A DNA stretch of 64,000 bases. Source: Thermoanaerobaculia bacterium. Its GTDB lineage: Bacteria; Acidobacteriota; Thermoanaerobaculia; Multivoradales; JAHZIX01. The notes beneath the pieces are model-generated. The model ran no database searches. It saw only the letters and a program-made list of their open reading frames with translations, and was not told where the DNA came from. This document shows, one piece after another, positions 1 through 64,000 of this stretch. Both the position numbers and the translations under genes were made by a program. Position 1 is the stretch's first letter, and every line of letters begins with the position of its first letter. Location: the NCBI GenBank assembly GCA_027069135.1, contig JALXFE010000134.1, forward strand, positions 1 to 64,000, written 5' to 3'.

Positions 1-219
1 ACCACCACCCTCGCCGATGGATCCTTCTCGGTACCTGATCTTCCGACCGTAGATGGCGATCTCTTCGCCACCGTCGCTATCGTCATCGGCGGTTTTCGGG
101 TGACCGGGGAGGCGGCGCAGGCCCTGGCCCCGGTGCCGGGCGGGATCACGGACTTCGGGGATATCTTCCTTGGAGGAGGTGGGCCTTGTGATCCGTGTGG
201 AGTGGGGGGGCGGAAGTAA
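1..219 (+). CDS. C-terminal fragment of a secreted protein
   Basis: An open frame enters from the left edge and ends at TAA (217-219), leaving 72 residues. The visible part reads like a beta-sandwich segment of the carboxypeptidase-regulatory or Ig-like kind (DGSFSVPDLPTVDGD, then FATVAIVIGGFRVTG). It ends in a Gly/Cys-rich tail, GGGGPCDPCGVGG. Such tails are usual for long extracellular proteins of this kind of genome. The start and most of the protein lie outside the window, so the family cannot be named. The frame is continuous and its composition matches its neighbours. Confidence 0.6.
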   Translation, partial: TTTLADGSFSVPDLPTVDGDLFATVAIVIGGFRVTGEAAQALAPVPGGITDFGDIFLGGGGPCDPCGVGGRK

Positions 220-305
220 CTGATGAGGGTGGGCTAGAACCGAAAGGGATCGGGAGGTTCTGAGGGTCTCCTCCATCAACGAGGCCGAGTGCTAGGATAC
301 GGCCC

Positions 306-1055
306 GTGAGCCTTCGTTTCGCCATCATTCCTCCAGCCCTTTCCCGGAGGCTTCTCGTCTTCGTTTCGGTTCTCTTGATTCCGGTGCTCTTTGGGCCCGT
401 GGCCCGGGCCCAGGAGGGACCTCGGCTGGAGGATCGGATCCTGGCGGTGGTGGACGAAGACCCCATTCTTCAATCCGATGTCGACCGGGCGATCGGGCTG
501 GGGTTTGTGGCACCTCACACCGACTCCGAGGGCCAGCCAACGGAGGCGACCGAAGCCTTCAAGCGAAGGGTCCTGGAACGCCTGATCGAGCAACGATTGC
601 GATTCCACACGGTCGAGAGCTTCGGCTTCGAGGAGCTGTCGGCAGAGCTTGTCGATGGGGAGCTCGAGAATCTCCGGAGAAAGCTTGGGGGAGCGGAGGA
701 GCTCGATCGAAAGCTCGACGCCGTGGACTTGGGGTTGACCGGATTGCGACAGCTCCTGGCCCGGCAGCTCGAAGTGCTCACGTACATCGAAGAGCGCCTG
801 GGGCCCCGGATTTTCATCCGGCGCGAAGAAGTGCAGGTCTACTACCAGGAGGTGCTGGTTCCGGAGCTGACCGCGGCGGGAAGCCAAGTGCCGGCCTTAG
901 ACGACGTGCGGGAGACGATTCGTCAGGTTCTCCGGGAACAGCGGCTCAATGAAGAGATCGCAAACTGGACGACGGAGCTTCGATCTCGGGCCAACGTAGA
1001 GCTCTTTCTCGAACCGCCGGGCACCTTACCGCCGGTCGTCAGTACCCAGCCCTGA
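306..1055 (+). CDS. SurA-like periplasmic chaperone without PPIase domain
   Basis: The 249-aa protein has an N-terminal signal peptide (hydrophobic core about residues 16-35, ending VARAQ). Next comes the SurA-type N-terminal segment: RILAVVDEDPILQSDVDRA matches the conserved opening of SurA, and RVLERLIEQRL follows. The C-terminal helix (RQVLREQRLNEEIANWTTELRSRA) resembles the last helix of SurA, which packs against the N-domain. The parvulin PPIase domain that normally sits between them is absent. The likely role is periplasmic holding of outer-membrane proteins. The GTG start at 306 has AGGA about 8 nt upstream. It is convergent with the lytic transglycosylase gene. The family is fairly sure; the exact role is inferred. 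Confidence 0.8.
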   Translation: MSLRFAIIPPALSRRLLVFVSVLLIPVLFGPVARAQEGPRLEDRILAVVDEDPILQSDVDRAIGLGFVAPHTDSEGQPTEATEAFKRRVLERLIEQRLRFHTVESFGFEELSAELVDGELENLRRKLGGAEELDRKLDAVDLGLTGLRQLLARQLEVLTYIEERLGPRIFIRREEVQVYYQEVLVPELTAAGSQVPALDDVRETIRQVLREQRLNEEIANWTTELRSRANVELFLEPPGTLPPVVSTQP

Positions 1056-1099
1056 TTAGATTCGTTCCGCGCACCCGCGCGCCGGAGAAGCTCTCTGAA

Positions 1100-1120
1100 G
1101 GGCACCCCCAAGGGGCGCCC
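1100..1120. terminator. GC-rich hairpin between convergent genes
   Basis: GGGCACCCC and GGGGCGCCC form a 9-bp stem with one A/C mismatch and a 3-nt loop. It lies between the convergent SurA-like and lytic transglycosylase genes and abuts the transglycosylase stop codon. There is no clear T-run on either side, so a role as bidirectional terminator is only likely. Confidence 0.35.
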
Positions 1121-3415
1121 CTACGGCTTCGCTCCGCGCATCTCTACCGATCCTTCAGAATCGCCGCTCCGGTTTTTGTACAGTTTCTGATACCAGGAGT
1201 AGCTGGTCATCACCTTGGCGATGTAGTTGCGGGTCTGGCGAAATCCCACCTTGGAAAAGTATTCCTCCGGCTCTTGGGTATAGCAGTACCGCTGCCAAAG
1301 GTGGGCTTGAGGCTCGCCGGCGTTGTAGGCTGCGACGGCGGCGAAACGAGAGTTCCCGAATTCATCCTTGAGCTTGCTCAGGTAGGCGGCGCCCAGGGTG
1401 ATGGCGATGGCGGGGTCGTAGAGGTCCTTCGGCTGGATCCTTCCCATGCCGAGGCGCAAGGCAAGGTTCCGGGCCGTCGGCATGACGAATTGGGTGAGAC
1501 CCCGAGCTGCGGCCCCGGAGAGGGCTTCCGGCTTGTAGCGGCTTTCCTCTCGGATCACGGCGCGGATCAAGGCCGGCTCGATGTTGAACCTCATAGCCTG
1601 ACGCCCGATGAGGTCACCGTAGGCCGAGGGGTAGAGCAGTCGCTGGTACCCGATGGGAAGAAGCTCGTGGGGAATACGACGGGGAATTCGTTGTTGGAGG
1701 ACCTCCGCCAATCTCAGAGATTGGCTGAAGGCGCCGTCTTGGGCTAGCAGTTGGCTGCCGGTGAAGGCCAAGGCGGGTTGAGTCACGGGAAAATGACGCC
1801 GCATCTTGGAGGCGCCTTCTCTCCACATCCCCAATGCCAGGAGGATCTCCTCCGGTTCACGAAGGGAAGCTTGCCAAAGCGGCCATTGGTCCACCGGTAC
1901 GATCGCCATCGAGAGAAAGGGGGCGGCGACCCGGTCCGCCTGCAGTCCCCTCAAGACCTCTTTGCGAGCGTTGTACCCCACACGGTCCGTATCGCCCAGG
2001 ATTAACCAGGTTGAGTGGAGGTCCTCCAACTGGCTGGATTTCGCGAGAGCCAGAGCTTTCGCCCTTGCGGGCTGCCGCAAGGGGCCCCGGTGGATCCGTT
2101 CAAGGGCAGCCCGGGATAGGGGATGATGGGGATAGCGTCGAAGCATCCGCAGATAGCGATCCAGAGCCTTGTCCGGTTGCCCGAGGAGCTCCAGCTGTCG
2201 CCCTCTCCAATAGGGAGCTTCCACCTGGGAGGAGGCTCTGGAGGCCTCCGCCAGAGCCAGCCACGGGCCGACCCGGTCGGATCGACCCCGTACCAGGTCC
2301 GAAGCGGAGAGAAATAGGGCCGCTCGAACCGCCATGCGATTCCATTGACGCTTGCTGATCAGCAAGTCGAGGAGCTTGAGGGCGGCGGCTTCGTTGCCGG
2401 TCCTCCACTCAAGGCGAAGGGTCGCAAAGAGCGAGGTGTCGGCCCAACTGCCGTTCGGCTCGACGTTGTAGGCGGTGCGGAAGAAGTTCGCCGCCTTTTG
2501 CCAGTCGCCGAGGAGCTCGTAGCAACGGGCGGCCTGATAGAAGGCTCGAGCCCGTTCCCGAGGCAGGTGAGTCCGGCGGGTCAAATCGACGAAAAGGCCC
2601 GCGGCGTCGGCGTGTTTTTCGAGCCAGAAATAGCAGCGGGCCAAAGCGTAGCGAGCTTCCAGCTCGCGGGAGACGCCTAGCCTAGCCCCCGGATCGACGC
2701 CTTGCTGCAAGGCCGATTCCAGATAACGGATGGCGCGGGAGAACTCCCGGTGCTGAAAGAGGGTCAGGCCCACCAGAAGGGTCGCATCACGGGCCCCGCG
2801 GGCCGGCGGCATCGAAGCCACCCATTCCACCGCCTCGCGAGCGATCTCGTCCCCTTTTTCTTCCCGGAGCAGGCTCAACATGAGATCGCTGGCGGCCGAA
2901 GTATCTCCGGCCCGGATGGAGCAACCCGCCTGAGCCAGTCGAAGACCTCTTCGTTCCGGAGTGGAAAGACGGGTCAGATTCTGGCTGTCGAGGAGTCGGC
3001 AATCCCCTCCCCGAGCCACCGTTCGGCGTAGCAGCCGGACGGCCGAAGCACGCAGAGAGTTGGGAGCATTCGAAGCGAGGAGGGTGGCGACTAGACCGGC
3101 GGCGACTTCCGGGTGGCCCTGATGGTCTTGTTCCTGAGCCAGCCGGAAGCGGCTGAAGGGTTTGAGCAGGGGAGTTGCAGATTGGACCTCAGCGAAGGCC
3201 AGGAAGGCTTCCTCGGGGTGACCGAGGGCCTCCAGGAGGTCGGCCCGTAGGTAACTCAAGCCGAGCCGATAGGCGGAATCCGGATTCGACGCCAGGAGGC
3301 GATCCACCAGTTCCAGGGTCGCTTCCGGTCCGCTGGACATGCGGAGATTCATCAACTCGATCCTCGGATCCTCGACCGCCATGGAGAGGGTCAGGATGAG
3401 GCTGAGGGTGATCAC
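1121..3415 (-). CDS. Soluble lytic murein transglycosylase (Slt type)
   Basis: The 764-aa secreted protein has a short hydrophobic N-terminus and about 550 residues of TPR-like helical repeats (for example ARAFYQAARCYELLGDWQKA). It ends in an SLT domain at roughly residues 600-745. The domain shows the family signature IRAVIREESRYKPEALS, with catalytic Glu near residue 625, then GLTQFVMPTA, ITLGAAYLSKL and AAVAAYNAG. The enzyme would cleave the MurNAc-GlcNAc bond of peptidoglycan in the periplasm, leaving 1,6-anhydroMurNAc. The superhelix plus SLT layout matches Slt70 in size and order. It follows murA by 36 bp in the same direction, so a cell-wall operon is likely. The start is GTG at 3415 with a weak ribosome site. 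Confidence 0.9.
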   Translation of the reverse strand: MITLSLILTLSMAVEDPRIELMNLRMSSGPEATLELVDRLLASNPDSAYRLGLSYLRADLLEALGHPEEAFLAFAEVQSATPLLKPFSRFRLAQEQDHQGHPEVAAGLVATLLASNAPNSLRASAVRLLRRTVARGGDCRLLDSQNLTRLSTPERRGLRLAQAGCSIRAGDTSAASDLMLSLLREEKGDEIAREAVEWVASMPPARGARDATLLVGLTLFQHREFSRAIRYLESALQQGVDPGARLGVSRELEARYALARCYFWLEKHADAAGLFVDLTRRTHLPRERARAFYQAARCYELLGDWQKAANFFRTAYNVEPNGSWADTSLFATLRLEWRTGNEAAALKLLDLLISKRQWNRMAVRAALFLSASDLVRGRSDRVGPWLALAEASRASSQVEAPYWRGRQLELLGQPDKALDRYLRMLRRYPHHPLSRAALERIHRGPLRQPARAKALALAKSSQLEDLHSTWLILGDTDRVGYNARKEVLRGLQADRVAAPFLSMAIVPVDQWPLWQASLREPEEILLALGMWREGASKMRRHFPVTQPALAFTGSQLLAQDGAFSQSLRLAEVLQQRIPRRIPHELLPIGYQRLLYPSAYGDLIGRQAMRFNIEPALIRAVIREESRYKPEALSGAAARGLTQFVMPTARNLALRLGMGRIQPKDLYDPAIAITLGAAYLSKLKDEFGNSRFAAVAAYNAGEPQAHLWQRYCYTQEPEEYFSKVGFRQTRNYIAKVMTSYSWYQKLYKNRSGDSEGSVEMRGAKP

Positions 3416-3451
3416 AGGATGGGGGGTTCTCTCAAACGATGTAGGAGGAGC

Positions 3452-4705
3452 TCAACGCAACCGCTCCACGTGGGCTCCTAGCTTCTGCAATTTCAATTCC
3501 ATCCCTTCATAGCCACGATCCAAATGGTAGATGCGAAGGACTTCCGTCTCTCCCCGAGCCGCAACGCCCGCCAGGACCAAACAGGCCGAGGCCCGAAGAT
3601 CTGTGGCCATGACCTGGGCTCCGGAGAGGGGGTTCGGGCCGTGGATTTGAGCCCGACCGCCGTCGACCCGGATGTCAGCGCCCATTCTCATGAGCTCCGG
3701 TGCATGCTGAAATCGGTTTTCAAAGACAGTTTCGCTGATCTCTGAGACGCCCTGGGCCTGGGTCATGAGGGCCATGTACTGGGCCTGGAGGTCGGTGGGG
3801 AATCCTGGATGGGGGGCCGTTTGCAGGTCTCGAGGGCGAATTTCACTCGGCCCCCGAACACGGATTCGGTCCGGGGAGATCTCGATATCTGCGCCGTTTT
3901 CGGCCAGCCGGTGGAGGAGAGGTGCCAGATCGGCAGCTTCCGCCCCGAGGAGGGTGACGTCCCCCCGGGTCATGGTGGCGCCGATCAGATAGGTTCCGCC
4001 TTCGATGCGGTCGGCGATGATGCGATGCTCGGCTCCATGGAGTCGCTCGCGGCCCTCGATCACCATGCGTTCGTCTCCGGCCCCTTCGATGGAGGCTCCC
4101 ATGCCGTTGAGGAGTCGGGCCAGGTCGACAATCTCCGGCTCCCGGGCACAATTGTCGAGGACGGTCGTTCCGCGAGCCAGGCTGGCGGCCATCATCAGGT
4201 TTTCGGTCCCGGTCACCGTCGGCATGGCGAAGCGGAACCGGCCCCCTAACAGATGCCGAGCGCGGACTTCGACGTACCCATGCTCGAGGGAAACTTCGGC
4301 TCCCAGCGCTTCGAGGCCGGCCAGATGTTGATCGATGGGACGCACTCCGATGGCGCAGCCGCCCGGCAGGGAGACCCGGGCATGACCTCGGCGAGCCAGA
4401 AGAGGGCCGAGGACCAGGACACTGGCGCGCATGGTCTTGACCAATTCGTAGGGAGCCTCGTCGGGATTGCCGTTGTCTCGGGGAGTGAGGACGAGACGGC
4501 CGTCTTCATGAGCCCGGGACACACCCAGATGCTCCAGCAGGCGGCCCATGGTGGTGATGTCTCGCACCCGGGGTACCCTCCCGAGGACGAGGGGCTCATC
4601 ACTGAGAAGACTGGCCGCCATGGCGGGAAGGGAGGCGTTCTTTGCGCCGCTCGCTTCCACGCTCCCGGCCAGCCGGCTGGGTCCGAGGATACGGAATCTA
4701 TCCAT
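3452..4705 (-). CDS. murA: UDP-N-acetylglucosamine 1-carboxyvinyltransferase
   Basis: MurA transfers enolpyruvate from PEP to UDP-GlcNAc, the first committed step of peptidoglycan synthesis in the cytoplasm. The protein is 417 aa, the usual length. The substrate-binding Lys lies in the N-terminal GAKNA motif. The active-site Cys lies in the loop PGGCAIGVRPIDQHL and is a true Cys, so fosfomycin sensitivity is expected rather than the Asp-type resistance. GRxRFAMPTVTGTEN and YEGMELKLQKLGA are further MurA hallmarks. The frame is open far upstream, but the ATG at 4705 gives the family-typical start MDRFRI. That start overlaps the prmC stop as TGATG, indicating translational coupling. Confidence 0.97.
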   Translation of the reverse strand: MDRFRILGPSRLAGSVEASGAKNASLPAMAASLLSDEPLVLGRVPRVRDITTMGRLLEHLGVSRAHEDGRLVLTPRDNGNPDEAPYELVKTMRASVLVLGPLLARRGHARVSLPGGCAIGVRPIDQHLAGLEALGAEVSLEHGYVEVRARHLLGGRFRFAMPTVTGTENLMMAASLARGTTVLDNCAREPEIVDLARLLNGMGASIEGAGDERMVIEGRERLHGAEHRIIADRIEGGTYLIGATMTRGDVTLLGAEAADLAPLLHRLAENGADIEISPDRIRVRGPSEIRPRDLQTAPHPGFPTDLQAQYMALMTQAQGVSEISETVFENRFQHAPELMRMGADIRVDGGRAQIHGPNPLSGAQVMATDLRASACLVLAGVAARGETEVLRIYHLDRGYEGMELKLQKLGAHVERLR

Positions 4706-5589
4706 CAGTGTTCCTTCTTCTCGTTCTTGTTCTCGTTTTCCTCGCGTCGGGCGAGAATCACGGTTCGGGGAATTTTCCCATAGTCTCTGATCTCGCGAAT
4801 CACCTGCCATCCTGCCTCCCGTCCGAAAGATTTCACCGCCGCCAGCTGCCCGAAGCCGATCTCGACCAGGACCCGGGCCCCGCGGGCCAGCCCCCGGGCC
4901 TCCTCGAGGAGGCGCCGAAGCAAGGCGAGGCCATTGTCCGGGGCAAATAAGGCCAAATGTGGCTCGAAATCGCGGACATCTCGGGGCAACGTAGAAGCGT
5001 CTTCTTTCGCGACGTAGGGAGGATTGCTGACCAGAAGGTGGATTTTCGAAAGGTCGAGGGGGCTGAGCAAGTCGGCGGCGGCGAAGTGGATCCGATCTTC
5101 CACACCATGGAGCTGGGCATTGCCCCGAGCCAGGGCCAAGGCGGCCGGAGAGAGGTCCGTAGCGATGATCCGTGCCGTGGGGATCTCCAACGCCAAGGTG
5201 ACGGCGAGACAACCGGAGCCGGTTCCCACATCGAGGATCCGGAGGTTCTCGGGAAGCCCTGGCATCGTCAGAACAGCCTCCACGAGATGCTCGGTTTCCG
5301 GCCGCGGGATCAACACGCGGTCATCGACAAGAAATTTCCGGCCGTAGAATTCCTTGCGGCCGAGGAGGTAGGCCGCTGGTTCGCCCCGGCATCGCCGACG
5401 GATGAGGTCTTCGAACCGTCGGGCGACCTTTGCCGGTAGCCTCTGGTCGTCACGGGTCAGGATCTGTGCCTCGGAATAGCCCAGGAGATAACCCAACAGG
5501 AGGGAGCTTTCTCGGGGCGCGATCTCGGGATCCGCGGTCTGGAGAGCTCGCCGCCCTCGCCGGAGGGCGGCTGCGATGGTTTCTTCCAC
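4705..5589 (-). CDS. prmC: Release-factor glutamine N5-methyltransferase
   Basis: PrmC (HemK) methylates the Gln of the GGQ motif in release factors RF1 and RF2 using S-adenosylmethionine. The 294-aa protein has the N-terminal helical domain (to about residue 80) that grips the release factor. A class I methyltransferase fold follows, with ILDVGTGSGCLAVTLA as the SAM site and LLVSNPPYVAKED containing the catalytic NPPY motif. In many genomes prmC follows prfA; here prfA lies about 6 kb away at 11.2-12.2 kb and prmC is coupled to murA instead. The Lys/Glu/Asn-rich C-terminus (ENENKNEKKEH) is an unusual tail. Confidence 0.95.
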   Translation of the reverse strand: MEETIAAALRRGRRALQTADPEIAPRESSLLLGYLLGYSEAQILTRDDQRLPAKVARRFEDLIRRRCRGEPAAYLLGRKEFYGRKFLVDDRVLIPRPETEHLVEAVLTMPGLPENLRILDVGTGSGCLAVTLALEIPTARIIATDLSPAALALARGNAQLHGVEDRIHFAAADLLSPLDLSKIHLLVSNPPYVAKEDASTLPRDVRDFEPHLALFAPDNGLALLRRLLEEARGLARGARVLVEIGFGQLAAVKSFGREAGWQVIREIRDYGKIPRTVILARREENENKNEKKEH

Positions 5590-5688
5590 CGGCGGATTGT
5601 ATGGGAGTTGGGGGATTCGGCGAAGCCGATCAGGGCTGCGCCGGAACGATGGACCTCGCGAGGGTAACTCGAGCCCGACCTCGGGCGG

Positions 5689-6873
5689 TCAGGGTCGCTT
5701 CGCCCCTCCAGGGAGACCCGTGGGAAGTGGTGCTCCGGCGTTGGCCGCAAGCTCGGCTAAGGCTTGGTCGATCTCCGCTAGGACTTCGGCTTCGCCCTCC
5801 GTCTCCCGAGCGCCTGTGAGAGCCCGCAGGGCCGGCTCCCCGCCGATACGTCCCAGGGCCCAGGCCGCGTGACAGCGCACTGCCGCGTGCTCCTCCTGTG
5901 CCAGAGCCGTGGCCAGGGGAGCGACGTATTTTTCGTCCCCGCGGTTGCCCATCGCCGTTGCGGCGTTGCGCTTGAGTCCTTCGAGGCGAGCCCTTTGCAT
6001 GGCGCTGCCACGGAAGCGCTCCCGATACTCGTCCCGGGGCAGGGCCAGCAGCTGGATGAGGTCCAGGTCCTGACGTTGAGAGGGGAGATGAAAATCCGTC
6101 TCCTCACCGACCGGTCCCTTGCGGATGTTCCAGGGGCAGACCTCCTGGCAGATATCGCAGCCAAAGACCCAATCGCCGATCTGGCGCCGCATTTCCCGGG
6201 GAACGGATTCCCGGTGTTCGATCGTCCAGTAACTGATGCAGCGGCTGCTGTCGAGGTGGAAGGGCTCCGAGAGGGCCTCCGTCGGGCAGGCTTCGAGACA
6301 TCGGGTACAGCGCCCGCAGAGATCGGTAAGGGGCTCGTCGGGGGGAAGCTCCAGGGTGAGAAGAATCTCCCCCAGGAGGAACCAGGAACCCTCGCGGCGG
6401 AGCAGGCAGGTGTTTTTCCCGACCACGCCGAGGCCCGCCTTAGCGGCCAGCTCTCGTTCCAAGACGGGCCCGGTGTCCACATAGGCGCGGGTCTGGCAGG
6501 GCGCGAATTCTTCCCGGAGGGTCTTCGCGAGGCGCTTCAGCCGCTTGCCCATGAGGTTGTGGTAGTCCCGACCGTGAGCATAACGAGCAACACGGGGCCA
6601 GAGGTCTCCCGAGGGCTCTTCCGCGTCTGCCAGGGGCCAGTATTGCAGCGCAACGCAGAGGGCGGATCGAGCTCCCGGGAGGATTGTTCTGGGGTCCAGG
6701 CGCTCTTCCACCCGCTGCGCCAGGTATTCCATACCGGCGTGGTGTCCTTTCTTGAGCCAGCTCCGGTAGGCCTCACCGTGGGGAGAGGGTTCCAGCCGGG
6801 CCACTCCGACTCGATCAAAGCCCCTCTCCGAGGCGAGCTCTCGGAGGCGAGCCACGATACCTGCCGGATCCAC
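5689..6873 (-). CDS. queG: Epoxyqueuosine reductase with HEAT-like tail
   Basis: QueG reduces epoxyqueuosine to queuosine in tRNA, the last step of queuosine synthesis, using cobalamin and two [4Fe-4S] clusters. The 394-aa protein carries both ferredoxin-type motifs, CGRCTRCLEACPTEAL and CDICQEVCPWN. It has the family N-terminal region FDRVGVARL and a C-terminal HEAT-like repeat (AVRCHAAWALGRIGGEPALRAL) seen in long QueG forms. A longer frame starting at 6933 would overlap the upstream gene. GTG at 6873 has GAGGGG at good spacing and leaves 4 nt after the upstream stop, so it is preferred. It lies in a leftward run with prmC about 100 bp downstream. Confidence 0.94.
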   Translation of the reverse strand: MDPAGIVARLRELASERGFDRVGVARLEPSPHGEAYRSWLKKGHHAGMEYLAQRVEERLDPRTILPGARSALCVALQYWPLADAEEPSGDLWPRVARYAHGRDYHNLMGKRLKRLAKTLREEFAPCQTRAYVDTGPVLERELAAKAGLGVVGKNTCLLRREGSWFLLGEILLTLELPPDEPLTDLCGRCTRCLEACPTEALSEPFHLDSSRCISYWTIEHRESVPREMRRQIGDWVFGCDICQEVCPWNIRKGPVGEETDFHLPSQRQDLDLIQLLALPRDEYRERFRGSAMQRARLEGLKRNAATAMGNRGDEKYVAPLATALAQEEHAAVRCHAAWALGRIGGEPALRALTGARETEGEAEVLAEIDQALAELAANAGAPLPTGLPGGAKRP

Positions 6874-6877
6874 CGGA

Positions 6878-7939
6878 TCACCCCTCGTCGATGAGCTCGC
6901 CGACACCCTCGATGGATGTGATGAAGTCGGCACCGAAGGCCTTGGCGGGAGTCTGGAAGCCGATGGGACTCTCCCCCTTCAATACCCGTTCAGCGATCGC
7001 TACGGCGGTGCGAGCGGTGAGGGTGTAGCCCTCCGGGGTCTCGAGTCGTGTCACGGCAGTCTCTCCGGCGGGGTTGGTGACTTCACCCCACAGGTAGCTC
7101 TTGGATCGTGCCCGTTGTTTGGCGCTGGGGCCGGGTTTGCGGGCTTGGACGCGGCCCTTCATGAACCATTGGACGGGAGTGCTTCCCAGCAGAGGGGCCA
7201 GGTAGCGCATGAAACGCAGGGTGGTTCGTTGGGAGCTGGGCATCGCCGCATAGACCTCGATGTTGGGAATACCGGTGGTGTGAAAGGCCGTCGCCACATC
7301 CCCCCAGGGAATCGTCACCGCTAGCGAGGAGCCCCCTTCGCCAAAGTCCAGATTCCGGCTCTTCCAGGCGGCGGGGACCGGGGTCAAGCGTCCGTCCTGG
7401 CGTACCAGGCCGCCCCGGTGGATGTTTTCCACCATCGTCAAGGCTGTGCCCCGGGAGATCTTGCCCATCGCCTTGAAGGCGAGACAGAGGGACGTCGCGT
7501 CCGGCAGGCGTTCCTTCAGGTGGAGCGCCAGACAATCCGACGGGACGACGTCGAAGCCGACTCCCGGCAGCAGCATGACTTGGGCGGCGGCAGCCTGTTC
7601 GCCGAGGGCCGCCACGGATTCGAAAACAGCGGCCTCACCGGTGATGTCCAGGTAGTGGGTTCCGGTGGCGATGGCGGCCCGGCAGACCCTGGCGTGGGTG
7701 TGGAGGAAGGGGCCCGCACAATGGAGCACGGCCGCCATCTCCCGGAGCTCTTCCTCGACGATGCGCGGGTCTTCGAGCTTGAAGACCCGGAACGGCAACC
7801 CCAATTCCCGGGCGAGGGCGATGACACGATCCGGATCTCTTCCGGCAAGGGTCGGTTCGAGGCCTTTCTCGACGGCCCGGCGGGCGATCAGCTCGCCGCT
7901 GTACCCGTAGGCGCCATAGATCATCAAACTTCCATTCAT
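6878..7939 (-). CDS. Saccharopine dehydrogenase-like enoyl reductase
   Basis: The 353-aa NAD(P)-binding protein starts MNGSLMIYGAYGYSGELIARRA, a Rossmann GxxGxxG loop. It continues LHCAGPFLHTHARVCRAA and THYLDITGE, which mark the saccharopine dehydrogenase-like family. Family members include the trans-acting enoyl reductases of lipid and polyketide synthesis; the substrate here cannot be read from sequence. The frame could extend to 8026, but that start would lie only 20 bp from divergent tag. ATG at 7939 begins directly at the Rossmann strand and leaves room for promoters. It is followed 4 nt later by queG, so the two are likely co-transcribed without an obvious metabolic link. Confidence 0.8.
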   Translation of the reverse strand: MNGSLMIYGAYGYSGELIARRAVEKGLEPTLAGRDPDRVIALARELGLPFRVFKLEDPRIVEEELREMAAVLHCAGPFLHTHARVCRAAIATGTHYLDITGEAAVFESVAALGEQAAAAQVMLLPGVGFDVVPSDCLALHLKERLPDATSLCLAFKAMGKISRGTALTMVENIHRGGLVRQDGRLTPVPAAWKSRNLDFGEGGSSLAVTIPWGDVATAFHTTGIPNIEVYAAMPSSQRTTLRFMRYLAPLLGSTPVQWFMKGRVQARKPGPSAKQRARSKSYLWGEVTNPAGETAVTRLETPEGYTLTARTAVAIAERVLKGESPIGFQTPAKAFGADFITSIEGVGELIDEG

Positions 7940-8046
7940 AGTCTTCGGCTGCTCCCTGGCCCCACTCCGGGGCGACGTGTTGTGTCCTTCGAGGGTCCAA
8001 GGATACTCGATCGATCCCTCGGTCATCGACTGCTAGACTCCGCCGG

Positions 8047-8610
8047 ATGAGCGAAACACGACGCTGTGGTTGGGTTAGCGACGATCCTCTCTACCTCCGG
8101 TACCACGACGAAGAGTGGGGTGTGCCGGAACATGACGACCGTCGGCTATTTGAGATGCTGATCCTCGAGGGGGCCCAGGCAGGCCTGAGTTGGATCACCG
8201 TGCTCAAGAAGCGAGAGGCCTATCGGGAGCTTTTCGAGGGTTTTTACCCGGAAACCGTCGCGAAGATCACGCCGACCCGGGTCGAAGAGCTGCTGCAGAA
8301 CCCGCGCATCATCCGCAATCGCCTCAAGGTCGAGTCGACGGTGACCAACGCCCAAGCTTTCCTTGAAGTGCAAGAAGAATTCGGTAGCTTCGACGCCTAC
8401 CTGTGGCGTTTCGTCGATGGGAAACCGAAGCTCAACGCCTGGAAGACTCTCGCCCAAGTCCCGGCTTCTACGGAGGAGTCCAACGTTCTGAGCAAGGACC
8501 TCAAGAAACGAGGTTTTCGCTTCATCGGGACTACGATCTGCTATGCCTACATGCAAGCCGTCGGACTGGTCAATGACCACACGACGGATTGTTTTCGCTA
8601 TCCGCTCTAG
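8047..8610 (+). CDS. tag: DNA-3-methyladenine glycosylase I
   Basis: Tag excises 3-methyladenine from alkylated DNA, starting base-excision repair. At 187 aa it matches the E. coli enzyme in length. The opening RRCGWVSDDPLYLRYHDEEWG supplies the first two zinc ligands (Cys7 and the His of RYHDEEWG). NDHTTDCF near the C-terminus supplies the last His and Cys. EMLILEGAQAGLSW contains the conserved Glu of the base pocket. It is divergent from the enoyl-reductase-like gene with a 107-bp gap. Its stop codon lies within the left end of the inverted-repeat element at 8607-8771, so the element inserted at or just after the end of this gene without shortening the protein. Confidence 0.96.
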   Translation: MSETRRCGWVSDDPLYLRYHDEEWGVPEHDDRRLFEMLILEGAQAGLSWITVLKKREAYRELFEGFYPETVAKITPTRVEELLQNPRIIRNRLKVESTVTNAQAFLEVQEEFGSFDAYLWRFVDGKPKLNAWKTLAQVPASTEESNVLSKDLKKRGFRFIGTTICYAYMQAVGLVNDHTTDCFRYPL

Positions 8611-8771
8611 TGTCCCGATTGGCTAATTCGCGTGAGAAATCGCGAGGCATTTCGGGACTCTGGTAAGGCGTGAGGACAAGTAATAGCAGAGCTATTGCGC
8701 GGAGGAACAACGCAGCTAGAGCCCGAAAGGGCCGCGTATTTATGCGATGAATTTGTCAATCGGGACACTAG
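8607..8771. mobile_element. 165-bp MITE-like terminal-inverted-repeat element
   Basis: The ends are perfect 15-bp inverted repeats: CTAGTGTCCCGATTG at 8607-8621 and its complement at 8757-8771. The next bases also partly match. Inside are two more hairpins: AATAGC-AGA-GCTATT (8682-8696) and GCCC-GAAA-GGGC (8721-8732). No gene fits inside. The size, terminal repeats and palindromic CTAG at each end (possible target duplication) suggest a non-autonomous insertion element or REP-type element. Its ends supply the TAG stop of tag on one side and the stop of the convergent TPR gene on the other. The transposase family that would move it cannot be told from sequence. Confidence 0.7.
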
Positions 8772-10063
8772 CGGTCCCGCCGCAGAGAATGCAGCTGGCC
8801 CATGGTTCGGCGGATCAGCTCTGCCGTCACCTTCTCGCGCTCGGCGGCCTTGTGGAAGAGAAGCAAAGTCGCCATGGCCTCGCGGTGCATGCCTGTCGCT
8901 TGGAAGATCGGCAGCATCTCGTCGGCGAGAGTCTTGATTTCCACGGTCCGACCCTGCTCGAGGTAGACGGCTGCCAATTCGAGAGAGACGAGGGCCACAT
9001 CCCAGGCGATCTTCTCTTGGATGAAGGCTTCTCGGGTCTCGAGAAACGCTCGTTCAGCCTCTTCGAGCTCGTTGCGTTCCCGGGCCATTCTCGCTTCGAG
9101 CCACCTCAACCGGAGTAGGTTTATGGCGTCCCCCAAGGCCTGGTAGAGAGGGCGGCTCTGTTCGAGGATTTCCGCCGCTTCTTCATGGCGATGCAGGTCG
9201 GTCAAATAGAGAACGAGGTTGTGGCTTGCCGCCAACGCCAATCTTGGTTCTCTTCGGGTATCGACCAGGGAAAGGCCTTCGCGGAGCAATGAAATCGCCT
9301 GTTCCGAGTTGCCAGCATATCCATGGTAGAGGGATTTGTAGATCACGGTCCGGCCAAGTAGGTGACGTTCACCACATTGGCGATAGATGCGGATGGCCTT
9401 TTCGAGAAGCTGGAAACTCTCGTCGAACTGTCCCTGGTCCGCACGGAGCGATCCTCGCAGGCTCGTCAGCCAGGCGTTTTCCAGAAGGTCACCGCTACCA
9501 CCTTCCTCGAGCAACTGCCCTGCTTCATCCAAAGCCTTCTCCGCCAAGTGCGGTTCACTGGCCACGCGATACGCGTTTGCCAAGATACCGAGACTTCTCG
9601 CTCGCAGATCGAACGTCGCAGCAGCCCCAAGAGCCCCACCCGGCAGGCGGTCGGAGATTTCTCTCGCGAGCTGCGCCAGAGCGACAGCTTCTGGGGGCCG
9701 GCGGAAGCAGGCATCCAGGCTCCGCTCATGGAGCTTCTCGCAGAGCGGTCGATTTAGAAACCTGGAGCTATTCCGTACGAGAACCTGGGCCCGTTCCGGC
9801 GGGTGCTTGAGAAGCTCCTCCAAGAGGGCCGGCGCTCGTTCCTTCTGGCGATCCAGCTCAGCGCGCTGGTCGAGAAGGGAGGGGAGCAACGAAGACAGGA
9901 GGTCCTGATACCCCCCTTGCGCCGCCTTCTCGAGGTCGCCCTGTTTCGAGGTGCGGGCCCGTCCCCCTCGGGCAAGTTGTGCGATGCCCGATAGCTCCTC
10001 TGTTGTGAGTCGGGCCCTCAAGACCTCGGCGAGTTGTGACGACGGCTTAGCGTGGCCGGCCAT
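8768..10063 (-). CDS. TPR-repeat protein, last gene of the sigma-factor operon
   Basis: The 431-aa protein is built almost entirely of helical repeats. Clear TPR-type units run from about residue 130, such as GQFDESFQLLEKAIRIYRQCGE, GNSEQAISLLREGLSLVD and HRHEEAAEILEQSRPLYQALGD. There is no signal peptide or membrane segment, so it should be cytoplasmic. The ATG at 10063 has AGGAGG 7 nt upstream and overlaps the end of the sigma-factor gene by 17 nt. That implies tight coupling, so a role in controlling or assisting the sigma factor is plausible but unproven. No anti-sigma motif (zinc HxxxCxxC or transmembrane helix) is visible. The stop codon lies in the inserted element. Confidence 0.75.
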   Translation of the reverse strand: MAGHAKPSSQLAEVLRARLTTEELSGIAQLARGGRARTSKQGDLEKAAQGGYQDLLSSLLPSLLDQRAELDRQKERAPALLEELLKHPPERAQVLVRNSSRFLNRPLCEKLHERSLDACFRRPPEAVALAQLAREISDRLPGGALGAAATFDLRARSLGILANAYRVASEPHLAEKALDEAGQLLEEGGSGDLLENAWLTSLRGSLRADQGQFDESFQLLEKAIRIYRQCGERHLLGRTVIYKSLYHGYAGNSEQAISLLREGLSLVDTRREPRLALAASHNLVLYLTDLHRHEEAAEILEQSRPLYQALGDAINLLRLRWLEARMARERNELEEAERAFLETREAFIQEKIAWDVALVSLELAAVYLEQGRTVEIKTLADEMLPIFQATGMHREAMATLLLFHKAAEREKVTAELIRRTMGQLHSLRRDR

Positions 10064-10595
10064 TGGCGACCTCCTGCAGAAAACCGACTTCGACCAGCTG
10101 GCGGACAAGAGCAGCCAAACATCGATTGGCTACTTTACGCACACTGCTCTGCCGGTAGCCCATGCGCTCTGCGATTTCGTTCGGTTTCAGGCCCAATCCG
10201 TATCTAAGCCGCAGAATGGTGCGGCAGCGGGGCCGAAGGGTCGCCAAGGTCCGTTCCAGATCCTGGCGAAGGGTTACGTTTTCTTGGGAGGGCTTTTGAC
10301 CCTCCGCCATGAGCTCGAGGATGGCTTCATCCACAGCCTCGTAGAGGCGGCTACGCCGGCTGCGCCAATACATGATGCAGCGGCGCCGCAGGGTTCCGAT
10401 GAGCCAAGCCTCGGGTTTGATGACCGTTTCCCATTTGTACAAGAGCGTCAGGAGGGTGTCCTGGAGGACATCTTCCGCGTCCTCCCTCGGGATCTGGTAG
10501 CGACCGAGAATCTGCTTGAGAGTCGGCTGCACCCGCTTGAGCAAGAACTCGAAGTTCTCGTTGTCCTGCGCTTCTTCGGGGATGGTCATCGTCAT
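10047..10595 (-). CDS. ECF-type RNA polymerase sigma factor
   Basis: The 182-aa protein has sigma region 2 at about residues 30-85 (REDAEDVLQDTLLTLLYKWETV, then WLIGTLRRRCIMYWRSRRSR). Region 4 lies at about 110-165 (LRPRCRTILRLRYGLGLKPNEIAERMGY, then SSVRKVANRCLAALVRQL), an HTH for the -35 element. There is no region 1 or 3, as in ECF factors. It sits 20 bp after a small secreted protein and overlaps the TPR gene. No classical anti-sigma factor is encoded next to it, so control may lie in the TPR protein or in transcription of the operon. Confidence 0.9.
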   Translation of the reverse strand: MTMTIPEEAQDNENFEFLLKRVQPTLKQILGRYQIPREDAEDVLQDTLLTLLYKWETVIKPEAWLIGTLRRRCIMYWRSRRSRLYEAVDEAILELMAEGQKPSQENVTLRQDLERTLATLRPRCRTILRLRYGLGLKPNEIAERMGYRQSSVRKVANRCLAALVRQLVEVGFLQEVANGRPR

Positions 10596-10615
10596 TGGAG
10601 AGGAATCCTTGTTGG

Positions 10616-10939
10616 TTACGGGCTACCGTCCGGTCCTATCCCCGGGCCGTTCTCGCCGTTTCCACCGTTCTCCGTCGTTCCTCCCGCGCCCTCGTCGGCG
10701 TTGGACGTACCGCCGCCTGAGTCGGAGGTCTTGGGGGAGGGATTTACCCCGGAAATATCCTCGGATCCATCCGGGAAGAGGTCGCTGAAGTAATTGAGGA
10801 GAAAGGAAATGGGACTCCACGATTCCTGATAGCCGGCTTCCTTTTCTGGAGAGGCTGCGGTCGCGGTCAGAGGAATACAGAGGAGCGTCGCGGTGACGAA
10901 GAACACTCCCAGGACGCGGCGGAAAAACCTCCCAGACAT
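10616..10939 (-). CDS. Small secreted Gly/Pro-rich protein
   Basis: The 107-aa protein has a clear signal peptide (RRVLGVFFVTATLLCIPLTATAA, cleavage likely after TAA). A short conserved-looking helix follows (ISFLLNYFSDLFPDG). The tail of about 50 residues is rich in Gly, Ser, Asn and Glu and ends GPGIGPDGSP; it is probably disordered. I do not recognise the family. It is the first gene of the operon with the sigma factor and TPR protein, with GGAGG about 8 nt before its ATG. It could be an extracellular structural or signal peptide whose output is tied to the sigma factor. Confidence 0.65.
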   Translation of the reverse strand: MSGRFFRRVLGVFFVTATLLCIPLTATAASPEKEAGYQESWSPISFLLNYFSDLFPDGSEDISGVNPSPKTSDSGGGTSNADEGAGGTTENGGNGENGPGIGPDGSP

Positions 10940-11054
10940 CGAAAAACCTCCAAGGTCGTTAGAATGAAAAACTTGTGCTGTAGAGGGCCTACCCTAAGAA
11001 GTGCGGAGTGTCCGCGGATCCGGGACAATTCTCGCGGGTGCTGAGCCTGCTGGC

Positions 11055-11068
11055 TGTAGATATCTACA
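11055..11068. promoter_or_regulatory. Perfect palindrome upstream of the sigma-factor operon
   Basis: TGTAGATATCTACA is a perfect 14-bp palindrome in the 219-bp gap between prfA and the secreted peptide gene. It lies about 115 bp upstream of the operon's first ATG. A looser inverted repeat (ACACTA...TAGTGT) follows within 30 bp. The position fits an operator for the operon. The rest of the gap (10940-11158) shows no gene. Confidence 0.35.
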
Positions 11069-11158
11069 CTATTCCAGTCTTTAGTGTGGTCGATATTTCT
11101 GTGATGAGGGGGTGAGTCGCTGGATCGCTCCGTGGGGAGAGTCGGAGATTCCGGGATC

Positions 11159-12244
11159 TCAAAAGGTCGCGGTGCTGGTCACCTCCCTCATCTTTTCTGC
11201 TTGGAGGCTGGCGAGGAGAGGGTCGATGAGGGGGTCCAACTCCCCTTCCATGACCTGTGGCAGCTGGTGGAGGGTCAGGCCGACACGGTGGTCTGTAACT
11301 CGGTTCTGGGGGAAGTTGTAGGTCCGGATTTTCTCCGAACGATCACCGCTTCCAACCATCTTGCGCCGTTCTTCCGAGATGGCGCTTTGAGCCTTCTCGG
11401 TCTCGATTTCCAACAGCCGGGCCTTGAGAACCCGCATCGCTTTCGCCCGGTTCTTGATCTGGCTTCGCTCATCTTGGCAGGTCACGACGAGGTTGGTGGG
11501 CAGATGGGTGATGCGTACGGCGGAGTAGGTGGTGTTCACCCCCTGGCCGCCCGGACCGGAAGAACAGTAGCGGTCGATACGCAGATCTTTTTCAGCGATA
11601 TCGATTTCGACATCCTCCGCTTCCGGTAGGACGGCGACGGTGACGGCGGAGGTGTGGATTCGACCGGAGGCCTCGGTATCTGGGACTCGCTGTACCCGAT
11701 GAACTCCACCTTCAAATTTCAGTCGGCTGAAAGCACCGCGGCCCTCGATGATGGCCGAGACTTCTTTGATGCCGCGGACGCCGGACTCCGAGAGGTCGAT
11801 GATATCCACCTTCCAGCCGCGGTGTTCCGCGTACCGGCTGTACATGCGGAAAAGCTCCCCGGCGAAGAGGGTCGCTTCGTCGCCGCCGGTTCCTGCACGG
11901 ATCTCCAAGACGACGTTGCGGGCGTCGTTGGGATCCTTGGGGAGCAGCTCTTTGCGCAACTCGCCCTCGAGCCCGGAAAGCTTTTGCAGCAGATCCTTGT
12001 GCTCGGTCTGGGCCAACTCGTAGAGCTCGTCGTCCTTCGCCAGCCCCTGCAGCATCTCTTCGGTATCCTCCTGCTGACGCCGAAGGTCCTGGTACTTGCG
12101 GTAGAGCTTTACGGTGTTGTCGAGGTCCGAGAGGGTCTTGCTGGCTTCCCGGAAGGCTGCCGGATCGGCGATGGTCTCGGGAAGAGACAGCTTGTGGGTG
12201 AGCTCCTCGTAGGTCTGTTCGATCTGGGCGAGCTTTTCAAGCAT
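11159..12244 (-). CDS. prfA: Peptide chain release factor 1
   Basis: RF1 reads UAA and UAG in the ribosomal A site and triggers hydrolysis of peptidyl-tRNA. The 361-aa protein has the usual length. [10 protein letters not shown] carries the catalytic GGQ motif. [23 protein letters not shown] carries the PxT-type stop-codon recognition tripeptide (here PDT) and is RF1 rather than RF2 in style. The N-terminal coiled-coil domain ([11 protein letters not shown] and onward) is intact. It follows rpmE by 90 bp, a common pairing. The methylase prmC is about 6 kb away on the same strand. Confidence 0.97.
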
Positions 12245-12334
12245 GGGAGCTTTGGGCCTTTTCGCCGGCCCTGAGCGTTTGAGCAGTTCGTTCTACGGTG
12301 GAGCAAGGAAGCCCCACCGGGGAGGCTCGACGTC

Positions 12335-12538
12335 TTAGCTCTGCTGACCGTAGCGGCGACGGAAGCGCTCAACTCGACCCGCTGAGTCGATGAGCTTCTG
12401 CTTCCCGGTGAAGAAGGGATGACAATTGCTACAGATTTCTAGCCTCATCTCGTCGGTCGTAGCACGGGTCGTGAAGGTGTTGCCGCAGGCGCAAACGACT
12501 TCCACGGTATGAAGCTCAGGATGAATATCTTTTCGCAT
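12335..12538 (-). CDS. rpmE: Ribosomal protein bL31, zinc-binding form
   Basis: bL31 is a small protein of the large ribosomal subunit near the central protuberance. The protein from ATG 12538 is 67 aa, starts [10 protein letters not shown] and has the four Cys of the C+ type: C16 and C18 (CACGN), C36 and C39 (CSNCH). It therefore binds zinc and may act as a zinc store. [24 protein letters not shown] is the family C-terminal half. A longer frame to 12592 is open, but AAGGAG lies just upstream of 12538 and the family start is MRKDIHP. It is likely transcribed with prfA. Confidence 0.96.
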
Positions 12539-12664
12539 GGTGACTTTACTCCTTGCGGGCTCCTTGCGGATTCGAGTCTTCGGATGGCCCACTCCTACGA
12601 GTGAGCGAAGTGGCAGCCTAACTCAAAAAGATGTCTCTGACAAGAACCTTACGAGGTCTCGATC

Positions 12665-15316
12665 TCAGTCGAGAAAGCCTGCCTCCGCCAAGCTGGGGCC
12701 GTGCATGGCCGCATGCAGGAGGGTCGTCATGGTGGTCCGCCAGAAGAGCCGAAACGCAGGATTGTTGGAGAACACCATCACCTTTCCTCTCTCCTTGGGC
12801 TCGAGGCCTACCAGGACGGAGCCCGCAAGGCGATCGATCGCTTCCGGCCAGACGAATCCGGAAAGCACCGGCTGATCCTCTCGTACGGTCAAGAGGTCAC
12901 GGCGGGGGTCTCCGCTCGGGAGGAGAATCCGCTCGCCCCAGGCCAGTACCGGAGTCGGTTCCGGAGAGAAGATCGTGAGGGCGTGGCCAGGGCTCGGGAG
13001 ACCCGCCAGAGCGGCTCCGGGGGTCGGGAGGTGGCCCGACAAACTAGGGCGAGGGGTTCCGTCCGAGGAGGAATCCGGCTGCCATTCCTCGAGCTCTATC
13101 AGGCCGAGATCTCGCAGCCAGGAGATGGAACCGCCGATGGCGATGAGGAAACCGCCCTTGTGCACCCAGCTCTCGAGGCTCTTGGTGACGGTCTCAGCGA
13201 CGGCGTCGTAGCCGTCACCGTCCGGGAGGACGAGAACATCGAATTCGTCCAGCATCGAATCGTCGAGTCGTTCCAGATCCAGGCGACTGTAGGGCAACTC
13301 CACGAGGCGATCAAAGAGGAACCAGAGGGCTCCGTGCTCCGTGGCGGAGATTCCCTTTCCCCCGAGCAATCCGATACGGGGTGAGCGAATCGCGACCAAC
13401 TCGTCGGAACCTGGCGAGACCTTACCGGCAAGATACCCGGAGGCCAATCGGTGAATCTTGAGGCCCAGCTCGTGACTGAGAGTCTCGAGGACCCGGTCGA
13501 GCTGCGGATCATTGCCGGAGGCCGGAATGAACATCGTCCCGGGAGGGAAAGTGGCTCCTTCAGCCTTCATCTCCTCCAGGGCGATTCGGTAGCCGTAGCC
13601 ATCCGTCTGGAGCCGCGCCGCGAGGCGAAACGCCGCAAGCCCTTGGGGAGGGACCAGGTAGCCGAGGGTTCCGTCGCCGCGAATTCCCGCGTCGAGGTCG
13701 GCAGCTCCCGAGGGAATCACCGGTGCCGGAACCGCACCTTGAAGCGTCCAGGCCTCGATGCCGAAGGCGAGGGGGAGAGACCATGAGGTGATGTCGTAGA
13801 ACTGGGTCGAAAGGTTGCGTTCCAAACGTTGCCGCTGCGCGTGGATGAATTCCGCGGGCATTTCGGCTTCCCGCTCGAGAAGGGTCTTGGCGAGCCCTCC
13901 GAGGGGTTGGTGGGTGGTCACGACGTAGGTCCCGGCCTCAAAGCTCCGTTCTCGGGCCTCTTCGCCCAGGGAAGAGGTGGCCGTGAGGCGGGTCCGCTCT
14001 GCCAACGCTCCAACCTCGATCCCGTGGAGCTGAAGAAGGTCCGCGAGGCTTTTTCCTTCCGGCACTTGGGAGGACCAGAGGAAAGTCTGAGGATTCTCGG
14101 CGAACCCCCGGCGCCGTACATGGGCGAAATCTCGTAACAGATCCACCCGTCTCTCGGCGGCTAAGCGCACCGTCGTCATACCCGTGGTGAAGTGTCGGCC
14201 GATACGATCCGAAAGACTTCGGGAGTCTCCGCTCTTGCGTCGGAGGGAGAGGCCTCCCATGCCTCCCCCGGCCACCTCGAAGGTCATCCCAACGGCACCT
14301 CGAAGGGCGGGATAGGAGTCGCCGTAGGCGGGATAGAACAGGTCGAAATTCTGGGCCTTGTAGTAGAGCCAACCCTGGCGATCGAAGGCCGCTGCGTTGG
14401 CTCGTCCGAAGTGTTCCAGCCACGAGACGGTGCGGGCGTCGATCTCCGGCAGGATGGGCTCTGAAGCTGGGGGGAAAAAGTAGCTCGATTCGCTCCCCAT
14501 CTCGTGGAAATCTGCGTAGACATGGGGTTCCCACCGCCGGTAGGTCGCCAATCGAGCCTCGGTTTCGATCTGGGTAACCCAGGCCCAATCGCGGTTGAGG
14601 TCCATGAGGTAGTGATTGAATCGCCCGCCGGGCCAAGGCTCCTCATGCTCGACCGCAATCCGGGAAGAGTCGGGCCGGTACCCTCGCCGCTGTACAAATC
14701 CCTGGACATACCGCTCGCGGCCGTCCGGGTTGACCAGCGGATCGATCAGGACCACCACGTTCTCGAGGAGCTTTTCCCACTCGCCGGAAGCAGCCGCCAG
14801 GGCATAGGCCGTAGCCATGGCAGCTTCCGTGCTGGAAGACTCATTGCCGTGGATGCCGTAGGCTAGCCAAACGAACGCCGGTTGGGAGGCCACCAGGTCG
14901 TCGATCTCTGCCCTGGAGAGGTCTCCGTCATTGGCCAAGATGAGCTGCCTCTTGCGCAGAATCTCAAGGCGTCTCAGATTGTCCTCGCTGCTGATGGCCA
15001 GCAAGGTCAAGGGACGATCTTCGTAGCTGCGGCCGTACTCCCTGAGCTCCACCCGTGGCGAGGCTTCCGCCAGGGCCTCCAAGTATTTGAGCATCCGGTC
15101 CTGGGGAGTAAACCGATGGCCGAGCTGGTAGCCGAGAATCTTTTCCGGCGAAGGAACACCTTCATCGGTTGGACCGAGGGGCAGAGGGCCGTTGTCATTC
15201 CGGGGAGCCGGCAGCTGTGTCCCGGAGTCTGTGGCGGATCGCGATGTCGGTGCAGCGGCAAGAGGCAGAGTCAGGACTAAGAACCCGGCGATCCAAAGGG
15301 CAGCGAAGCGGGGCAT
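12665..15316 (-). CDS. Secreted M14 zinc carboxypeptidase-like protein
   Basis: The 883-aa exported protein has a signal peptide (FAALWIAGFLVLTLPLAAA). An M14 peptidase domain spans about residues 60-330. IHGNESSSTEA provides the zinc His and Glu, NPDGRER the substrate-binding stretch, and ADFHEMG the third zinc-ligand region. The C-terminal half (about residues 560-880) is not peptidase-like. It includes a segment resembling a glutamine-amidotransferase-like fold (FDVLVLPDGDGYDAVAETV, WVHKGGFLIAIGGS), seen in large M14 proteins of Acidobacteriota and Bacteroidota. The likely role is scavenging of peptides outside the cell. It lies 86 bp downstream of the NtrC-type regulator gene on the same strand, but no shared control is evident. 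Confidence 0.85.
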   Translation of the reverse strand: MPRFAALWIAGFLVLTLPLAAAPTSRSATDSGTQLPAPRNDNGPLPLGPTDEGVPSPEKILGYQLGHRFTPQDRMLKYLEALAEASPRVELREYGRSYEDRPLTLLAISSEDNLRRLEILRKRQLILANDGDLSRAEIDDLVASQPAFVWLAYGIHGNESSSTEAAMATAYALAAASGEWEKLLENVVVLIDPLVNPDGRERYVQGFVQRRGYRPDSSRIAVEHEEPWPGGRFNHYLMDLNRDWAWVTQIETEARLATYRRWEPHVYADFHEMGSESSYFFPPASEPILPEIDARTVSWLEHFGRANAAAFDRQGWLYYKAQNFDLFYPAYGDSYPALRGAVGMTFEVAGGGMGGLSLRRKSGDSRSLSDRIGRHFTTGMTTVRLAAERRVDLLRDFAHVRRRGFAENPQTFLWSSQVPEGKSLADLLQLHGIEVGALAERTRLTATSSLGEEARERSFEAGTYVVTTHQPLGGLAKTLLEREAEMPAEFIHAQRQRLERNLSTQFYDITSWSLPLAFGIEAWTLQGAVPAPVIPSGAADLDAGIRGDGTLGYLVPPQGLAAFRLAARLQTDGYGYRIALEEMKAEGATFPPGTMFIPASGNDPQLDRVLETLSHELGLKIHRLASGYLAGKVSPGSDELVAIRSPRIGLLGGKGISATEHGALWFLFDRLVELPYSRLDLERLDDSMLDEFDVLVLPDGDGYDAVAETVTKSLESWVHKGGFLIAIGGSISWLRDLGLIELEEWQPDSSSDGTPRPSLSGHLPTPGAALAGLPSPGHALTIFSPEPTPVLAWGERILLPSGDPRRDLLTVREDQPVLSGFVWPEAIDRLAGSVLVGLEPKERGKVMVFSNNPAFRLFWRTTMTTLLHAAMHGPSLAEAGFLD

Positions 15317-15401
15317 GATGTCTCCCGGAGTAGAAAAAGGGCCTCAGATCTTAGCAGGCTGCTGTGAAGCTCAAAGGAGGGAAGCTCGAGTGTCCGCAGA
15401 C

Positions 15402-16784
15402 TTAGTTTGCGGTGGCTGCCTCGGCTGAGATTTGGAGCCGCTTCATCATCTCGTGAAGCGTCGTGGGCTTTACCTTGAGGAATTCTGCGGCTCGTTTTTG
15501 GACCCCATCCGAGGCCTGTAGGGCTTGGATGATCAGCTGCCGTTCATAGTTGCTGACCGCCTCCTTCAACGATAGGCCGTTGGAGGGGAGATTTGCGGCG
15601 GGAGTCTGAGCGCTCGCGGGCTGGCGAACCGAGGCGGGGAGGAGGTCCCGGTTAAGGACCTCGCCGGTGGAGAGCACCACGGCTCTTTCGATGACATTTT
15701 CCAGCTCCCGAACGTTGCCCGGCCAGTGGTAATCGATGAGCAACTTCATGGCTTCCGGGCTGACTTCGTGGATCTCTTTCTCGTTTTCCTGAGAATAATG
15801 CCCCAGGAAATGCTGCACGAGCAGATGGATGTCCTCCGAGCGCTTCCTCAGGGGAGGCAGCTGGACCGTGATCACGTTGAGGCGGTAGTACAGGTCTTCC
15901 CGGAAACCGCCCTCCTGGACTTCGTTTTCGAGATCCGCGTTGGTCGCCGCGATGATCCGGGCGTCGGCGGTGATCTCTTCGACGCCGCCCAGGGGCATGA
16001 ATTCTTTCTCCTGGATGACCCGCAGAAGCTTCGCTTGGGTTTCGAGGGGGACATTGCCGATCTCATCAAAGAAGATCGAGCCTCCGGCGGCGACTTCGAA
16101 GAGTCCCTTCTTGTCGGCGACGGCACCGGTAAAGGAGCCGCGAATATGGCCGAAGAGATTGCTCTCGAGCAGATCCGCCGGCATGGAGCCGGAGTTGACC
16201 GTCACAAAGGGTCCGTCGGCACGGCGGGAGTGGTGGTGGATAGCCTTGGCAACCAACTCCTTGCCGGTGCCGCTCTCGCCGAGGATCAGGATGTTGCTCT
16301 TAGCCGGCGCCGCCAAGCGAACCATCTCGAAGACTTGCTGCATCGGCTTGCTCTTGCCGATGATGTTGTCGAAGGAAAAACGGTCCTGTAGCTGTGCTTT
16401 GAGGGCCTTGTTCTCGCTCTTGAGCTTTCGTCGCTCGAGACCCTTGCGCAGGGTGATCAGGACCTCTTCATTCTTGAAGGGTTTGGAAATGTAGTGGAAG
16501 GCCCCCTCCTTCATGGCGTCGATAGCGCCTTCGATGGAAGAGTACGCGGTGATGATCACCACGACCTGGTCCGGATCCTCGGAGATGATCTGGTGGAGGA
16601 TCTCCTGGCCCGACATCCCCGGCAACATGAGATCGAGAAGGACGAGGTCGACTTCTTCCCGACGGAGGATCTCGAGGCCTTGTTCGCCGGTTCGGGCGCT
16701 CGATGCCTGATGGCCTTCCCGCTGAACGAGGGAGGTGAGGATGTCCTGGAGGACTTCCTCGTCGTCGATGATCAATACCTTCAT
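15402..16784 (-). CDS. NtrC-family sigma-54 response regulator
   Basis: The 460-aa protein has an N-terminal receiver domain (MKVLIIDDEE, phosphoacceptor in LVLLDLMLPG). A sigma-54 AAA+ domain follows (Walker A GESGTGKE, Walker B GGSIFFDEIGN). A Fis-type HTH closes it (QALQASDGVQKRAAEFLKVKPTTL). The sigma-54 contact loop reads GSFTGA, one step from GAFTGA, so activation of sigma-54 polymerase is expected. Its ATG at 16784 overlaps the stop of the upstream histidine kinase as ATGA, making the pair a coupled two-component system. The frame stays open upstream to 16859, but the receiver begins at 16784. Confidence 0.93.
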   Translation of the reverse strand: MKVLIIDDEEVLQDILTSLVQREGHQASSARTGEQGLEILRREEVDLVLLDLMLPGMSGQEILHQIISEDPDQVVVIITAYSSIEGAIDAMKEGAFHYISKPFKNEEVLITLRKGLERRKLKSENKALKAQLQDRFSFDNIIGKSKPMQQVFEMVRLAAPAKSNILILGESGTGKELVAKAIHHHSRRADGPFVTVNSGSMPADLLESNLFGHIRGSFTGAVADKKGLFEVAAGGSIFFDEIGNVPLETQAKLLRVIQEKEFMPLGGVEEITADARIIAATNADLENEVQEGGFREDLYYRLNVITVQLPPLRKRSEDIHLLVQHFLGHYSQENEKEIHEVSPEAMKLLIDYHWPGNVRELENVIERAVVLSTGEVLNRDLLPASVRQPASAQTPAANLPSNGLSLKEAVSNYERQLIIQALQASDGVQKRAAEFLKVKPTTLHEMMKRLQISAEAATAN

Positions 16785-19561
16785 GCGGTCTGTCGGGGCT
16801 GGTGCTCGACGCGGGGGAGGTGGATCGTGAATCGAGTTCCAACCCCCGGGCGACTCCAAACGTTCAACTCTCCTCGATGCCGTTGGACGATATCGTAGCT
16901 GATGGAAAGCCCCAGCCCCGTCCCTCCTCGGTTGAGCTTGGTGGAGAAGAAGGGCTGGAAGATCGAGTCGAGGCGCTCCTGGGGGATTCCCGGTCCGGTG
17001 TCTTCGATGACGACCTCGGCTTCGGTCGGGGTTCCGCTGAGAAAAACTCGAAGCTCGCCGCCATCTGCCGCCAATGCATCCCGGGCGTTGAGCAAGAGAT
17101 TGGTGAAAACCTGCTGCAGCTCGCCTTCGCTTCCTTCGACCGCGAAGACTTCCTCCGGGACCTCCCAGGCAACGCGGAGATTCGCCTTGACAAAGCGCTC
17201 CTTGAGAAGGTCGAGAGTGTCGGTCAGGACCGAGTTCAAGCAGACCGTGCGGTACTCCCCGCGTCGGTTGCGAGCGAATTCCAGAAGATTGTTGACGATC
17301 CGTGCGGCTCGGAAGGTCTGTGTTTCCACTTTGCGGAGGATGCTGTGGCGGGGGTCGTCTTCCGGAGTGTCCGCCAAGAGCATCTGAGCGTAGCTGGAGA
17401 TTCCGGTGATCGGCGTGTTCACCTCGTGGGCGACACCGGCAGCGAGCATCCCCAAGGAGGCGAGGCGATCCTGTTGCTTGAGGGCCTGTTCCATCGCCAT
17501 CCGCTCGCTGACGTCATGGACGACGAGCACCCGAAGGTCATTGCGAGTGCTGAGCTGAAAGTGAGCGACGCTGAGGTTCAAATAATGCTCCGTTCCGTCC
17601 AGGTCACAGTAGCTGACTTCGAGTTGACCGGAGTGTCCGGGCTCCGGCAGCGGCGCGACCGGAAGGAGCTCGAGGAGAGGGTGACCCAAGACGGCCAGGG
17701 GTGGCCGGTTGACCAGATTCGAGAACGCGAGATTGGCAGAAACGACGTGGTTATCGTCGTCCAGAACCGCGGTGGCGGCAGGGGAAGATTCGATCAGACC
17801 TTCGCTATAGGTCTTGAGGCGGTTGACCTCCCCTAGCTGGCGCTGAAGTTGGCCGAGGAGCTGAGCATTCTCGATCGCTAGGGTCGCCTGGTTGAGAAGC
17901 GTGCGGATCAAATCATGATCTTCGCTATTCAGGGGGCGGTTTCCCTGACGGTAACTGGTCAGAGCTACGCCGACCCGGTTGCCGCGGACGGTCAGAGGAA
18001 AGGCGTACCGGTAGCCCGACAGGAAGACTCTCTGGGCCTCCGTCTCGTTACTCATCGGAAGTGAAAAGCTGGGCACGCTCGCGACGTCTCGCCGCCAAAG
18101 ATCTTCGTCGAAAGCTTCGAAAGAGAGCTTTGGCGGAAGCGTCCCCTCGGTCCGAGCGGGGCGGAGGTGATCTCCGTGGGAGAGGTAGAGGTTGGCTTTC
18201 TCCAATCCTAAGGCTTCTTCGAGGTTGTCGAGAAGTTGGTTGCAGAGGCGACCCAGATCCCGTTCGTGGAGGAGGTGCCCGGCAAGCTCCTTAAGGGCCC
18301 GGCGGCGCAGAAAGGAACCCCGGTACTGGAATCTTTCCAGGGAGGATGAGATGCCCCGCCGGATCGGCGCCACCATGGCCGCAATCATCAGGCCGCTGCT
18401 AAAAGAGATCAGGTTTCTAGCCACCCCGAGCTCCATCGGCAACCCGCGGCTGATGCCTAGATTGACGAGAGAAAATCCCAACAGGGCTAGGAGGGCCGTG
18501 ACGGTGTAGGAGATCGTGTCTCGGACGACGACATCGATATCCCACAACTTGTACCGGAGGATCGAGCCGGCGAAGGCCAAAGGCACCAACGCCAAGGGAA
18601 GAACTGTGAGGACCTCCAGCCAAAGGGCGCCCCGCACCATGGTCGGAGAAGCGAGCTGCTTGATGAGTAGAAAGCCGAGAAAAGGGAGATACCCTACCGC
18701 CATTCCCAGGGCGACCCACTGGACCTGTCGCCGCTCCTGCCAGCCGTTTTCATGGGTCATCCGGTAGCCGAGCACGGCGGCGGCGGCGAGGGATAGCAGA
18801 ATCAGGTGGAATTGATCCGCCCTCTGGAGGGCCAGGATGCTCTGGGCCAGATTTTCCCGTCCTCCCAACAGGAAGCGGCCGTTGGCGAACATCTGGTCCG
18901 CATGTAGCGTGAGAAGAGCCGCCGCCGGGAGGTACACGAAGGAAATCCACAGGCGGCTCCTGCCGACTTTGCCCGGAAAGGTCAGGAAAAAATGAACCGT
19001 CAGGGGCGGAAGGAGGATCCAGGCCAGCTGATCCAACCCATAAACGAGGCGGTCGAAGGCGTCGTACTCCCCCCTCGATGTGACCAGGAAGAGCAGGGCG
19101 TAGAGCAGGCACCAAGCATAGAAAATCAAGCCCGGGCGCTGTCGGTTCCGCATCAGGGTGTAGAGCCCGATGAGCAGGTAGAAGGCCCCGATGAGAGCCA
19201 GGATCAGATAGGGGTAATCGATCGCCAGAGACGGCCGTGGCAGCTCGAGGCTCACCAGAGCTTCGTTCCGAATCAGCACGAGCTCGTTGACCGGGCGGCT
19301 GTGGAGACTGCGGCGGAGCTCTTCGAGATTCGGCGGTGAGGCGCCATTGATCAGAAGGATCTGGTCCTGCGGGGCGAGGGGAACCCCTTCTTCCGACACC
19401 GACGTGATCAGCCAGTTGTTGTCGATACGCTCGGCCTCGAAACCGAGGGTTCGAAAGGAGGCGACTTTTCGCTGGACGCTGAGTCCTGCCACTCCGATCA
19501 GAGCAGCGGCCAAGAGTAGGCCCACGACGATGGGCATCAGATGTCTCGAAGCCTTGCTCAC
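16781..19561 (-). CDS. Membrane histidine kinase with PDZ, GAF and PAS domains
   Basis: The 926-aa sensor kinase has an N-terminal TM helix and a PDZ-like region at about residues 45-110 (ITSVSEEGVPLAPQDQILLING). Seven or so TM helices span about 115-370. A GAF-like domain (430-575), a PAS domain (590-690), HisKA with phospho-His near 710 (AAGVAHEVNTPITG) and an HATPase domain (NLLLNARDAL, DTGPGIP, GGTGLGLS) follow. The PDZ plus multi-TM front suggests sensing of a periplasmic or membrane peptide state, which is inference. Start GTG 19561. It partners the overlapping NtrC-type regulator. A sigma-54-like promoter lies 60-75 bp upstream. Confidence 0.9.
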   Translation of the reverse strand: MSKASRHLMPIVVGLLLAAALIGVAGLSVQRKVASFRTLGFEAERIDNNWLITSVSEEGVPLAPQDQILLINGASPPNLEELRRSLHSRPVNELVLIRNEALVSLELPRPSLAIDYPYLILALIGAFYLLIGLYTLMRNRQRPGLIFYAWCLLYALLFLVTSRGEYDAFDRLVYGLDQLAWILLPPLTVHFFLTFPGKVGRSRLWISFVYLPAAALLTLHADQMFANGRFLLGGRENLAQSILALQRADQFHLILLSLAAAAVLGYRMTHENGWQERRQVQWVALGMAVGYLPFLGFLLIKQLASPTMVRGALWLEVLTVLPLALVPLAFAGSILRYKLWDIDVVVRDTISYTVTALLALLGFSLVNLGISRGLPMELGVARNLISFSSGLMIAAMVAPIRRGISSSLERFQYRGSFLRRRALKELAGHLLHERDLGRLCNQLLDNLEEALGLEKANLYLSHGDHLRPARTEGTLPPKLSFEAFDEDLWRRDVASVPSFSLPMSNETEAQRVFLSGYRYAFPLTVRGNRVGVALTSYRQGNRPLNSEDHDLIRTLLNQATLAIENAQLLGQLQRQLGEVNRLKTYSEGLIESSPAATAVLDDDNHVVSANLAFSNLVNRPPLAVLGHPLLELLPVAPLPEPGHSGQLEVSYCDLDGTEHYLNLSVAHFQLSTRNDLRVLVVHDVSERMAMEQALKQQDRLASLGMLAAGVAHEVNTPITGISSYAQMLLADTPEDDPRHSILRKVETQTFRAARIVNNLLEFARNRRGEYRTVCLNSVLTDTLDLLKERFVKANLRVAWEVPEEVFAVEGSEGELQQVFTNLLLNARDALAADGGELRVFLSGTPTEAEVVIEDTGPGIPQERLDSIFQPFFSTKLNRGGTGLGLSISYDIVQRHRGELNVWSRPGVGTRFTIHLPRVEHQPRQTA

Positions 19562-19619
19562 GGTAAGTCCCTTGGTCTCCTGGCTAGGAATGGTGTCGAA
19601 CTCGCGCTGCTCTTTGGTT

Positions 19620-19636
19620 AAGCAAGATACGTGCCG
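19620..19636 (-). promoter_or_regulatory. Sigma-54-like promoter for the kinase/regulator pair
   Basis: Read on the minus strand the site is CGGCACGTATCTTGCTT. It has the -24 GG and -12 GC separated by exactly 10 nt and matches the consensus TGGCACG-N4-TTGCW at all but the first base. It lies about 60 bp upstream of the kinase GTG. This fits autoregulation by the NtrC-type regulator encoded second in the operon. Confidence 0.55.
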
Positions 19637-19707
19637 GGAGAGTCAGTTTTTTGGATCAAGGGAAAAAGCCCTAGTCATCCTGACTTGCCCCATTTTCCTC
19701 CAAGGCA

Positions 19708-19721
19708 TTGGATGTGTCCAA
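19708..19721. promoter_or_regulatory. Possible activator site upstream of the sigma-54 promoter
   Basis: TTGGA-TGTG-TCCAA is a short perfect inverted repeat about 85 bp upstream of the sigma-54-like site at 19620-19636. That is a usual distance for an NtrC-family enhancer site. The arms are only 5 bp, so chance is possible. The rest of the 19562-19787 gap shows no gene. Confidence 0.3.
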
Positions 19722-19787
19722 AATAATGGATTCAAGAGTTCGTCGTCTCGTCAGGGGGCGGGAGCGATTCGGGAAGGGAGCGAGAAA

Positions 19788-21746
19788 CTAGAAGCGAACA
19801 GCCAGGCCACCGAGAAAGCGCTGTCGAAGCTCGTTTTGGCTGACGGCGGCGCTCGACCCCAGGATCGCAGAGCCTCGGCTCACTTCCACATTGAGATGGA
19901 CGGCCCAATCGGCGGCCAAGTCCATCAGGAAGCCCAGATCCTGGGTGACGCGGAGCTGCAGGCGTTCCACCTCCATCTGCGGTCTCGAAAACTGCTCATT
20001 CGAGGTCGGTACCAATTCTTGTTGGAGATGGTGAAAGGAGAGGAGGACTCCCGTGGAAGTATTCTGAAATTGAGTGTCCAGGGACGTCACCAGATACCTG
20101 AGTTGGTTCTCGAAAGGCAGGTCGGAAGAGCTGTAGATCAAGCCGCCGCCACCGGCGGCGATATTGGACTCGAGGGTCGTGAGGATCTTTGGCGAGATCC
20201 GCCGACGAAGGGAAAACTGCATTTCCGGGAGGCGATCCCCGCGAACCAGGAAGAGGCTTTCCAGGTGGTCAAAGAAGTCTTCGCTGAAGTAGACCCGGAG
20301 GGTTTCCCCGTACTCCTTGTGCGTCGTGCTGAAGCTAACGCGGTTGACGTCGTCCTCGCTGAGGCGGTGGAACGCGACCTTATAGCAAGAGGCTTCCGCC
20401 TGATCGCAACTCCCCGCGTCGTGGAACAGGGCCGGGACGAAATCCCTGAAGCGGGGCAGCTCGTCGGCGTCGAGACGGTAGCTCGCTTCCGCTCCCGCTT
20501 GCCAGAACTCGCCCATCTGCAGGACCAGCCCGCCGCGGGGAGTAAAGCTGAGGCTTCCGTCATGGAGCCGGCTGGTCAATCCGTACTCCACTAGAACCGC
20601 CGGCTGCAAACGCCAGCCCCCACGGCCCGAAAGCTCTACGCTCTCGTCCGCGAATCTACCGATCGGGACCAGGGCATTGCCCAGTGTCGCCGTCCCTTTG
20701 GGCAGGAAATTCCCCTCCCGTTCTCGGTAACGCAGCTGCCCTTCAAAAGTGCTATCGGAGCCGACCTGCCTGGAATAGGAGCTTTCAAAGTCGAAGATTC
20801 TGGAAGCGTCCGGAATGTCTGCGGGTTCCATTTCCCCGGAGCTATAGAAGTTGTTCTGTGTCGTGTATCGAGCGGATAGCCGAGATTCGCCCTTGGACCC
20901 CAGGGGGGCCTTGAAGCTCACCAAGAGTTGCTCGAAGTCCATGGAACCCCCGGAGCCGGCAATCTGGGAAGGGCTCAATCGAGACGAGCGGGCCGCAAGG
21001 CTTAGTTGTGAATTGCCCTCGTCGCCTTGAATGTCGAAGGTCATGGCGCTCTGATGGCCGCGTTGCCCGACCGCCGTGCCGGGGCCCTTGGCCGAGGGGG
21101 CCATCCCGAGGTAGAAGCCGTCGAAGGCGATGCGTGCCAAGCCCACACGGCCATCCAACTCCAAACGCCCACCGGACATCTGGCTGACGGAATCGCCAGC
21201 GCCCTGATGAATGCCAGCCAGAGCCTGCACTTTCGTCTGCAAATTTGCCAGGGGAGACTCGGAGTTTCGTGCGCTGAGCCTTTCCAGGTCCTCCCGTCGC
21301 CGCTCGGCAAGCCGAACGTCTTCAATACCAAGCTCCCGCAAGACATCCGTTGGGATCCTCTTGCGCACGGTCCAGAAGTCCGCGGATTCGCCCTTTGCAG
21401 CGTCCTGCTCGACGAGCTCCAGGTCCACGAACTGATCCGCCGTAGAGGAGCTTCGTGCCAGGGTGATGACCGCGGGAAGAAACCCTCCCTTGTGGGCGAT
21501 GATCTTGTAGAGCCCGGCGGGAAGCTCTCGGAAGAGGAAGTTCCCGTCGTTGTCGGTCGTAACTTTTTGAAACGTGAGATCCGCGAGCTGGTAAACGTAG
21601 ACGCCCGCGGAGGATAGGGGCAAGCTGGAGGCATGGACCTTGCCGGCCAGGAGGCCCGGGGCGTTTGTCGACTCCGCCAGGGCAACCGTAGACAAGCTGA
21701 GGCAGCCGATCAGGAGAGCAAGGCTTAGAGTTTTCCGTACGTCCAC
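19788..21746 (-). CDS. Outer-membrane beta-barrel with N-terminal regulatory-like domain
   Basis: The protein of about 652 aa has a signal peptide (SLALLIGCLSLSTVALA). A carboxypeptidase-regulatory-like beta domain follows at about residues 30-120 (LAGKVHASSLPLSSAGVYVYQL, then GNFLFRELPAGLYKIIAHKGGF). The rest is a long region of alternating aromatic strands ending in FLGGLAVRF, with the C-terminal Phe typical of outer-membrane barrels. The layout is TonB-receptor-like, but no clear plug domain or TonB box is visible, so transport is not certain. GTG at 21746 is preferred because AGAGG lies 9 nt upstream. The in-frame TTG at 21752 is only 3 nt from that site. It follows the ComF-like gene closely. 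Confidence 0.75.
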   Translation of the reverse strand: MDVRKTLSLALLIGCLSLSTVALAESTNAPGLLAGKVHASSLPLSSAGVYVYQLADLTFQKVTTDNDGNFLFRELPAGLYKIIAHKGGFLPAVITLARSSSTADQFVDLELVEQDAAKGESADFWTVRKRIPTDVLRELGIEDVRLAERRREDLERLSARNSESPLANLQTKVQALAGIHQGAGDSVSQMSGGRLELDGRVGLARIAFDGFYLGMAPSAKGPGTAVGQRGHQSAMTFDIQGDEGNSQLSLAARSSRLSPSQIAGSGGSMDFEQLLVSFKAPLGSKGESRLSARYTTQNNFYSSGEMEPADIPDASRIFDFESSYSRQVGSDSTFEGQLRYREREGNFLPKGTATLGNALVPIGRFADESVELSGRGGWRLQPAVLVEYGLTSRLHDGSLSFTPRGGLVLQMGEFWQAGAEASYRLDADELPRFRDFVPALFHDAGSCDQAEASCYKVAFHRLSEDDVNRVSFSTTHKEYGETLRVYFSEDFFDHLESLFLVRGDRLPEMQFSLRRRISPKILTTLESNIAAGGGGLIYSSSDLPFENQLRYLVTSLDTQFQNTSTGVLLSFHHLQQELVPTSNEQFSRPQMEVERLQLRVTQDLGFLMDLAADWAVHLNVEVSRGSAILGSSAAVSQNELRQRFLGGLAVRF

Positions 21747-21770
21747 AGACAAGTACCTCTGAATCTTAAT

Positions 21771-22565
21771 CTACCGAGTATAGTGTTCGGCTCCTATGGC
21801 GTCAAACCTGCCTTCTCGGGCCATTATTCCCGCTTCGCGCTGCCTGTCTCGAGGAACCTCCGGAGTCCTTGCCAGGGCCGCCGCGAGCACGGGCCCGGAA
21901 CCCGCTTGTCGAAGCGCGGCAGCGGCTCCCCGGAGGGTGGCTCCGGTCGTCACGACATCATCGATTAACAGGATGCGCCGGCCGGCGACCTCGGCGGCCC
22001 ACCCCAGCCGAAAGGCATCCTGCAGATTCTTCCGGCGTTGGCTTCGGGATAGGCGGGCCTGAGGAAGGGTCGATCGCCGCCGCCGCAAAGGTTCGCCGAA
22101 GGGTTTGCCAAGCATTCCGGCCAGCGGGCGGGCGAGACGTTCCGCCTGGTTGTACCCTCGCCGGAGCCGACGCAAGAAATGCAGAGGTACCGGAACTACC
22201 AGGTCGACCTCGAAGGCGCCTTCCTCGAGATGGGCTGCTATTGTCGGGGCCATCGTTTCTGCCAGCGGTTTCCCCAAGCCCTCCAGGCGTTGAAATTTCA
22301 AGGCCCGAAGAACATCGGCTAGCGGCGGCTCAAAACTCCAGGTAGCGAGTAGCCGATCGAAGGCCGGTGGGGAGCTGCGGCAGACGGCACAGAGTTTCAG
22401 CGGTTCTGGCAATTCTCGTCCGCACCCGTGGCACCGCGGTCCCTCAAGGGGTACGAGGCGGGATTGACAGGGCCCACACAGGGGGAGGGCATACAACTCT
22501 CCCCGAAGCGGCACGGAGCAGCTCAAACAAGACCGCGGCAGTAGAAAATCGATCAGACTTCTCAT
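21771..22565 (-). CDS. ComF-family phosphoribosyltransferase-like protein
   Basis: The 264-aa protein opens with a zinc-ribbon region of four Cys pairs (CLSC, CGPC, CHGCG, CAVC). It ends with a phosphoribosyltransferase fold carrying the PRPP loop ILLIDDVVTTGATL. This is the ComF/GntX layout. ComF proteins are needed for DNA uptake in competent bacteria, where they act in the cytoplasm beside the transport channel; the reaction is unknown. A longer frame runs to 22652, but ATG 22565 begins at the family start MRSLIDFLLPRSC. It is divergent from the small barrel gene with 129 bp between them. Confidence 0.88.
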   Translation of the reverse strand: MRSLIDFLLPRSCLSCSVPLRGELYALPLCGPCQSRLVPLEGPRCHGCGRELPEPLKLCAVCRSSPPAFDRLLATWSFEPPLADVLRALKFQRLEGLGKPLAETMAPTIAAHLEEGAFEVDLVVPVPLHFLRRLRRGYNQAERLARPLAGMLGKPFGEPLRRRRSTLPQARLSRSQRRKNLQDAFRLGWAAEVAGRRILLIDDVVTTGATLRGAAAALRQAGSGPVLAAALARTPEVPRDRQREAGIMAREGRFDAIGAEHYTR

Positions 22566-22694
22566 TGGCACAGTGACGGAAAGTACTCCGCCTCCGTATA
22601 CTGTTGACGTTGGAAATCCCCCGCTTCGCTCATCGGGAGTCAAGGCGGGCATTGCGGCGGAATACTTCGAGCTGGCAATCCTGGAGGAAGACTC

Positions 22695-23237
22695 TTGCGC
22701 GTATCTCGTTCTCTATCTCTATTCGTGGCTCTCGCGGCCCTGTCGGTCTTCGCTCCGACCCCGGCTCCCGCTCAGAGCCTTCACACCTATAGCGTCAGTC
22801 TCCTTGGAGGGCTCGGTGGCTCTTTCGATGTCGATCCGGACGCCGGGCTCGACAACTCGAGCTTCCAGTTGGGGTTTTCTTTGGTGACGAGTGGCCGCAA
22901 TAGCTTTACCGCGCGGCTCGGGCAGATCGACTTCAGCGGCGCTGAGGGTTTTGGGAGTCTCGGCACGTCGGATCTCACCTACCTGACCCTCGGAGGGGAG
23001 TATCGAAACTCGAAGGCCTTCTACGATTCAGGTCTCTACATCGCTTTGGGTGGCTACCGAATCGAAGGGGATGCCGGAGGAGCCGATACCGCCATCGGTC
23101 TGGCGGTCGGGTCTACGGCGGATTTTCCCATCAACCGGTGGGTCAGTATCCTGGCGGAGCTATCCGGCCACGCCACGGACTTGGACGACGCTCAATTCTT
23201 CGGCATGCTGCACCTGGGAGTCTCCGTCCACTTCTAG
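22695..23237 (+). CDS. Small outer-membrane beta-barrel protein
   Basis: The 180-aa protein has a signal peptide (SLSLFVALAALSVFAPTPAPAQ). About 155 residues of short alternating strands follow, with Gly turns (YSVSLLGGLGGSFDVD, LTYLTLGGEYRNSKAFYDSGLYIALGGYR). It ends LHLGVSVHF with the C-terminal Phe recognised by the BAM machinery. The size fits an 8-stranded OmpX/OmpW-like barrel. TTG at 22695 is the start, with GGAGGA 5 nt upstream. No ligand can be inferred. Confidence 0.8.
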   Translation: MRVSRSLSLFVALAALSVFAPTPAPAQSLHTYSVSLLGGLGGSFDVDPDAGLDNSSFQLGFSLVTSGRNSFTARLGQIDFSGAEGFGSLGTSDLTYLTLGGEYRNSKAFYDSGLYIALGGYRIEGDAGGADTAIGLAVGSTADFPINRWVSILAELSGHATDLDDAQFFGMLHLGVSVHF

Positions 23238-23296
23238 CGGCGCACGGATCGCACGCTTCATGCGCCCCTCGCAGTCCAGTGTCTCGCCACGGGCTG

Positions 23297-23926
23297 CTAG
23301 GTGGAAGATTTCCCCTTGCCCTCGATGGCGAGGAGGATCTGTTCCATTTCTTCCCCAGCATCTACCATCTCGATGACCGTGGACAGAGCGGCGCGGATTT
23401 TCGGGTCGTCCCAATTGGTGGCGCCGATGAACTTCAGCTTCTCGATCTTTCGACCCCTAACAATGACGTAGGTCTCCGGCAGTTTTCGAGTGCCGTAGCG
23501 GTGCGATACCTCCCATTGGGGGTCGTAGAGGACGGAAAAGGCTCGCTGATTCCCGACGAAGGGGCGGACTTTTTCGAGCTCATCGTCTACTGCGACCATC
23601 ATGATCTGAAAGCCTGGCCGGCCTCCGAAATCAGTGGCGAGGCGCTGCAAAGCTGGGATTTCCGTGACACAGGGTGGACACCAGGTCGCCCAGAAGTGCA
23701 AGAGGACCACCGGGGTCATATGATCCCCGAGCTTGGTGGGGCGACCGGAGGCGTCGAGGAGAAATCCCGCGGGCGCCAAGCTCGTACCGTCCCCCCGGGG
23801 CCAGAAAATGGCCATGGAAGCGAGGGTCAGGACGATCAGGAATATCACCCGGGCTTGGAGACCGAGACTGCGTGAGTCGGGATCTGCCGGAGCTGAAACG
23901 GTGTCTGCGGTCGTCGATGTAGCCAT
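23297..23926 (-). CDS. TlpA-like membrane-anchored thioredoxin
   Basis: The 209-aa protein has one N-terminal TM helix (VIFLIVLTLASMAIFW) and a periplasmic thioredoxin fold. The active site is FWATWCPPCVTEIPALQ, and the cis-Pro loop reads KLPETYVIV. This is the TlpA/ResA/DsbE group, which reduces disulfides in exported proteins such as apocytochromes c. The partner is not encoded nearby. ATG 23926 gives a short cytoplasmic leader. The frame is open to 23983 but would add an unusual N-terminus. It is convergent with the barrel gene. Confidence 0.9.
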   Translation of the reverse strand: MATSTTADTVSAPADPDSRSLGLQARVIFLIVLTLASMAIFWPRGDGTSLAPAGFLLDASGRPTKLGDHMTPVVLLHFWATWCPPCVTEIPALQRLATDFGGRPGFQIMMVAVDDELEKVRPFVGNQRAFSVLYDPQWEVSHRYGTRKLPETYVIVRGRKIEKLKFIGATNWDDPKIRAALSTVIEMVDAGEEMEQILLAIEGKGKSST

Positions 23927-24013
23927 GGATTCAGGCCTCGAAGAAGTGACTCTAACTGCGGAATATATCGGCTGAGGTCCCAAATGCCTCGCTACGCCTA
24001 GGAGCGATCAAGA

Positions 24014-25132
24014 TTGTATACCCCCAGTCCCGAGAAAGGTGCTTCGCAAGCCCGAGGAGCCTGCATCGTGGGGCTCGACCTCCGAGGACAGCCGCCGGGC
24101 GAAGCGGAGGAGCATCTAGAAGAGCTGGCCGAGTTGGTGGACAGCTGTAATGGCCGGGTGCTCAGCCGGGTGATCCAGCGTCGCCAAAGGCCGGATCCAC
24201 GAACCTTCATCGGCCGAGGCAAAGCTCGGGAGATCGGCGAGACGGCCAAGGCGGAAGGTGCTGAGCTGGTGATCTTCGACGATGATCTTTCCCCGAGTCA
24301 GGTCAAGAATTTGGAGAAAATCATGGATCTGGCGGTCCTGGATCGCAGCTCCCTGATCCTCGAGATCTTCGAACGGCGAGCTCGGAGCCGAGAGGCCCGA
24401 ACCCAGGTAGAGCTCGCCCGGCTGCGATACACCCTCCCCCGGCTGACCCGGATGTGGACCCATCTCTCCCGTCAGGTTGGAGGCATCGGCGTCCGTGGCG
24501 GCGCCGGTGAGTCCCAGCTGGAGGCGGATCGCCGAATCCTGCGCCAACGGATCAAGAAGCTCGAGAAAGATCTCGTCAAGATCGAGCGCACGCGGACCGT
24601 CCAACGCCAGCGGCGGGGCCGGCTCCCGGTCGTCGCTCTGGCGGGGTACACCAACGCCGGGAAAACGACCCTATTCCAGCGTCTCTCCGGCGCGCCGGTA
24701 AAGGGGGAGAATCGCCTTTTCGCGACCCTCGACGCCCGCCTGCGACGGGGAGCCGTGGCACCGCGGAAGATTGCCGTCTTCGGCGACACCGTCGGTTTCA
24801 TCCGCAAGCTGCCTCACCATCTGGTGTCGTCCTTTCGGAGCACGTTAGAGGAGATCGCCCAGGCAGATCTGGTGCTCCACGTCGTTGACCGTTCCCACGA
24901 AGCCTGGGCCGAGCAGCTTCGGTTGGCCGAAGAAGTGCTCCAGGATCTAGGGGTCGAGCCGGATCGGATCCTGACGGTCTTCAACAAGATAGATCTCTTA
25001 CCCCGCCACATCACGACCCCGGAACCTGGAACCCTGGAAGTCTCCGCCACCACCGACCAGGGCCTCGAGCACCTCCGGGCAACCCTCGTCGAGCGTCTCT
25101 TTCCCGCCGACGATTCCCCCGTTGACACCTGA
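24014..25132 (+). CDS. hflX: Ribosome-associated GTPase HflX
   Basis: HflX binds the large subunit and splits stalled or hibernating ribosomes using GTP. The 372-aa protein has the N-terminal HflX domain (RPDPRTFIGRGKAREI, then EARTQVELARLRYTLPRL). A coiled linker with GAGESQLEADRR follows. The G domain has G1 GYTNAGKTTL, G3 DTVGFI and G4 NKID. The start is TTG 24014 with AGGAG 9 nt upstream. Its last codons (GTT GAC ACC TGA) contain the -35 element of the downstream tRNA promoter. Confidence 0.96.
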   Translation: MYTPSPEKGASQARGACIVGLDLRGQPPGEAEEHLEELAELVDSCNGRVLSRVIQRRQRPDPRTFIGRGKAREIGETAKAEGAELVIFDDDLSPSQVKNLEKIMDLAVLDRSSLILEIFERRARSREARTQVELARLRYTLPRLTRMWTHLSRQVGGIGVRGGAGESQLEADRRILRQRIKKLEKDLVKIERTRTVQRQRRGRLPVVALAGYTNAGKTTLFQRLSGAPVKGENRLFATLDARLRRGAVAPRKIAVFGDTVGFIRKLPHHLVSSFRSTLEEIAQADLVLHVVDRSHEAWAEQLRLAEEVLQDLGVEPDRILTVFNKIDLLPRHITTPEPGTLEVSATTDQGLEHLRATLVERLFPADDSPVDT

Positions 25133-25150
25133 CCCCCCTCCCGCTACAAT
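25122..25150 (+). promoter_or_regulatory. Sigma-70 promoter of the tRNA-Ala gene
   Basis: TTGACA (25122-25127), a 17-nt spacer and TACAAT (25145-25150) make a near-perfect housekeeping promoter, 20 bp before the tRNA. The -35 hexamer is inside the last codons of hflX, so the promoter is embedded in coding sequence. Confidence 0.85.
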
Positions 25151-25169
25151 CCGCCGACCCGACCGACGT

Positions 25170-25233
<64 letters not shown>

Positions 25234-25245
<12 letters not shown>

Positions 25246-25389
25246 TTTCAAAGCATTTAGGCAGTTGAAGATAGGGCCGCTCGCAGGAGCGGCTTTCTGC
25301 GTTTCAGCAGCAGAGAGTGACCTTCCTTCGACAGCGGCGCCTTCGAGATCTTGCTCGGGCGCCGCCGTCAGTCGAACACGCCGACTCAT
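25234..25389 (-). pseudogene. Truncated ParE/RelE-like toxin remnant
   Basis: The ATG at 25389 overlaps the stop of the antitoxin-like gene as ATGA, the usual toxin position. The first 20 or so residues (MSRRVRLTAAPEQDLEGAAV) look like the start of a ParE/RelE-family toxin. The frame then runs through the tRNA terminator hairpin and into the 3' end of the tRNA, with no toxin core. It is only 51 codons instead of about 95. The rest of the toxin was probably lost when this region joined the tRNA end. Confidence 0.5.
25276..25302 (+). terminator. Terminator of the tRNA-Ala gene
   Basis: GCCGCTC-GCAG-GAGCGGC forms a perfect 7-bp stem with a 4-nt loop, followed by TTTCTGCGTTT. It lies 31 bp after the tRNA CCA end and is a good rho-independent terminator. 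Confidence 0.75.
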
Positions 25390-25622
25390 TTGGCGTCTGG
25401 CCAGATCCTCTTCTCGACCACTTCCCACGCCGTTCCCTCTTCCGGGTTCTTCTCTAGCTCCGCCATTCGCTCGTCGAGCAAGTCCTTCTGCCATGGCGGC
25501 AGGGAGATGGCCTCGGGGTAGGCGTTGGGATCCTCTACGCTCGCCCATAGATCTTCGGCGAGGGCAAGACGTTCTGCCTCTGGCAGTTCGAGAGCCTGAC
25601 TCTTGACTTCGGTCTTGGTCAT
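25386..25622 (-). CDS. Antitoxin-like protein of the addiction-module component family
   Basis: The 78-aa protein matches in length and pattern the small antitoxins that pair with ParE/RelE toxins. It opens MTKTEVKSQALELPEAERLALAEDLWASV, followed by an acidic middle and a C-terminal LLDERMAELEKNPEEGTAWEVVEKRI that would wrap the toxin. Its partner gene directly downstream is broken, so it is an orphan. Such antitoxins can still act as decoys against toxins from elsewhere. Confidence 0.75.
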   Translation of the reverse strand: MTKTEVKSQALELPEAERLALAEDLWASVEDPNAYPEAISLPPWQKDLLDERMAELEKNPEEGTAWEVVEKRIWPDAK

Positions 25623-26295
25623 ACGTCCAGTGTAGGGCAGCCCGAAGATTTCGGTAGAACCAGATCACCTTGCGCACTCCGGTCTTGGTGATGTCGCCTC
25701 CGGTCTTCTTGGCCATAGAGACGCAGAGCGGCAACTTGGCCGTTGCATCTTTAGGTCTTGATATCCCTCGGCAACGCTCCCCAGGCCATGAGCGAGCGCC
25801 CACAAACACAGCGAACCCTAACAGCCCGTGGCAAAAGTCGAACCGCGCTCCGAGCGGTTCTATTCGGCCGAATCTGCGTTGTCAAACCTCGATGATTCTA
25901 AGAATCATCTGCGGTTTTCCGCCTTGATTCGGCTCGAATACTCCTCGCTCTCGCTAGCGCCTGACTTCTGCCACGGGCTGCTAAGGCTCATCGCGGGCTA
26001 CTGGAAGAGCCTCGGCTGCTCGGCAGCCGGCTTCTTGAGGATGTTCAGATTCTTGGCGATGGGATGCTGGAGGGTGGCGGGGCTGGCGAGCTTCGAGAGC
26101 CGCAAAAGCACCAATGTAGCAGCGAAATCGGTCCTGTATTTCAGTATTCTTTGGGGGTGTCTGGCGTGTGATCCGCTGTGTCCTGGGGCGAATCGAGACT
26201 TGTCTAGCTTCCGGAGCAAGCGTAAGCTCGACCCCACGGTTGTAGCGGTCGGCTGCGGTTCTGCTCCTGGAAAAGTAGCCGGTTTGGAGGTTCCG
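25623..26295. other. Gene-poor accessory stretch between two toxin-antitoxin loci
   Basis: Apart from the hairpin-forming element at 25822-25980, I see no supportable gene. Open frames here lack ribosome sites and family motifs. The most protein-like piece is a leftward frame ending at 25998 (tail DFAATLVLLRLSKLASPATL), close to the right end of the palindromic element. It could be a transposase remnant, but I cannot assign it. The patchwork suits an insertion region beside the tRNA. Confidence 0.4.
25822..25980. mobile_element. 159-bp MITE-like element forming one long hairpin
   Basis: The ends are 18-bp inverted repeats with one mismatch: CAGCCCGTGGCAAAAGTC at 25822-25839 and the complement of CAGCCCGTGGCAGAAGTC at 25963-25980. 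Further inward, ATTCGGCCGAATC pairs with the complement of GATTCGGCTCGAAT. The centre is the perfect palindrome ATGATTC-TAA-GAATCAT (25892-25908). The symmetry centre of the ends (25901) and of the core (25900) coincide, so the whole unit can fold into one imperfect hairpin. It carries no gene. Size and symmetry suggest a non-autonomous mobile element, different in sequence from the one at 8607-8771. Confidence 0.65.
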
Positions 26296-26532
26296 ATGAC
26301 AATTCTGGAAGCGCGAATGGTTGATCCCACCCACCTTGAGCTAGCTGAGCCTGTAGATCTGCCTGCTGGACGAAGGCTGGTCGTTTCGGTCGTAGAAGTC
26401 GATGACGGGCCCTGTGAGCGCCGGCAATGGTTGGGCGCTTCCGAGGCAACGCTTCAAACCGCGTACTGCGACTCCGAACCTGATTACCCTCTCGATCTCC
26501 TCAAGGAACCCAATCCAGAGTATGAGCGATGA
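26296..26532 (+). CDS. Antitoxin of a MazF-type pair
   Basis: The 78-aa protein (MTILEARMVDPTHLELAEPVDLPAGRRLVVSVVEV) resembles the short AbrB-like or DUF-type antitoxins whose first 35 residues read 'polarity, then L-PAG-x-V'. The acidic C-terminal part (YPLDLLKEPNPEYER) is of the kind that neutralises the toxin. ATG 26296 has GGAGG 5 nt upstream. The stop overlaps the toxin ATG as ATGA, so the two are coupled. The frame is open much further upstream, but that region has no coding features. Confidence 0.7.
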   Translation: MTILEARMVDPTHLELAEPVDLPAGRRLVVSVVEVDDGPCERRQWLGASEATLQTAYCDSEPDYPLDLLKEPNPEYER

Positions 26533-26879
26533 GGGAAGGCGATGTGATCTTGACGCCGCTGCCTCAAGTAGACGGCAAGGTCAAGGCCCGACCCGCTCTT
26601 CTCCTGCGCCACCTTCCACCCTTCGGTGACTTCCTGGTCTGCGGAATCACGACTCAAATCAACCGGGCTGTGGCTGGGTTCGACGAGGTCATCCGTCCTG
26701 GGGATTCCGATTACGGGTCCTCGGGTCTGGTCGCGGAGTCGGTATTCCGCCTGGGGTTTCTCGCGGTTCTCCCTCGTTCCAGGATCGCAGGTAGCATCGG
26801 TTCCGTAAGCATGGAGCGGCACGAGAATCTGCTCGTTCGATTGAGCCGCCATCTGCTCGAGAACGTCAAGAGGCCTTGA
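26529..26879 (+). CDS. PemK/MazF-family endoribonuclease toxin
   Basis: The 116-aa protein has the PemK/MazF fold signature: MREGDVILTPLPQVDGKVKARPALLL at the start, FLVCGITTQ in the core, and a later strand LVAESVFRLGFLAVLPRSRI. The family cleaves mRNA at short sequences and is blocked by its antitoxin. The Arg of KARPALLL and the Thr-Gln of GITTQ are the conserved active-site region, so it looks intact. It overlaps the antitoxin by 4 nt. It ends 152 bp before the FG-GAP gene, a gap in which I see no gene. Confidence 0.85.
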   Translation: MREGDVILTPLPQVDGKVKARPALLLRHLPPFGDFLVCGITTQINRAVAGFDEVIRPGDSDYGSSGLVAESVFRLGFLAVLPRSRIAGSIGSVSMERHENLLVRLSRHLLENVKRP

Positions 26880-27031
26880 TCGAGTCTTGGGCGCCTATTC
26901 CGGCGAAAGCGATCACCAGTTCCGGCGCAAAGCGGTGACTTCTGGCAATCTGAACTGAGGTCGGCACGCCCCTTACCTTCGGCCCGCGTGCTAGGATCTT
27001 TACGATTCCAGTCATCGAGGGGGGTATTCGT

Positions 27032-28603
27032 ATGGGGCGAGGCGCGAAGCGTTGGCTGCCGGGTACAGCGTGTAGTCTGAAGATTTGGTGCACCGTGGCC
27101 TTGGGCCTCGTTCACCCGCTGGAGGTGCGGGCCGGCGGCGGGACACCGTTCGTCGATATGACGGTCGCTTCCGGCATCACCGCAGTTCATCAGGCTAGGT
27201 ACTTGGTTACCGGGCAGGCCTGGGGTGACTATGATCGCGACGGTTTCCCGGATCTCTACGTTACCGATGGCGGCGGCCCCAACACTCTCTACCGCAATAA
27301 TGGCGATGGGACGTTTTCGGTGTCACCTTTCTCAGTCACCGTCGCGCTGCCGACCTTGGAGAGCGGGGGGGCGGTGTTCGCCGACTACAACAACGATGGC
27401 TGGCCGGATTTGTACGTCCTCAACCGTGGCGCCAATGCGCTGTACCGCAACGATGGGGGGCAGGGGTTCACCAACGTCGCTGCCGCTGCCGGAGTAGGGG
27501 ATATGGGCCAAGGGGAGTCTGCCACCTGGGGGGATTACAACCGGGACGGTTGGGCGGATCTCTATGTGGTGAATTGGTATAACAACGACGACGAAAGCTC
27601 ACCCTTCTCCCGCGATACCTTCTACAAGAACAATGGGGACGGAACGTTCACGGACGTTTCCGGGCTCTTGGATCCCACCCGAATGGAAGGGCCGGGATAT
27701 GCGGCGACCTTCGTCGACTACGACAACGACGCCGACCAGGACCTCTACGTGGTCATCGACAAGAATTGGGGCAACCTCTTGTTCCGCAACGACGGCCCCG
27801 GCTGTGGCGGCTGGTGCTTTACGGATGTGTCTTTGGCCACCGGTGCTCACCGGCCCGTTTGGGGCATGGGAATTTCCACTGGGGATTATGACCTCGATGG
27901 CGATTTGGACTTCTATTTCTCGAGCATTGGGGAGCAGGTTCTCCTCCAGAACCAGACGGCCCAGGGAAATCCGGTTTTTGTTGAAGTAACGCTTGCCGCC
28001 GGGGTTGGACCGGATGCCATCGGCTGGGGCTCGGTTTTCTTTGACTATGACCGCGACGGCTGGCTGGACCTTTATCTTTCGGCGGCTCTGTCTCCCAACT
28101 TTCTCTTTCGGAACCGGGGCGATGGGACCTTCGAGGAGATCGTGGCGGGTAGCGGAGCAGACCATGCCGGGTTTTCCATCGGAGTGGCCAAGGCGGACTA
28201 CGATGCCGATGGCCGGCAAGATCTGGTGGTGGGCAACTATGATCTCGGTTATTCCCTTTATCGCAACAACCTAGCGAACGATCACGGTTGGCTCAGCATT
28301 CACCTCGAGGGTCGTGGGCCGGTCACCCGAGACGCTCTCGGGACGCGGGTGGTGATCCTCTTGAGCGATGGTCGGATTTTCACGGAAGAGGTGACCAGCG
28401 ATTCGAGCCTGGGTGCGGGTAACGAGTTGGCGTTGTTTTTTGGGTTCGGCGTCGCGACGCCGGTTTCCGCCTTGATTTTCTGGCCCGACGGCACCACGGA
28501 ACAGCTGGACTCCGTGCCCATGAACACCCGATGGCATCATCTATATCCCATCCTTTTCGCCGACGGTTTCGAGAGCGGCGACACCTCAGCCTGGAGCGGT
28601 TGA
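27032..28603 (+). CDS. Secreted FG-GAP repeat protein with ASPIC/UnbV-like end (copy 1)
   Basis: The 523-aa exported protein has a signal peptide (about residues 1-36). Seven or so FG-GAP/VCBS units carry calcium-binding DxDxDGxxD loops (GDYDRDGFPDLYVTD, DYNNDGWPDLYV, GDYDLDGDLDFYFS). These build a beta-propeller. An ASPIC/UnbV-like domain follows (RDALGTRVVILLSDGR, DSSLGAGNELALFFGFG, FWPDGTTEQ). It ends ILFADGFESGDTSAWSG, a C-terminal tag shared exactly with copy 2. It is expected on the cell surface or outside, with unknown ligand. ATG 27032 has a GAGGGGGG ribosome site. Copy 2 follows after 31 bp. Confidence 0.88.
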   Translation: MGRGAKRWLPGTACSLKIWCTVALGLVHPLEVRAGGGTPFVDMTVASGITAVHQARYLVTGQAWGDYDRDGFPDLYVTDGGGPNTLYRNNGDGTFSVSPFSVTVALPTLESGGAVFADYNNDGWPDLYVLNRGANALYRNDGGQGFTNVAAAAGVGDMGQGESATWGDYNRDGWADLYVVNWYNNDDESSPFSRDTFYKNNGDGTFTDVSGLLDPTRMEGPGYAATFVDYDNDADQDLYVVIDKNWGNLLFRNDGPGCGGWCFTDVSLATGAHRPVWGMGISTGDYDLDGDLDFYFSSIGEQVLLQNQTAQGNPVFVEVTLAAGVGPDAIGWGSVFFDYDRDGWLDLYLSAALSPNFLFRNRGDGTFEEIVAGSGADHAGFSIGVAKADYDADGRQDLVVGNYDLGYSLYRNNLANDHGWLSIHLEGRGPVTRDALGTRVVILLSDGRIFTEEVTSDSSLGAGNELALFFGFGVATPVSALIFWPDGTTEQLDSVPMNTRWHHLYPILFADGFESGDTSAWSG

Positions 28604-28634
28604 GTCGCGAGAGTCTTTAGTTGAAGGAGTCGGA

Positions 28635-30206
28635 ATGCACAAGGATTTATGGGTCTTGGGGCTTTACCCGTGCCGTGTGGGGTCGTCCCTACTCGGCTTA
28701 GCAATTCTCCTAGGGCCTTGGCAATCGGCGCATGCCGGCGCGGGAGCACCGTTTTCTGATGTGACGGCTTCAGCAGGTATTTCGGCGCAGCATCACATCC
28801 GCTACCTCGTGACCGGTCAGGCTTGGGGAGACTACGACGGCGATGGCTTTCCGGACCTCTACGTCACCGATAGCGCTGGGCCGAACACCCTGTACCGCAA
28901 TGATGGAGACGGGACGTTCTCCGTCTCGCCCTATTCGGCGGCGGTCGCACTTTTGGGGGTCGAAAGCGGCGGCGCGGTCTTCGGCGACTACAACAACGAC
29001 GGCTTCAAGGATCTTTACGTCCTGAACCGCGGAGCCAACACCCTCTACCGCAATGACGGTGGCCAGGGATTCACGGACGTCACGGCGTCTGCGGGGGTGG
29101 GGGACGGCGGTCAAGGGGAGTCCGCTACCTGGGGGGATTACAACTCCGACGGTCATCCGGATCTCTACGTGGTCAATTGGTATTACTTCGAGGACGAAGA
29201 GTCACCTTTGTCCCGAGATACCCTGTACCGCAACAATGGAGACGGAACCTTCTCCGATGTTTCTTCTCTGTTGGATATCGGCCGCCTCATAGGGCCCGGT
29301 TTTGCCGCCACGTTCATGGACTATGACAACGACGGCGACCAAGATCTTTACGTCGTCATCGACAAGCGGTGGGGAAATCTGCTCTATCGCAACGATGGTC
29401 CGGGCTGTACGGGTTGGTGCTTTACCGATGTTTCCGTGGCCACCGGGGCGGATCGTCCGATCTGTGGCATGGGGATCAGCACCGGAGATTATGACAACGA
29501 CGGCGACCTCGACTTCTACTTTTCCGGCAATTGGGAGCAGGTTCTCCTTCAGAACCAGACGGCCCAGGGCAGTGCAAGCTTTGTGGAGGTTTCGGTGGCG
29601 GCGGGCGTGACCCCGAGCGTCGTCGGTTGGGGTTCAGTCTTTTTCGACTACGATCAGGATGGGTGGCTGGACCTCTATCTCTCTGCAGCCCTCTACCCGA
29701 ACCATCTCTTCCGGAATCGAGGTGACGGCACCTTCGAGACGATCGTGGCCGGCAGCGGCGCCGATCACGAGGGATTTTCTATGGGAGTGGCCCAGGCGGA
29801 CTACGATCGGGATGGTCGCCCCGATCTCTTGGTCGGCAACCATGGCCTCGGCTATTCGCTCTACCGGAACAACGGGGGGAGTAGCAATCATTGGATGAGC
29901 CTGCGTCTCGAAGGCCGGGGGTCGGTGACCCGGGACGCCCTGGGCACCCGTGTATTGATGATCCTAGATGATGGCCGGGTGCTCACCCAGGAAGTCAAGA
30001 GCGATTCGAGCCTTGGAGCTGGCAACGACTTGACTCTGTTCTTCGGCTTTGGCGCGGCGACACCGGTAGCCGCGATGATCGTCTGGCCGGATGGGACCGT
30101 CGAGTACCAGACTTCGCTGACCCTCGACGGTCACTGGGATCACATCTACCCGATTCTCTTCGCCGATGGCTTCGAAAGCGGCGATACCTCCGCCTGGAGC
30201 GGCTGA
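28635..30206 (+). CDS. Secreted FG-GAP repeat protein with ASPIC/UnbV-like end (copy 2)
   Basis: This is a tandem paralogue of the preceding gene: again 523 aa, the same domain order and the same end ILFADGFESGDTSAWSG. The two align without gaps over most of their length, but the DNA differs at many third positions, so the duplication is not recent. The signal peptides differ (here SLLGLAILLGPWQSAHA). Calcium loops include GDYDGDGFPDLYVTD, GDYNNDGFKDLYV and GDYDNDGDLDFYFS. It probably shares a transcript with copy 1. It is convergent with the PIN-domain toxin. Confidence 0.88.
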   Translation: MHKDLWVLGLYPCRVGSSLLGLAILLGPWQSAHAGAGAPFSDVTASAGISAQHHIRYLVTGQAWGDYDGDGFPDLYVTDSAGPNTLYRNDGDGTFSVSPYSAAVALLGVESGGAVFGDYNNDGFKDLYVLNRGANTLYRNDGGQGFTDVTASAGVGDGGQGESATWGDYNSDGHPDLYVVNWYYFEDEESPLSRDTLYRNNGDGTFSDVSSLLDIGRLIGPGFAATFMDYDNDGDQDLYVVIDKRWGNLLYRNDGPGCTGWCFTDVSVATGADRPICGMGISTGDYDNDGDLDFYFSGNWEQVLLQNQTAQGSASFVEVSVAAGVTPSVVGWGSVFFDYDQDGWLDLYLSAALYPNHLFRNRGDGTFETIVAGSGADHEGFSMGVAQADYDRDGRPDLLVGNHGLGYSLYRNNGGSSNHWMSLRLEGRGSVTRDALGTRVLMILDDGRVLTQEVKSDSSLGAGNDLTLFFGFGAATPVAAMIVWPDGTVEYQTSLTLDGHWDHIYPILFADGFESGDTSAWSG

Positions 30207-30214
30207 GGCTGGCA

Positions 30215-30244
30215 GAACCCTCCCGGGGGTCGCGGGCCGGTTCC
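30215..30244. terminator. Hairpin between convergent genes
   Basis: GAACC and GGTTC flank GC-rich inner arms (CCGGGG...CGGG) in the 41-bp gap between the FG-GAP gene and the PIN toxin gene. The stem is imperfect and no T-run is seen. A bidirectional terminator is possible. Confidence 0.3.
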
Positions 30245-30247
30245 GAA

Positions 30248-30736
30248 TCAGTCTCGATCGATGCGGGCGAGGACTTCCCGGAGGACGGCGGGAGAGATTC
30301 TAAAGTCTGAGCGGATGAGTCTGGCGAAGATATCTCGTGCGGAGTCGATGAGGCCTCTCGTCTGGGCCATGCCGATGAGGGCTGCCGTGCCCGTGACCTC
30401 GAGGTCCAGAGATCTCGCCTCTCTTCTTGCGAGCCGGTCGTCCATCAGAATCAGGGAGGCCCCGGAGGAGTGTTTCGCAGCCTGTAGAGTGCTCCACTCG
30501 CCGGGTCCCAGGTGAGGTGGCGTAGGTTCGTTTGCAGATGTGCTCGGCCTCGTCGCAAGCCAGCCCGAAGCCAGGGCCTCTCGAATCTCCGACTCTGGAC
30601 CATCGGAGGCCTTCAGCTCTTGCAGCACCGTCGGCGTGATCTCGACTCGATGAAAGAAAACCTCCAGCCAGAAAACCCCACCGATCCGGCTGAGGCCGAT
30701 CAGGGGGCTCGTGTCTGCTAAGACGAGGCGAGCCAC
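30248..30736 (-). CDS. PIN-like DUF3368 toxin
   Basis: The 162-aa protein begins LVLADTSPLIGLSRIG with the first acidic residue of a PIN nuclease, then ITPTVLQELKA. ASLILMDDRLARREA carries the central acidic pair, and VTGTAALIGMAQTRGLI is the C-terminal DUF3368 signature. PIN toxins cleave RNA in a metal-dependent way. It overlaps the upstream antitoxin-like gene by 19 nt, the expected order antitoxin then toxin. It looks complete. Confidence 0.85.
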   Translation of the reverse strand: MARLVLADTSPLIGLSRIGGVFWLEVFFHRVEITPTVLQELKASDGPESEIREALASGWLATRPSTSANEPTPPHLGPGEWSTLQAAKHSSGASLILMDDRLARREARSLDLEVTGTAALIGMAQTRGLIDSARDIFARLIRSDFRISPAVLREVLARIDRD

Positions 30737-31062
30737 GCGTCCAGGGAATCCAGGTCTTGTCGGGTCTCTTCCGCAGTACCGTTGGCGATGGAGAGACCGA
30801 GGCGGGATAGGTGACGGATCAGCTGCGGGACGGGAACGGAAGCCACCCGCGCGGCCCGACCCAAGGAAAGTGAGCCGGCCTTGAATAAGGCGACGGCCAG
30901 GGCAAGCTTCACGTCGGCCCCATCGGGCGAATCTTGTAGTTGCAGGTGGAGCAGAAGGGCCTCCGGAAGATCACCCTTCAAGACGAGCACAGGTCCGTCC
31001 ACCGCGCTTCGCAGCGCTTCCGAGGGATTGTTTTTTAGCTGGCGCACATTGAAACAGCGCAT
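30718..31062 (-). CDS. UPF0175-like antitoxin with Phd-like N-terminus
   Basis: The 114-aa protein has two parts. Residues 1-40 (MRCFNVRQLKNNPSEALRSA, then GPVLVLKGDLPEALLL) look like the DNA-binding half of Phd/YefM antitoxins. Residues 50-95 (VKLALAVALFKAGSLSLGRAARVASVP) match UPF0175, a small HTH-like family found next to DUF3368 PIN toxins. UPF0175 proteins are usually about 80-90 aa without the Phd-like front. The coupled toxin gene overlaps its end. It probably neutralises the toxin and represses the operon. Confidence 0.75.
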   Translation of the reverse strand: MRCFNVRQLKNNPSEALRSAVDGPVLVLKGDLPEALLLHLQLQDSPDGADVKLALAVALFKAGSLSLGRAARVASVPVPQLIRHLSRLGLSIANGTAEETRQDLDSLDAWLASS

Positions 31063-31126
31063 AGGAACCTCCTGTAGGAACGTACCGCGGGAACTGGAGG
31101 TCTGTCAACGTGTGAGCGTGCGCGTT

Positions 31127-32317
31127 TTACCGATACGATTTCAGGATTCGGCGTGCCAGGGAGAGCTTGTGGACCTCGTCCGGGCCGTCGTAAATGCGGG
31201 CGGCGCGTTCGTGGCGATAGAACCAGGCGATGGGGGTGTCGTCGATCATGCCGAGACCGCCATGGACCTGGAGCGCTCGATCGAGAACCCGAAGCATGGT
31301 GTTGGCGACCAGGAATTTGATCTCTGAGATAGCTTCCCGGGCTTCCTTCCAGCCGTGTCTCTCGATGGTCCAGGCGGTGTGGAGAGTCAGCATGCGGGCC
31401 GCGTCGATCTCCGCCTTGGACTCTGCGATCCAGGCCTGGAGGATCTCTTTGTCAGAGAGGGTGTGGGTTGGGGAAGCCGCTCTTTCGACGACGCGCCGAC
31501 ACATGAGGTCGAAGGCCCGGCGACAGATTCCCAGCCAGCGCATGCAATGGTGAATGCGACCGGGTCCCAAACGCTGCTGGGCGATGACGAAGCCTTGGCC
31601 TTCCGGGCCTAAGAGGTTGCCCCGGGGGACGCGGCAGTCCTCGTAGGCGATCTCCCCGTGGGAGAAGAAGCCCTCGCCGGACTCTCCCATGACCTGGAGA
31701 TTGCGAACGAGGCGAAATCCCGGGGTATCTGTGGGCACCAAAATCATGCTGGCCCGGCGATGGGGAGCTTCGTCGGGATGGGTCACGGCCATGACGATGG
31801 CGACGGCAGCCCCGTCGGCGGCGGTGGTATACCACTTGCGCCCGTTGATGACGTAGTCTTCACCTTCGAGGACGGCGGTGGTCTCCATCATGACCGGATT
31901 GGATCCGGGCATGCCCGGCTCGGTCATGGAGAAACAGCTGCGGATCTCTCCAGCAATCAGCCGATGGAGCCAGCGTGCCTTCTGCTCGGCGGTGCCATAT
32001 TGGTGCAGGACCTCGATGTTTCCGGCGTCCGGTGCCTGACTCCCGAAGACAAAGTGCCCCAGGGGAGAGGCGCCCAACACTTCCGACACCAAGCCCAGGT
32101 CTACGAGGCCGAGCCCCATTCCTCCAAGGTCTTTGGGATGGCCCGGGGCCCAAAGACCGAGCTCCTTGACCTCGGCACGCTTTTTCTCCAAATCTGGGAG
32201 GATGCTGTGGAATCCCTCGTAAAGGAAGGCAGCCTCCAGCGGGTACACTTCGTCTTCGACGAACCGCCGCATCTTGGTGAGGGTGGCTTGGATTTCTGGA
32301 GATAGCTCGAAATTCAT
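31127..32317 (-). CDS. Acyl-CoA dehydrogenase, ACAD10/11 type
   Basis: The 396-aa flavoenzyme has the family layout: an N-terminal helical domain (MNFELSPEIQATLTKMRRFVEDEVYPLEA), FAD-binding beta domain (CFSMTEPGMPGSNP) and C-terminal helical domain (ALQVHGGLGMIDDTPIAWFYRHERAARIYDGPDEVHKLSLARRIL). The length and the C-terminal pattern resemble the ACAD10/11 group. A longer open frame exists, but ATG 32317 is the family start. It is divergent from an APH-type kinase gene with a 148-bp gap, and that kinase is fused to this enzyme in human ACAD11. The pairing suggests dehydration of phosphorylated hydroxyacyl-CoAs rather than simple fatty acid oxidation (inference). Confidence 0.9.
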   Translation of the reverse strand: MNFELSPEIQATLTKMRRFVEDEVYPLEAAFLYEGFHSILPDLEKKRAEVKELGLWAPGHPKDLGGMGLGLVDLGLVSEVLGASPLGHFVFGSQAPDAGNIEVLHQYGTAEQKARWLHRLIAGEIRSCFSMTEPGMPGSNPVMMETTAVLEGEDYVINGRKWYTTAADGAAVAIVMAVTHPDEAPHRRASMILVPTDTPGFRLVRNLQVMGESGEGFFSHGEIAYEDCRVPRGNLLGPEGQGFVIAQQRLGPGRIHHCMRWLGICRRAFDLMCRRVVERAASPTHTLSDKEILQAWIAESKAEIDAARMLTLHTAWTIERHGWKEAREAISEIKFLVANTMLRVLDRALQVHGGLGMIDDTPIAWFYRHERAARIYDGPDEVHKLSLARRILKSYR

Positions 32318-32465
32318 AGAGTCTCCGTAGGCTGCGGGTCTTCGGCGGAAGCCGAAACCCTCGAGGATGTCTGCCGAAATCCCTTCCGCGTCCGTCGGGG
32401 ATCGGTTCGGCGCGGAGGCGATCGGCCTGTAAGGGCGAATAGAATTGTTGGTCCAAGGGGGGAGC

Positions 32466-33557
32466 ATGTCAAGAAGCGATGACCAGGAGTGGATCGACCG
32501 GCCCACAGCTGTGCGCAAAGGCGAGGATCTCGACATCGAGAGCCTGGCGAAGTTCCTTCGAGAGCAGCTCGGGCACGAAGCGGAGCTCACCGTAGAACAA
32601 TTTCCCCGAGGCTTCTCCAATCTCACGTATCTCCTGAGGTTCGGGGAGCGGCAGCTCGTCCTTCGCCGGCCTCCCTTCGGTGCCGCCGTCAAATCCGCTC
32701 ACGATATGGGCCGCGAGCACCGTATCCTCTCCCGGCTTGCCGGAGTCTACGAGAAGGCGCCTCGACCGTTGCTCTACTGCGAGGATGTGGAGGTTCTCGG
32801 GGCACCGTTCTATGTCATGGAGAGGGTCGAGGGAGTGATCCTGAGACCTTCTATGGCGCCTGCGATGTATCCGGACCCGAAGACCATGAGGGGGATCGCC
32901 TCCAGCCTGATCGAGACGTTGGCCGAGCTCCATGCGGTGGACGTTCGGGCGGTGGGATTGGGGGATCTGGGACGGCCCGAGGGGTATGTCCGTCGACAGG
33001 TGGAGGGCTGGACCCAACGCTACGCCGTCGCCCGCACGGACGACGTCCAGGAGATGGAGAAGGTGGCCGGCTGGTTGGCGGAGAATCTGCCCCCGGAGGC
33101 TGGAGCGGCGCTGATCCACAACGACTTCAAATACGACAACGTGATCCTGGATCCGGAGGATTGGACGCGGGTCGTCGCCGTTCTGGACTGGGAGATGGCG
33201 ACCCTGGGGGATCCATTGATGGATCTCGGGACGACCTTGGGATATTGGGTGGACTCAGACGATCCGCCCGCCCTCAAGGCCCTGGCCCTGAGCCCGACGA
33301 CCCTTCCCGGCAATCCCACCCGCTCGCAAGTGGCTGCCCTTTATGAGCAGGCTTCCGGGCGACCCCTCGGAGATATCGTTTTCTACTACGCCTTCGGCCT
33401 TTTCAAGATTGCAGTGATCATCCAGCAGATCTACGCTCGGTTCAAATCCGGGCACACCCGGGATCCCCGATTCGCCAACCTCATCGTCGGGGTGCGAGGC
33501 TGCGCCACCACCGCCGCACAGGCCCTGGGCCGAGGTCGTATCGACGATCTCTACTGA
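32466..33557 (+). CDS. APH-family kinase, ACAD11 N-terminal type
   Basis: The 363-aa protein has the aminoglycoside-phosphotransferase kinase fold. VEQFPRGFSNLTYLLRFGERQLVLRRPP is the ATP-binding lobe, ALIHNDFKYDNVILD the catalytic loop and VLDWEMATLGDPLMDLG the metal-binding motif. This subgroup corresponds to the N-terminal half of ACAD10/11 and to LvaA of the levulinate pathway. Those kinases phosphorylate the hydroxyl of 4-hydroxyacyl-CoA; antibiotic resistance is unlikely. ATG 32466 lies just after a GGGGGGAG stretch. A TTG start at 32445 is possible. It heads a rightward run with MaoC and two SDR genes. Confidence 0.88.
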   Translation: MSRSDDQEWIDRPTAVRKGEDLDIESLAKFLREQLGHEAELTVEQFPRGFSNLTYLLRFGERQLVLRRPPFGAAVKSAHDMGREHRILSRLAGVYEKAPRPLLYCEDVEVLGAPFYVMERVEGVILRPSMAPAMYPDPKTMRGIASSLIETLAELHAVDVRAVGLGDLGRPEGYVRRQVEGWTQRYAVARTDDVQEMEKVAGWLAENLPPEAGAALIHNDFKYDNVILDPEDWTRVVAVLDWEMATLGDPLMDLGTTLGYWVDSDDPPALKALALSPTTLPGNPTRSQVAALYEQASGRPLGDIVFYYAFGLFKIAVIIQQIYARFKSGHTRDPRFANLIVGVRGCATTAAQALGRGRIDDLY

Positions 33558-33628
33558 GGAACCAGCGTCCCGCCACGACGCTGGGGGATTTCCTGCACCG
33601 GGCTCCGGGGACAGGGTAAACTGCGGAC

Positions 33629-34093
33629 ATGTCCCACATCGTTTCCAGGGAAGAGTTTCTGAGCTTGGCCGGCCACCGGTGCGGGCCGTCGGAGTGGCTG
33701 TGCATCGATCAGGAGCGCATCGACCGATTCGCCGAGGCGACGGGGGATTTCCAATTCATCCACGTCGACCCGCAGAAGGCCGCTCGGACGCCCTTCGGGG
33801 GCACCATCGCCCACGGTTTTCTCACCCTCTCCCTGCTACCGAAATTGGCAGAGGACATCACCATTCGGCCCGAAGGCGTGGTGATGGGGATCAACTACGG
33901 CCTCAACAAGGTCCGGTTGCTCCAGCCGGTGAAAAGCGGCAGCGAGGTGCGGCTCCATTCCGAGATTCTCCGGGTGGTCGAGAAGCAGCAGGGAAGACTC
34001 CTCGTCACCTCGGAGGCTACGGTCGAGATCAAGGGGGAGGCGAAGCCCGCCCTCGTCGCGGAGACTCTTACCATGTTTATTCTGGGCGGCTAG
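33629..34093 (+). CDS. MaoC-like enoyl-CoA hydratase
   Basis: The 154-aa hot-dog protein contains IDRFAEATGDFQFIHVDPQKA and FGGTIAHGFLTLSLLPKL, which hold the catalytic Asp and His of R-specific enoyl-CoA hydratases. The length fits the single-domain NodN/MaoC form. It would hydrate a trans-2-enoyl-CoA to the (R)-3-hydroxyacyl-CoA, which the following SDR could oxidise. It lies 71 bp after the kinase and 55 bp before the SDR. Confidence 0.9.
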   Translation: MSHIVSREEFLSLAGHRCGPSEWLCIDQERIDRFAEATGDFQFIHVDPQKAARTPFGGTIAHGFLTLSLLPKLAEDITIRPEGVVMGINYGLNKVRLLQPVKSGSEVRLHSEILRVVEKQQGRLLVTSEATVEIKGEAKPALVAETLTMFILGG

Positions 34094-34148
34094 AGCTGGC
34101 GCCCTCCCTCCCTGCTCGAGACTGGATCCTTCAAGGAGGTCATAAGAG

Positions 34149-35069
34149 ATGTCGATTCGATTTGACGGCCGAGTGGCCATCGTCACCGGTGCTGGCCAAG
34201 GTTTGGGCCGCTGTCATGCTCTGGGTCTTGCAGAGCGCGGAGCCAAGGTCGTGGTCAACGATCTGGGAGGGGCTCGGGATGGCACCGGAGCCTCCGGCGA
34301 AGCGGCGCAGGCCGTGGTCGAGGAGATCCGTTTGGCCGGCGGGGATGCGATGGCCAATGGGGCGAACGTGACCGACGCCCGCGCGGTGCAGGCGATGGTG
34401 CAATCCACCGTCGAGACCTGGGGCCGGGTCGATATCCTGGTCAACAATGCCGGCATCCTGCGGGATAAGACCTTCGCCAAGATGGAGTTGGACGATTTTC
34501 GTGCGGTGGTAGAAGTGCATCTCCTCGGGTCGGTGGTTTGCACCAAGGCGGTCTGGCCGGTGATGCGGGAGCAAGGCTATGGGCGAATCGCCATGACGAC
34601 GTCTTCGAGCGGCCTTTATGGGAACTTTGGTCAGTCGAACTACGGTGCCGCCAAGATGGGACTCGTGGGCTTGATGAACACCCTCGTGCTCGAGGGCAAG
34701 AAATTCGATATCCGGGTCAATTGCCTAGCCCCGGCGGCGGCCACCCGGATGACCGAAGACCTGATGCCGCCTCAGATCCTCGACCTTCTGGCACCGGAGG
34801 CGGTGACCCCTGGCCTCCTCTACCTGGTCAGTGAAGACGCACCCAATCGAAGCATTCTGGCGGCTGCTGCTGGTTCGTTTGCTCGCGCCATCGTCTACGA
34901 AACGGCGGGGGTGCATCTGTCGGCGGAAGAGCTCACCCCGGAAGGTGTGGCGAAGCATTGGGCCGCCATCGGCGACCCGGAGGGTCAGGAAGAGTACCTC
35001 GAGGGCGGGCAACAACCGGAGAACTTGCTGCGTCGAGCCGCCGAAAGCCGCGGCCTGAAGCCGGGTTGA
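34149..35069 (+). CDS. SDR 3-hydroxyacyl-CoA dehydrogenase, MFE-2 type
   Basis: The 306-aa protein has the short-chain dehydrogenase fold: cofactor loop TGAGQGLGRCHALGLAERGAK, NNAGILRDKTFAKM, and the catalytic Tyr-Lys in SNYGAAKMGL with its Ser in TTSSSGLYG. GAKVVVNDLGGARDGTG and the C-terminal extension of about 50 residues are typical of the dehydrogenase unit of peroxisomal multifunctional enzyme 2, which oxidises (R)-3-hydroxyacyl-CoA. With the MaoC hydratase it would perform the two central steps of beta-oxidation. GGAGG lies just upstream of the ATG. Confidence 0.9.
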   Translation: MSIRFDGRVAIVTGAGQGLGRCHALGLAERGAKVVVNDLGGARDGTGASGEAAQAVVEEIRLAGGDAMANGANVTDARAVQAMVQSTVETWGRVDILVNNAGILRDKTFAKMELDDFRAVVEVHLLGSVVCTKAVWPVMREQGYGRIAMTTSSSGLYGNFGQSNYGAAKMGLVGLMNTLVLEGKKFDIRVNCLAPAAATRMTEDLMPPQILDLLAPEAVTPGLLYLVSEDAPNRSILAAAAGSFARAIVYETAGVHLSAEELTPEGVAKHWAAIGDPEGQEEYLEGGQQPENLLRRAAESRGLKPG

Positions 35070-35084
35070 GGCGAGAGGCAATTC

Positions 35085-35900
35085 ATGGACGTTCGGGATA
35101 AAGTTATTCTTGTGACGGGGGGCGCCCACGGCATCGGTCGGGCGCTCTGTGAGCAGTTTCACGCGGCTGGCGCCAAGGGAATCGCCATCGCGGATCTGGA
35201 CGGCTCGGCGGCCCGGGCGGTGGCAGAGACGATGGGCGGCCTTGCTCTGACCACCGACGTCAGCCGCGAAGAGGAGATCCAGGGTGCCGTCGCGGCGACC
35301 CGAGAGGCCTTCGGTCCCATCGATCTGCTGTGCTCGAACGCCGGAGTGATGTTTTCCGACGCGCCCGGATGGATGGCCACATCCCAGACCAACGCTCAAT
35401 GGGAAAAGATCTGGAAGATCAACGTCATGGCCCACGTGTGGGGGGCTCGAGCGGTCCTGCCGAGCATGATCGAGCGGGGTTCAGGGTATTTGCTACACAC
35501 GGTGTCTGCAGCCGGACTCCTGAATCAGATTGGCGATGCGGCCTATTCCACGACCAAGCATGCGGCTCTAGGATTTGCTGAGTCGGTGGCGATCACCCAC
35601 GGGGACGAGGGCATCGGTGTGTCCGTTCTCTGTCCGCAGGCGGTGCAGACGGCGCTCTTCGAAGGGGAGGGGAGCGAGCGCATCGCTGCCGCTGCCTCCC
35701 AAGACGGAATCCTTTCGCCGGAAAAGGTCGCCGAGTTTACCCTGGAGGCGCTACGGGAAGGGACGTTTCTGATCCTTCCTCACCCCAGCGTTCGAACCTA
35801 TCTGGCCCATAAGAGCGCCGACCCGGACCGCTGGCTGCGGGGAATGCGGAAGTTTCGAAGAAGGCTCTTTGAAGAGTCAGTGAATCCGCGGGCTTTGTAG
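35085..35900 (+). CDS. Short-chain dehydrogenase/reductase
   Basis: The 271-aa SDR has cofactor loop TGGAHGIGRALCEQF, then CSNAGVMF, catalytic Ser in LLHTVSAAGLL and Tyr-Lys in AAYSTTKHAALGFAES. The acidic residue of IADLDG after the second strand suggests NAD. The substrate is unknown; from position it probably acts on a hydroxyacyl or alcohol intermediate of the same pathway. It starts 15 bp after the preceding SDR. Its last 24 nt overlap the convergent hybrid kinase gene. Confidence 0.88.
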   Translation: MDVRDKVILVTGGAHGIGRALCEQFHAAGAKGIAIADLDGSAARAVAETMGGLALTTDVSREEEIQGAVAATREAFGPIDLLCSNAGVMFSDAPGWMATSQTNAQWEKIWKINVMAHVWGARAVLPSMIERGSGYLLHTVSAAGLLNQIGDAAYSTTKHAALGFAESVAITHGDEGIGVSVLCPQAVQTALFEGEGSERIAAAASQDGILSPEKVAEFTLEALREGTFLILPHPSVRTYLAHKSADPDRWLRGMRKFRRRLFEESVNPRAL

Positions 35901-38366
35901 GGCCTTTGAGGCCTCGCGCCGGAGGCGACGAAGCATAGCCGGAAGGGCCTGCTCGAAGTCTCCGAGATGCTTCAGGCTCTCTTCCACCTTGCCGGCGGCG
36001 GCGTGCTCTTCGATCCGCCTCAAAGATTCCGCCAAACGGACCGCTCCCAGCTGCGCCGAAGCTCCCCGCAGGCCATGGGCCAGGGCTTGAGCCTCTGCAC
36101 ACTCCCCCCGATTCAAGGTTTCCTGAAGAGTCGTAAGGCCCTTCCGCGCGCGCCGGGTGAAGCTCTCTACGAGATGCTTGATCAGGACTTTTCCGCTGGT
36201 CCTTTCCAACTCTCTCAGGGAGGCCATGGCCGTGTCATCAAAGTCCTTTTCAATCTCCTCGGGGGGCTGCGCCGCTGCCTCGAAGTGTGAGTTTCCCAGG
36301 AACGAAGCGTCTTCTTCCGGGGCCAATCCGAGCCAATGATCGATGACCGCGGCTAGCTCCCGCTCGCCGTAGGGTTTGGAGATGAAATCGTCCATCCCCG
36401 CGTCGAGGCATTCCTGCCGGTGGCCCGAGAGGGCGTGAGCAGTGACCGCGATAATCGGCAAATGCTCTCCCTCCGCCTCGGCTTCACGAATCCTACGGGT
36501 GGTCTCGTAGCCATCGAGCTCGGGCATCTGGCAGTCCATCAGGACCAGGTCGAAGTTCTCCCTGCCCAGGGCCGCCAAGGCCTCGTTGCCATTGTTGGCA
36601 GCTTTAACCCGGTAGCCGAGATCCTCGAGCTCCCGGACAGCGACGATTTGATTGACCCATTCATCTTCAGCAACAAGGATTCTCTTGTCGGTACGAAACT
36701 GTCGAGCCGGTGCTTCCCGGGCGGAGAAGGTTCTCCGCAACTCCTTGGATTCCCGGCCCAAGGGAGCGGCGAAGGGAACGATAAAGGAGAACGTCGAACC
36801 GACCCCGGGAGTGCTCTCCGCGTCGATCTGGCCTCCCATGAGCTCGACGATCCGTTTGCTGATGGTCAGCCCGAGGCCCGTGCCTCCGAATTTTCGAGTC
36901 GTCGAAGCATCCGCCTGGGTGAAGGGGTCGAAGAGTCTCTCCAAAGCAAGCCGCGAGATCCCTATACCGGTGTCGATCACGCTGAATCGAAGAGGCAGAG
37001 GCGGAGCATCTCCACCGGTTCGCTCCACCCTCAGGGTGACGTTTCCGCGGTCCGTAAATTTGATCGCGTTAGACACCAGATTGATCAAGACCTGGCGTAG
37101 CCGATTGGCATCCCCGTGGACAACTCGCGGGATGCGGTCCTCGATCCGAACTTCGAGCTTCAACCCCTTTGCGGACGCCCGGGGAGAAAGTAGGTCGACA
37201 GTGCTTTGCACGGCTTCCAGCAGGTAGAAATCTCGCGGGTCGAGAGAGAGCTTGCCCGCCTCGATCTTCGAAAAATCGAGGACGTCGTCTATCAGATACA
37301 GCAAGCCTTCTGCAGAAGATTGAACGATCTCTGCATATCGCTGCTCGGTACTGGGAAGATCTCCTTTTCCCAGCAGCCGGGACATACCGACGATGGCGTT
37401 CATGGGGGTGCGGATTTCGTGACTCATGTTGGCCAGGAATTCGCTCTTGGCGCGGTTGGCCTTTTCGGCGTTCTGCTGAGCAAGAATCCTCGGTGTGACA
37501 TCCGTGATGGATCCGACGTACCCGACATGCCTCCCTTCGTGATCAAAATCCTGGACGGCCTGTCCCAGAACCCACACCACTTGTCCGAGGCTGCGAGAGA
37601 AACGGAATTCAATACGGGTGAGCTCGCCGCTGGCCTGGAGGCTCTGCCAATGTTCGAGGACTCGTTCCCGATCTTCCGGATGAACCGCCTGGAGCCAACC
37701 GGAGCCCATGGCGCGTTCCTTGTCGAGGCCGGTGATCTCGCACCAGCGCTGATTTACATACGTGCACCGGCCTTCGGCGTCGGAGCGAAAGATTCCTACC
37801 GGTGAGAGCCGAGTCAAGGATTCTGACCGGTCCCGCCGCTGCCGCCGCATGCGTTGGGTTTGCAAGGTAACGATGGCGGCGTACCCGCTGGTGATCAAGA
37901 AGGTTCCAAGTAGAGCCGCTTCGAAGGCCGGGTCGAAGCTCCGCAGTGACCGAGAGGCGAACACGAGAATTACGCTATAGCCGATCCCCATGAGGCCGCC
38001 GGCTACGACGACTTGAAGGGTTCGCGCGAACGGAGAGAGGACGAGAAAGATGCAGCCGAAAGCTACCAGGACCATGTAGCGCACCGCCGGCACTTCGATG
38101 CCGTACCCGGTGAACAATCCGATCGCGGCGAAGGTCGGAATGTAGACGAAGTGGCGGTCCCATGCCCTCCAGGCACCGGGTTTTCGACCCGCCATCCAGA
38201 AGATAGATCCCTGAACGAGGACTGTGAGCAGGAGTTGGAAGAGCCAGCGGTCCCAGCCGAAAGAAAGGACCCCCAGGAGTTTGAGGAGGGTTCCGAGGAC
38301 AAAGACCTGAAGAAAGCCCACCGCCGCGAGACCGACGTTTTTTTTGCTCTCTCTGAAGTCCAACAT
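35877..38366 (-). CDS. Hybrid sensor histidine kinase (MASE-like, PAS, HisKA, REC, Hpt)
   Basis: The protein of about 829 aa has six or so N-terminal TM helices (to about residue 180) and a PAS domain (190-310, with GIFRSDAEGRCTYVNQRWCEITG). HisKA has phospho-His in ANMSHEIRTPMNAIVG near 320. HATPase motifs are NLVSNAIKFT, DTGIGI and GTGLGLTI. A receiver follows (ILVAEDEWVNQ, phospho-Asp in LVLMDCQMPELDG). A C-terminal Hpt domain has His in LAHGLRGASAQLG. All phosphorelay residues are present, so it can run a four-step relay, but no output regulator is next to it. ATG 38366 is preferred over TTG 38375. Confidence 0.92.
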   Translation of the reverse strand: MLDFRESKKNVGLAAVGFLQVFVLGTLLKLLGVLSFGWDRWLFQLLLTVLVQGSIFWMAGRKPGAWRAWDRHFVYIPTFAAIGLFTGYGIEVPAVRYMVLVAFGCIFLVLSPFARTLQVVVAGGLMGIGYSVILVFASRSLRSFDPAFEAALLGTFLITSGYAAIVTLQTQRMRRQRRDRSESLTRLSPVGIFRSDAEGRCTYVNQRWCEITGLDKERAMGSGWLQAVHPEDRERVLEHWQSLQASGELTRIEFRFSRSLGQVVWVLGQAVQDFDHEGRHVGYVGSITDVTPRILAQQNAEKANRAKSEFLANMSHEIRTPMNAIVGMSRLLGKGDLPSTEQRYAEIVQSSAEGLLYLIDDVLDFSKIEAGKLSLDPRDFYLLEAVQSTVDLLSPRASAKGLKLEVRIEDRIPRVVHGDANRLRQVLINLVSNAIKFTDRGNVTLRVERTGGDAPPLPLRFSVIDTGIGISRLALERLFDPFTQADASTTRKFGGTGLGLTISKRIVELMGGQIDAESTPGVGSTFSFIVPFAAPLGRESKELRRTFSAREAPARQFRTDKRILVAEDEWVNQIVAVRELEDLGYRVKAANNGNEALAALGRENFDLVLMDCQMPELDGYETTRRIREAEAEGEHLPIIAVTAHALSGHRQECLDAGMDDFISKPYGERELAAVIDHWLGLAPEEDASFLGNSHFEAAAQPPEEIEKDFDDTAMASLRELERTSGKVLIKHLVESFTRRARKGLTTLQETLNRGECAEAQALAHGLRGASAQLGAVRLAESLRRIEEHAAAGKVEESLKHLGDFEQALPAMLRRLRREASKALQSPRIH

Positions 38367-38462
38367 TGGAAGCAAGCTCTTTCGCCAAAGGCTATCGGAA
38401 ACTCGACGTCCCTACATGGGGCCACCAGGATGGCAGCACAAACCGACGGGGTAGTTTAGCAT

Positions 38463-38963
38463 AGGAAGAAAGTGTTTTCGCAGCTATGCGGACGTTCCAA
38501 TTTGAGTAAGACTCATGAGTCTCCGGAGGCTGGAGATCGGGAGGACCAGCGCAGCGACACAGAGCCGGAGGATGCTGCGAGACGACCCCGAGAGAGGGGC
38601 CCGGGAGGGGGGAGAAAGAAGTGGCCGTCGCCCTCGACGGTGGCACCTCCGGGCGAAAGCTCATCCAACACACCGTGGTCAAAGATCAAAATGACGCCAT
38701 CGCCACCGCTTCCCCTTAGTGCCGTCACCGACGGCGTCGGCAGCGTGGAAGAGATCCGGGAGGGTCCGATCCGCGGATCCCTTCACCGGAGCGCCCTTGG
38801 GATAAGCGGCCCGGTCGCTGCCATCCGGGAGAGTGATGGCGATGGCGTCAAAAACGTCGCTTCCAAGCTCCACGAACCGCGTCTGGATTCCCGGCTTCAG
38901 AATGCGAAAAGGACGGTAGCTCTTCTCCAGGAAATTCGATCCATGAATCGTTTTCCCTAACAA
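38463..38963 (-). pseudogene. Probable frameshifted remnant of a secreted-protein gene
   Basis: Two leftward frames read as one protein broken by a shift near 38700-38730. The first runs from 38963 (RFVELGSDVFDAIAITLPDGSDRAAYPKGAP, then LPDLFHAADAVGDGT). The second carries on with SGGDGVILIFDHGVLDELSPGGATVEGDGHFF. Neither has a good ribosome site, and the second ends in a low-complexity stretch. The family is not recognised. It lies in a 712-bp gap (38367-39078) that otherwise holds only the pst terminator. A chance open frame cannot be excluded. Confidence 0.3.
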
Positions 38964-39045
38964 AATAAAAAACTTTAGATTCGAGGCTACGCTCTTCTTT
39001 CGAGCGGCTCAGGTGTAACGCGGAGAGCGAGAGAAAAAGGGCTCA

Positions 39046-39083
39046 GAAAAAATTGGAGAGGTAGCGAAGGCGTTTTCGCTACC
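39046..39083 (-). terminator. Terminator of the pst operon
   Basis: Read leftward, GGTAGCGAA-AACGCC-TTCGCTACC is a perfect 9-bp stem with a 6-nt loop, followed 7 nt later by a T-run (ATTTTTTC). The pstB stop codon TAG lies inside the first arm, so the hairpin begins within the gene end. Confidence 0.7.
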
Positions 39084-39891
39084 CGCGGGCGCCGCTGACA
39101 TATTCCTTTGTCAGGCGGTGTTGCGGTTGGGAGAAGAACTGTTCCGTAGGTGCTGTTTCGATCAGGGTACCGGCGCCGTTTTCGAGCCAGAAGAGTGCTG
39201 TTTGATCGGCGATGCGGCGAGCTTGGGAGAGGTTGTGGGTCACGATGATGACGGTGTAGCTCTCACGGAGGGAGGCGATGAGATCTTCGACCACTGCTGA
39301 GGACAGAGGATCGAGGGCGCTGCAAGGTTCGTCCAATAGAACCACTTCCGGTCCGAGAGCCAGCGCCCGGGCGATACAGAGTCGTTGCTGCTGGCCCCCG
39401 GAGAGAATCATCGCGGAAGAATCCAGCCGATCTTTCACTTCGTCCCAGAGCCCGACGTCCCGTAGGGCTGCCTCCGTCTTGGCCGCCAGCGCGGCGGAGT
39501 CCTGGGTACCGTGCTCCTCGAGGGGTAGCGTGAGATTCCGCCGGATCGACAATGGGAAAGGGTTCGGTTTTTGGAAGATCATGCCCACTCGCCGCCGCAG
39601 TGAGAGGACATCGAAGCCGCTTTGGTAAATGTCTTCCCCGTCGAGCCGCACCGAGCCCGTAACACGACATCCGGTGATCAAGTCCGTGAGGCGGTTGAGG
39701 GTCTTCAAGAAGCTGCTCTTGCCACAGCCGGAAGGACCCACCAACGCGGTGATGGATCCTCGGGGAATTTCGAGGTGGAGGTCCCGCAAGGCGTAGCTCT
39801 TGGCATAGGACACCGAGAGGCCTTCGGTCGAGATGCAGGCATCCTGCAGCTTCTGGGGGGAATCGAGGGTTTCTCGGGGTGAGGCGCTCAT
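39079..39891 (-). CDS. pstB: Phosphate ABC transporter ATPase
   Basis: PstB powers high-affinity phosphate import. The 270-aa protein has Walker A GPSGCGKSS, signature LSGGQQQRLCIARALA, Walker B VVLLDEPCSALDP and the PstB-typical LNRLTDLITGCRVTGSVRLDGEDIY and MIFQKPNPFPLSI. The H-loop is VIIVTHN. The ATG overlaps the pstA stop as ATGA. No phoU follows, though phoU is usually the next gene in such operons. A terminator hairpin overlaps its stop codon. Confidence 0.96.
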   Translation of the reverse strand: MSASPRETLDSPQKLQDACISTEGLSVSYAKSYALRDLHLEIPRGSITALVGPSGCGKSSFLKTLNRLTDLITGCRVTGSVRLDGEDIYQSGFDVLSLRRRVGMIFQKPNPFPLSIRRNLTLPLEEHGTQDSAALAAKTEAALRDVGLWDEVKDRLDSSAMILSGGQQQRLCIARALALGPEVVLLDEPCSALDPLSSAVVEDLIASLRESYTVIIVTHNLSQARRIADQTALFWLENGAGTLIETAPTEQFFSQPQHRLTKEYVSGARG

Positions 39892-40736
39892 GGCAGGGAT
39901 CTCCCTCCCAACCAGGTTTGGGTGGCCCAGGAGGCCAGGCTATTGATCAGGATGAGCAGCAGAATCAGGACGACCGCCGTGGCGTAGGCGTTGGCTTCCC
40001 CGCCGGGAACATTCATCGCCAGGTCATAAATGTGTACGGAGATGGAACGCCCGGAATCGAGGAGCGAGGACGGCATGCGGGTAACATAGCCGCTGGTGAA
40101 GATCAGTGCCGCGGTTTCCGCCAAGGCGCGACCGACACCGAGGACCAGGCCGACGACGATGCCATGGGACGCGGCGGGCAACAGAAGGTGTCGGAGGATG
40201 GTCGCGCGCCGCAAGCCGAGGGCGGCCCCACCGAGGCGTAGCTCCTCCGATGCGGAACGAAAGCCCGCCTCGGTCGCACGAATGAGGATCGGCAGTACCA
40301 TCAAGGCCAGAGTGAGGCCTCCTGACAGGATGGAGAATCCGAATCCCAGGACCTCCCCGAAAAAGACCGCACCGAAAAGGCCAAAAACGATGCTCGGGAC
40401 GGCCGCTAGAAGATCGAGGCTTCTGCGAATCCACCTCCCCACGCGACTCTTCCGTGGGATCCACTCGGAGAGAAACGCGGCGGTACCTACGCCGGTCGGG
40501 ATAGCGACCCCCAGGCATACGCCCAGGATGAGCGATGTCGAGACGAGGACGCTGGAAATCCCTCCGCTGCGGCCCGCATCCCGGGGTTGGGTGGTCAGAA
40601 AGCTCCAGGAGATTCCTTTGAAGCCGTGACCCAGCAGATCCCACAGAATCCAGAAAAAGGTGCCGGTGACGGCGAAGGCTACGATCCAGCAGAGGAAGGT
40701 AGCTGTGCGGTCCGCTTTCACAGAGGATCTATTCAT
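39888..40736 (-). CDS. pstA: Phosphate ABC transporter permease
   Basis: The 282-aa inner-membrane protein has six predicted TM helices and the binding-protein-dependent permease signature EELRLGGAALGLRRATILRHLLLPAASHGIV (EAA loop), which docks on PstB. GIPTGVGTAAFLSEW-like and AVPSIVFGLFGAVFF segments are typical of PstA. It overlaps pstC by 8 nt and pstB by 4 nt, so translation is coupled through the operon. Confidence 0.95.
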   Translation of the reverse strand: MNRSSVKADRTATFLCWIVAFAVTGTFFWILWDLLGHGFKGISWSFLTTQPRDAGRSGGISSVLVSTSLILGVCLGVAIPTGVGTAAFLSEWIPRKSRVGRWIRRSLDLLAAVPSIVFGLFGAVFFGEVLGFGFSILSGGLTLALMVLPILIRATEAGFRSASEELRLGGAALGLRRATILRHLLLPAASHGIVVGLVLGVGRALAETAALIFTSGYVTRMPSSLLDSGRSISVHIYDLAMNVPGGEANAYATAVVLILLLILINSLASWATQTWLGGRSLP

Positions 40737-41592
40737 AGGCTGGCTTCGGGGACAGCCGTTCGACGGCTGAGATCAAGAGTCCGACCAGGCCCATCAAGGC
40801 CAGGCCGCTGACGAAGAGAGCTGAACGATGGAACTGCGTCGCGTAGGCCATTTCGAGAGCGATATTGGCGGTCAGGGTTCTGATGGGGTCGAAAAAACTG
40901 GTGGGGACCTGGACGACATTTCCGCAGACCATGAGGACCGCCATGGTCTCCCCCAAGGCGCGGGCGGTGGCCAGGACACAGCCGGCACCGATCCCCGGAG
41001 CCGCCGCCGGCAGGGCGAGGCTGCGAACCGTCGTAAAGCGCCCCAGGCCGAGGGCCGCAGCGCCTTCGAAGTAGGACCGAGGAAGAGACCGCAGAGCCGA
41101 CTCCGCGAGCAGAGCCACCGTCGGCAGCACCATGAGCGCCAGGATCAGGGCTCCGGCGAGAAGGCTCTGTCCCGGGGGGCGAAAGCGAGTGATCCAGGGC
41201 ACCAGGACGACCAGCCCCCAGAATCCGTAGACCACCGACGGGATTCCCGCCAACACCTCGATCAGGCGACGGTAGATGTGAGAGACGCCGAGGGGGGCGT
41301 AATACCGACAGAAAATGGCAGAGATCACCCCGGCCGGGACTGCGAGGAGCATGGCCCCGGCCGTCACGGCCACGGTTCCGGCGAGCATCGGGACGAGGTT
41401 GAAGTTGCCGTCTGGACCCGCCGCCGGAAGCCATCCCGAATCTCCGAGGAATCGGCTAAGGCCCACCTGCCGTAGCGCCGGCCAAGCCTCGATGACGAGG
41501 AAGGCGAGGATGAGGACGATCGCTCCTCCAGCAAGAGCTGCCGCGAGCCCCAGGGCGCCGGCGAGCCAGCGGTCACCTCTCGATGGGGACAA
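40729..41592 (-). CDS. pstC: Phosphate ABC transporter permease
   Basis: PstC pairs with PstA to form the phosphate channel. The protein of about 287 aa has a first TM helix (ALAGGAIVLILAFLVIEAWPAL), a periplasmic loop with WLPAAGPDGNFNLVPMLAGT, and the EAA loop (EGAAALGLGRFTTVRSLALPAAAPGI). TTG at 41592 is favoured because GAGG lies 9 nt upstream. The alternative TTG 41619 would give 296 aa but has no ribosome site. The start lies inside the pstS end, so the genes overlap. Confidence 0.93.
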   Translation of the reverse strand: MSPSRGDRWLAGALGLAAALAGGAIVLILAFLVIEAWPALRQVGLSRFLGDSGWLPAAGPDGNFNLVPMLAGTVAVTAGAMLLAVPAGVISAIFCRYYAPLGVSHIYRRLIEVLAGIPSVVYGFWGLVVLVPWITRFRPPGQSLLAGALILALMVLPTVALLAESALRSLPRSYFEGAAALGLGRFTTVRSLALPAAAPGIGAGCVLATARALGETMAVLMVCGNVVQVPTSFFDPIRTLTANIALEMAYATQFHRSALFVSGLALMGLVGLLISAVERLSPKPAYE

Positions 41593-42526
41593 AGAGCTGC
41601 GCCTCGATGAGGTCGTCAACGGCGTCGGATCGGGCGAAGTCCAGAAACGCGGCGGCCAGACCGGTGGGCTGGTCCCGGGTGACGAGGTTCAAGGGGCGGG
41701 CGATGGGAAACAGCCCCCGGGCGACGTTTTCCGTCGTAGCGGCGATTTCCCCAGCGGCCAGGAGCTTGATGGGCGTCCCTCGGCGGCGTTCGAAATCCGC
41801 CGTCCCGATGGAGACATAGGCGATCGCATCCGGGTTGCCTTGCACCGTCTTGATGCCCTGCTGATTGTCACCGATCACCACGTCCGGCTGCACTTGAGAC
41901 GGTTGGAGGTCAAAGTAGTCGAGAAACACCTCCTGGGTCGCTCGACCGTCGGCCTTGTGGACCACGGTAATCGGGCGCTCGAGGCCACCGACCCCTTTCC
42001 AGGTCTCGATGCGTCCGGTGTAGATGGCGACGACTTCTTCGTCGGTGAGGGAAACTACCGGGTTGTCTGCGTGGACGATCAGCGCCACCCCGTCGCCCGC
42101 GATGGGGAAGGCCAGGAGGTCTCCTTCCCCGTCTTTAAGAGCCCGGGAGGCCATACCGATGTCCGCAGTTCCGGAGCGGGCGTCGGCGATGCCCCGGGAG
42201 GAGCCACCGGTTTGGACATCGATGCGGACTCGCGGATGGACCTCCTCGAAGCGCCGGCCCATCTCCGCCGCCAGGGGAGCGATGGTGCTGGAGCCGGTCA
42301 AGACCAGCTTCCCGGAAAGCCCCGGTCCGCTGTCCGCGTCTGCGGGCTTGCCGCAGGCCGTCGTCAGAAGGCAACCACCGATCAGCAGAGCCAGCGCCCC
42401 TCGCCACAAGAGACGCTTCCATCCGCCGGGGCCTGTCCCGGCCCGCGCAGAGAAAACGCCAGCACTCTCCGGACCCGGTAGCGGGCTCGTCAATTTCTTT
42501 CTGGGTGAAGGGCCTGGGTTGAGCAT
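41573..42526 (-). CDS. pstS: Phosphate-binding lipoprotein of the Pst transporter
   Basis: The 317-aa protein has a long N-terminal stretch before the membrane signal. The lipobox LLTTAC places the lipidated Cys near residue 60 and anchors it in the periplasm. The binding-protein core shows LVLTGSSTIAPLAAEMGRRF, the phosphate loop TGGSSRGIADARSGTADIGMASR, and VHADNPV. These match the PstS phosphate-binding Ser/Arg/Thr set. ATG 42526 has AGGAGA upstream; a longer frame to 42658 overlaps the regulator gene and is unlikely. It is the first transporter gene after the ArsR-type regulator. Confidence 0.94.
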   Translation of the reverse strand: MLNPGPSPRKKLTSPLPGPESAGVFSARAGTGPGGWKRLLWRGALALLIGGCLLTTACGKPADADSGPGLSGKLVLTGSSTIAPLAAEMGRRFEEVHPRVRIDVQTGGSSRGIADARSGTADIGMASRALKDGEGDLLAFPIAGDGVALIVHADNPVVSLTDEEVVAIYTGRIETWKGVGGLERPITVVHKADGRATQEVFLDYFDLQPSQVQPDVVIGDNQQGIKTVQGNPDAIAYVSIGTADFERRRGTPIKLLAAGEIAATTENVARGLFPIARPLNLVTRDQPTGLAAAFLDFARSDAVDDLIEAQLFVPIER

Positions 42527-42569
42527 TCTCAAAGAAATCTCCTGAGAGTCTTTTCCTAGGGGCAGAGGC

Positions 42570-42893
42570 CTAGCCCCCGGTCTTTGCGGAGGAAGCCTCG
42601 AAGGCGAGGACGCAGCAGCCGAGATTGATGGCCTCTCCGGCTTGCCGAATCGAGACATCCGGGGCCACTCGGTAGAGCACAGCCTTTCCGTCCCGCTCCG
42701 CCGTGACCAGGCCCGCGTCCCTCAAGACGCGAAGGTGATGGGAGAGCAGGCTTTGCTCGACCTCGACGAGCCTCTGCAATTCACCCGCATGCTTCGGTCC
42801 TTCCAGGAGGAGCCTTACAACCTGCAATCTCTTATCCTCCGCCAGAACCTTGAGGCGGTCGGAGCAGGAGGGTTGGGTTTCGGTAGTGGCCAT
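42570..42893 (-). CDS. ArsR-family repressor heading the pst operon
   Basis: The 107-aa protein is a winged-helix regulator of the ArsR type: DKRLQVVRLLLEGPKHAGELQRLVEVEQSLLSHHLRVLRDAGLVTAERDGKAVLYRVAP. The ELCVCDL-type metal site of classical ArsR is absent. Instead it ends INLGCCVLAFEAS, with two adjacent Cys as a possible sensing site. It precedes pstS by 43 bp in the same direction. A perfect inverted repeat in its own promoter is the likely operator. Control of phosphate uptake, or sensing of arsenate or phosphate, follows from position only. Confidence 0.88.
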   Translation of the reverse strand: MATTETQPSCSDRLKVLAEDKRLQVVRLLLEGPKHAGELQRLVEVEQSLLSHHLRVLRDAGLVTAERDGKAVLYRVAPDVSIRQAGEAINLGCCVLAFEASSAKTGG

Positions 42894-42928
42894 AGTCGTT
42901 TCTCTCGTGGGAGCTGTGGATTCGATTC

Positions 42929-42954
42929 AACCGATTTTCATATCAAAATCGGTT
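42929..42954. promoter_or_regulatory. Operator of the ArsR-type regulator
   Basis: AACCGATTTT-CATATC-AAAATCGGTT is a perfect 10-bp inverted repeat with a 6-nt spacer, 36 nt before the regulator ATG. It lies between the -35 and -10 of the likely promoter, where a repressor would block polymerase. The spacing fits a winged-helix dimer. Confidence 0.75.
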
Positions 42955-42962
42955 CATGTCAA
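42934..42962 (-). promoter_or_regulatory. Likely promoter of the arsR-pst operon
   Basis: On the minus strand TTGACA (42962-42957) and the weaker GAAAAT (42939-42934) are 17 nt apart. The -35 is perfect and the -10 matches TATAAT at 4 of 6 positions. The inverted repeat at 42929-42954 covers the spacer and -10, which suggests repression. Confidence 0.55.
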
Positions 42963-43118
42963 TGAGCCAGAGAGTTTGCGGTGAGCAGCCTCTTCGCTCT
43001 CCTGCTCTTACGGGCGAAGGCCCGGCATGGTTCTGTGGTGCTCTTGGAAATGGGTCCATGTTGAGTTAGCATAGGAGACTTGCGTCCCTGAGAACATTTG
43101 AAATTCTAGGAGATTGAT

Positions 43119-46100
43119 ATGCGTCGAGTTTCTTATTTAGGGTGCAGGGTCGGGGTCCTCTTTGCGGTGCTCTGGGCGTTCTTGGGCGCGATGGACCTAA
43201 GAGCGGTAGGAGATCCGGTGCTCAGATACCAGGGGGCTCTTCTCGATGGCCAAGGAGGCCTCGACGGGTTGAACGGAGCCTGCTCCGTCATCGTCTCGCC
43301 GGATGGGAGGTTCGTCTACGTCGCGGGCCACAAGGACGGCTCCATTGCGGTTTTCGAAAGGCAAGGAGATGCTAGGCCCTTGGTGCAGAGGCATCTCTAC
43401 CGGGCGGGCCTCGGTGGATTCGAGTACTTGGAAGATGTCGGGGTTCTCGAGCTGAGCCCGGATGGCAGGAACCTCTATGCTGCGACAAGCCGGTCCCGAC
43501 TGGTGGTGTTCGAGCGCAACGTGGTTACCGGAGCTCTGACCTTCCAAGAGCTCCATTCCCACGGGGTAGACGGGGTGGTGGGACTCCGGAAGCCTTGGGA
43601 TCTTCTGGTAAGCCGGGATGGCGGGGCTCTTTACGTCGCTGATAAGGCGGGTGCTCTCGGAGTCTTTTCGCGGAACCCGGGGGACGGGAGCCTGACCTTC
43701 GTGGAGGCCCTCACGGGGACCTTCGAAGTCGGCCTGGGGGACATTCGTGCTCCCTTCAATCTGGCCTGGGGGTTGGCAGAGAGTCCGGACGGTAGGCATC
43801 TCTATCTCTCTGCCCTGATCGGGGGGATAACAACTTTCTCGAGAAGCGCTTCCACGGGCCGGTTGAATTTCGTAGAGAATCTCGAGTTGCGGGATTCCTC
43901 CGTCTTTCTTCCTGCTGCGGTTGAAGTTTCACCGGAAGGCCGGTTCGTCTTCGTGCTTCGGTTCGGTCCTCAGGACACCCTCGACGGCTCGGCACTTTTG
44001 GTTTTTGCGAGGGATGGCGGGAGCGGCAAGTTGACTCATATCGGTGGATGTTGCGAGGGCTTCGATTTTCGAGACGAATTCGAACTTGGAGCTCCGTCGC
44101 TTCAAGTCTCTGAAGATGGCCGACACCTTCTTGCAACGCTCTTCCTCACGGCAAAGGTCGCTCGCTTCTCGTTCGATACCTTGAGTGGGACGGTAGTGCT
44201 CGAGGAATTGTTGGGAGCGGACCCGGTTCAGTCCTCGATTTTCCTCGGAGGGGCAGCCCTCGCGTCGGCGCCGGGAGAGGACCGCTTCTACGTCGCGAGC
44301 AACGAAGCCGATACTCTTGTGAGTCTCCGTTTTCCTGGGGCGACCGGAGGCTTGGAGGTGGAGGAGGTGCTCAAAGACGGCACCGGTGAGCGGGTTTCCG
44401 GACTTGAGACCATTGCTGATCTCGAGATCAGCAGCGATGGAGAGACGCTCATTTCCACATCGCCGGTCGATGATTCCATCGCAGTGCAGAGAATCTCCGC
44501 AGTGGATGGTTCTCTCGAGCAGTTCCAGGTGATCGACGTCGACGGGCCGGAGGTCTTTTTTGGACCTCGCAACTTCGAGATCAGCCCGGACGATCACTTC
44601 CTCTACCTTACAAGAAGTGCGCGCATTTTCGAGCGAGAAGAAGCGACGGGGCAGTGGTTCTCATCCAGTGAAGATCCTTCGGCCGGGCACCGCGTTTCAA
44701 CCATGGCTCCCGACGGGGGGCATTTCTATGCCGGAGCCCGGGGAAGGACGGGTGCTGAGGGTGTAGGGATCTATTCCCTGGACGAGACCTCCGGTCAAAG
44801 GACCTTGGTCGAGGTGCTGGAGAGCTTCGAAACCGAAGACGGCACCCCGGATAGTTTTGTCAAGGTTACGTCGATTGCGGTAAGCCCTGACAGCCGCCAC
44901 GTCTACGTCTCGCTTGGAAGCGGTGCCTTGTACGCTCTCTTGGTCTACTCCAGGGAACCGGCGACCGGCGAGATTAGTCTCGTGCAGCGGATTCCCTTCG
45001 ACGTGACCCCGGACCGCTTCTTCGACAATCCGAGGGAGATGACTTTCGATCCCGCTGGCGGCAATCTCTACGCTGTTTCGCGCTTCAACGGCCTGGTGGT
45101 CTTTGGGCGTGACCTTCAATCCGGTGAGTTGCGTTACCTCCAAGACTTGCCGTTCTCCATCGACGATCCCGACACCTTCTACCTGACTGCTCTAAGAGAT
45201 CCGACCGTCGATCCGACGGGTGAATTCCTGTACGTTGCCGAGGCGCTGGAAGATACGCTGGTCGTCTATCGGCGTAATCTGACGACGGGGAGGCTGACCC
45301 TTGAGGAGAGATTTCGCAACGGACAGGACGGAGTCGACGGGCTTCTAAACCCTCGGGCACTGGCGGTGAGTCCTGATGGCCAGAATGTCTACGTCAGCAC
45401 CGGGGTCGGCGGAATTCTTACCTTTACCAAAGGTCCGGCCCCCTGTTCAGGGCTTGCTACGAGCCTCTGCCTCAACGATTCACGGTACGAGCTCACGGTC
45501 CAGTGGCGCACGCGGGACGGTGGTACCGGGGTCGGCACGGCGGTTGCCGGGGGGACGGAGGACTCCGGATTGATCTGGTTCTTCAACCAGGACAATTGGG
45601 AGATGTTGGTCAAAGTCCTCGATGGCTGCGCGGTCAACGGCCATATGTGGGTCTTTTCCGCGGCGACGACGAACGTCGAGTACACCCTGACGGTTCGGGA
45701 TACTGTCACCGGCGCCGTCAAGGAATACTTCAATCCTTTGGGGAGCTCGGCGGCGGCGGTCACGGATACGCTCGCTTTCGAGAGTTGCGATGGCGGTCTG
45801 GAGGGTGTGGAGAATCCGGGTGCTTCCCTCCACAAGTCCTTCCCGAAGTCCCTGCCGAGCCCGAAGTCATCGGTCGAGGGCCGAGCCTCCTCCCTCGAGA
45901 CGTGTTTGGGAGAAGCAAGCGGGCTGTGTCTCAATGGCGATCGGTTTCGCGTCTCCGTCGATTGGAGGAAGCGCAATGGCGACCGAGGCTCCGGGCAGGC
46001 GGTGGCGCTTCGCAGTGACGACTCCGGCCTTTTCTGGTTCTTCAACGAACAGAATTGGGAGATGCTGGTCAAGGTACTGGATGGTTGTGGGGTCAACGGA

Positions 46101-46253
46101 AACTATTGGGTGTTCTCAGCAGCCACCACCAACGTTGAGTACACCCTGACCGTCACCGACACCACCACCGGAATGGAGAAGACGTATTTCAACCCCCTGG
46201 GGACGTCCGCCTCGGCCATCACGGACACGCATGCCTTGCCCGCCTGCCCCTGA
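43119..46253 (+). CDS. Large secreted beta-propeller with two C-terminal repeat domains
   Basis: The 1044-aa exported protein has a signal peptide (residues 1-29). About 750 residues of propeller blades follow, with repeated VSPDGRFVYVAG-like motifs (LSPDGRNLYAATSR, SPDSRHVYVSLGS, VSPDGQNVYVSTG). This resembles the lactonase/YVTN propeller class. Two copies of a domain of about 110 aa follow (residues 774-892 and 929-1044). Each has LCLN, a VxWR strand, FWFFN-x2-NWEMLVKVLDGC-xVNG, AATTNVEYTLTV and YFNPLG. The linker between them is Ser/Pro/Lys-rich. The C-terminal domain is common in this kind of genome but of unknown function; a surface-binding role is likely. ATG 43119 has AGGAGA upstream. 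Confidence 0.85.
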   Translation: MRRVSYLGCRVGVLFAVLWAFLGAMDLRAVGDPVLRYQGALLDGQGGLDGLNGACSVIVSPDGRFVYVAGHKDGSIAVFERQGDARPLVQRHLYRAGLGGFEYLEDVGVLELSPDGRNLYAATSRSRLVVFERNVVTGALTFQELHSHGVDGVVGLRKPWDLLVSRDGGALYVADKAGALGVFSRNPGDGSLTFVEALTGTFEVGLGDIRAPFNLAWGLAESPDGRHLYLSALIGGITTFSRSASTGRLNFVENLELRDSSVFLPAAVEVSPEGRFVFVLRFGPQDTLDGSALLVFARDGGSGKLTHIGGCCEGFDFRDEFELGAPSLQVSEDGRHLLATLFLTAKVARFSFDTLSGTVVLEELLGADPVQSSIFLGGAALASAPGEDRFYVASNEADTLVSLRFPGATGGLEVEEVLKDGTGERVSGLETIADLEISSDGETLISTSPVDDSIAVQRISAVDGSLEQFQVIDVDGPEVFFGPRNFEISPDDHFLYLTRSARIFEREEATGQWFSSSEDPSAGHRVSTMAPDGGHFYAGARGRTGAEGVGIYSLDETSGQRTLVEVLESFETEDGTPDSFVKVTSIAVSPDSRHVYVSLGSGALYALLVYSREPATGEISLVQRIPFDVTPDRFFDNPREMTFDPAGGNLYAVSRFNGLVVFGRDLQSGELRYLQDLPFSIDDPDTFYLTALRDPTVDPTGEFLYVAEALEDTLVVYRRNLTTGRLTLEERFRNGQDGVDGLLNPRALAVSPDGQNVYVSTGVGGILTFTKGPAPCSGLATSLCLNDSRYELTVQWRTRDGGTGVGTAVAGGTEDSGLIWFFNQDNWEMLVKVLDGCAVNGHMWVFSAATTNVEYTLTVRDTVTGAVKEYFNPLGSSAAAVTDTLAFESCDGGLEGVENPGASLHKSFPKSLPSPKSSVEGRASSLETCLGEASGLCLNGDRFRVSVDWRKRNGDRGSGQAVALRSDDSGLFWFFNEQNWEMLVKVLDGCGVNGNYWVFSAATTNVEYTLTVTDTTTGMEKTYFNPLGTSASAITDTHALPACP

Positions 46254-46586
46254 GGCATAAGCGCATCGGAAGGGTGGGGCCTTCCTTTGATGTCTCGATC
46301 CATCGACTCCCTTCCCGGAATGACTGAGATCCGTCGCGGTGGTGCATCCACCGCGACATCCCGATTCGATCCGCATCAGGGAAAAAATCCCCGAATCCCG
46401 ATCTGAGGTTGGCTCGTTTTCGAGCATAGGAATCCATGGAGGCTTATTTTTGTGGAAATAGCCATGATTCTAAATGTTGGCCCGAGAGTTGCAGTGAACC
46501 CCTGGCCTAGGAGGAAGCCACCGGGGCGTTTGTCCCGAAGCCGCTTCCGACGGGGTCAGCGCAAGCAGACCCATGGAGGTCCGAAG
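46254..46586. other. Intergenic stretch with one strong hairpin
   Basis: This 333-bp gap has no supportable gene. GTCGCGGTGG-TGCAT-CCACCGCGAC (46333-46357) is a perfect 10-bp stem with a 5-nt loop. It probably ends or stabilises the propeller transcript, but no T-run follows. The longer open frame that enters from 46452 has no ribosome site and belongs to the small secreted protein gene at 46587. Confidence 0.4.
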
Positions 46587-46946
46587 ATGATGATCAAAGC
46601 TTTACTTACCAGCTTGGGACTGTCCCTTCTTTTTTCGACAATTCCGGCTCCCGATGTCTTCGGCGAAGGCATGCGAGACGAGCCGGTAGAAATTCTGTTT
46701 GATTTCCCGCTTTCCCTCGGTGCAATCCATTGGATCGAAGTGGAGGAGGCCAGTGGTCTCACCATGTCGGATTTGCGAACCCGGGAGGCCGATTTTGTCT
46801 CGTTTGCTAGCGATAGCAGCAAGGCAGAGCCGGGCACTTGGATTCTCGTAGTCCAGAATGGTCTTTGGAGAGTAGCGAGCGGTCCTGAAGGTCAGTTGAG
46901 GAAACGAGACCACGAACCCTACCTCTGGTTTCGATGTTTCGGCTGA
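46587..46946 (+). CDS. Small secreted protein of unknown function
   Basis: The 119-aa protein has a signal peptide (MIKALLTSLGLSLLFSTIPAPDVFG). A compact C-terminal part of about 90 residues follows (PVEILFDFPLSLGAIHWIEVEEASGLTMSDL, then WILVVQNGLWRVASGPEG). The family is not recognised. ATG 46587 has GGAGG 8 nt upstream and is followed by a second ATG; the longer GTG frame from 46452 lacks a ribosome site. A strong terminator-like hairpin follows the stop. Confidence 0.6.
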   Translation: MMIKALLTSLGLSLLFSTIPAPDVFGEGMRDEPVEILFDFPLSLGAIHWIEVEEASGLTMSDLRTREADFVSFASDSSKAEPGTWILVVQNGLWRVASGPEGQLRKRDHEPYLWFRCFG

Positions 46947-46979
46947 GCCTTCTTTCCCTTCCAGAACCCCCCCAAAAAG

Positions 46980-47015
46980 GCCCTGGGTCGGTAGATTTTC
47001 TCACCGACCCAGGGC
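46980..47015 (+). terminator. Strong hairpin terminator after the small secreted protein
   Basis: GCCCTGGGTCGGT and ACCGACCCAGGGC form a perfect 13-bp stem with a 10-nt loop. TTCACACCTTTT follows. It lies 33 bp after the stop codon and separates this gene from the leader RNA of the next operon. Confidence 0.65.
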
Positions 47016-47064
47016 TTCACACCTTTTGTAGAGATTCTTCGATACGACGGCCTTGAGGTTGAAT

Positions 47065-47170
47065 GCTGGTAGTTGGTGGCATAAACTGGCCCATCCGAAA
47101 GGGATGGGAACTGCCCCGAATTATGTCGGGGCGCGATAGTATGTTTAGGTGCGACTCACCGGTCGCCAGC
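47065..47170 (+). ncRNA. Candidate branched leader RNA upstream of the GAF/DUF4388 genes
   Basis: The 106-nt stretch can fold as a closed multi-branch structure. Outer GCTGG (47065-47069) pairs with CCAGC (47166-47170). Inside are three hairpins: CCCATCC/GGATGGG with a GAAAG loop (47090-47108), GCCCCGA/TCGGGGC (47113-47132) and GCGAC/GTCGC (47151-47166). GCCAG at the 3' edge can instead pair with CTGGC at 47192-47196, which would break the outer stem and act as a switch. It lies in the leader of the signalling operon starting at 47271. I cannot assign it to a known riboswitch class. The remaining sequence of 46947-47270 holds only the terminator above. Confidence 0.35.
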
Positions 47171-47270
47171 TAAAGATCGAGATCTGTAACCCTGGCAGGT
47201 TTCGAGTTTCGACCCTGGGCCTCGGCTATCAGGGCAGGGCATCAGGGATGCAACAAGGGAAAATTCTTTC

Positions 47271-48050
47271 GTGACCGAGCGGCTTCGCGATCTCGATATG
47301 CCCGGAGCGGGTGACCCTCAAAGCCGGTCTCAGGTTCTTGAGGAGCTCAAAGCCTCCTTGCAGCAGGCGGGCTCTTTGGTGGAAGGCCTGGAAGAGCGGC
47401 TAGCTTCGGGTCGTGCAGAGGGCCTATCGGAGGCTGCCTCGGAGCGAATTCTAGAGCTCGAACAACGGCTGAGAGCGACGGAAGAGGATGTCCAGGAGTT
47501 ATCCTCCCGGCTCGTTGACTCCGAGCACCACGCCGGGCGGCTGATGAACCTCTACGTCGCAACCTTCCAATTGCACGCCAACCTAGATCCGGACGAAGTC
47601 CAGGCGACGATCGCGGAGATCGCCATCAATCTTCTCGGCGCCGAGCGATTCGTCCTACTGCTGCGCAAGAACACCGGAACCGAATGTGATGTGGCGCTCT
47701 CGGAGGGCGGCAACGGCAATACCGGAGGTCTCTATTCGGATGGTCGCTATCTGGGGGGGGATGCCATGGTGGACTCCACTCTCGAAGATGGCGTCCTTCG
47801 GATCGGTCCGGAGAAAGGCTCCAACGCCCTCGCTGCCGTGCCCCTGCGGGTAGAGGAGCAGATCGTCGGAGCCCTGGTCCTCCTCAAGTTACTCGATCAC
47901 AAGCCGGTCCTGCGTCCCGAAGACCGGGATCTGCTGGATTTACTCTCGGCCCATGCGGCGTCCGCCCTCTTCGCTGCGAGACTCTTCGCTACCAAGGATC
48001 GCAAGCTCCGAACCCTGGAGAGCCTCATCCAGCTGGCGCGGGGAGAATGA
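47271..48050 (+). CDS. Coiled-coil GAF-domain protein
   Basis: The 259-aa cytoplasmic protein starts with about 85 residues of coiled coil (LEQRLRATEEDVQELSSRL). A GAF domain fills about residues 95-245 (LMNLYVATFQLHANLDPDEVQATIAEIAINLLGAERFVLLL, then ALVLLKLLDHKPVLRPEDRDLLDLLSAHAASAL). GAF domains bind small ligands or partner proteins. There is no catalytic output domain. It starts with GTG 47271, ends 37 bp before the DUF4388 gene, and is probably co-transcribed with it in a signalling pair. Confidence 0.8.
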   Translation: MTERLRDLDMPGAGDPQSRSQVLEELKASLQQAGSLVEGLEERLASGRAEGLSEAASERILELEQRLRATEEDVQELSSRLVDSEHHAGRLMNLYVATFQLHANLDPDEVQATIAEIAINLLGAERFVLLLRKNTGTECDVALSEGGNGNTGGLYSDGRYLGGDAMVDSTLEDGVLRIGPEKGSNALAAVPLRVEEQIVGALVLLKLLDHKPVLRPEDRDLLDLLSAHAASALFAARLFATKDRKLRTLESLIQLARGE

Positions 48051-48087
48051 TGGGCGACTCTGAGCACTACCGAAACCGATACCTACG

Positions 48088-49716
48088 ATGAGTATTTCTG
48101 GAAGTCTCGAGGACGTCTCAGTAGCGGACGTCATGCAGTTCATCCACCTGGGGAAGCGGACCGGAACCCTGCTGCTCCGTCGGGGGAACGAAGAGGGGAT
48201 GATCGGGTTCCACGAGGGGCGCCTGATCTCTACCCAATCCCCGAAGACTCCCCGGTTGGGAGACCTTCTCTTGAGCTCCGGGCTGCTCGATGCGGCAAGC
48301 TTGCAAGCGGCGGTCGCCACCCAACAAGCTTCTGAGGAAAGGCGTTCGTTGGGGAAAATTCTCGTCGGGGAGGGAACCCTCGAAGAGGATCAACTCCGGG
48401 AGGTTATTTCTCAGCAGATTGAGCAGACGGTCTCCGAGCTGGTGGATTGGGAATCCGGAAGCTTCGAGTTCGCGGTCAACGACCTGGCGCCGGTGGATGA
48501 GATCGGTCTCTTCCCGAGCGATGTCGTCCCAGGAAGCGATATCAATACCCAGATGGTGCTTCTGGAAGCGGCTCGGATCTTAGATGAGCGAAATCGGGAC
48601 GATCCCGGCGACGAGACCAAGCCCGGGAAAGAGGACATGGATGAGACCCATCCCATTCTTCCTCAGAGCAGAAAACCGGAGGCCACAGAACCCCCCGCAC
48701 CCCCGCCTCCGAACGAGCCGCCGGCGTCTCAGGTCCTCGAACCCGAGCCCGTGTTGGACCCGGACGCCGAGCGTCAGCTCAGCCAGCTGGGGAACGAGTC
48801 TCCTGCGGATTTCGCAGTCCTCCACCTGGTCAGCACCGACACAGACCTCGGCGAAAAGGTGGCTCAGGCGTTGCCTGAGGGAATCCATAGGATCGAGGTG
48901 CGAAGCCTGGGCAACGCCGGTCAAACCTTTGAAGAGAGCCTGCAGGTCATCGTTCTGGTCGATCTTCGAGATGGTCAATCGACCCTTGAGGACGTCGCCC
49001 GGGTCCACCGGCTTCGGCCGAGGATCCCGGTCTTGGCCTTGGTGGAGCGAGTGGTTCCGGTGTCTCAGGTCTACGCTGCCGGCGCCTTGGCTGCGCTTCC
49101 GGCGGAAGTCGACGCCATCATCTCCTGCGTTCAGAATGTCCTTCAGAGCCGCCGGCAGCTTTCCCGCTTGAGGTCGAGCTCGCGTTCGGTGGGCCGCCCC
49201 GGCGGGGTAGCGCGATTGCGTCGGGTCTTTGGCGACCTGCGATCGGGCCTGCTCTCTGCGACGGTGGCGCTGAACCTGATGCACATCATCTCCGAGTCCG
49301 TCGAGCGGGCCGTTCTCTTCTTGGTCCGCCACGATTGCCTCCACGCTCTCGGTGCTTTCGGCGCTGGTACCGATGGGAAGCCTCTTGCTGAGTTGACCCG
49401 TGGGATGCGCCTGGCCATCGACGACCCGAGTGTACTCGCGGATAGCCTGAGCTCCGGCGAGACCCTGACGGTGAAGTTCAGCGATGCGGTGCTCCCGGAC
49501 CGGCTCAAAGAACTCCTTGGGCGTCCGTCGACGGGGCAGGTCGTGATATTTCCAGTGCTCGGAGCTCGACGGGTTATCTCCGTGATCTACACTGACAACG
49601 GTTCGGTCGATCGTCCGATAGAGGACATCGAGATTCTAGAGCTGGCGACGGCTCAGGTCGGGATGGCGTTTGAGAACGAGCTCTTGCGGCGCCAGATTTC
49701 GCAACAGGAGGCCTGA
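48088..49716 (+). CDS. DUF4388 (PATAN-like) signalling protein with degenerate receiver and GAF-like end
   Basis: The 542-aa protein opens with DUF4388 (ISGSLEDVSVADVMQFIHLGKRTGTLLLRRG, then GMIGFHEGRLI). An MshEN-like or second DUF4388-type helix pair follows (KILVGEGTLEEDQLREVISQQI). A Pro-rich linker at about 195-225 leads to a receiver-like domain lacking a clear phospho-Asp (VLVDLRDGQSTLEDVARVH). The C-terminal part is GAF-like (GQVVIFPVLGARRVISVIYTDNG). Such proteins act in gliding, polarity or type IV pilus control in other bacteria (FrzS, PilZ-type networks); that role here is inference. It overlaps the zinc-ribbon gene region by spacing of only 2 bp. Confidence 0.8.
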   Translation: MSISGSLEDVSVADVMQFIHLGKRTGTLLLRRGNEEGMIGFHEGRLISTQSPKTPRLGDLLLSSGLLDAASLQAAVATQQASEERRSLGKILVGEGTLEEDQLREVISQQIEQTVSELVDWESGSFEFAVNDLAPVDEIGLFPSDVVPGSDINTQMVLLEAARILDERNRDDPGDETKPGKEDMDETHPILPQSRKPEATEPPAPPPPNEPPASQVLEPEPVLDPDAERQLSQLGNESPADFAVLHLVSTDTDLGEKVAQALPEGIHRIEVRSLGNAGQTFEESLQVIVLVDLRDGQSTLEDVARVHRLRPRIPVLALVERVVPVSQVYAAGALAALPAEVDAIISCVQNVLQSRRQLSRLRSSSRSVGRPGGVARLRRVFGDLRSGLLSATVALNLMHIISESVERAVLFLVRHDCLHALGAFGAGTDGKPLAELTRGMRLAIDDPSVLADSLSSGETLTVKFSDAVLPDRLKELLGRPSTGQVVIFPVLGARRVISVIYTDNGSVDRPIEDIEILELATAQVGMAFENELLRRQISQQEA

Positions 49717-49718
49717 CG

Positions 49719-49925
49719 ATGCCCCTCTATGAATACGCCTGCACAGAATGTGGGCACCGGTTCGAGATTCTTCAACCCATGGGTGCTGGCAAGGAAGGGT
49801 TGCAATGCCCGGCCTGTGCCTCCACCTCGCTGTCGAAGCAGTTCTCGACCTTCTCGGGTTCGGTGGCGGACAGTGCCTCGGCCAGTCCATCGACCTCCGG
49901 CTGTTGCCGTGGGGCCCCTACGTGA
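49719..49925 (+). CDS. FmdB-family zinc-ribbon protein
   Basis: The 68-aa protein has the FmdB/CxxC regulatory motif: MPLYEYACTECGHRFEILQPMG and LQCPACASTSLSKQFSTFSG. The two Cys pairs (CTEC, CPAC) form one zinc ribbon. The tail is Ser-rich and ends with two more Cys (GCCRGAPT). Its function is unknown; homologues are common and often sit beside signalling or transport genes. It starts 2 bp after the DUF4388 gene. Confidence 0.85.
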   Translation: MPLYEYACTECGHRFEILQPMGAGKEGLQCPACASTSLSKQFSTFSGSVADSASASPSTSGCCRGAPT

Positions 49926-49941
49926 GCGGTCCCATGACCGA

Positions 49942-49958
49942 TCGGCCCGGTGGGCCGA
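49942..49958. terminator. Short hairpin between convergent genes
   Basis: TCGGCCC-GGT-GGGCCGA is a perfect 7-bp stem with a 3-nt loop in the gap between the convergent zinc-ribbon and thioesterase genes. No T-run is close. It may end both transcripts. Confidence 0.4.
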
Positions 49959-49987
49959 CATCACGAGCTTTATAGCAGTCCCCATCT

Positions 49988-50515
49988 TCATTCGGAGAGA
50001 GGCGCTTCGGCGGGGCCTCCTCGGGGAGATTCTTTTTCCGAGCTCCGACGGTTCTTGGGTCGAACGTAGAGCAACTTTTCGACTTCGGCCACGAGCTGTC
50101 CGTCTTGATCCTCGACCCGGGCGGTAAACGTGGGTTCCACCACGCCATCACGAATCGCATCCTGGCGGATGGCTTCGACCTCTTCCGGGGAAATCCGGAA
50201 GGTCGCAGACATCGTTCCACGGCCGGGTCGCCGAAATCGAATGGTGGCGGCCTTGTCCCAGACAATGAAGTCGCTGCCCAACTGGTCCAGCAGCATCAGC
50301 ATGAAATAGGGATCGCACATGGAGTAGAGAGAGCCTCCGAAGTGGCTCCCTACGTAGTTGCGGTTCCACCAGCGCAGCTTCATTCGAACCTCGATGATCG
50401 AAAAATCATCGGAGATTCGGGTCACCTCTATCCCAGCCCCCAGGTTGGGTGGATAGATACGCAGCAACCGGCGCAGCTTACGGGCTCGGCGCCGACGTGA
50501 AGAAGAGCGGTTCAT
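49988..50515 (-). CDS. DUF4442 hot-dog thioesterase-like protein
   Basis: The 175-aa protein has the DUF4442 pattern: PPNLGAGIEVTRISDDFSIIEVRMKLRWWNRNYVGSHFGGSLYSMCDPYFMLMLL, then KAATIRFRRPGRGTMSATFRI. The family is a hot-dog fold related to acyl-CoA thioesterases (PaaI/YiiD-like). The catalytic Asp/Asn is plausible in the HFGGSLYSMCDP helix, but the substrate is unknown. ATG 50515 is chosen; a longer frame to 50647 would overlap the start of the divergent DUF1800 gene. The C-terminal tail is charged and probably disordered. Confidence 0.85.
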   Translation of the reverse strand: MNRSSSRRRRARKLRRLLRIYPPNLGAGIEVTRISDDFSIIEVRMKLRWWNRNYVGSHFGGSLYSMCDPYFMLMLLDQLGSDFIVWDKAATIRFRRPGRGTMSATFRISPEEVEAIRQDAIRDGVVEPTFTARVEDQDGQLVAEVEKLLYVRPKNRRSSEKESPRGGPAEAPLSE

Positions 50516-50641
50516 GGCGGTCTCCCTATCTGCCAGGAATGGTTTCAGCCTGCAACCGCTGGACCCACTTTGGACCCGGGGCGCAAGATCCCGGATGTTA
50601 ACGGGTTTCTCCATCGTAAACTCCAAGGACCGGAGGGCTCC

Positions 50642-52552
50642 ATGCAAAAGAAATTCTTGATAACGCTGCCTCTTCTTCTGCTCGTGGCCGCAGGCTCAGC
50701 GGCGGGAGAGGAACCCTCCGTGTCGTTTCCCTGGCGAGAAGCGGGCCTCAGCCAGCGCCAGGCGGCAGCTCATCTCCTGGATCGATTCACCTTCGGCCCT
50801 CGTCCGGGAGATCTCGAGCAAGCCTTGGCGATGGGCCTCGAGACCTGGTTCGAGACGCAGCTTCAAGGGGCCCGGCCCGATGCCGAAGTCGACGACCGCT
50901 TGCAGCTCCTGGACGCCTTCGCCATGTCGGCGGTGGAGATCGCCCAGACCTTCCCGCGGCCCGGGGAGCTTCTGGCGGCGGCGGCTCGCCGAGGCTCGGT
51001 AGACCCGGAAGAGCTTCGGCGCAGGGTCAAGGACGAAGGGATGAGCGCTGAGGATCGCCGTGCCCAGCGCCAGCAGATCAGGGCTTGGGCCGCGGAGGAA
51101 GGGTATCGACCCCAGAAGGAACTCATCGCCCAGCTCTATACTCAGAAGATCTTGCGGGCTACGTATTCCGAAAATCAGCTCCACGAAGTCCTCACGGATT
51201 TTTGGTTCAACCATTTCAACGTCTCCCTGACGGACAACCAGAGCCGGGGGTTCTTGTTCTCCTACGAGAGAGACGCCATCCGCCCGTTTCTGGTCGGGAG
51301 CTTCCGGGATCTCTTGGGGGCGACCGCCCGCCATCCCGCCATGCTCACGTATCTGGACAACGCCCAATCGAGCGCCGCGGAAGGGATGCCGACAACCTTT
51401 GAGCCCCGCGAGGCACGCCGACGAGGGCCGAGAGCGCAGGGCCGTCGGCGCCCGTCGGCCCGGCGGCGGCCGAGCGGCCTCAACGAGAATTTTGCCCGCG
51501 AGCTCTTGGAGCTCCACACCCTGGGAGTCGATGGCGGCTACACCCAGGAGGACGTGGTTGAAGTCGCGCGGGCTTTTACCGGCTGGACGGTGGTTCCGCC
51601 GAACCGCCTCGAGTGGGTCGAGCGCCGCCTGCAGGGGGCTCGACGGGCCGGCGGGGAAGGTTTCTACCTGGAAGGGTTGTTCCTCTTTCGCGCCGACGCC
51701 CACGATGCCGGCAAGAAGAAGATTCTCGGCCATTCGTTGCCGGCGGGCCGCGGTTTGGAAGACGGCGAAGCGGTGCTCGACGTCATCGCTGCCCATCCCT
51801 CGACGGCTCGCCATTTGGCGACCAAGCTCGCGGTGCGGTTCGTGGGAGATGATCCTCCCGCATCTCTTCTCGAACGATTGGCAGGTACTTTCGAGGCCAG
51901 CAAGGGCGATATTTCCGAGGTTCTTCGGGACCTCGTGAGATCCCCGGAGTTTTGGTCCCCGGAAGCGGTGCGTCAGAAGGTCAAATCACCTTTCGAAGTG
52001 GCGATTTCAGCGGTGCGGGCTCTGGACGGCGAGGTCTACCGGCCCCGCCAGCTGGTCGAGTGGATTTCCCGTATGGGGCAGCCCCTTTACGCGTACCAGG
52101 CTCCGACGGGTTTCCCGGATCGTGGGGAGGCCTGGGTGAATACCGGATCTCTGTTGAATCGTATGAATTTCGGCCTCCAACTCGCCTCCGGGGCCATTCG
52201 CGGAGTGGACTTCGACCTGGAGCTGCTCAACGGTGGCCTCGAGCCGGAATCTGTCGAGGATGCTCTGCAAATCTACGTGTCGTTGCTCCTGCCGGAGAGG
52301 CCCTCAGAACCGGTGCTTCGCCAGTTGGGCCCGGTCGTTCGGTCCCCGGAGCTGGCGCAACGCCTCGCTAAGGCCGCGGGGTCCTCGAGCTCCGGAACCC
52401 CTCCGGATCTAGGCCTCGAAGATCCGGACCCTGGAGGTTCCTTCGCAGTTTCCGACGAAGTCCTTCCGGGTATTTCTGCTCGCGAGTCCCACGTTATCTT
52501 GGCGCAGGTCGTCGGTGTGATCCTGGGGTCGCCGGAATTCCAGCGGCGCTGA
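50642..52552 (+). CDS. Secreted DUF1800 protein
   Basis: The 636-aa exported protein has a signal peptide (FLITLPLLLLVAAGSAAG). The DUF1800 core shows AAHLLDRFTFGPRPGDLEQALAMGLETWFETQL, LTDFWFNHFNVSLTD, LNENFARELLELHTLGVDGGYTQEDVVEVARAFTGW and HPSTARHLATKLAVRFVGDDPP. The family is almost always followed by a DUF1501 gene, as here; the pair is thought to act on the outside of the cell, with unknown chemistry. An Arg-rich insert (RRGPRAQGRRRPSARRR) lies near residues 260-280. ATG 50642 has GGAGGG upstream. Confidence 0.9.
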   Translation: MQKKFLITLPLLLLVAAGSAAGEEPSVSFPWREAGLSQRQAAAHLLDRFTFGPRPGDLEQALAMGLETWFETQLQGARPDAEVDDRLQLLDAFAMSAVEIAQTFPRPGELLAAAARRGSVDPEELRRRVKDEGMSAEDRRAQRQQIRAWAAEEGYRPQKELIAQLYTQKILRATYSENQLHEVLTDFWFNHFNVSLTDNQSRGFLFSYERDAIRPFLVGSFRDLLGATARHPAMLTYLDNAQSSAAEGMPTTFEPREARRRGPRAQGRRRPSARRRPSGLNENFARELLELHTLGVDGGYTQEDVVEVARAFTGWTVVPPNRLEWVERRLQGARRAGGEGFYLEGLFLFRADAHDAGKKKILGHSLPAGRGLEDGEAVLDVIAAHPSTARHLATKLAVRFVGDDPPASLLERLAGTFEASKGDISEVLRDLVRSPEFWSPEAVRQKVKSPFEVAISAVRALDGEVYRPRQLVEWISRMGQPLYAYQAPTGFPDRGEAWVNTGSLLNRMNFGLQLASGAIRGVDFDLELLNGGLEPESVEDALQIYVSLLLPERPSEPVLRQLGPVVRSPELAQRLAKAAGSSSSGTPPDLGLEDPDPGGSFAVSDEVLPGISARESHVILAQVVGVILGSPEFQRR

Positions 52553-52572
52553 GCAAGAAAGGAGACGGCATC

Positions 52573-53853
52573 ATGGAGTTCGATCGCAGAGCTTTCTTCA
52601 AGAGCGGTGGCTTGGCCCTGCTCTCCCTGGGTGTGGGCCCCTCGTTTTTGGGACGAGTCGCCTTCGGGGCGGCTGCTCCGGAGCCGTTTCGGCGGCGCAA
52701 GGTCTTGGTGACGATTTTTCAGCGGGGAGCCATGGACGGCTTGATGGCCGTCCCGACTCTCGAAGACGATAAATTGCGCTCGTTGCGGCCCCGGCTGGTC
52801 CTGAGCGCTGCCCGCACTCGGCGAGGCGCTGTGGAGCAGGATGCCATCGCCCGAGATCTGGACGGACGTTTCGGCCTCCACCCGGCCTTCGATCCCCTCG
52901 TCCCCATGTGGAAAGACGGTCGCTTGGGAATCGTTCACGCCGTCGGATCGCCGGATCCGACCCGCTCTCACTTCGATGCGCAGGATTATATGGAGACCGG
53001 AACTCCGGGCCGAAAAGGCACGCCGACGGGTTGGCTCAACCGCGTTTCAGGCCTCTTGGGACACGATGCCACGCCCTGGCGGTCCGTGGCCATGGCTTCC
53101 GCTCTGCCGAGGTCTTTCTACGGGCCCGAACCGTCCTTGGCCGTGACAGATCTGAAGGATTTCCGGGTGCGCTTGCCCACCGCAGATGGCGCGGCCAAGG
53201 TCGCCGGTAAGGGGTTCGAGGCTCTCTATGAGGAGACCTCCCAGGAGCTCCTCCGAGATACGGCGGGAGATACCTTCGAAGCTCTGGGAATGCTGAGCCA
53301 GGAGCGCCTCCGCTCCTATCGGCCATCCGGAGGGGCGCAATATCCCAAGACCCCGCTGGGCGTGAGCCTGCGCCAGATCGCCTTCTTGATCAAATCCAAC
53401 GTGGGACTGGAGGTCGCCTTCGCCGAGTCCGGGGGTTGGGACACCCACGTCAACCAGGGGGTGACCACCGGTAGTTTCGCCCGTCAGGCCACAGATTTAG
53501 CCCGCGGTATCGCCGCTTTTTGGGCAGATCTCGGCACGCACCGGGACGATGTTCTGGTGATGACCATGACGGAATTCGGCCGCACGGTGGCGGAAAACGG
53601 CTCCGGCGGCACGGATCACGGCCATGGCTCCTGCCTTTTCGTGCTTGGCAACCAGGTGGCCGGCGGTCGGGTCTATGGCGATTTCCCGGGTCTCGGCACC
53701 AAAGATCTCTACGAAGGGCGCGATCTGCCGGTGACCACGGACTTCCGCTCGGTCTTTGCCTCCGTCGCCGAGGGGCATCTCGGTATCCGTGACGACGGCA
53801 CCCTCTTCCCGGGGTGGAAAGGGCCACGGATCCCCTTGATCAAGAAGGCTTGA
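52573..53853 (+). CDS. DUF1501 protein with Tat-type signal
   Basis: The 426-aa protein begins MEFDRRAFFKSGGLALLSLGVG, a twin-arginine-like signal (DRRAFFKSGG), so it is probably exported folded. The DUF1501 core shows RRKVLVTIFQRGAMDGLMAVP, LHPAFDPLVPMWKDGRLGIVHAVG, TMTEFGRTVAENGSGGTDHGHGS and GRDLPVTTDFRSVFA. The family belongs to the alkaline phosphatase/sulfatase-like superfamily; the TEFGR and DHGHG residues may bind metal. It starts 20 bp after the DUF1800 gene and is surely in the same operon. Confidence 0.92.
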   Translation: MEFDRRAFFKSGGLALLSLGVGPSFLGRVAFGAAAPEPFRRRKVLVTIFQRGAMDGLMAVPTLEDDKLRSLRPRLVLSAARTRRGAVEQDAIARDLDGRFGLHPAFDPLVPMWKDGRLGIVHAVGSPDPTRSHFDAQDYMETGTPGRKGTPTGWLNRVSGLLGHDATPWRSVAMASALPRSFYGPEPSLAVTDLKDFRVRLPTADGAAKVAGKGFEALYEETSQELLRDTAGDTFEALGMLSQERLRSYRPSGGAQYPKTPLGVSLRQIAFLIKSNVGLEVAFAESGGWDTHVNQGVTTGSFARQATDLARGIAAFWADLGTHRDDVLVMTMTEFGRTVAENGSGGTDHGHGSCLFVLGNQVAGGRVYGDFPGLGTKDLYEGRDLPVTTDFRSVFASVAEGHLGIRDDGTLFPGWKGPRIPLIKKA

Positions 53854-53884
53854 GGGGCGCCCCCGTCCCCTTCTACGAGGCTGC

Positions 53885-54781
53885 CTAAGCCTCCGGGGGA
53901 CCGGGAAGCACTCGTTTCCCCTGCTCGTCATAGCGATAGACGCCCCTACCGACCTTGCGGCCCAGGCGCCCGGCGCGGACGTGCTGGATGAGGAGGTTCG
54001 AGGGGCGGTAGGTCTCGCCCAGAGTGCGGTGGAGGTAGGTGAGGATCGAAAGCCGGACATCGAGGCCGACCAAGTCCACCATTTCAAACGGGCCCATGGG
54101 ATGATTGAGGCCGAGCTTCAGGGCTTTGTCGATGTCTTCCGCGCTGGCGACGCCGGATTCCAACATGCGGAAGGCCTCGTTGCCGATCAGGGCGTTGATC
54201 CGGCTGGTCACGAAGCCCGGGCTTTCGTTGACCAGGACGGTTTCCTTTCCCATGCGCAGGGAGACCGCGGTGATCCGGTCGATGGTCTCCTGGGACGTCT
54301 CCAGACCTCGAACGATTTCGATGAGTTTCATGATGTGGACCGGGTTGAAGAAATGCATCCCGGCGAAGCGCTCCGGTCGGTCCGAAGCCCCGGCCATCTC
54401 GGTGATGGAAAGCCCGGAAGTATTGCTCGCGAAGATGGCGGCAGCCGGGGCGTGCCGGGCCACATCGGCGAAGACCTGGACTTTGAGGGTGACATCTTCC
54501 GGAACCGCCTCGATCACCAGATCCGCGTCTTCGACGGCCGCCTCCAGATGATGGAGGAAGCGCAGGCGAGCCTGTGTGCCGGCCCGGTCTTCGCCAGAGA
54601 TCTTCCCCAGCGCAACACCCTTTTCGAGGTTCCGCGAGATGGCCTTCTCAGCCGTTTCGAGAGCGTCTTCGCTAACGTCGAAGAGGGCTGTTTCGTAGCC
54701 GGCGAGAGCTGCGACATGGGCAATGCCCCGGCCCATGGTGCCGGAGCCGAGGACGGCGAGATTGCGGAGGGTATGGCTCAT
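53885..54781 (-). CDS. 3-hydroxyacyl-CoA dehydrogenase (3-hydroxybutyryl-CoA type)
   Basis: The 298-aa single-domain enzyme has NAD loop LAVLGSGTMGRGIAHVAALAGYE, catalytic His region FAGMHFFNPVHIMKLIEIV with the family HFFNP motif, and ESPGFVTSRINALIGNEAFRMLE. The C-terminal dimer domain has GLNHPMGPFEMVDLVGLDV. It oxidises (S)-3-hydroxyacyl-CoA or reduces acetoacetyl-CoA in the cytoplasm. The MaoC/SDR set at 33.6-35.1 kb handles the R-isomer, so this one supplies the S-specific step. Convergent with the DUF1501 gene. Confidence 0.94.
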   Translation of the reverse strand: MSHTLRNLAVLGSGTMGRGIAHVAALAGYETALFDVSEDALETAEKAISRNLEKGVALGKISGEDRAGTQARLRFLHHLEAAVEDADLVIEAVPEDVTLKVQVFADVARHAPAAAIFASNTSGLSITEMAGASDRPERFAGMHFFNPVHIMKLIEIVRGLETSQETIDRITAVSLRMGKETVLVNESPGFVTSRINALIGNEAFRMLESGVASAEDIDKALKLGLNHPMGPFEMVDLVGLDVRLSILTYLHRTLGETYRPSNLLIQHVRAGRLGRKVGRGVYRYDEQGKRVLPGPPEA

Positions 54782-54803
54782 AGCAGTGTTTCGGGGCCCG
54801 TTC

Positions 54804-55463
54804 CTAGGACATGGGGATGGCCGAAAGGCCGGTGGTCTTGGTCATCAGGGATCGCAACTCATCGGCGATGGCCAACGAGCTTCGGGTGGCGGCAGTGGCC
54901 TGCTCCTGTAGCTGGGTCGTCGTACAGTGAACGGCCAGGAAGTCTCGGGCCCAAACGTGGTGGTGCACCTCGTCCGGCTGGATGATCGTCTCGTAGAGTT
55001 CCGCGGTCTTGAAATCTCCGGCGGAGCGGCAAAAGGCGATGAATTGGTTGTTGCGCACCCGAGCGACCGCCTCGCAGGCGAAGGGTCCGGCGGCGATGCG
55101 CTCAACGGAGTTGGTGAGCGCCCGAAGGTATTGGAAGAGCGGTGAATAGCCACTTTCCAGGGGGTCGAAGGAGCTCATGTCGGCCCCCAGAGCTTCCAAC
55201 CGCTCCATGATCAAATGGTAGTGCTTCATCTCGTCGCCGCATTGGGCCGCCAGGAGACGTTTGGCGTCGATCTCCGGTGTCGAGGGCATCCAGGCGGCAG
55301 CGAGCTCGCTGGCCTCGAGCTCACTTTTCAAGGCCATTTTCAGGAGGTGAATCACCTCCGGCTGGCCGTCAGATTCGGATTCGAGAATCTCCAGGTCGCC
55401 GAGATGCGAAAAGAGGGTCTCCATCTCGATGACCAACGAGGTGAGGAATTCTTGACTGTCCAT
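54804..55463 (-). CDS. Ferritin-like di-iron protein
   Basis: The 219-aa helical protein has two EXXH-like motifs spaced as in ferritin-like di-iron proteins: an early Glu (SELEASELAAAW), then CGDEMKHYHLIMERL, and later a Glu/His set in IIQPDEVHHHVWARDF. The substrate is unknown; relatives include tRNA hydroxylases and small iron stores. ATG 55463 gives a sensible N-terminus (MDSQEFLTSLVIEMETLFSHL); the longer frame runs through a repeat-like stretch and is unlikely. It follows the hydroxyacyl-CoA dehydrogenase start with a 22-bp gap on the same strand. Confidence 0.75.
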   Translation of the reverse strand: MDSQEFLTSLVIEMETLFSHLGDLEILESESDGQPEVIHLLKMALKSELEASELAAAWMPSTPEIDAKRLLAAQCGDEMKHYHLIMERLEALGADMSSFDPLESGYSPLFQYLRALTNSVERIAAGPFACEAVARVRNNQFIAFCRSAGDFKTAELYETIIQPDEVHHHVWARDFLAVHCTTTQLQEQATAATRSSLAIADELRSLMTKTTGLSAIPMS

Positions 55464-55763
55464 GAAACGGCCTCCTCGAATTCGATGAACCTTCCGATCT
55501 CCCGGGAGGGAAGAATCTGTAGGGGCGGGTCTTGTGCCTGCCCTGGTCCCAGGCGACCCTAAGGATCGCCCCCACAAGAACTGCTTGGGCCTTGCGTGCA
55601 TGCGGGATGGACCCACGCCGCGAGTCTACTGCATAGAAGCGGCGAGGGATTCCTCCGGAGCTCGTCGGGTCGCTGTGAGGTCATGGGCCCAGGGAAGGAC
55701 CTCAAGGCGGTAGAATACTCTCCGCCAAGTATTCGAATTCTCTTTCCCGACCCGGAGACGCCC
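55464..55763. other. Divergent intergenic region with a REP-like palindrome
   Basis: The 300-bp gap between the ferritin-like and secreted-protein genes has no gene. Positions 55518-55576 form a REP-like unit: TGTAGGGGCG at the left and CGCCCCCACA at the right are complementary with one mismatch, and inner parts also pair. Similar GGGGCGCCCCTAC text occurs near 1111-1124, so it may be a dispersed repeat. Confidence 0.45.
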
Positions 55764-56669
55764 TTGATTCAGATTCCTTCGAAGCAGGCTCTTTCCCGTT
55801 GGACACCCACGGCCATGTTCGCCGCGGCTTTGGCGTTCGGAGCATCCGCCGGCTGGGGCCAAACCCCTTTGGGACCGGTTCAGGGGGGAACCTTTCAGGG
55901 CCTCCTGGAGCTCCCCGACGACGAGGTCCCGATGGCGTACGTGCCCGGATCTTTGGACCGTGCGGCGCGGCTGCAGCTACGGCTCAAAGCGGTGTACCAC
56001 CGCCTGGCGACCTGGATGAAGCTCGAGGAAGGCTTCAAGGTTCTGGTGCTTTCTCCTCGAGAATGGCAGGCTCTGGACGCGTCCCAGCCCTATGGCTTTC
56101 CCTTGCGAGTGGATCTTTCGACAGCAGCCGTCGCCGCCTGGGGGACGCCGGAAACGGTAGAGCTCTGGCGAGGAATACTGGGCTCTCTGCCGAAACCCGG
56201 CGGATTCTCCGCCCGAGGAAGCCGAGACGAGGTCGCGAGCCTCCTTCTGGCGGATGCCATCGTCGAGATGGAGCTTTGTCGGACCGTCGTCCATCGCCAA
56301 CAGCTGGCCGGGGGGCCGGAGGGTCTTTGGCTCAGCGATCTTCTGGGGCATATCGTCTGCGCTACAGCGGATCGACTGGTCGAAGAGCCCAATCCGACTC
56401 CCCTACTGCCTCTTCTTACCACCGCTGCGGCTTCCGGCGGAGGTGCGGGCATTCCGCCCGAGGCCTACGGCGACGAGCTCGACAGCGGTCGGTGGCTGGC
56501 CTACCAAGCCCACTTCGCCCGCGGTGCTCAGCTCGTTTGGGAGGAGGGCGGAAAGCGAGCGGTGCGCCGACTGATGAGGATGCGCCGACGCAAGGGCTCG
56601 CCGTTGGTATTCGAGGATCTCCTCGTCCCCTTTCCGAGTTTGAAGGCCTGGCGCGATTCCGGAGTTTGA
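55764..56669 (+). CDS. Secreted protein of unknown function
   Basis: The protein of about 301 aa has a signal peptide (MFAAALAFGASAGWGQ region, start LIQIPSKQALS). Its middle (LRLKAVYHRLATWMKLEEGFKVLVLSPREWQAL and PYGFPLRVD) resembles the early part of peptidase-MA-like domains, but the zinc HEXXH motif is absent (LLGHIVCATADRL lies at the expected place). It may be an inactive relative. TTG 55764 with GGAGA upstream is preferred; a longer frame from 55596 adds a low-complexity front. Confidence 0.55.
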   Translation: MIQIPSKQALSRWTPTAMFAAALAFGASAGWGQTPLGPVQGGTFQGLLELPDDEVPMAYVPGSLDRAARLQLRLKAVYHRLATWMKLEEGFKVLVLSPREWQALDASQPYGFPLRVDLSTAAVAAWGTPETVELWRGILGSLPKPGGFSARGSRDEVASLLLADAIVEMELCRTVVHRQQLAGGPEGLWLSDLLGHIVCATADRLVEEPNPTPLLPLLTTAAASGGGAGIPPEAYGDELDSGRWLAYQAHFARGAQLVWEEGGKRAVRRLMRMRRRKGSPLVFEDLLVPFPSLKAWRDSGV

Positions 56670-56734
56670 TTCTCTTCCCGGCTCTTGTCCCATCCGCGGG
56701 ACCTGGGGGCACCTTCTGAACACTGAGGTGGTGT

Positions 56735-56766
56735 TCGATTTTGGGATTTTCCATTCCCGAAATCGA
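56735..56766. promoter_or_regulatory. Likely enhancer site of the sigma-54 export operon
   Basis: TCGATTTTGGGA and TCCCGAAATCGA are 12-bp arms (one mismatch) with an 8-nt spacer. The centre is about 135 bp upstream of the sigma-54 promoter at 56877-56892, a usual distance for NtrC-family activators. The regulator gene with a Fis-type HTH lies in the same operon. Confidence 0.6.
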
Positions 56767-56876
56767 TCACCAAAGCGGCGCAACTCATGGGGTTTTCTTG
56801 CGTAGAGTCAGCCAGTAGAGAGCTCGGAGACGCCGGAACTCGGCACCCATTTGAAGATGGAATCGACACGGTCCTC

Positions 56877-56892
56877 TGGCATGGGTCTTGCC
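56877..56892 (+). promoter_or_regulatory. Sigma-54 promoter of the export operon
   Basis: TGGCATGGGTCTTGCC has the invariant GG (56878-56879) and GC (56890-56891) exactly 10 nt apart. It matches TGGCACG-N4-TTGCW except at two positions. Transcription would start near 56902, about 30 bp before the TTG start of the adaptor gene. Confidence 0.75.
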
Positions 56893-56933
56893 ATTGTTCA
56901 GATGGGTTCGTATTGGTTCATGGAGGAAGTACG

Positions 56934-58187
56934 TTGGACATACCGCGCGAAGGAATCGCAGAACAGAAGCGCCGGAAGCGCATTATTTACGGCGTCATAG
57001 CCGGCGTACTCTTGGTGGGCGCCTGGGTCGGTGTCTCGAGCCTGGAGCCCGCTGCCCGCTCCGTGGAGAAGTCTTCCTTATATATCGGTCGCGTCGAGCG
57101 CGGCGAGATGCTGCGGGCCGTACGGGGCCCCGGCACTCTGGTCCCGGAGGAGATTCGCTGGATCGGCGCCCTGACGGACGGTCGCGTCGAACGGATTCTC
57201 ATCAAAGCGGGTACCACCGTCGATCCCAGCAGCATCATCATGGAGCTTACCAATCCCACCGTGGAGCGGGCGGCTCAGGATGCAGAGTTGCAAGTCCGGG
57301 CAGGCCTTGCAGATTTGGACAATCTACGGATTCGTCTCGACAGCGATCTGCTCAACCAGCAAGCGGCGGCGGCGGCCATCGAGGCGGACCTCCGAGAGGC
57401 TGAGCTAGAGGCTGAGGCGAATGAAGAGCTGTCGAAAGACGGGCTCATTTCCGAGATCGAGTTGCGACGGTCCCAGATTCGTGCCAAGCAGCTGGAGAAT
57501 CGCCATGGCATCGAGCAGCAGCGGTTGTTGAAGGCCGAAGAATCTCGCGTGGCACAACTCGGAGCCCAACGAGCCCGGTTCCGGCAGGCAGAGGCTCTCT
57601 ATGAGCTGCGGCAGCGAGAGCTGGAATCCCTGAAAGTTCGGCCGAGTCTCAGCGGCGTGCTGCAGGAGGTCCCGGTCGAGGAGGGCCAGCAGGTCTCTCC
57701 GGGAACGAATCTGGCCCGTGTCGCCCGCCCGGATCTGCTCAAGGCGGAGCTGAGGATCGCGGAAACTCAAGCTCGGGATATTCAAGTAGGCCAGGTCGCG
57801 AGCATCGATACCCGCAACGGGGTGATTGAGGGGCGAGTGGTCCGCATCGATCCCGCCGCCCAGGATGGTACGGTGACCGTGGACGTCACCTTGGTCGGAG
57901 ATTTACCCAAGGGAGCACGCCCCCAGCAGAGTGTCGATGGAACGATCGAGTTAGAGCGCCTGGAGGACGTTCTCTACGTCAGTCGGCCGGCGTATGGCCA
58001 GCCCTTCAGCACCATCGGCCTGTTCAAGTTGGCCGCCGACGGAGCCGCCGCATCTCGGGTTCAAGTAGAGTTGGGGCGGGCGTCGGTGACGACCTTCGAG
58101 ATCATCCGTGGTCTGAATGAAGGGGACCAGGTAATCCTTTCGGACACGGCAAATTACGACAGCGAGGACCGATTGCGGCTGCGTTGA
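56934..58187 (+). CDS. Membrane-fusion (HlyD/RND-type) adaptor protein
   Basis: The 417-aa protein has one N-terminal TM helix (IIYGVIAGVLLVGAWVGV). A periplasmic lipoyl/barrel-sandwich domain is split around a long alpha-helical hairpin (about residues 110-215, AAAAAIEADLREAELEAEANEELSKDG). The lipoyl return segment is SGVLQEVPVEEGQQVSPGTNL, then the beta-barrel and membrane-proximal domains (VQVELGRASVTTFEIIRGLNEGDQVILS). This is the MacA-like layout that links an inner-membrane ABC pump to an outer-membrane channel. TTG 56934 with GGAGGA 7 nt upstream is chosen; the frame from 56787 overlaps the promoter. Confidence 0.9.
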   Translation: MDIPREGIAEQKRRKRIIYGVIAGVLLVGAWVGVSSLEPAARSVEKSSLYIGRVERGEMLRAVRGPGTLVPEEIRWIGALTDGRVERILIKAGTTVDPSSIIMELTNPTVERAAQDAELQVRAGLADLDNLRIRLDSDLLNQQAAAAAIEADLREAELEAEANEELSKDGLISEIELRRSQIRAKQLENRHGIEQQRLLKAEESRVAQLGAQRARFRQAEALYELRQRELESLKVRPSLSGVLQEVPVEEGQQVSPGTNLARVARPDLLKAELRIAETQARDIQVGQVASIDTRNGVIEGRVVRIDPAAQDGTVTVDVTLVGDLPKGARPQQSVDGTIELERLEDVLYVSRPAYGQPFSTIGLFKLAADGAAASRVQVELGRASVTTFEIIRGLNEGDQVILSDTANYDSEDRLRLR

Positions 58188-58374
58188 GTCGGCGCGCAGG
58201 AACCCAGGTTTTATGAAACCCAGATTCGATGAAACATCGTGCGGTGCTGGAGCGTCCTCTTTTCTAGAGCCATCTCTAAAGAGCTCTCCGAGAAAAAGCC
58301 GTATCAGGTCGAAATACCAGGGACGAGAAGTCTAGAACATTTTGGGCCTGCGGCCCAACGGAAAGGAGAAGTCG

Positions 58375-59079
58375 ATGAGCGAATCCGCTCAAGCCCTCAT
58401 TCACCTAGAAGGCGTCAAGAAAGTCTTCCTTACGGACGAGGTGGAGACCCACGCGCTATCCGGCATCCATATGAACATCGAAAAGGGTGAGTACGTCTCC
58501 ATCGCCGGGCCCTCCGGCTGTGGAAAGTCCACGCTGCTGTCGATTCTCGGATTGCTCGATACGCCGAGCGACGGTACCTATGTCCTCAACGGCCAAAGTG
58601 TCGCCAATATCGGTTTGGCCCAGCGGGCGCGGATCCGGAATCGCGAGATCGGTTTCATCTTCCAGGCGTTCAACCTGATCGGGGACCTTACGGTTTACGA
58701 GAATGTGGAGCTTCCGCTGACCTACCGGGGAATGCCCTCCGCGGAGCGCAAGAAGCGGGTTCAGGCCGCCTTGGAGCGGGTCGGAATGGCCCACCGCATG
58801 AAGCATTATCCTTCGCAGCTTTCCGGTGGTCAGCAGCAGCGCGTGGCGGTGGCTCGAGCCGTCGTCGGTGATCCGGCGATCCTGCTCGCGGACGAACCCA
58901 CCGGTAACCTCGACTCGACCAACGGCGAAGCGGTGATGGATCTTCTCAAAGAGCTCCACAACGCGGGCTCTACCATCTGCATGGTGACCCATGACCAGCG
59001 CTACGCGGATTATGCTTCCCGGACGGTAAACCTCTTCGACGGACGCATCGTCGACGAGGACAACGCCGAGGTAGCTTGA
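58375..59079 (+). CDS. MacB/LolD-type ABC transporter ATPase 1
   Basis: The 234-aa ATPase has Walker A GPSGCGKST, Q-loop FIFQAFNLIGDLTVYENVELPL, signature LSGGQQQRVAVARAVV, Walker B ILLADEPTGNLDS and H-loop CMVTHDQRY. The LADEPTGNLD block and the RIRNREIGFIFQ pattern mark the MacB/LolD/FtsE group, which works with MacB- or FtsX-like permeases. ATG 58375 has AAAGGAG upstream. A 188-bp gap with a 16-bp imperfect direct repeat (58201-58232) separates it from the adaptor gene. No permease lies nearby. Confidence 0.94.
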   Translation: MSESAQALIHLEGVKKVFLTDEVETHALSGIHMNIEKGEYVSIAGPSGCGKSTLLSILGLLDTPSDGTYVLNGQSVANIGLAQRARIRNREIGFIFQAFNLIGDLTVYENVELPLTYRGMPSAERKKRVQAALERVGMAHRMKHYPSQLSGGQQQRVAVARAVVGDPAILLADEPTGNLDSTNGEAVMDLLKELHNAGSTICMVTHDQRYADYASRTVNLFDGRIVDEDNAEVA

Positions 59080-59083
59080 AGCC

Positions 59084-59758
59084 TTGGAACCGCTGATTCG
59101 GCTGCGCAATCTCGAGCGCTTCTACGAGAACCCCCACGGTCGGACCTACGTGCTTCGGCGGATCAATCTCGAGGTCCAACCGGGGGAGTTTGTCTCGGCC
59201 ATGGGGCCCTCCGGAGCCGGAAAATCAACGCTGCTCCATATTCTGGGAATGTTGGACGGGGGGTGGCAGGGAGAGTATTTTCTCGATGGCCATCCCGTTC
59301 ACGACCTCAATCGCAAGCGACGAAACGCTCTCCACAAGGAGTTCATCGGCTTCGTCTTCCAGAGCTACCATCTGCTCGACGACCTGACGGTCTACGAGAA
59401 CTTGGACCTGCCGCTCTCCTACAAAGGAATCAAGCGCAAGGAGCGGGAGAGCATGGTGTGTGACACCCTGGACCGTTTCAATATCGTCGGCAAGCGGGAT
59501 CTCTTTCCGAATCAGCTCTCCGGTGGACAGCAGCAATTGGTGGCCGTCGCGCGGGCGGTGATCACCAATCCTCGTTTGATCCTTGCCGATGAGCCGACGG
59601 GCAATCTCCACACCAGCCAGGGGCAGGAGATCATGGAGCTTTTCCAGAGGCTGAATGCCGAAGGCACAACGATTCTCCAGGTCACGCACTCGGAGGCCAA
59701 CGCAGCTTTCGGGAACCGGGTCATCAACCTCCTCGACGGCTGGATCGTTGACGATTAG
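59084..59758 (+). CDS. MacB/LolD-type ABC transporter ATPase 2
   Basis: The 224-aa ATPase is a diverged sister of the preceding one: Walker A GPSGAGKST, Q-loop FVFQSYHLLDDLTVYENLDLPLSY, signature LSGGQQQLVAVARAV (Leu for Arg after QQQ), Walker B LILADEPTGNLHT and H-loop TILQVTHSEA. The change D to H after GNL and R to L in the signature may alter its activity, so it may be a weaker partner in a heterodimer. TTG 59084 begins 4 bp after ATPase 1. Confidence 0.92.
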   Translation: MEPLIRLRNLERFYENPHGRTYVLRRINLEVQPGEFVSAMGPSGAGKSTLLHILGMLDGGWQGEYFLDGHPVHDLNRKRRNALHKEFIGFVFQSYHLLDDLTVYENLDLPLSYKGIKRKERESMVCDTLDRFNIVGKRDLFPNQLSGGQQQLVAVARAVITNPRLILADEPTGNLHTSQGQEIMELFQRLNAEGTTILQVTHSEANAAFGNRVINLLDGWIVDD

Positions 59759-59788
59759 GCCGTGCCGGATCGTTCGAGGTCTGGAGGA

Positions 59789-61147
59789 ATGAAGCTGCCG
59801 CGGGTACTGGTCGCCGACGACCAACGCGATGTCCTCGAAGCCTTACGCATGTTGCTCAAGAGTGAGGGCTTCGAGGCTCGTTGCGCCACCTCCCCGGCGG
59901 AGGTCTTAGAGAACATCAAGACCTCCGAGTTCGATGTCCTTCTCATGGATCTCAACTACGCCCGAGACACCACCTCCGGCCAGGAGGGGCTCGAGCTCCT
60001 GGATCGCGTCCGCCAATTGGACTCGGATCTGCCGGTCGTCGTGATGACCGCTTGGGGGAGTGTCGAGGTGGCCGTGGAAGCGATGCGCAAAGGCGCGCGG
60101 GACTTCGTCGAAAAGCCCTGGGACAACAACCGCCTCCTCGCCATTCTGCGGACTCAGATGGCGTTGCGGCGGGCCCTCCGGAGAGGCCGGATCCTGGAGG
60201 CGGAGAACGAGGTCCTGCGGGGGGATGGCACCGTCCGGCTGATCGCTGCATCGCAGGCCATGGCACCGGTCTTGGAGCTCATCGAGCGGGTTGGACCCTC
60301 CGACGCGAATATCCTGATCACCGGGGAGAACGGTACTGGAAAGGGTGTGGTCGCGCGGGCTCTCCACGCGGCCTCCGGTCGATCCGGACATCCGATGGTC
60401 TCGGTCAATGCCGGTGCCCTTTCCGAAGGGGTCTTCGAGAGCGAGCTCTTCGGCCATGTGAGAGGCGCTTTTACGGACGCCAAACAGGACCGCGTCGGCC
60501 GATTCGAAATGGCCGATGGGGGCATTCTCTTCTTGGACGAGATCGCCAACGTGCCGATGGCCCAACAGGCCAAGCTCCTGCGGGTTCTGGAGACCGGCGA
60601 TTTCGAACGCTTGGGCTCCTCCCGAACTCGACAGGTGGATGTGCGGGTCTTCTCTGCCACCAACGCGGACCTGGAGAAGGCCGTGGCCGAAGGACAGTTC
60701 CGGCAGGATCTCCTCTACCGTCTCAACACCATCGAGATTCGCCTTCCCCCCTTGCGCGAGAGGGGGGAGGATATCGGGCTCCTGGCCGAGCTCTTTCTTG
60801 GCCGGCACGCTCAGCATTATCGCCGCCCGGGGTGCCCCTTCAGCGATGATGCCCGTCGCGCGCTTCTCGGCCATGATTGGCCGGGAAACGTTCGCGAGCT
60901 GGATCATGCCGTCGAGCGGGCCGTCCTCATGTGCCGCGGTGACGAGATCGCCGCCGCTGACCTGGGGCTGGCAGGAAAAGGCGACGGAGCCTTGCCCTCC
61001 CTGGCGGATTTGACCCTGGAAGAAGTGGAGCAGCTCCTCATCGAGAAGGCCTTGAAACGAAGCCACGGCAACGTGAAACAGGCTGCCGAAGCCCTGGGGC
61101 TGTCCCGTAGCGCCCTCTACCGCCGCCTCGAGCGGTATGGGTTGTAG
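59789..61147 (+). CDS. NtrC-family sigma-54 activator with GAFTDA loop
   Basis: The 452-aa protein has a receiver (VLVADDQRDVLEALRMLLK, phospho-Asp in FDVLLMDLNYARDT). The AAA+ domain has Walker A GENGTGKG, Walker B GGILFLDEIAN and an R-finger region. A Fis HTH closes it (KRSHGNVKQAAEALGLSRSALYRRLERYGL). The sigma-54 contact loop reads GAFTDA instead of GAFTGA. Variants at this position exist in functional members of some phyla, so it may still activate. ATG 59789 is chosen over GTG 59762 for the ribosome site. It probably binds the inverted repeat at 56735-56766 and drives its own operon. Confidence 0.92.
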   Translation: MKLPRVLVADDQRDVLEALRMLLKSEGFEARCATSPAEVLENIKTSEFDVLLMDLNYARDTTSGQEGLELLDRVRQLDSDLPVVVMTAWGSVEVAVEAMRKGARDFVEKPWDNNRLLAILRTQMALRRALRRGRILEAENEVLRGDGTVRLIAASQAMAPVLELIERVGPSDANILITGENGTGKGVVARALHAASGRSGHPMVSVNAGALSEGVFESELFGHVRGAFTDAKQDRVGRFEMADGGILFLDEIANVPMAQQAKLLRVLETGDFERLGSSRTRQVDVRVFSATNADLEKAVAEGQFRQDLLYRLNTIEIRLPPLRERGEDIGLLAELFLGRHAQHYRRPGCPFSDDARRALLGHDWPGNVRELDHAVERAVLMCRGDEIAAADLGLAGKGDGALPSLADLTLEEVEQLLIEKALKRSHGNVKQAAEALGLSRSALYRRLERYGL

Positions 61148-61177
61148 GGGCGAGGTCGATTCATACCGGGCATGAAT

Positions 61178-61281
61178 GCTCGGGCTGGTTCCGAGCCCGG
61201 CTGAAGCCGGGCGATCTTTGAAAACATCGGCTCTGGCCGCCTTTAGGCGGGCTCGTAACCAGTCCGGGGTTTCAACCCCGG
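61178..61281. repeat. Cluster of four short hairpins between regulator and kinase genes
   Basis: The gap of 152 bp holds four palindromes in a row: GCTCGG/CCGAGC (61178-61196), CCCGGCTGAAGCCGGG (61196-61211), CCGCCTTTAGGCGG (61237-61250) and CCGGGGTTTCAACCCCGG (61264-61281). This looks like a dispersed REP/BOX-type repeat unit. It may shield or process the mRNA between the two coding regions. Confidence 0.6.
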
Positions 61282-61299
61282 GCGCTCTTCGGAGGTCCC

Positions 61300-62637
61300 G
61301 TGCGACGTTCCCTCGACCACGACCAGAAAGTCCTAGGCCTGGCCTTGCTCGGCGGGTTGCCGGCGGTGGTGGTGTCGATGGTGATGCTCTGGGGCGGGGA
61401 ATACGAGCCCAAAGTCCAATGGACCCTGACGCTTCTGATCATTTTGACCTGGTGGGGGCTCGCTGTGGTGCTGCGTCACCGGGTGGTCTATCCCCTCCAG
61501 ACTGTGGCGAACCTCCTAGAGGCGCTGCGGGAAGGGGATTACTCTTTGCGGGGTCGCCACGCCTCGGAGGAGGACGCCCTGGGCCAAGTCATCTTGGAGG
61601 TCAACACTCTGGGTTCTACGCTCTACCAGCAGCGTATTGATGCGGTCGAAGCCACGGCGCTCCTGGCCACCGTGATCGAGGAGATCGACAGCGCACTTTT
61701 CGCCTTCGACAGCGAGGGCCTTCTGCGGTTGGTGAATCGGGCCGGCGAGAGGATCCTGGCCCAGCCTGCCGATCGACTGCTCCAGCGCAGCGCCATAGAT
61801 CTCGGCCTGGAGGATTGGTTAGAAGGCGACCTTGAGCGCACGGTACAGCGGACCTTTCCCGGAGGCGCGGGCCGATGGGCGGTGCGCCGTAGCACTTTCC
61901 GCCTCGACGCCCGGCAGCATCATCTCTTGGTGATCACAGACTTGAGCCTCGCGCTGCGGGAAGAGGAACGTCAGGCCTGGCGGCGCCTCATCCGAGTCTT
62001 AGGTCACGAGCTCAACAACTCTCTGACCCCCATCCAAAGCACCGCGGACACCCTACAAGCTCTTCTCCGGCGAGATCCTCAGCCGGTGGATTTGGAAGAA
62101 GACTTGGGCCGTGGCCTCCAGCTCATCGGTTCCCGGGCCCGCTCCCTGGGGCGATTCATCGGCGGCTATTCCAAGCTGGCTCGCCTGCCCCGGCCGGATT
62201 TGGAGCCCATCTCCGTGAGCCGTTGGGTGCATCGCGCGGCCCGCGTCGAGACCCGCGTTCCCGTCGAAGTCACCCCCGGCCCCGACGTCACCCACGAGGC
62301 GGATCCGGACCAGCTAGAGCAAGTCCTGATCAACCTTCTAAGAAACGCCGCCGACGCGACCCTCGAAACCGGCGGCGGCGTGCGCGTTGCCTGGCAAGCC
62401 CACGGCGACGGCGTCGAAATCACCGTCGAAGACGACGGCCCCGGCCTCGCCCGCACCGACAACCTCTTCGTCCCCTTCTTCTCCACCAAACCCGGCGGCA
62501 GCGGCATCGGCCTCGTCCTCTCCCTACAAATCGCCGAAGCCCACGGCGGCACCCTCACCCTGGAAAACCGCCCCGATTCCCAAGGCTGCATCGCACGGCT
62601 ATGGCTCCCGAGTCTCGCGGAGGCTTTACCGCTGTAG
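61300..62637 (+). CDS. Membrane histidine kinase of the sigma-54 export module
   Basis: The 445-aa kinase has two TM helices near residues 12-58 with little periplasmic loop, then a HAMP-like region (PLQTVANLLEALREGDYSLRGR). A PAS domain (TVIEEIDSALFAFDSEGLLRLVN), HisKA-like region with RVLGHELNNSLTPIQS and HATPase motifs (NLLRNAADATLE, EDDGPGL, GGSGIGLVLS) follow. The short extracytoplasmic part suggests sensing of a membrane or cytoplasmic cue. GTG 61300 starts after the hairpin cluster. The likely partner is the activator directly upstream. Confidence 0.92.
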   Translation: MRRSLDHDQKVLGLALLGGLPAVVVSMVMLWGGEYEPKVQWTLTLLIILTWWGLAVVLRHRVVYPLQTVANLLEALREGDYSLRGRHASEEDALGQVILEVNTLGSTLYQQRIDAVEATALLATVIEEIDSALFAFDSEGLLRLVNRAGERILAQPADRLLQRSAIDLGLEDWLEGDLERTVQRTFPGGAGRWAVRRSTFRLDARQHHLLVITDLSLALREEERQAWRRLIRVLGHELNNSLTPIQSTADTLQALLRRDPQPVDLEEDLGRGLQLIGSRARSLGRFIGGYSKLARLPRPDLEPISVSRWVHRAARVETRVPVEVTPGPDVTHEADPDQLEQVLINLLRNAADATLETGGGVRVAWQAHGDGVEITVEDDGPGLARTDNLFVPFFSTKPGGSGIGLVLSLQIAEAHGGTLTLENRPDSQGCIARLWLPSLAEALPL

Positions 62638-62688
62638 CTATTTCCTTGCTAGCGAAACCCTTCGCTCAGGCTCCCGGTAGAATGGGGT

Positions 62689-63144
62689 ATGACAAAAACA
62701 GGTGAGCGTTCTTGGTGGCAGAGTCCTTGGACTTGCGGGATTGGTGGTTGCTGTTTGGGCTGCATCGTGCTTCCCGTAGCCATGGTGGCGATCTTGGGGG
62801 GCGGTGCCTTCGTCTTGGCGAAGAGCGCCGATGTCTACCAGGATGCGGTGGCCATGGTGAAGGAGGACCCTCGGGCGATCGAGCTCTTGGGGGAACCGAT
62901 CGAGACCGGTTGGCAGTTCCGTGGCAATATCACTACCGGTGATCAAGGGGGAGAGGCCGAGTTCACGGTGCCGGTCTCGGGCCCTAAGGGCTCCGGGGAG
63001 CTCGAGGTCGAGGCGGAGAAGGTCGATGGCGAATGGAAGTACGAGCGGATCCGGATCTATCCGGACGACGGGGGGCTTCCCCTGGACCTTGTGGGCGACT
63101 CCCAGGTTCTGGAGGAGCCGTCGGATCCCGCAGTCTCTTTCTGA
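62689..63144 (+). CDS. Coa1-like membrane protein
   Basis: The 151-aa protein has a Cys-rich TM region (CGIGGCCLGCIVLPVAMVAIL) and a C-terminal domain with LLGEPIETGWQFRGNITTGDQGGEAEFTVPVSGPKGSGELEVEAEKVDGEWKYERIRI. That pattern matches the Coa1/Tim21-like family of cytochrome oxidase assembly proteins. The family acts in copper-heme oxidase assembly in mitochondria, but bacterial members lack a proven role. ATG 62689 follows a divergence-free gap of 51 bp after the kinase. Confidence 0.7.
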   Translation: MTKTGERSWWQSPWTCGIGGCCLGCIVLPVAMVAILGGGAFVLAKSADVYQDAVAMVKEDPRAIELLGEPIETGWQFRGNITTGDQGGEAEFTVPVSGPKGSGELEVEAEKVDGEWKYERIRIYPDDGGLPLDLVGDSQVLEEPSDPAVSF

Positions 63145-63273
63145 GCGGATGGGCGCCTCGACATCCTCGAGACATCGAGGCAGAAATTCGGGTAAAGTGC
63201 ACAAGAATTTCCACTCTGGAGGTTTCCAAAGTCTGAACGACCCGACGGCAGGAGCCGCGAGGAGAGACTGCAA

Positions 63274-64000
63274 GTGATTCTGAGGACGCGTTGGACTATC
63301 GCCGTTGTTTTTCTGACTCTCGCTGCCGCCCCGCTTCGAGGCCAGAGCTTTGTCAACTGGGAGAATTCTCATGTCCACCCGGTGGACTTAGCGGCCGGCG
63401 GAGATCTTCTTCTGGTGGTCAACACCGCGGATAACCGGCTTGAGATCTTCGACGCCACGGGGCCGCTTCCGCAGGCCATGGCTTCCGTGCCGGTGGGCCT
63501 CGATCCGGTGAGTGTGCGTGCCCGAACGGCGACCCAGGCCTGGGTGGTCAACCATATTTCAGATTCCATCAGCGTCGTCGATCTGACGACGCTCAACGTC
63601 ACGGCCACTCTGGCGACGGCCGATGAGCCGGCGGACGTGATCTTCGCGGGTACCCCTCAGCGTGCCTTTGTGACGTGTTCCCAAGCCAATCTCATTCTCG
63701 TGTTCGACCCGGCCAACCTCTCGGCGGCACCTATCGAAGTGCCCATCGACGGCGAGGATCCCCGGGCCTTGGCGGCCTCCGCCGACGGTTCCAAGGTCTA
63801 CGCCGCAATTTTCGAATCCGGGAACGCCTCTACGGTTCTTGGCGGCGGGACCACCCGGGGCGGCTTTCCCCCGAACGTCGTCAACGAGCCAACGGGACCC
63901 CACGGCGGAACCAACCCCCCTCCCAACAGTGGTTCCGGGTTCGTTCCCTCCATCCGCCCGGAGTACGCCCCCGGGGGGGCCAACCCAGCTCCGGCGGTGG
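63274..64000 (+). CDS. Secreted YVTN-type beta-propeller, 5' part
   Basis: The frame runs from GTG 63274 (GGAGAG upstream) to the window edge, giving 242 residues. A signal peptide (TIAVVFLTLAAAPLRGQ) is followed by propeller blades of the YVTN/lactonase type (DLAAGGDLLLVVNTADNRLEIFDATG, ISDSISVVDLTTLNVTATLA, FVTCSQANLILVFDP and GEDPRALAASADGSKVYAAIFESG). A Gly/Pro-rich segment then starts (GGTTRGGFPPNVVNEPTGPHGGTNPP). The protein is probably large, like the propeller protein at 43.1 kb. The 3' part is not in the window. Confidence 0.85.
   Translation, partial: MILRTRWTIAVVFLTLAAAPLRGQSFVNWENSHVHPVDLAAGGDLLLVVNTADNRLEIFDATGPLPQAMASVPVGLDPVSVRARTATQAWVVNHISDSISVVDLTTLNVTATLATADEPADVIFAGTPQRAFVTCSQANLILVFDPANLSAAPIEVPIDGEDPRALAASADGSKVYAAIFESGNASTVLGGGTTRGGFPPNVVNEPTGPHGGTNPPPNSGSGFVPSIRPEYAPGGANPAPAV

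Follow-up and report, generated by a model that had tools for sequence, protein, structure and literature searches.

Whether an exporter can carry its own sigma-54 switch, with promoter, enhancer and activator held in one transcription unit, is the question raised by an operon of a Thermoanaerobaculia bacterium (GCA_027069135.1, contig JALXFE010000134.1), which we examined within positions 1-64,000 of the forward strand, the whole stretch analysed and hereafter called the window. Through comparison of the locus with its relatives, we read the control region as a cis-acting, self-contained sigma-54 switch that would place the operon under positive feedback, and assign this reading a probability of about 0.83.

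The supposed operon lies on the forward strand and opens with an adaptor gene (56934..58187) whose domain matches indicate a periplasmic membrane-fusion protein of the RND_mfp/HlyD_D23 type. Read from the TTG start at 56934, the protein aligns with its orthologues from the first residue on, and this start is preceded by a probable ribosome-binding site, GGAGG (56922..56926, forward strand). Two stand-alone MacB/LolD/DarD-like ABC ATPases, identified by domain matches, follow: ATPase 1 (58375..59079, 234 aa), which has no fused permease, and ATPase 2 (59084..59758, 224 aa). The preliminary description had stated that the operon encodes its own NtrC-family activator and a kinase, and the domain matches confirm both. 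The response regulator (59762..61147, with an alternative start at the in-frame ATG at 59789) is NtrC-type and combines a receiver, a Sigma54_activat domain with a GAFTDA loop and a Fis-type HTH (HTH_8), and the histidine kinase (61300..62637) has two predicted membrane helices, HisKA and HATPase_c. A domain scan of the operon genes revealed no permease among them. As gaps of 187 bp (adaptor to ATPase 1) and 152 bp (regulator to kinase) lie within the supposed operon, read-through is assumed.

Further features were observed in and around this gene run. A perfect 7-bp hairpin, TTGGGCC-TGC-GGCCCAA (58342-58358), lies in the 187-bp gap directly 5' of the ribosome-binding site of ATPase 1 and might be a translation control or processing site. 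The regulator-kinase gap (61148-61299) is 152 bp long in the window and 67 bp in the closest relative, L131 (JAHZIX010000029.1, G001), contains three short palindromes and is possibly a small inserted repeat element. The upstream gene (55767-56669) occupies the same position in the same-family relatives L131, L112 and L115 (43-48% identity) and had no Pfam or NCBIfam match. Directly 3' of the kinase gene, positions 62689-63144 encode a small membrane protein with a Coa1/TIM21-like domain, which was not found there in L131. The record of L131 is titled 'Deltaproteobacteria' though it is placed with the window genome in one genus; the order-level relatives carry the titles Acidobacteria or Thermoanaerobaculia, and the L131 title looks outdated or mistaken.

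Both sites proposed for the control region are present where they had been placed. The inverted repeat consists of TCGATTTTGGGA (56735-56746) and TCCCGAAATCGA (56755-56766) with 11 of 12 positions paired, and is longer than first noted, with 18-nt arms (56729-56746 and 56755-56772) paired at 16 of 18 positions across an 8-nt gap. We annotate it, on the basis of this pairing and of its conservation, as a putative upstream activating sequence or enhancer, TGGTGTTCGATTTTGGGA-N8-TCCCGAAATCGATCACCA (56729..56772, no strand), with the conserved core CGATTTTGGGA-N8-TCCCGAAATCG at 56736-56765; the 12-bp arms first described (56735-56766) correspond almost exactly to the part that evolution has conserved. 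The GG-N10-GC site is TGGCATGGGTCTTGCC (56877-56892, forward strand), a predicted sigma-54 (-24/-12) promoter whose geometry is matched in relatives and which carries the TGGCAC-N5-TTGC core with GG and GC 10 bp apart. The distance of about 135 bp between repeat and promoter also holds, with 134 bp from the start of the GGGA in the palindrome to the first T of TGG. The adaptor start at TTG 56934 follows 42 bp after the end of the promoter, and transcription would start near 56903. RpoN itself is encoded in the genome (PF04552 at C616, E 1.7e-65).

The promoter consensus alone is weak evidence and no more than chance, since TGGCAY-N5-TTGC gave 35 matches in the window's genome and 23 for the reversed control; an extra control, the N6-spaced pattern, gave 12. 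The full module (GGGA-N8-TCCC with a promoter at 107-137 bp) matched once in the 7.17 Mb genome, in the window, and with the promoter at 77-106 bp it was absent from the same 7.17 Mb. Own-genome regulon prediction by such pattern searches found no further member with the strict module in the window's genome.

Chance is ruled out by the conservation of the module in relatives. The preliminary description had suggested looking for the repeat and promoter ahead of orthologous adaptor genes in related genomes, and there they recur with their sequence, order and phased spacing conserved in Acidobacteriota, Verrucomicrobiota and one Latescibacterota genome. The lack of conservation that it had named as a refuting outcome was not observed. 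An adaptor match was obtained in 60 of 148 related genomes, and a scan of GTDB genomes yielded 80 named loci, one in Latescibacterota and the others in Acidobacteriota and in Verrucomicrobiota (Opitutales, Chthoniobacterales). The strict module was defined as CR-N4-YGGGA-N8-TCCCR-N4-YG followed 78-149 bp downstream by a GG-N10-GC promoter, and by this definition 67 of the 94 orthologous loci have it upstream of the adaptor. In Chthoniobacterales and related Verrucomicrobia it precedes the start of the adaptor alignment by 460-500 bp, and about a quarter of the orthologous loci, mostly Acidobacteriota with rearranged or truncated contexts, have no strict module. A second module precedes a separately placed regulator-kinase operon in 24 Verrucomicrobiota loci. 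Elsewhere, only about five modules were found in 2.64 Mb on both strands. One of these five, which is probably real, is in L195, where it precedes the adaptor by about 6.5 kb and a pair of ADOP permease genes by about 190 bp, an arrangement that suggests direct control of ADOP genes by the regulator in some Acidobacteriota.

The anatomy of the site could be read from 89 sites, whose palindrome consensus is CR-N4-YGGGA-N8-TCCCR-N4-YG, a form conserved in 91 modules. The promoter consensus from 91 sites is TGGCACG-N4-TTGCAA, and in most loci the promoter lies about 30-65 bp before the adaptor start, further upstream in some. A third half-site, TCCCR, occurs at -10..-6 of the palindrome in 73 of the 89 sites, including all 24 regulator promoters, and could serve as a second dimer site or a site of hexamer nucleation. 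In the window palindrome the core and the outer CR/YG contacts on both sides are present, and the third half-site is degenerate. We rejected a 22-bp tandem array of which the palindrome would form one half, as the partner GGGA of the third half-site is present at -22 in just 5 of the 89 sites.

The Y/R positions that flank the invariant GGGA/TCCC show no covariation across the 89 sites, and pairing at the outer arm positions is no commoner than independence predicts. As the arms do not covary, the palindrome is a protein-binding DNA element rather than an RNA stem, judged from these alignments. That the repeat is instead an RNA hairpin unrelated to the activator, either a terminator of the upstream gene or a leader structure, is very improbable and largely refuted, for although it begins 60 bp after the upstream gene stop (56669) and 16 of its 18 positions can pair, it is followed by no T-run, is absent from the terminator scan, had no match as RNA in an Rfam scan, shows no excess of pairing, keeps its spacing to the sigma-54 site and also precedes regulator operons.

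The spacing between palindrome and promoter varies in steps. The distances from GGGA to TGG are 78, 90, 95, 99-104 (most loci), 111-115, 124, 134-135 and 146-149 bp, and they cluster near 78, 90, 102, 113, 124, 135 and 147 bp with a period of about 11.4 bp between cluster centres, not 10.5 bp. Without the single 95-bp outlier the mean vector length is 0.96 (p ~0.0004), and with it 0.72 (p ~0.045), both p-values being merely indicative because the loci are related. Jumps by a helix turn are expected if looping brings an activator bound on one face of the DNA into contact with the polymerase. The 134 bp of the window is about three turns above the commonest spacing (~102 bp).

We then consider which activator occupies this site. 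The operon's regulator carries PF00072, PF00158 and PF02954, all above cut-off, and is thereby an NtrC-type enhancer-binding protein (EBP), and the EBP domains and the HTH are conserved in regulators across phyla. Its sigma-54 contact loop is GAFTDA, in place of the canonical GAFTGA, in every orthologue where the loop was read. GAFTDA also occurs in DVU2106, an EBP with assigned targets, and is among the motif variants thought to keep activity (PMC4641369), so the loop is not the canonical form, yet its deviation is no defining absence. Three lines give strong indirect support to the binding of the palindrome by the operon's own regulator. The regulator is linked to the operon in more than one gene order, lying downstream in the same gene run in the window and in the family relatives L131 and L112. 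Where the regulator and kinase genes have moved into an operon of their own, as in the 24 loci, a copy of this site and promoter precedes them. Also, the recognition-helix region of the regulator, GLSRSA[LF]YRRL, has been conserved across phyla together with the palindrome. The activator site lies upstream of the activator's own putative transcription unit in the window, L131, L112 and the 24 separate regulator operons. Another of the about 30 sigma-54 activators of the genome could bind the palindrome instead, in which case there would be no feedback loop, and the many NtrC-type paralogues in this genome and those orthologous loci that have no regulator gene nearby speak for it. We regard this as improbable, as the operon's regulator is the EBP that is repeatedly linked, its own promoter has the same site in the 24 Verrucomicrobiota loci, and its orthologues are 61-72% identical across phyla as against ~41% for the best paralogue in its own genome.

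With the operon's own regulator as the binding protein, the switch would most likely operate in the following manner. The kinase, whose membrane helices are joined by about 9 residues in the window and similarly in orthologues where both helices were resolved, has so short a loop that it has no periplasmic sensor domain. Once stimulated, it would phosphorylate the neighbouring NtrC-type regulator, whose dimers, assembling into a hexamer, would bind the palindrome at 56729-56772. Looping of the helically phased ~134 bp of DNA would bring the regulator to RpoN-polymerase held at TGGCATGGGTCTTGCC, and hydrolysis of ATP by the regulator would open the promoter, giving the sigma-54 open complex. 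The whole operon, i.e. adaptor, two ATPases, regulator and kinase, would then be made. As its transcript would include the activator gene, the activator would raise its own level, which amounts to positive feedback.

The partner of the two ATPases appears to lie outside the operon. Like MacAB-TolC, the operon has a MacA-like adaptor and a MacB-like ATPase domain, but its ATPases are not fused to a permease as in MacB, and the partner permeases in relatives are ADOPs, which are internally duplicated. ADOP permeases (TIGR03434) form large families that are named as orphans without ATPases in the family entry, and to our knowledge no ATPase has been assigned to them. They adjoin ATPase 1 and the adaptor in 51 of 74 orthologous loci, either immediately following ATPase 1 or lying between it and the adaptor, and six adjoining permeases that were scanned scored 649-921 bits against the 622-bit cut-off of the family. 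Across the 148 genomes, 59 have both the adaptor and an ADOP-like permease, 4 only an ADOP, 1 only the adaptor and 84 neither. An ADOP is thus present in 59 of 60 adaptor-bearing genomes as against 4 of 88 without the adaptor, and the adaptor in 59 of 63 ADOP-bearing genomes as against 1 of 85 others (Fisher p 3e-35, without correction for phylogeny; no more than about six ADOP candidates were scored in any genome).

The window's genome itself encodes about 20 ADOP-sized duplicated permeases, all unlinked to the window operon, in keeping with their naming as orphans. The only ADOP-bearing contig that also has a MacB/LolD-type ATPase is C342 (two ADOPs), where the ATPase is more than 15 kb away. 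With two ATPases but no permease in the operon and about 20 ADOPs elsewhere, the operon may be a shared engine, and we hypothesize that it supplies ATPase and adaptor to these unlinked permeases. Its exporter parts would most likely power ADOP-type permeases encoded elsewhere in the genome. No palindrome-promoter module was found before the ADOP genes of the window's genome, and their co-regulation by the window switch is unsupported in this genome. Two unlinked ADOP genes, on contigs C190 (13893-13907, minus strand) and C527 (L254), have sigma-54-like sites without the palindrome, 41 and 61 bp upstream of where each gene is predicted to start, and are perhaps controlled by other activators.

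A different partner has also been weighed: the ATPases and adaptor might serve a dedicated non-ADOP permease elsewhere, the ADOP association being a by-product of shared phylogeny. The window operon has no permease, the co-occurrence tests ignore relatedness and 23 of the 74 loci have no adjacent ADOP, all of which would fit. However, the 51 loci in which ADOPs adjoin ATPase 1 come from Verrucomicrobiota, Acidobacteriota and Latescibacterota, of the four ADOP genomes in which no adaptor matched three are incomplete (70-88%), and the sole adaptor-positive genome without an ADOP has a weak adaptor match; we consider a dedicated non-ADOP permease unlikely. For the ADOP partnership, its fullest form, in which a sigma-54-switched adaptor with one or two ATPases energises some 20 unlinked ADOPs while the kinase reads the load on this engine, as the Gram-negative, sigma-54 equivalent of flux sensing in Bce modules, is proposed tentatively and at clearly less than even odds.

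The Bce modules invoked here, which act on antimicrobial peptides, have kinases without a periplasmic sensor domain that are activated by the transporter itself (PMC10314905). The window operon resembles the BceRS-BceAB type in uniting an exporter of the FtsX/MacB superfamily with its regulator in one module whose feedback raises the transporter (PMC10314905), and neither the window kinase nor the resolved orthologues have an extracytoplasmic sensor domain. Its kinase may possibly sense load through activation by the transporter, by analogy with these modules. In contrast, its regulator is NtrC-type with sigma-54 and not OmpR-type, and it has an adaptor with two separate ATPases and no BceB-like permease. 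The window operon thus works like a Bce module at most and is not a member.

The control logic is of a known kind, that of NtrC-type autoregulated sigma-54 operons. Systems of the ZraSR and AtoSC type and the EBP regulons of D. vulgaris share with it the receiver-AAA+-Fis activator, the kinase and a palindromic activating site about 100 bp upstream of the -24/-12 promoter, and autoregulated EBP operons with conserved inverted repeats have been described in D. vulgaris (PMC4641369). Compared with these, the window family places activator, kinase and exporter parts under one predicted promoter, and the window has a site that is single in its genome, the GAFTDA loop and a regulon that is an ADOP-type exporter. 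Control of the bacterial exterior by sigma-54 is already an established theme (PMC3162934), and the text of that paper makes no mention of Acidobacteria, Verrucomicrobia, MacB or ABC transporters. Our literature search, partial in its coverage, found no paper linking ADOP to sigma-54 or to an ATPase. Within the reach of that search, three things are new: a module that recurs across phyla with phased spacing, its dedication to a single exporter in this genome, and the link between the exporter and ADOPs.

These findings provide an enhancer-promoter code, shared across phyla and phased in its spacing, for bacteria in which transcription has scarcely been studied, and a ready consensus by which such switches can be found by sequence. 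They also make the ADOP puzzle testable, as the missing ATPase and adaptor now have a concrete candidate in this conserved operon, whose regulator would show when they are needed.
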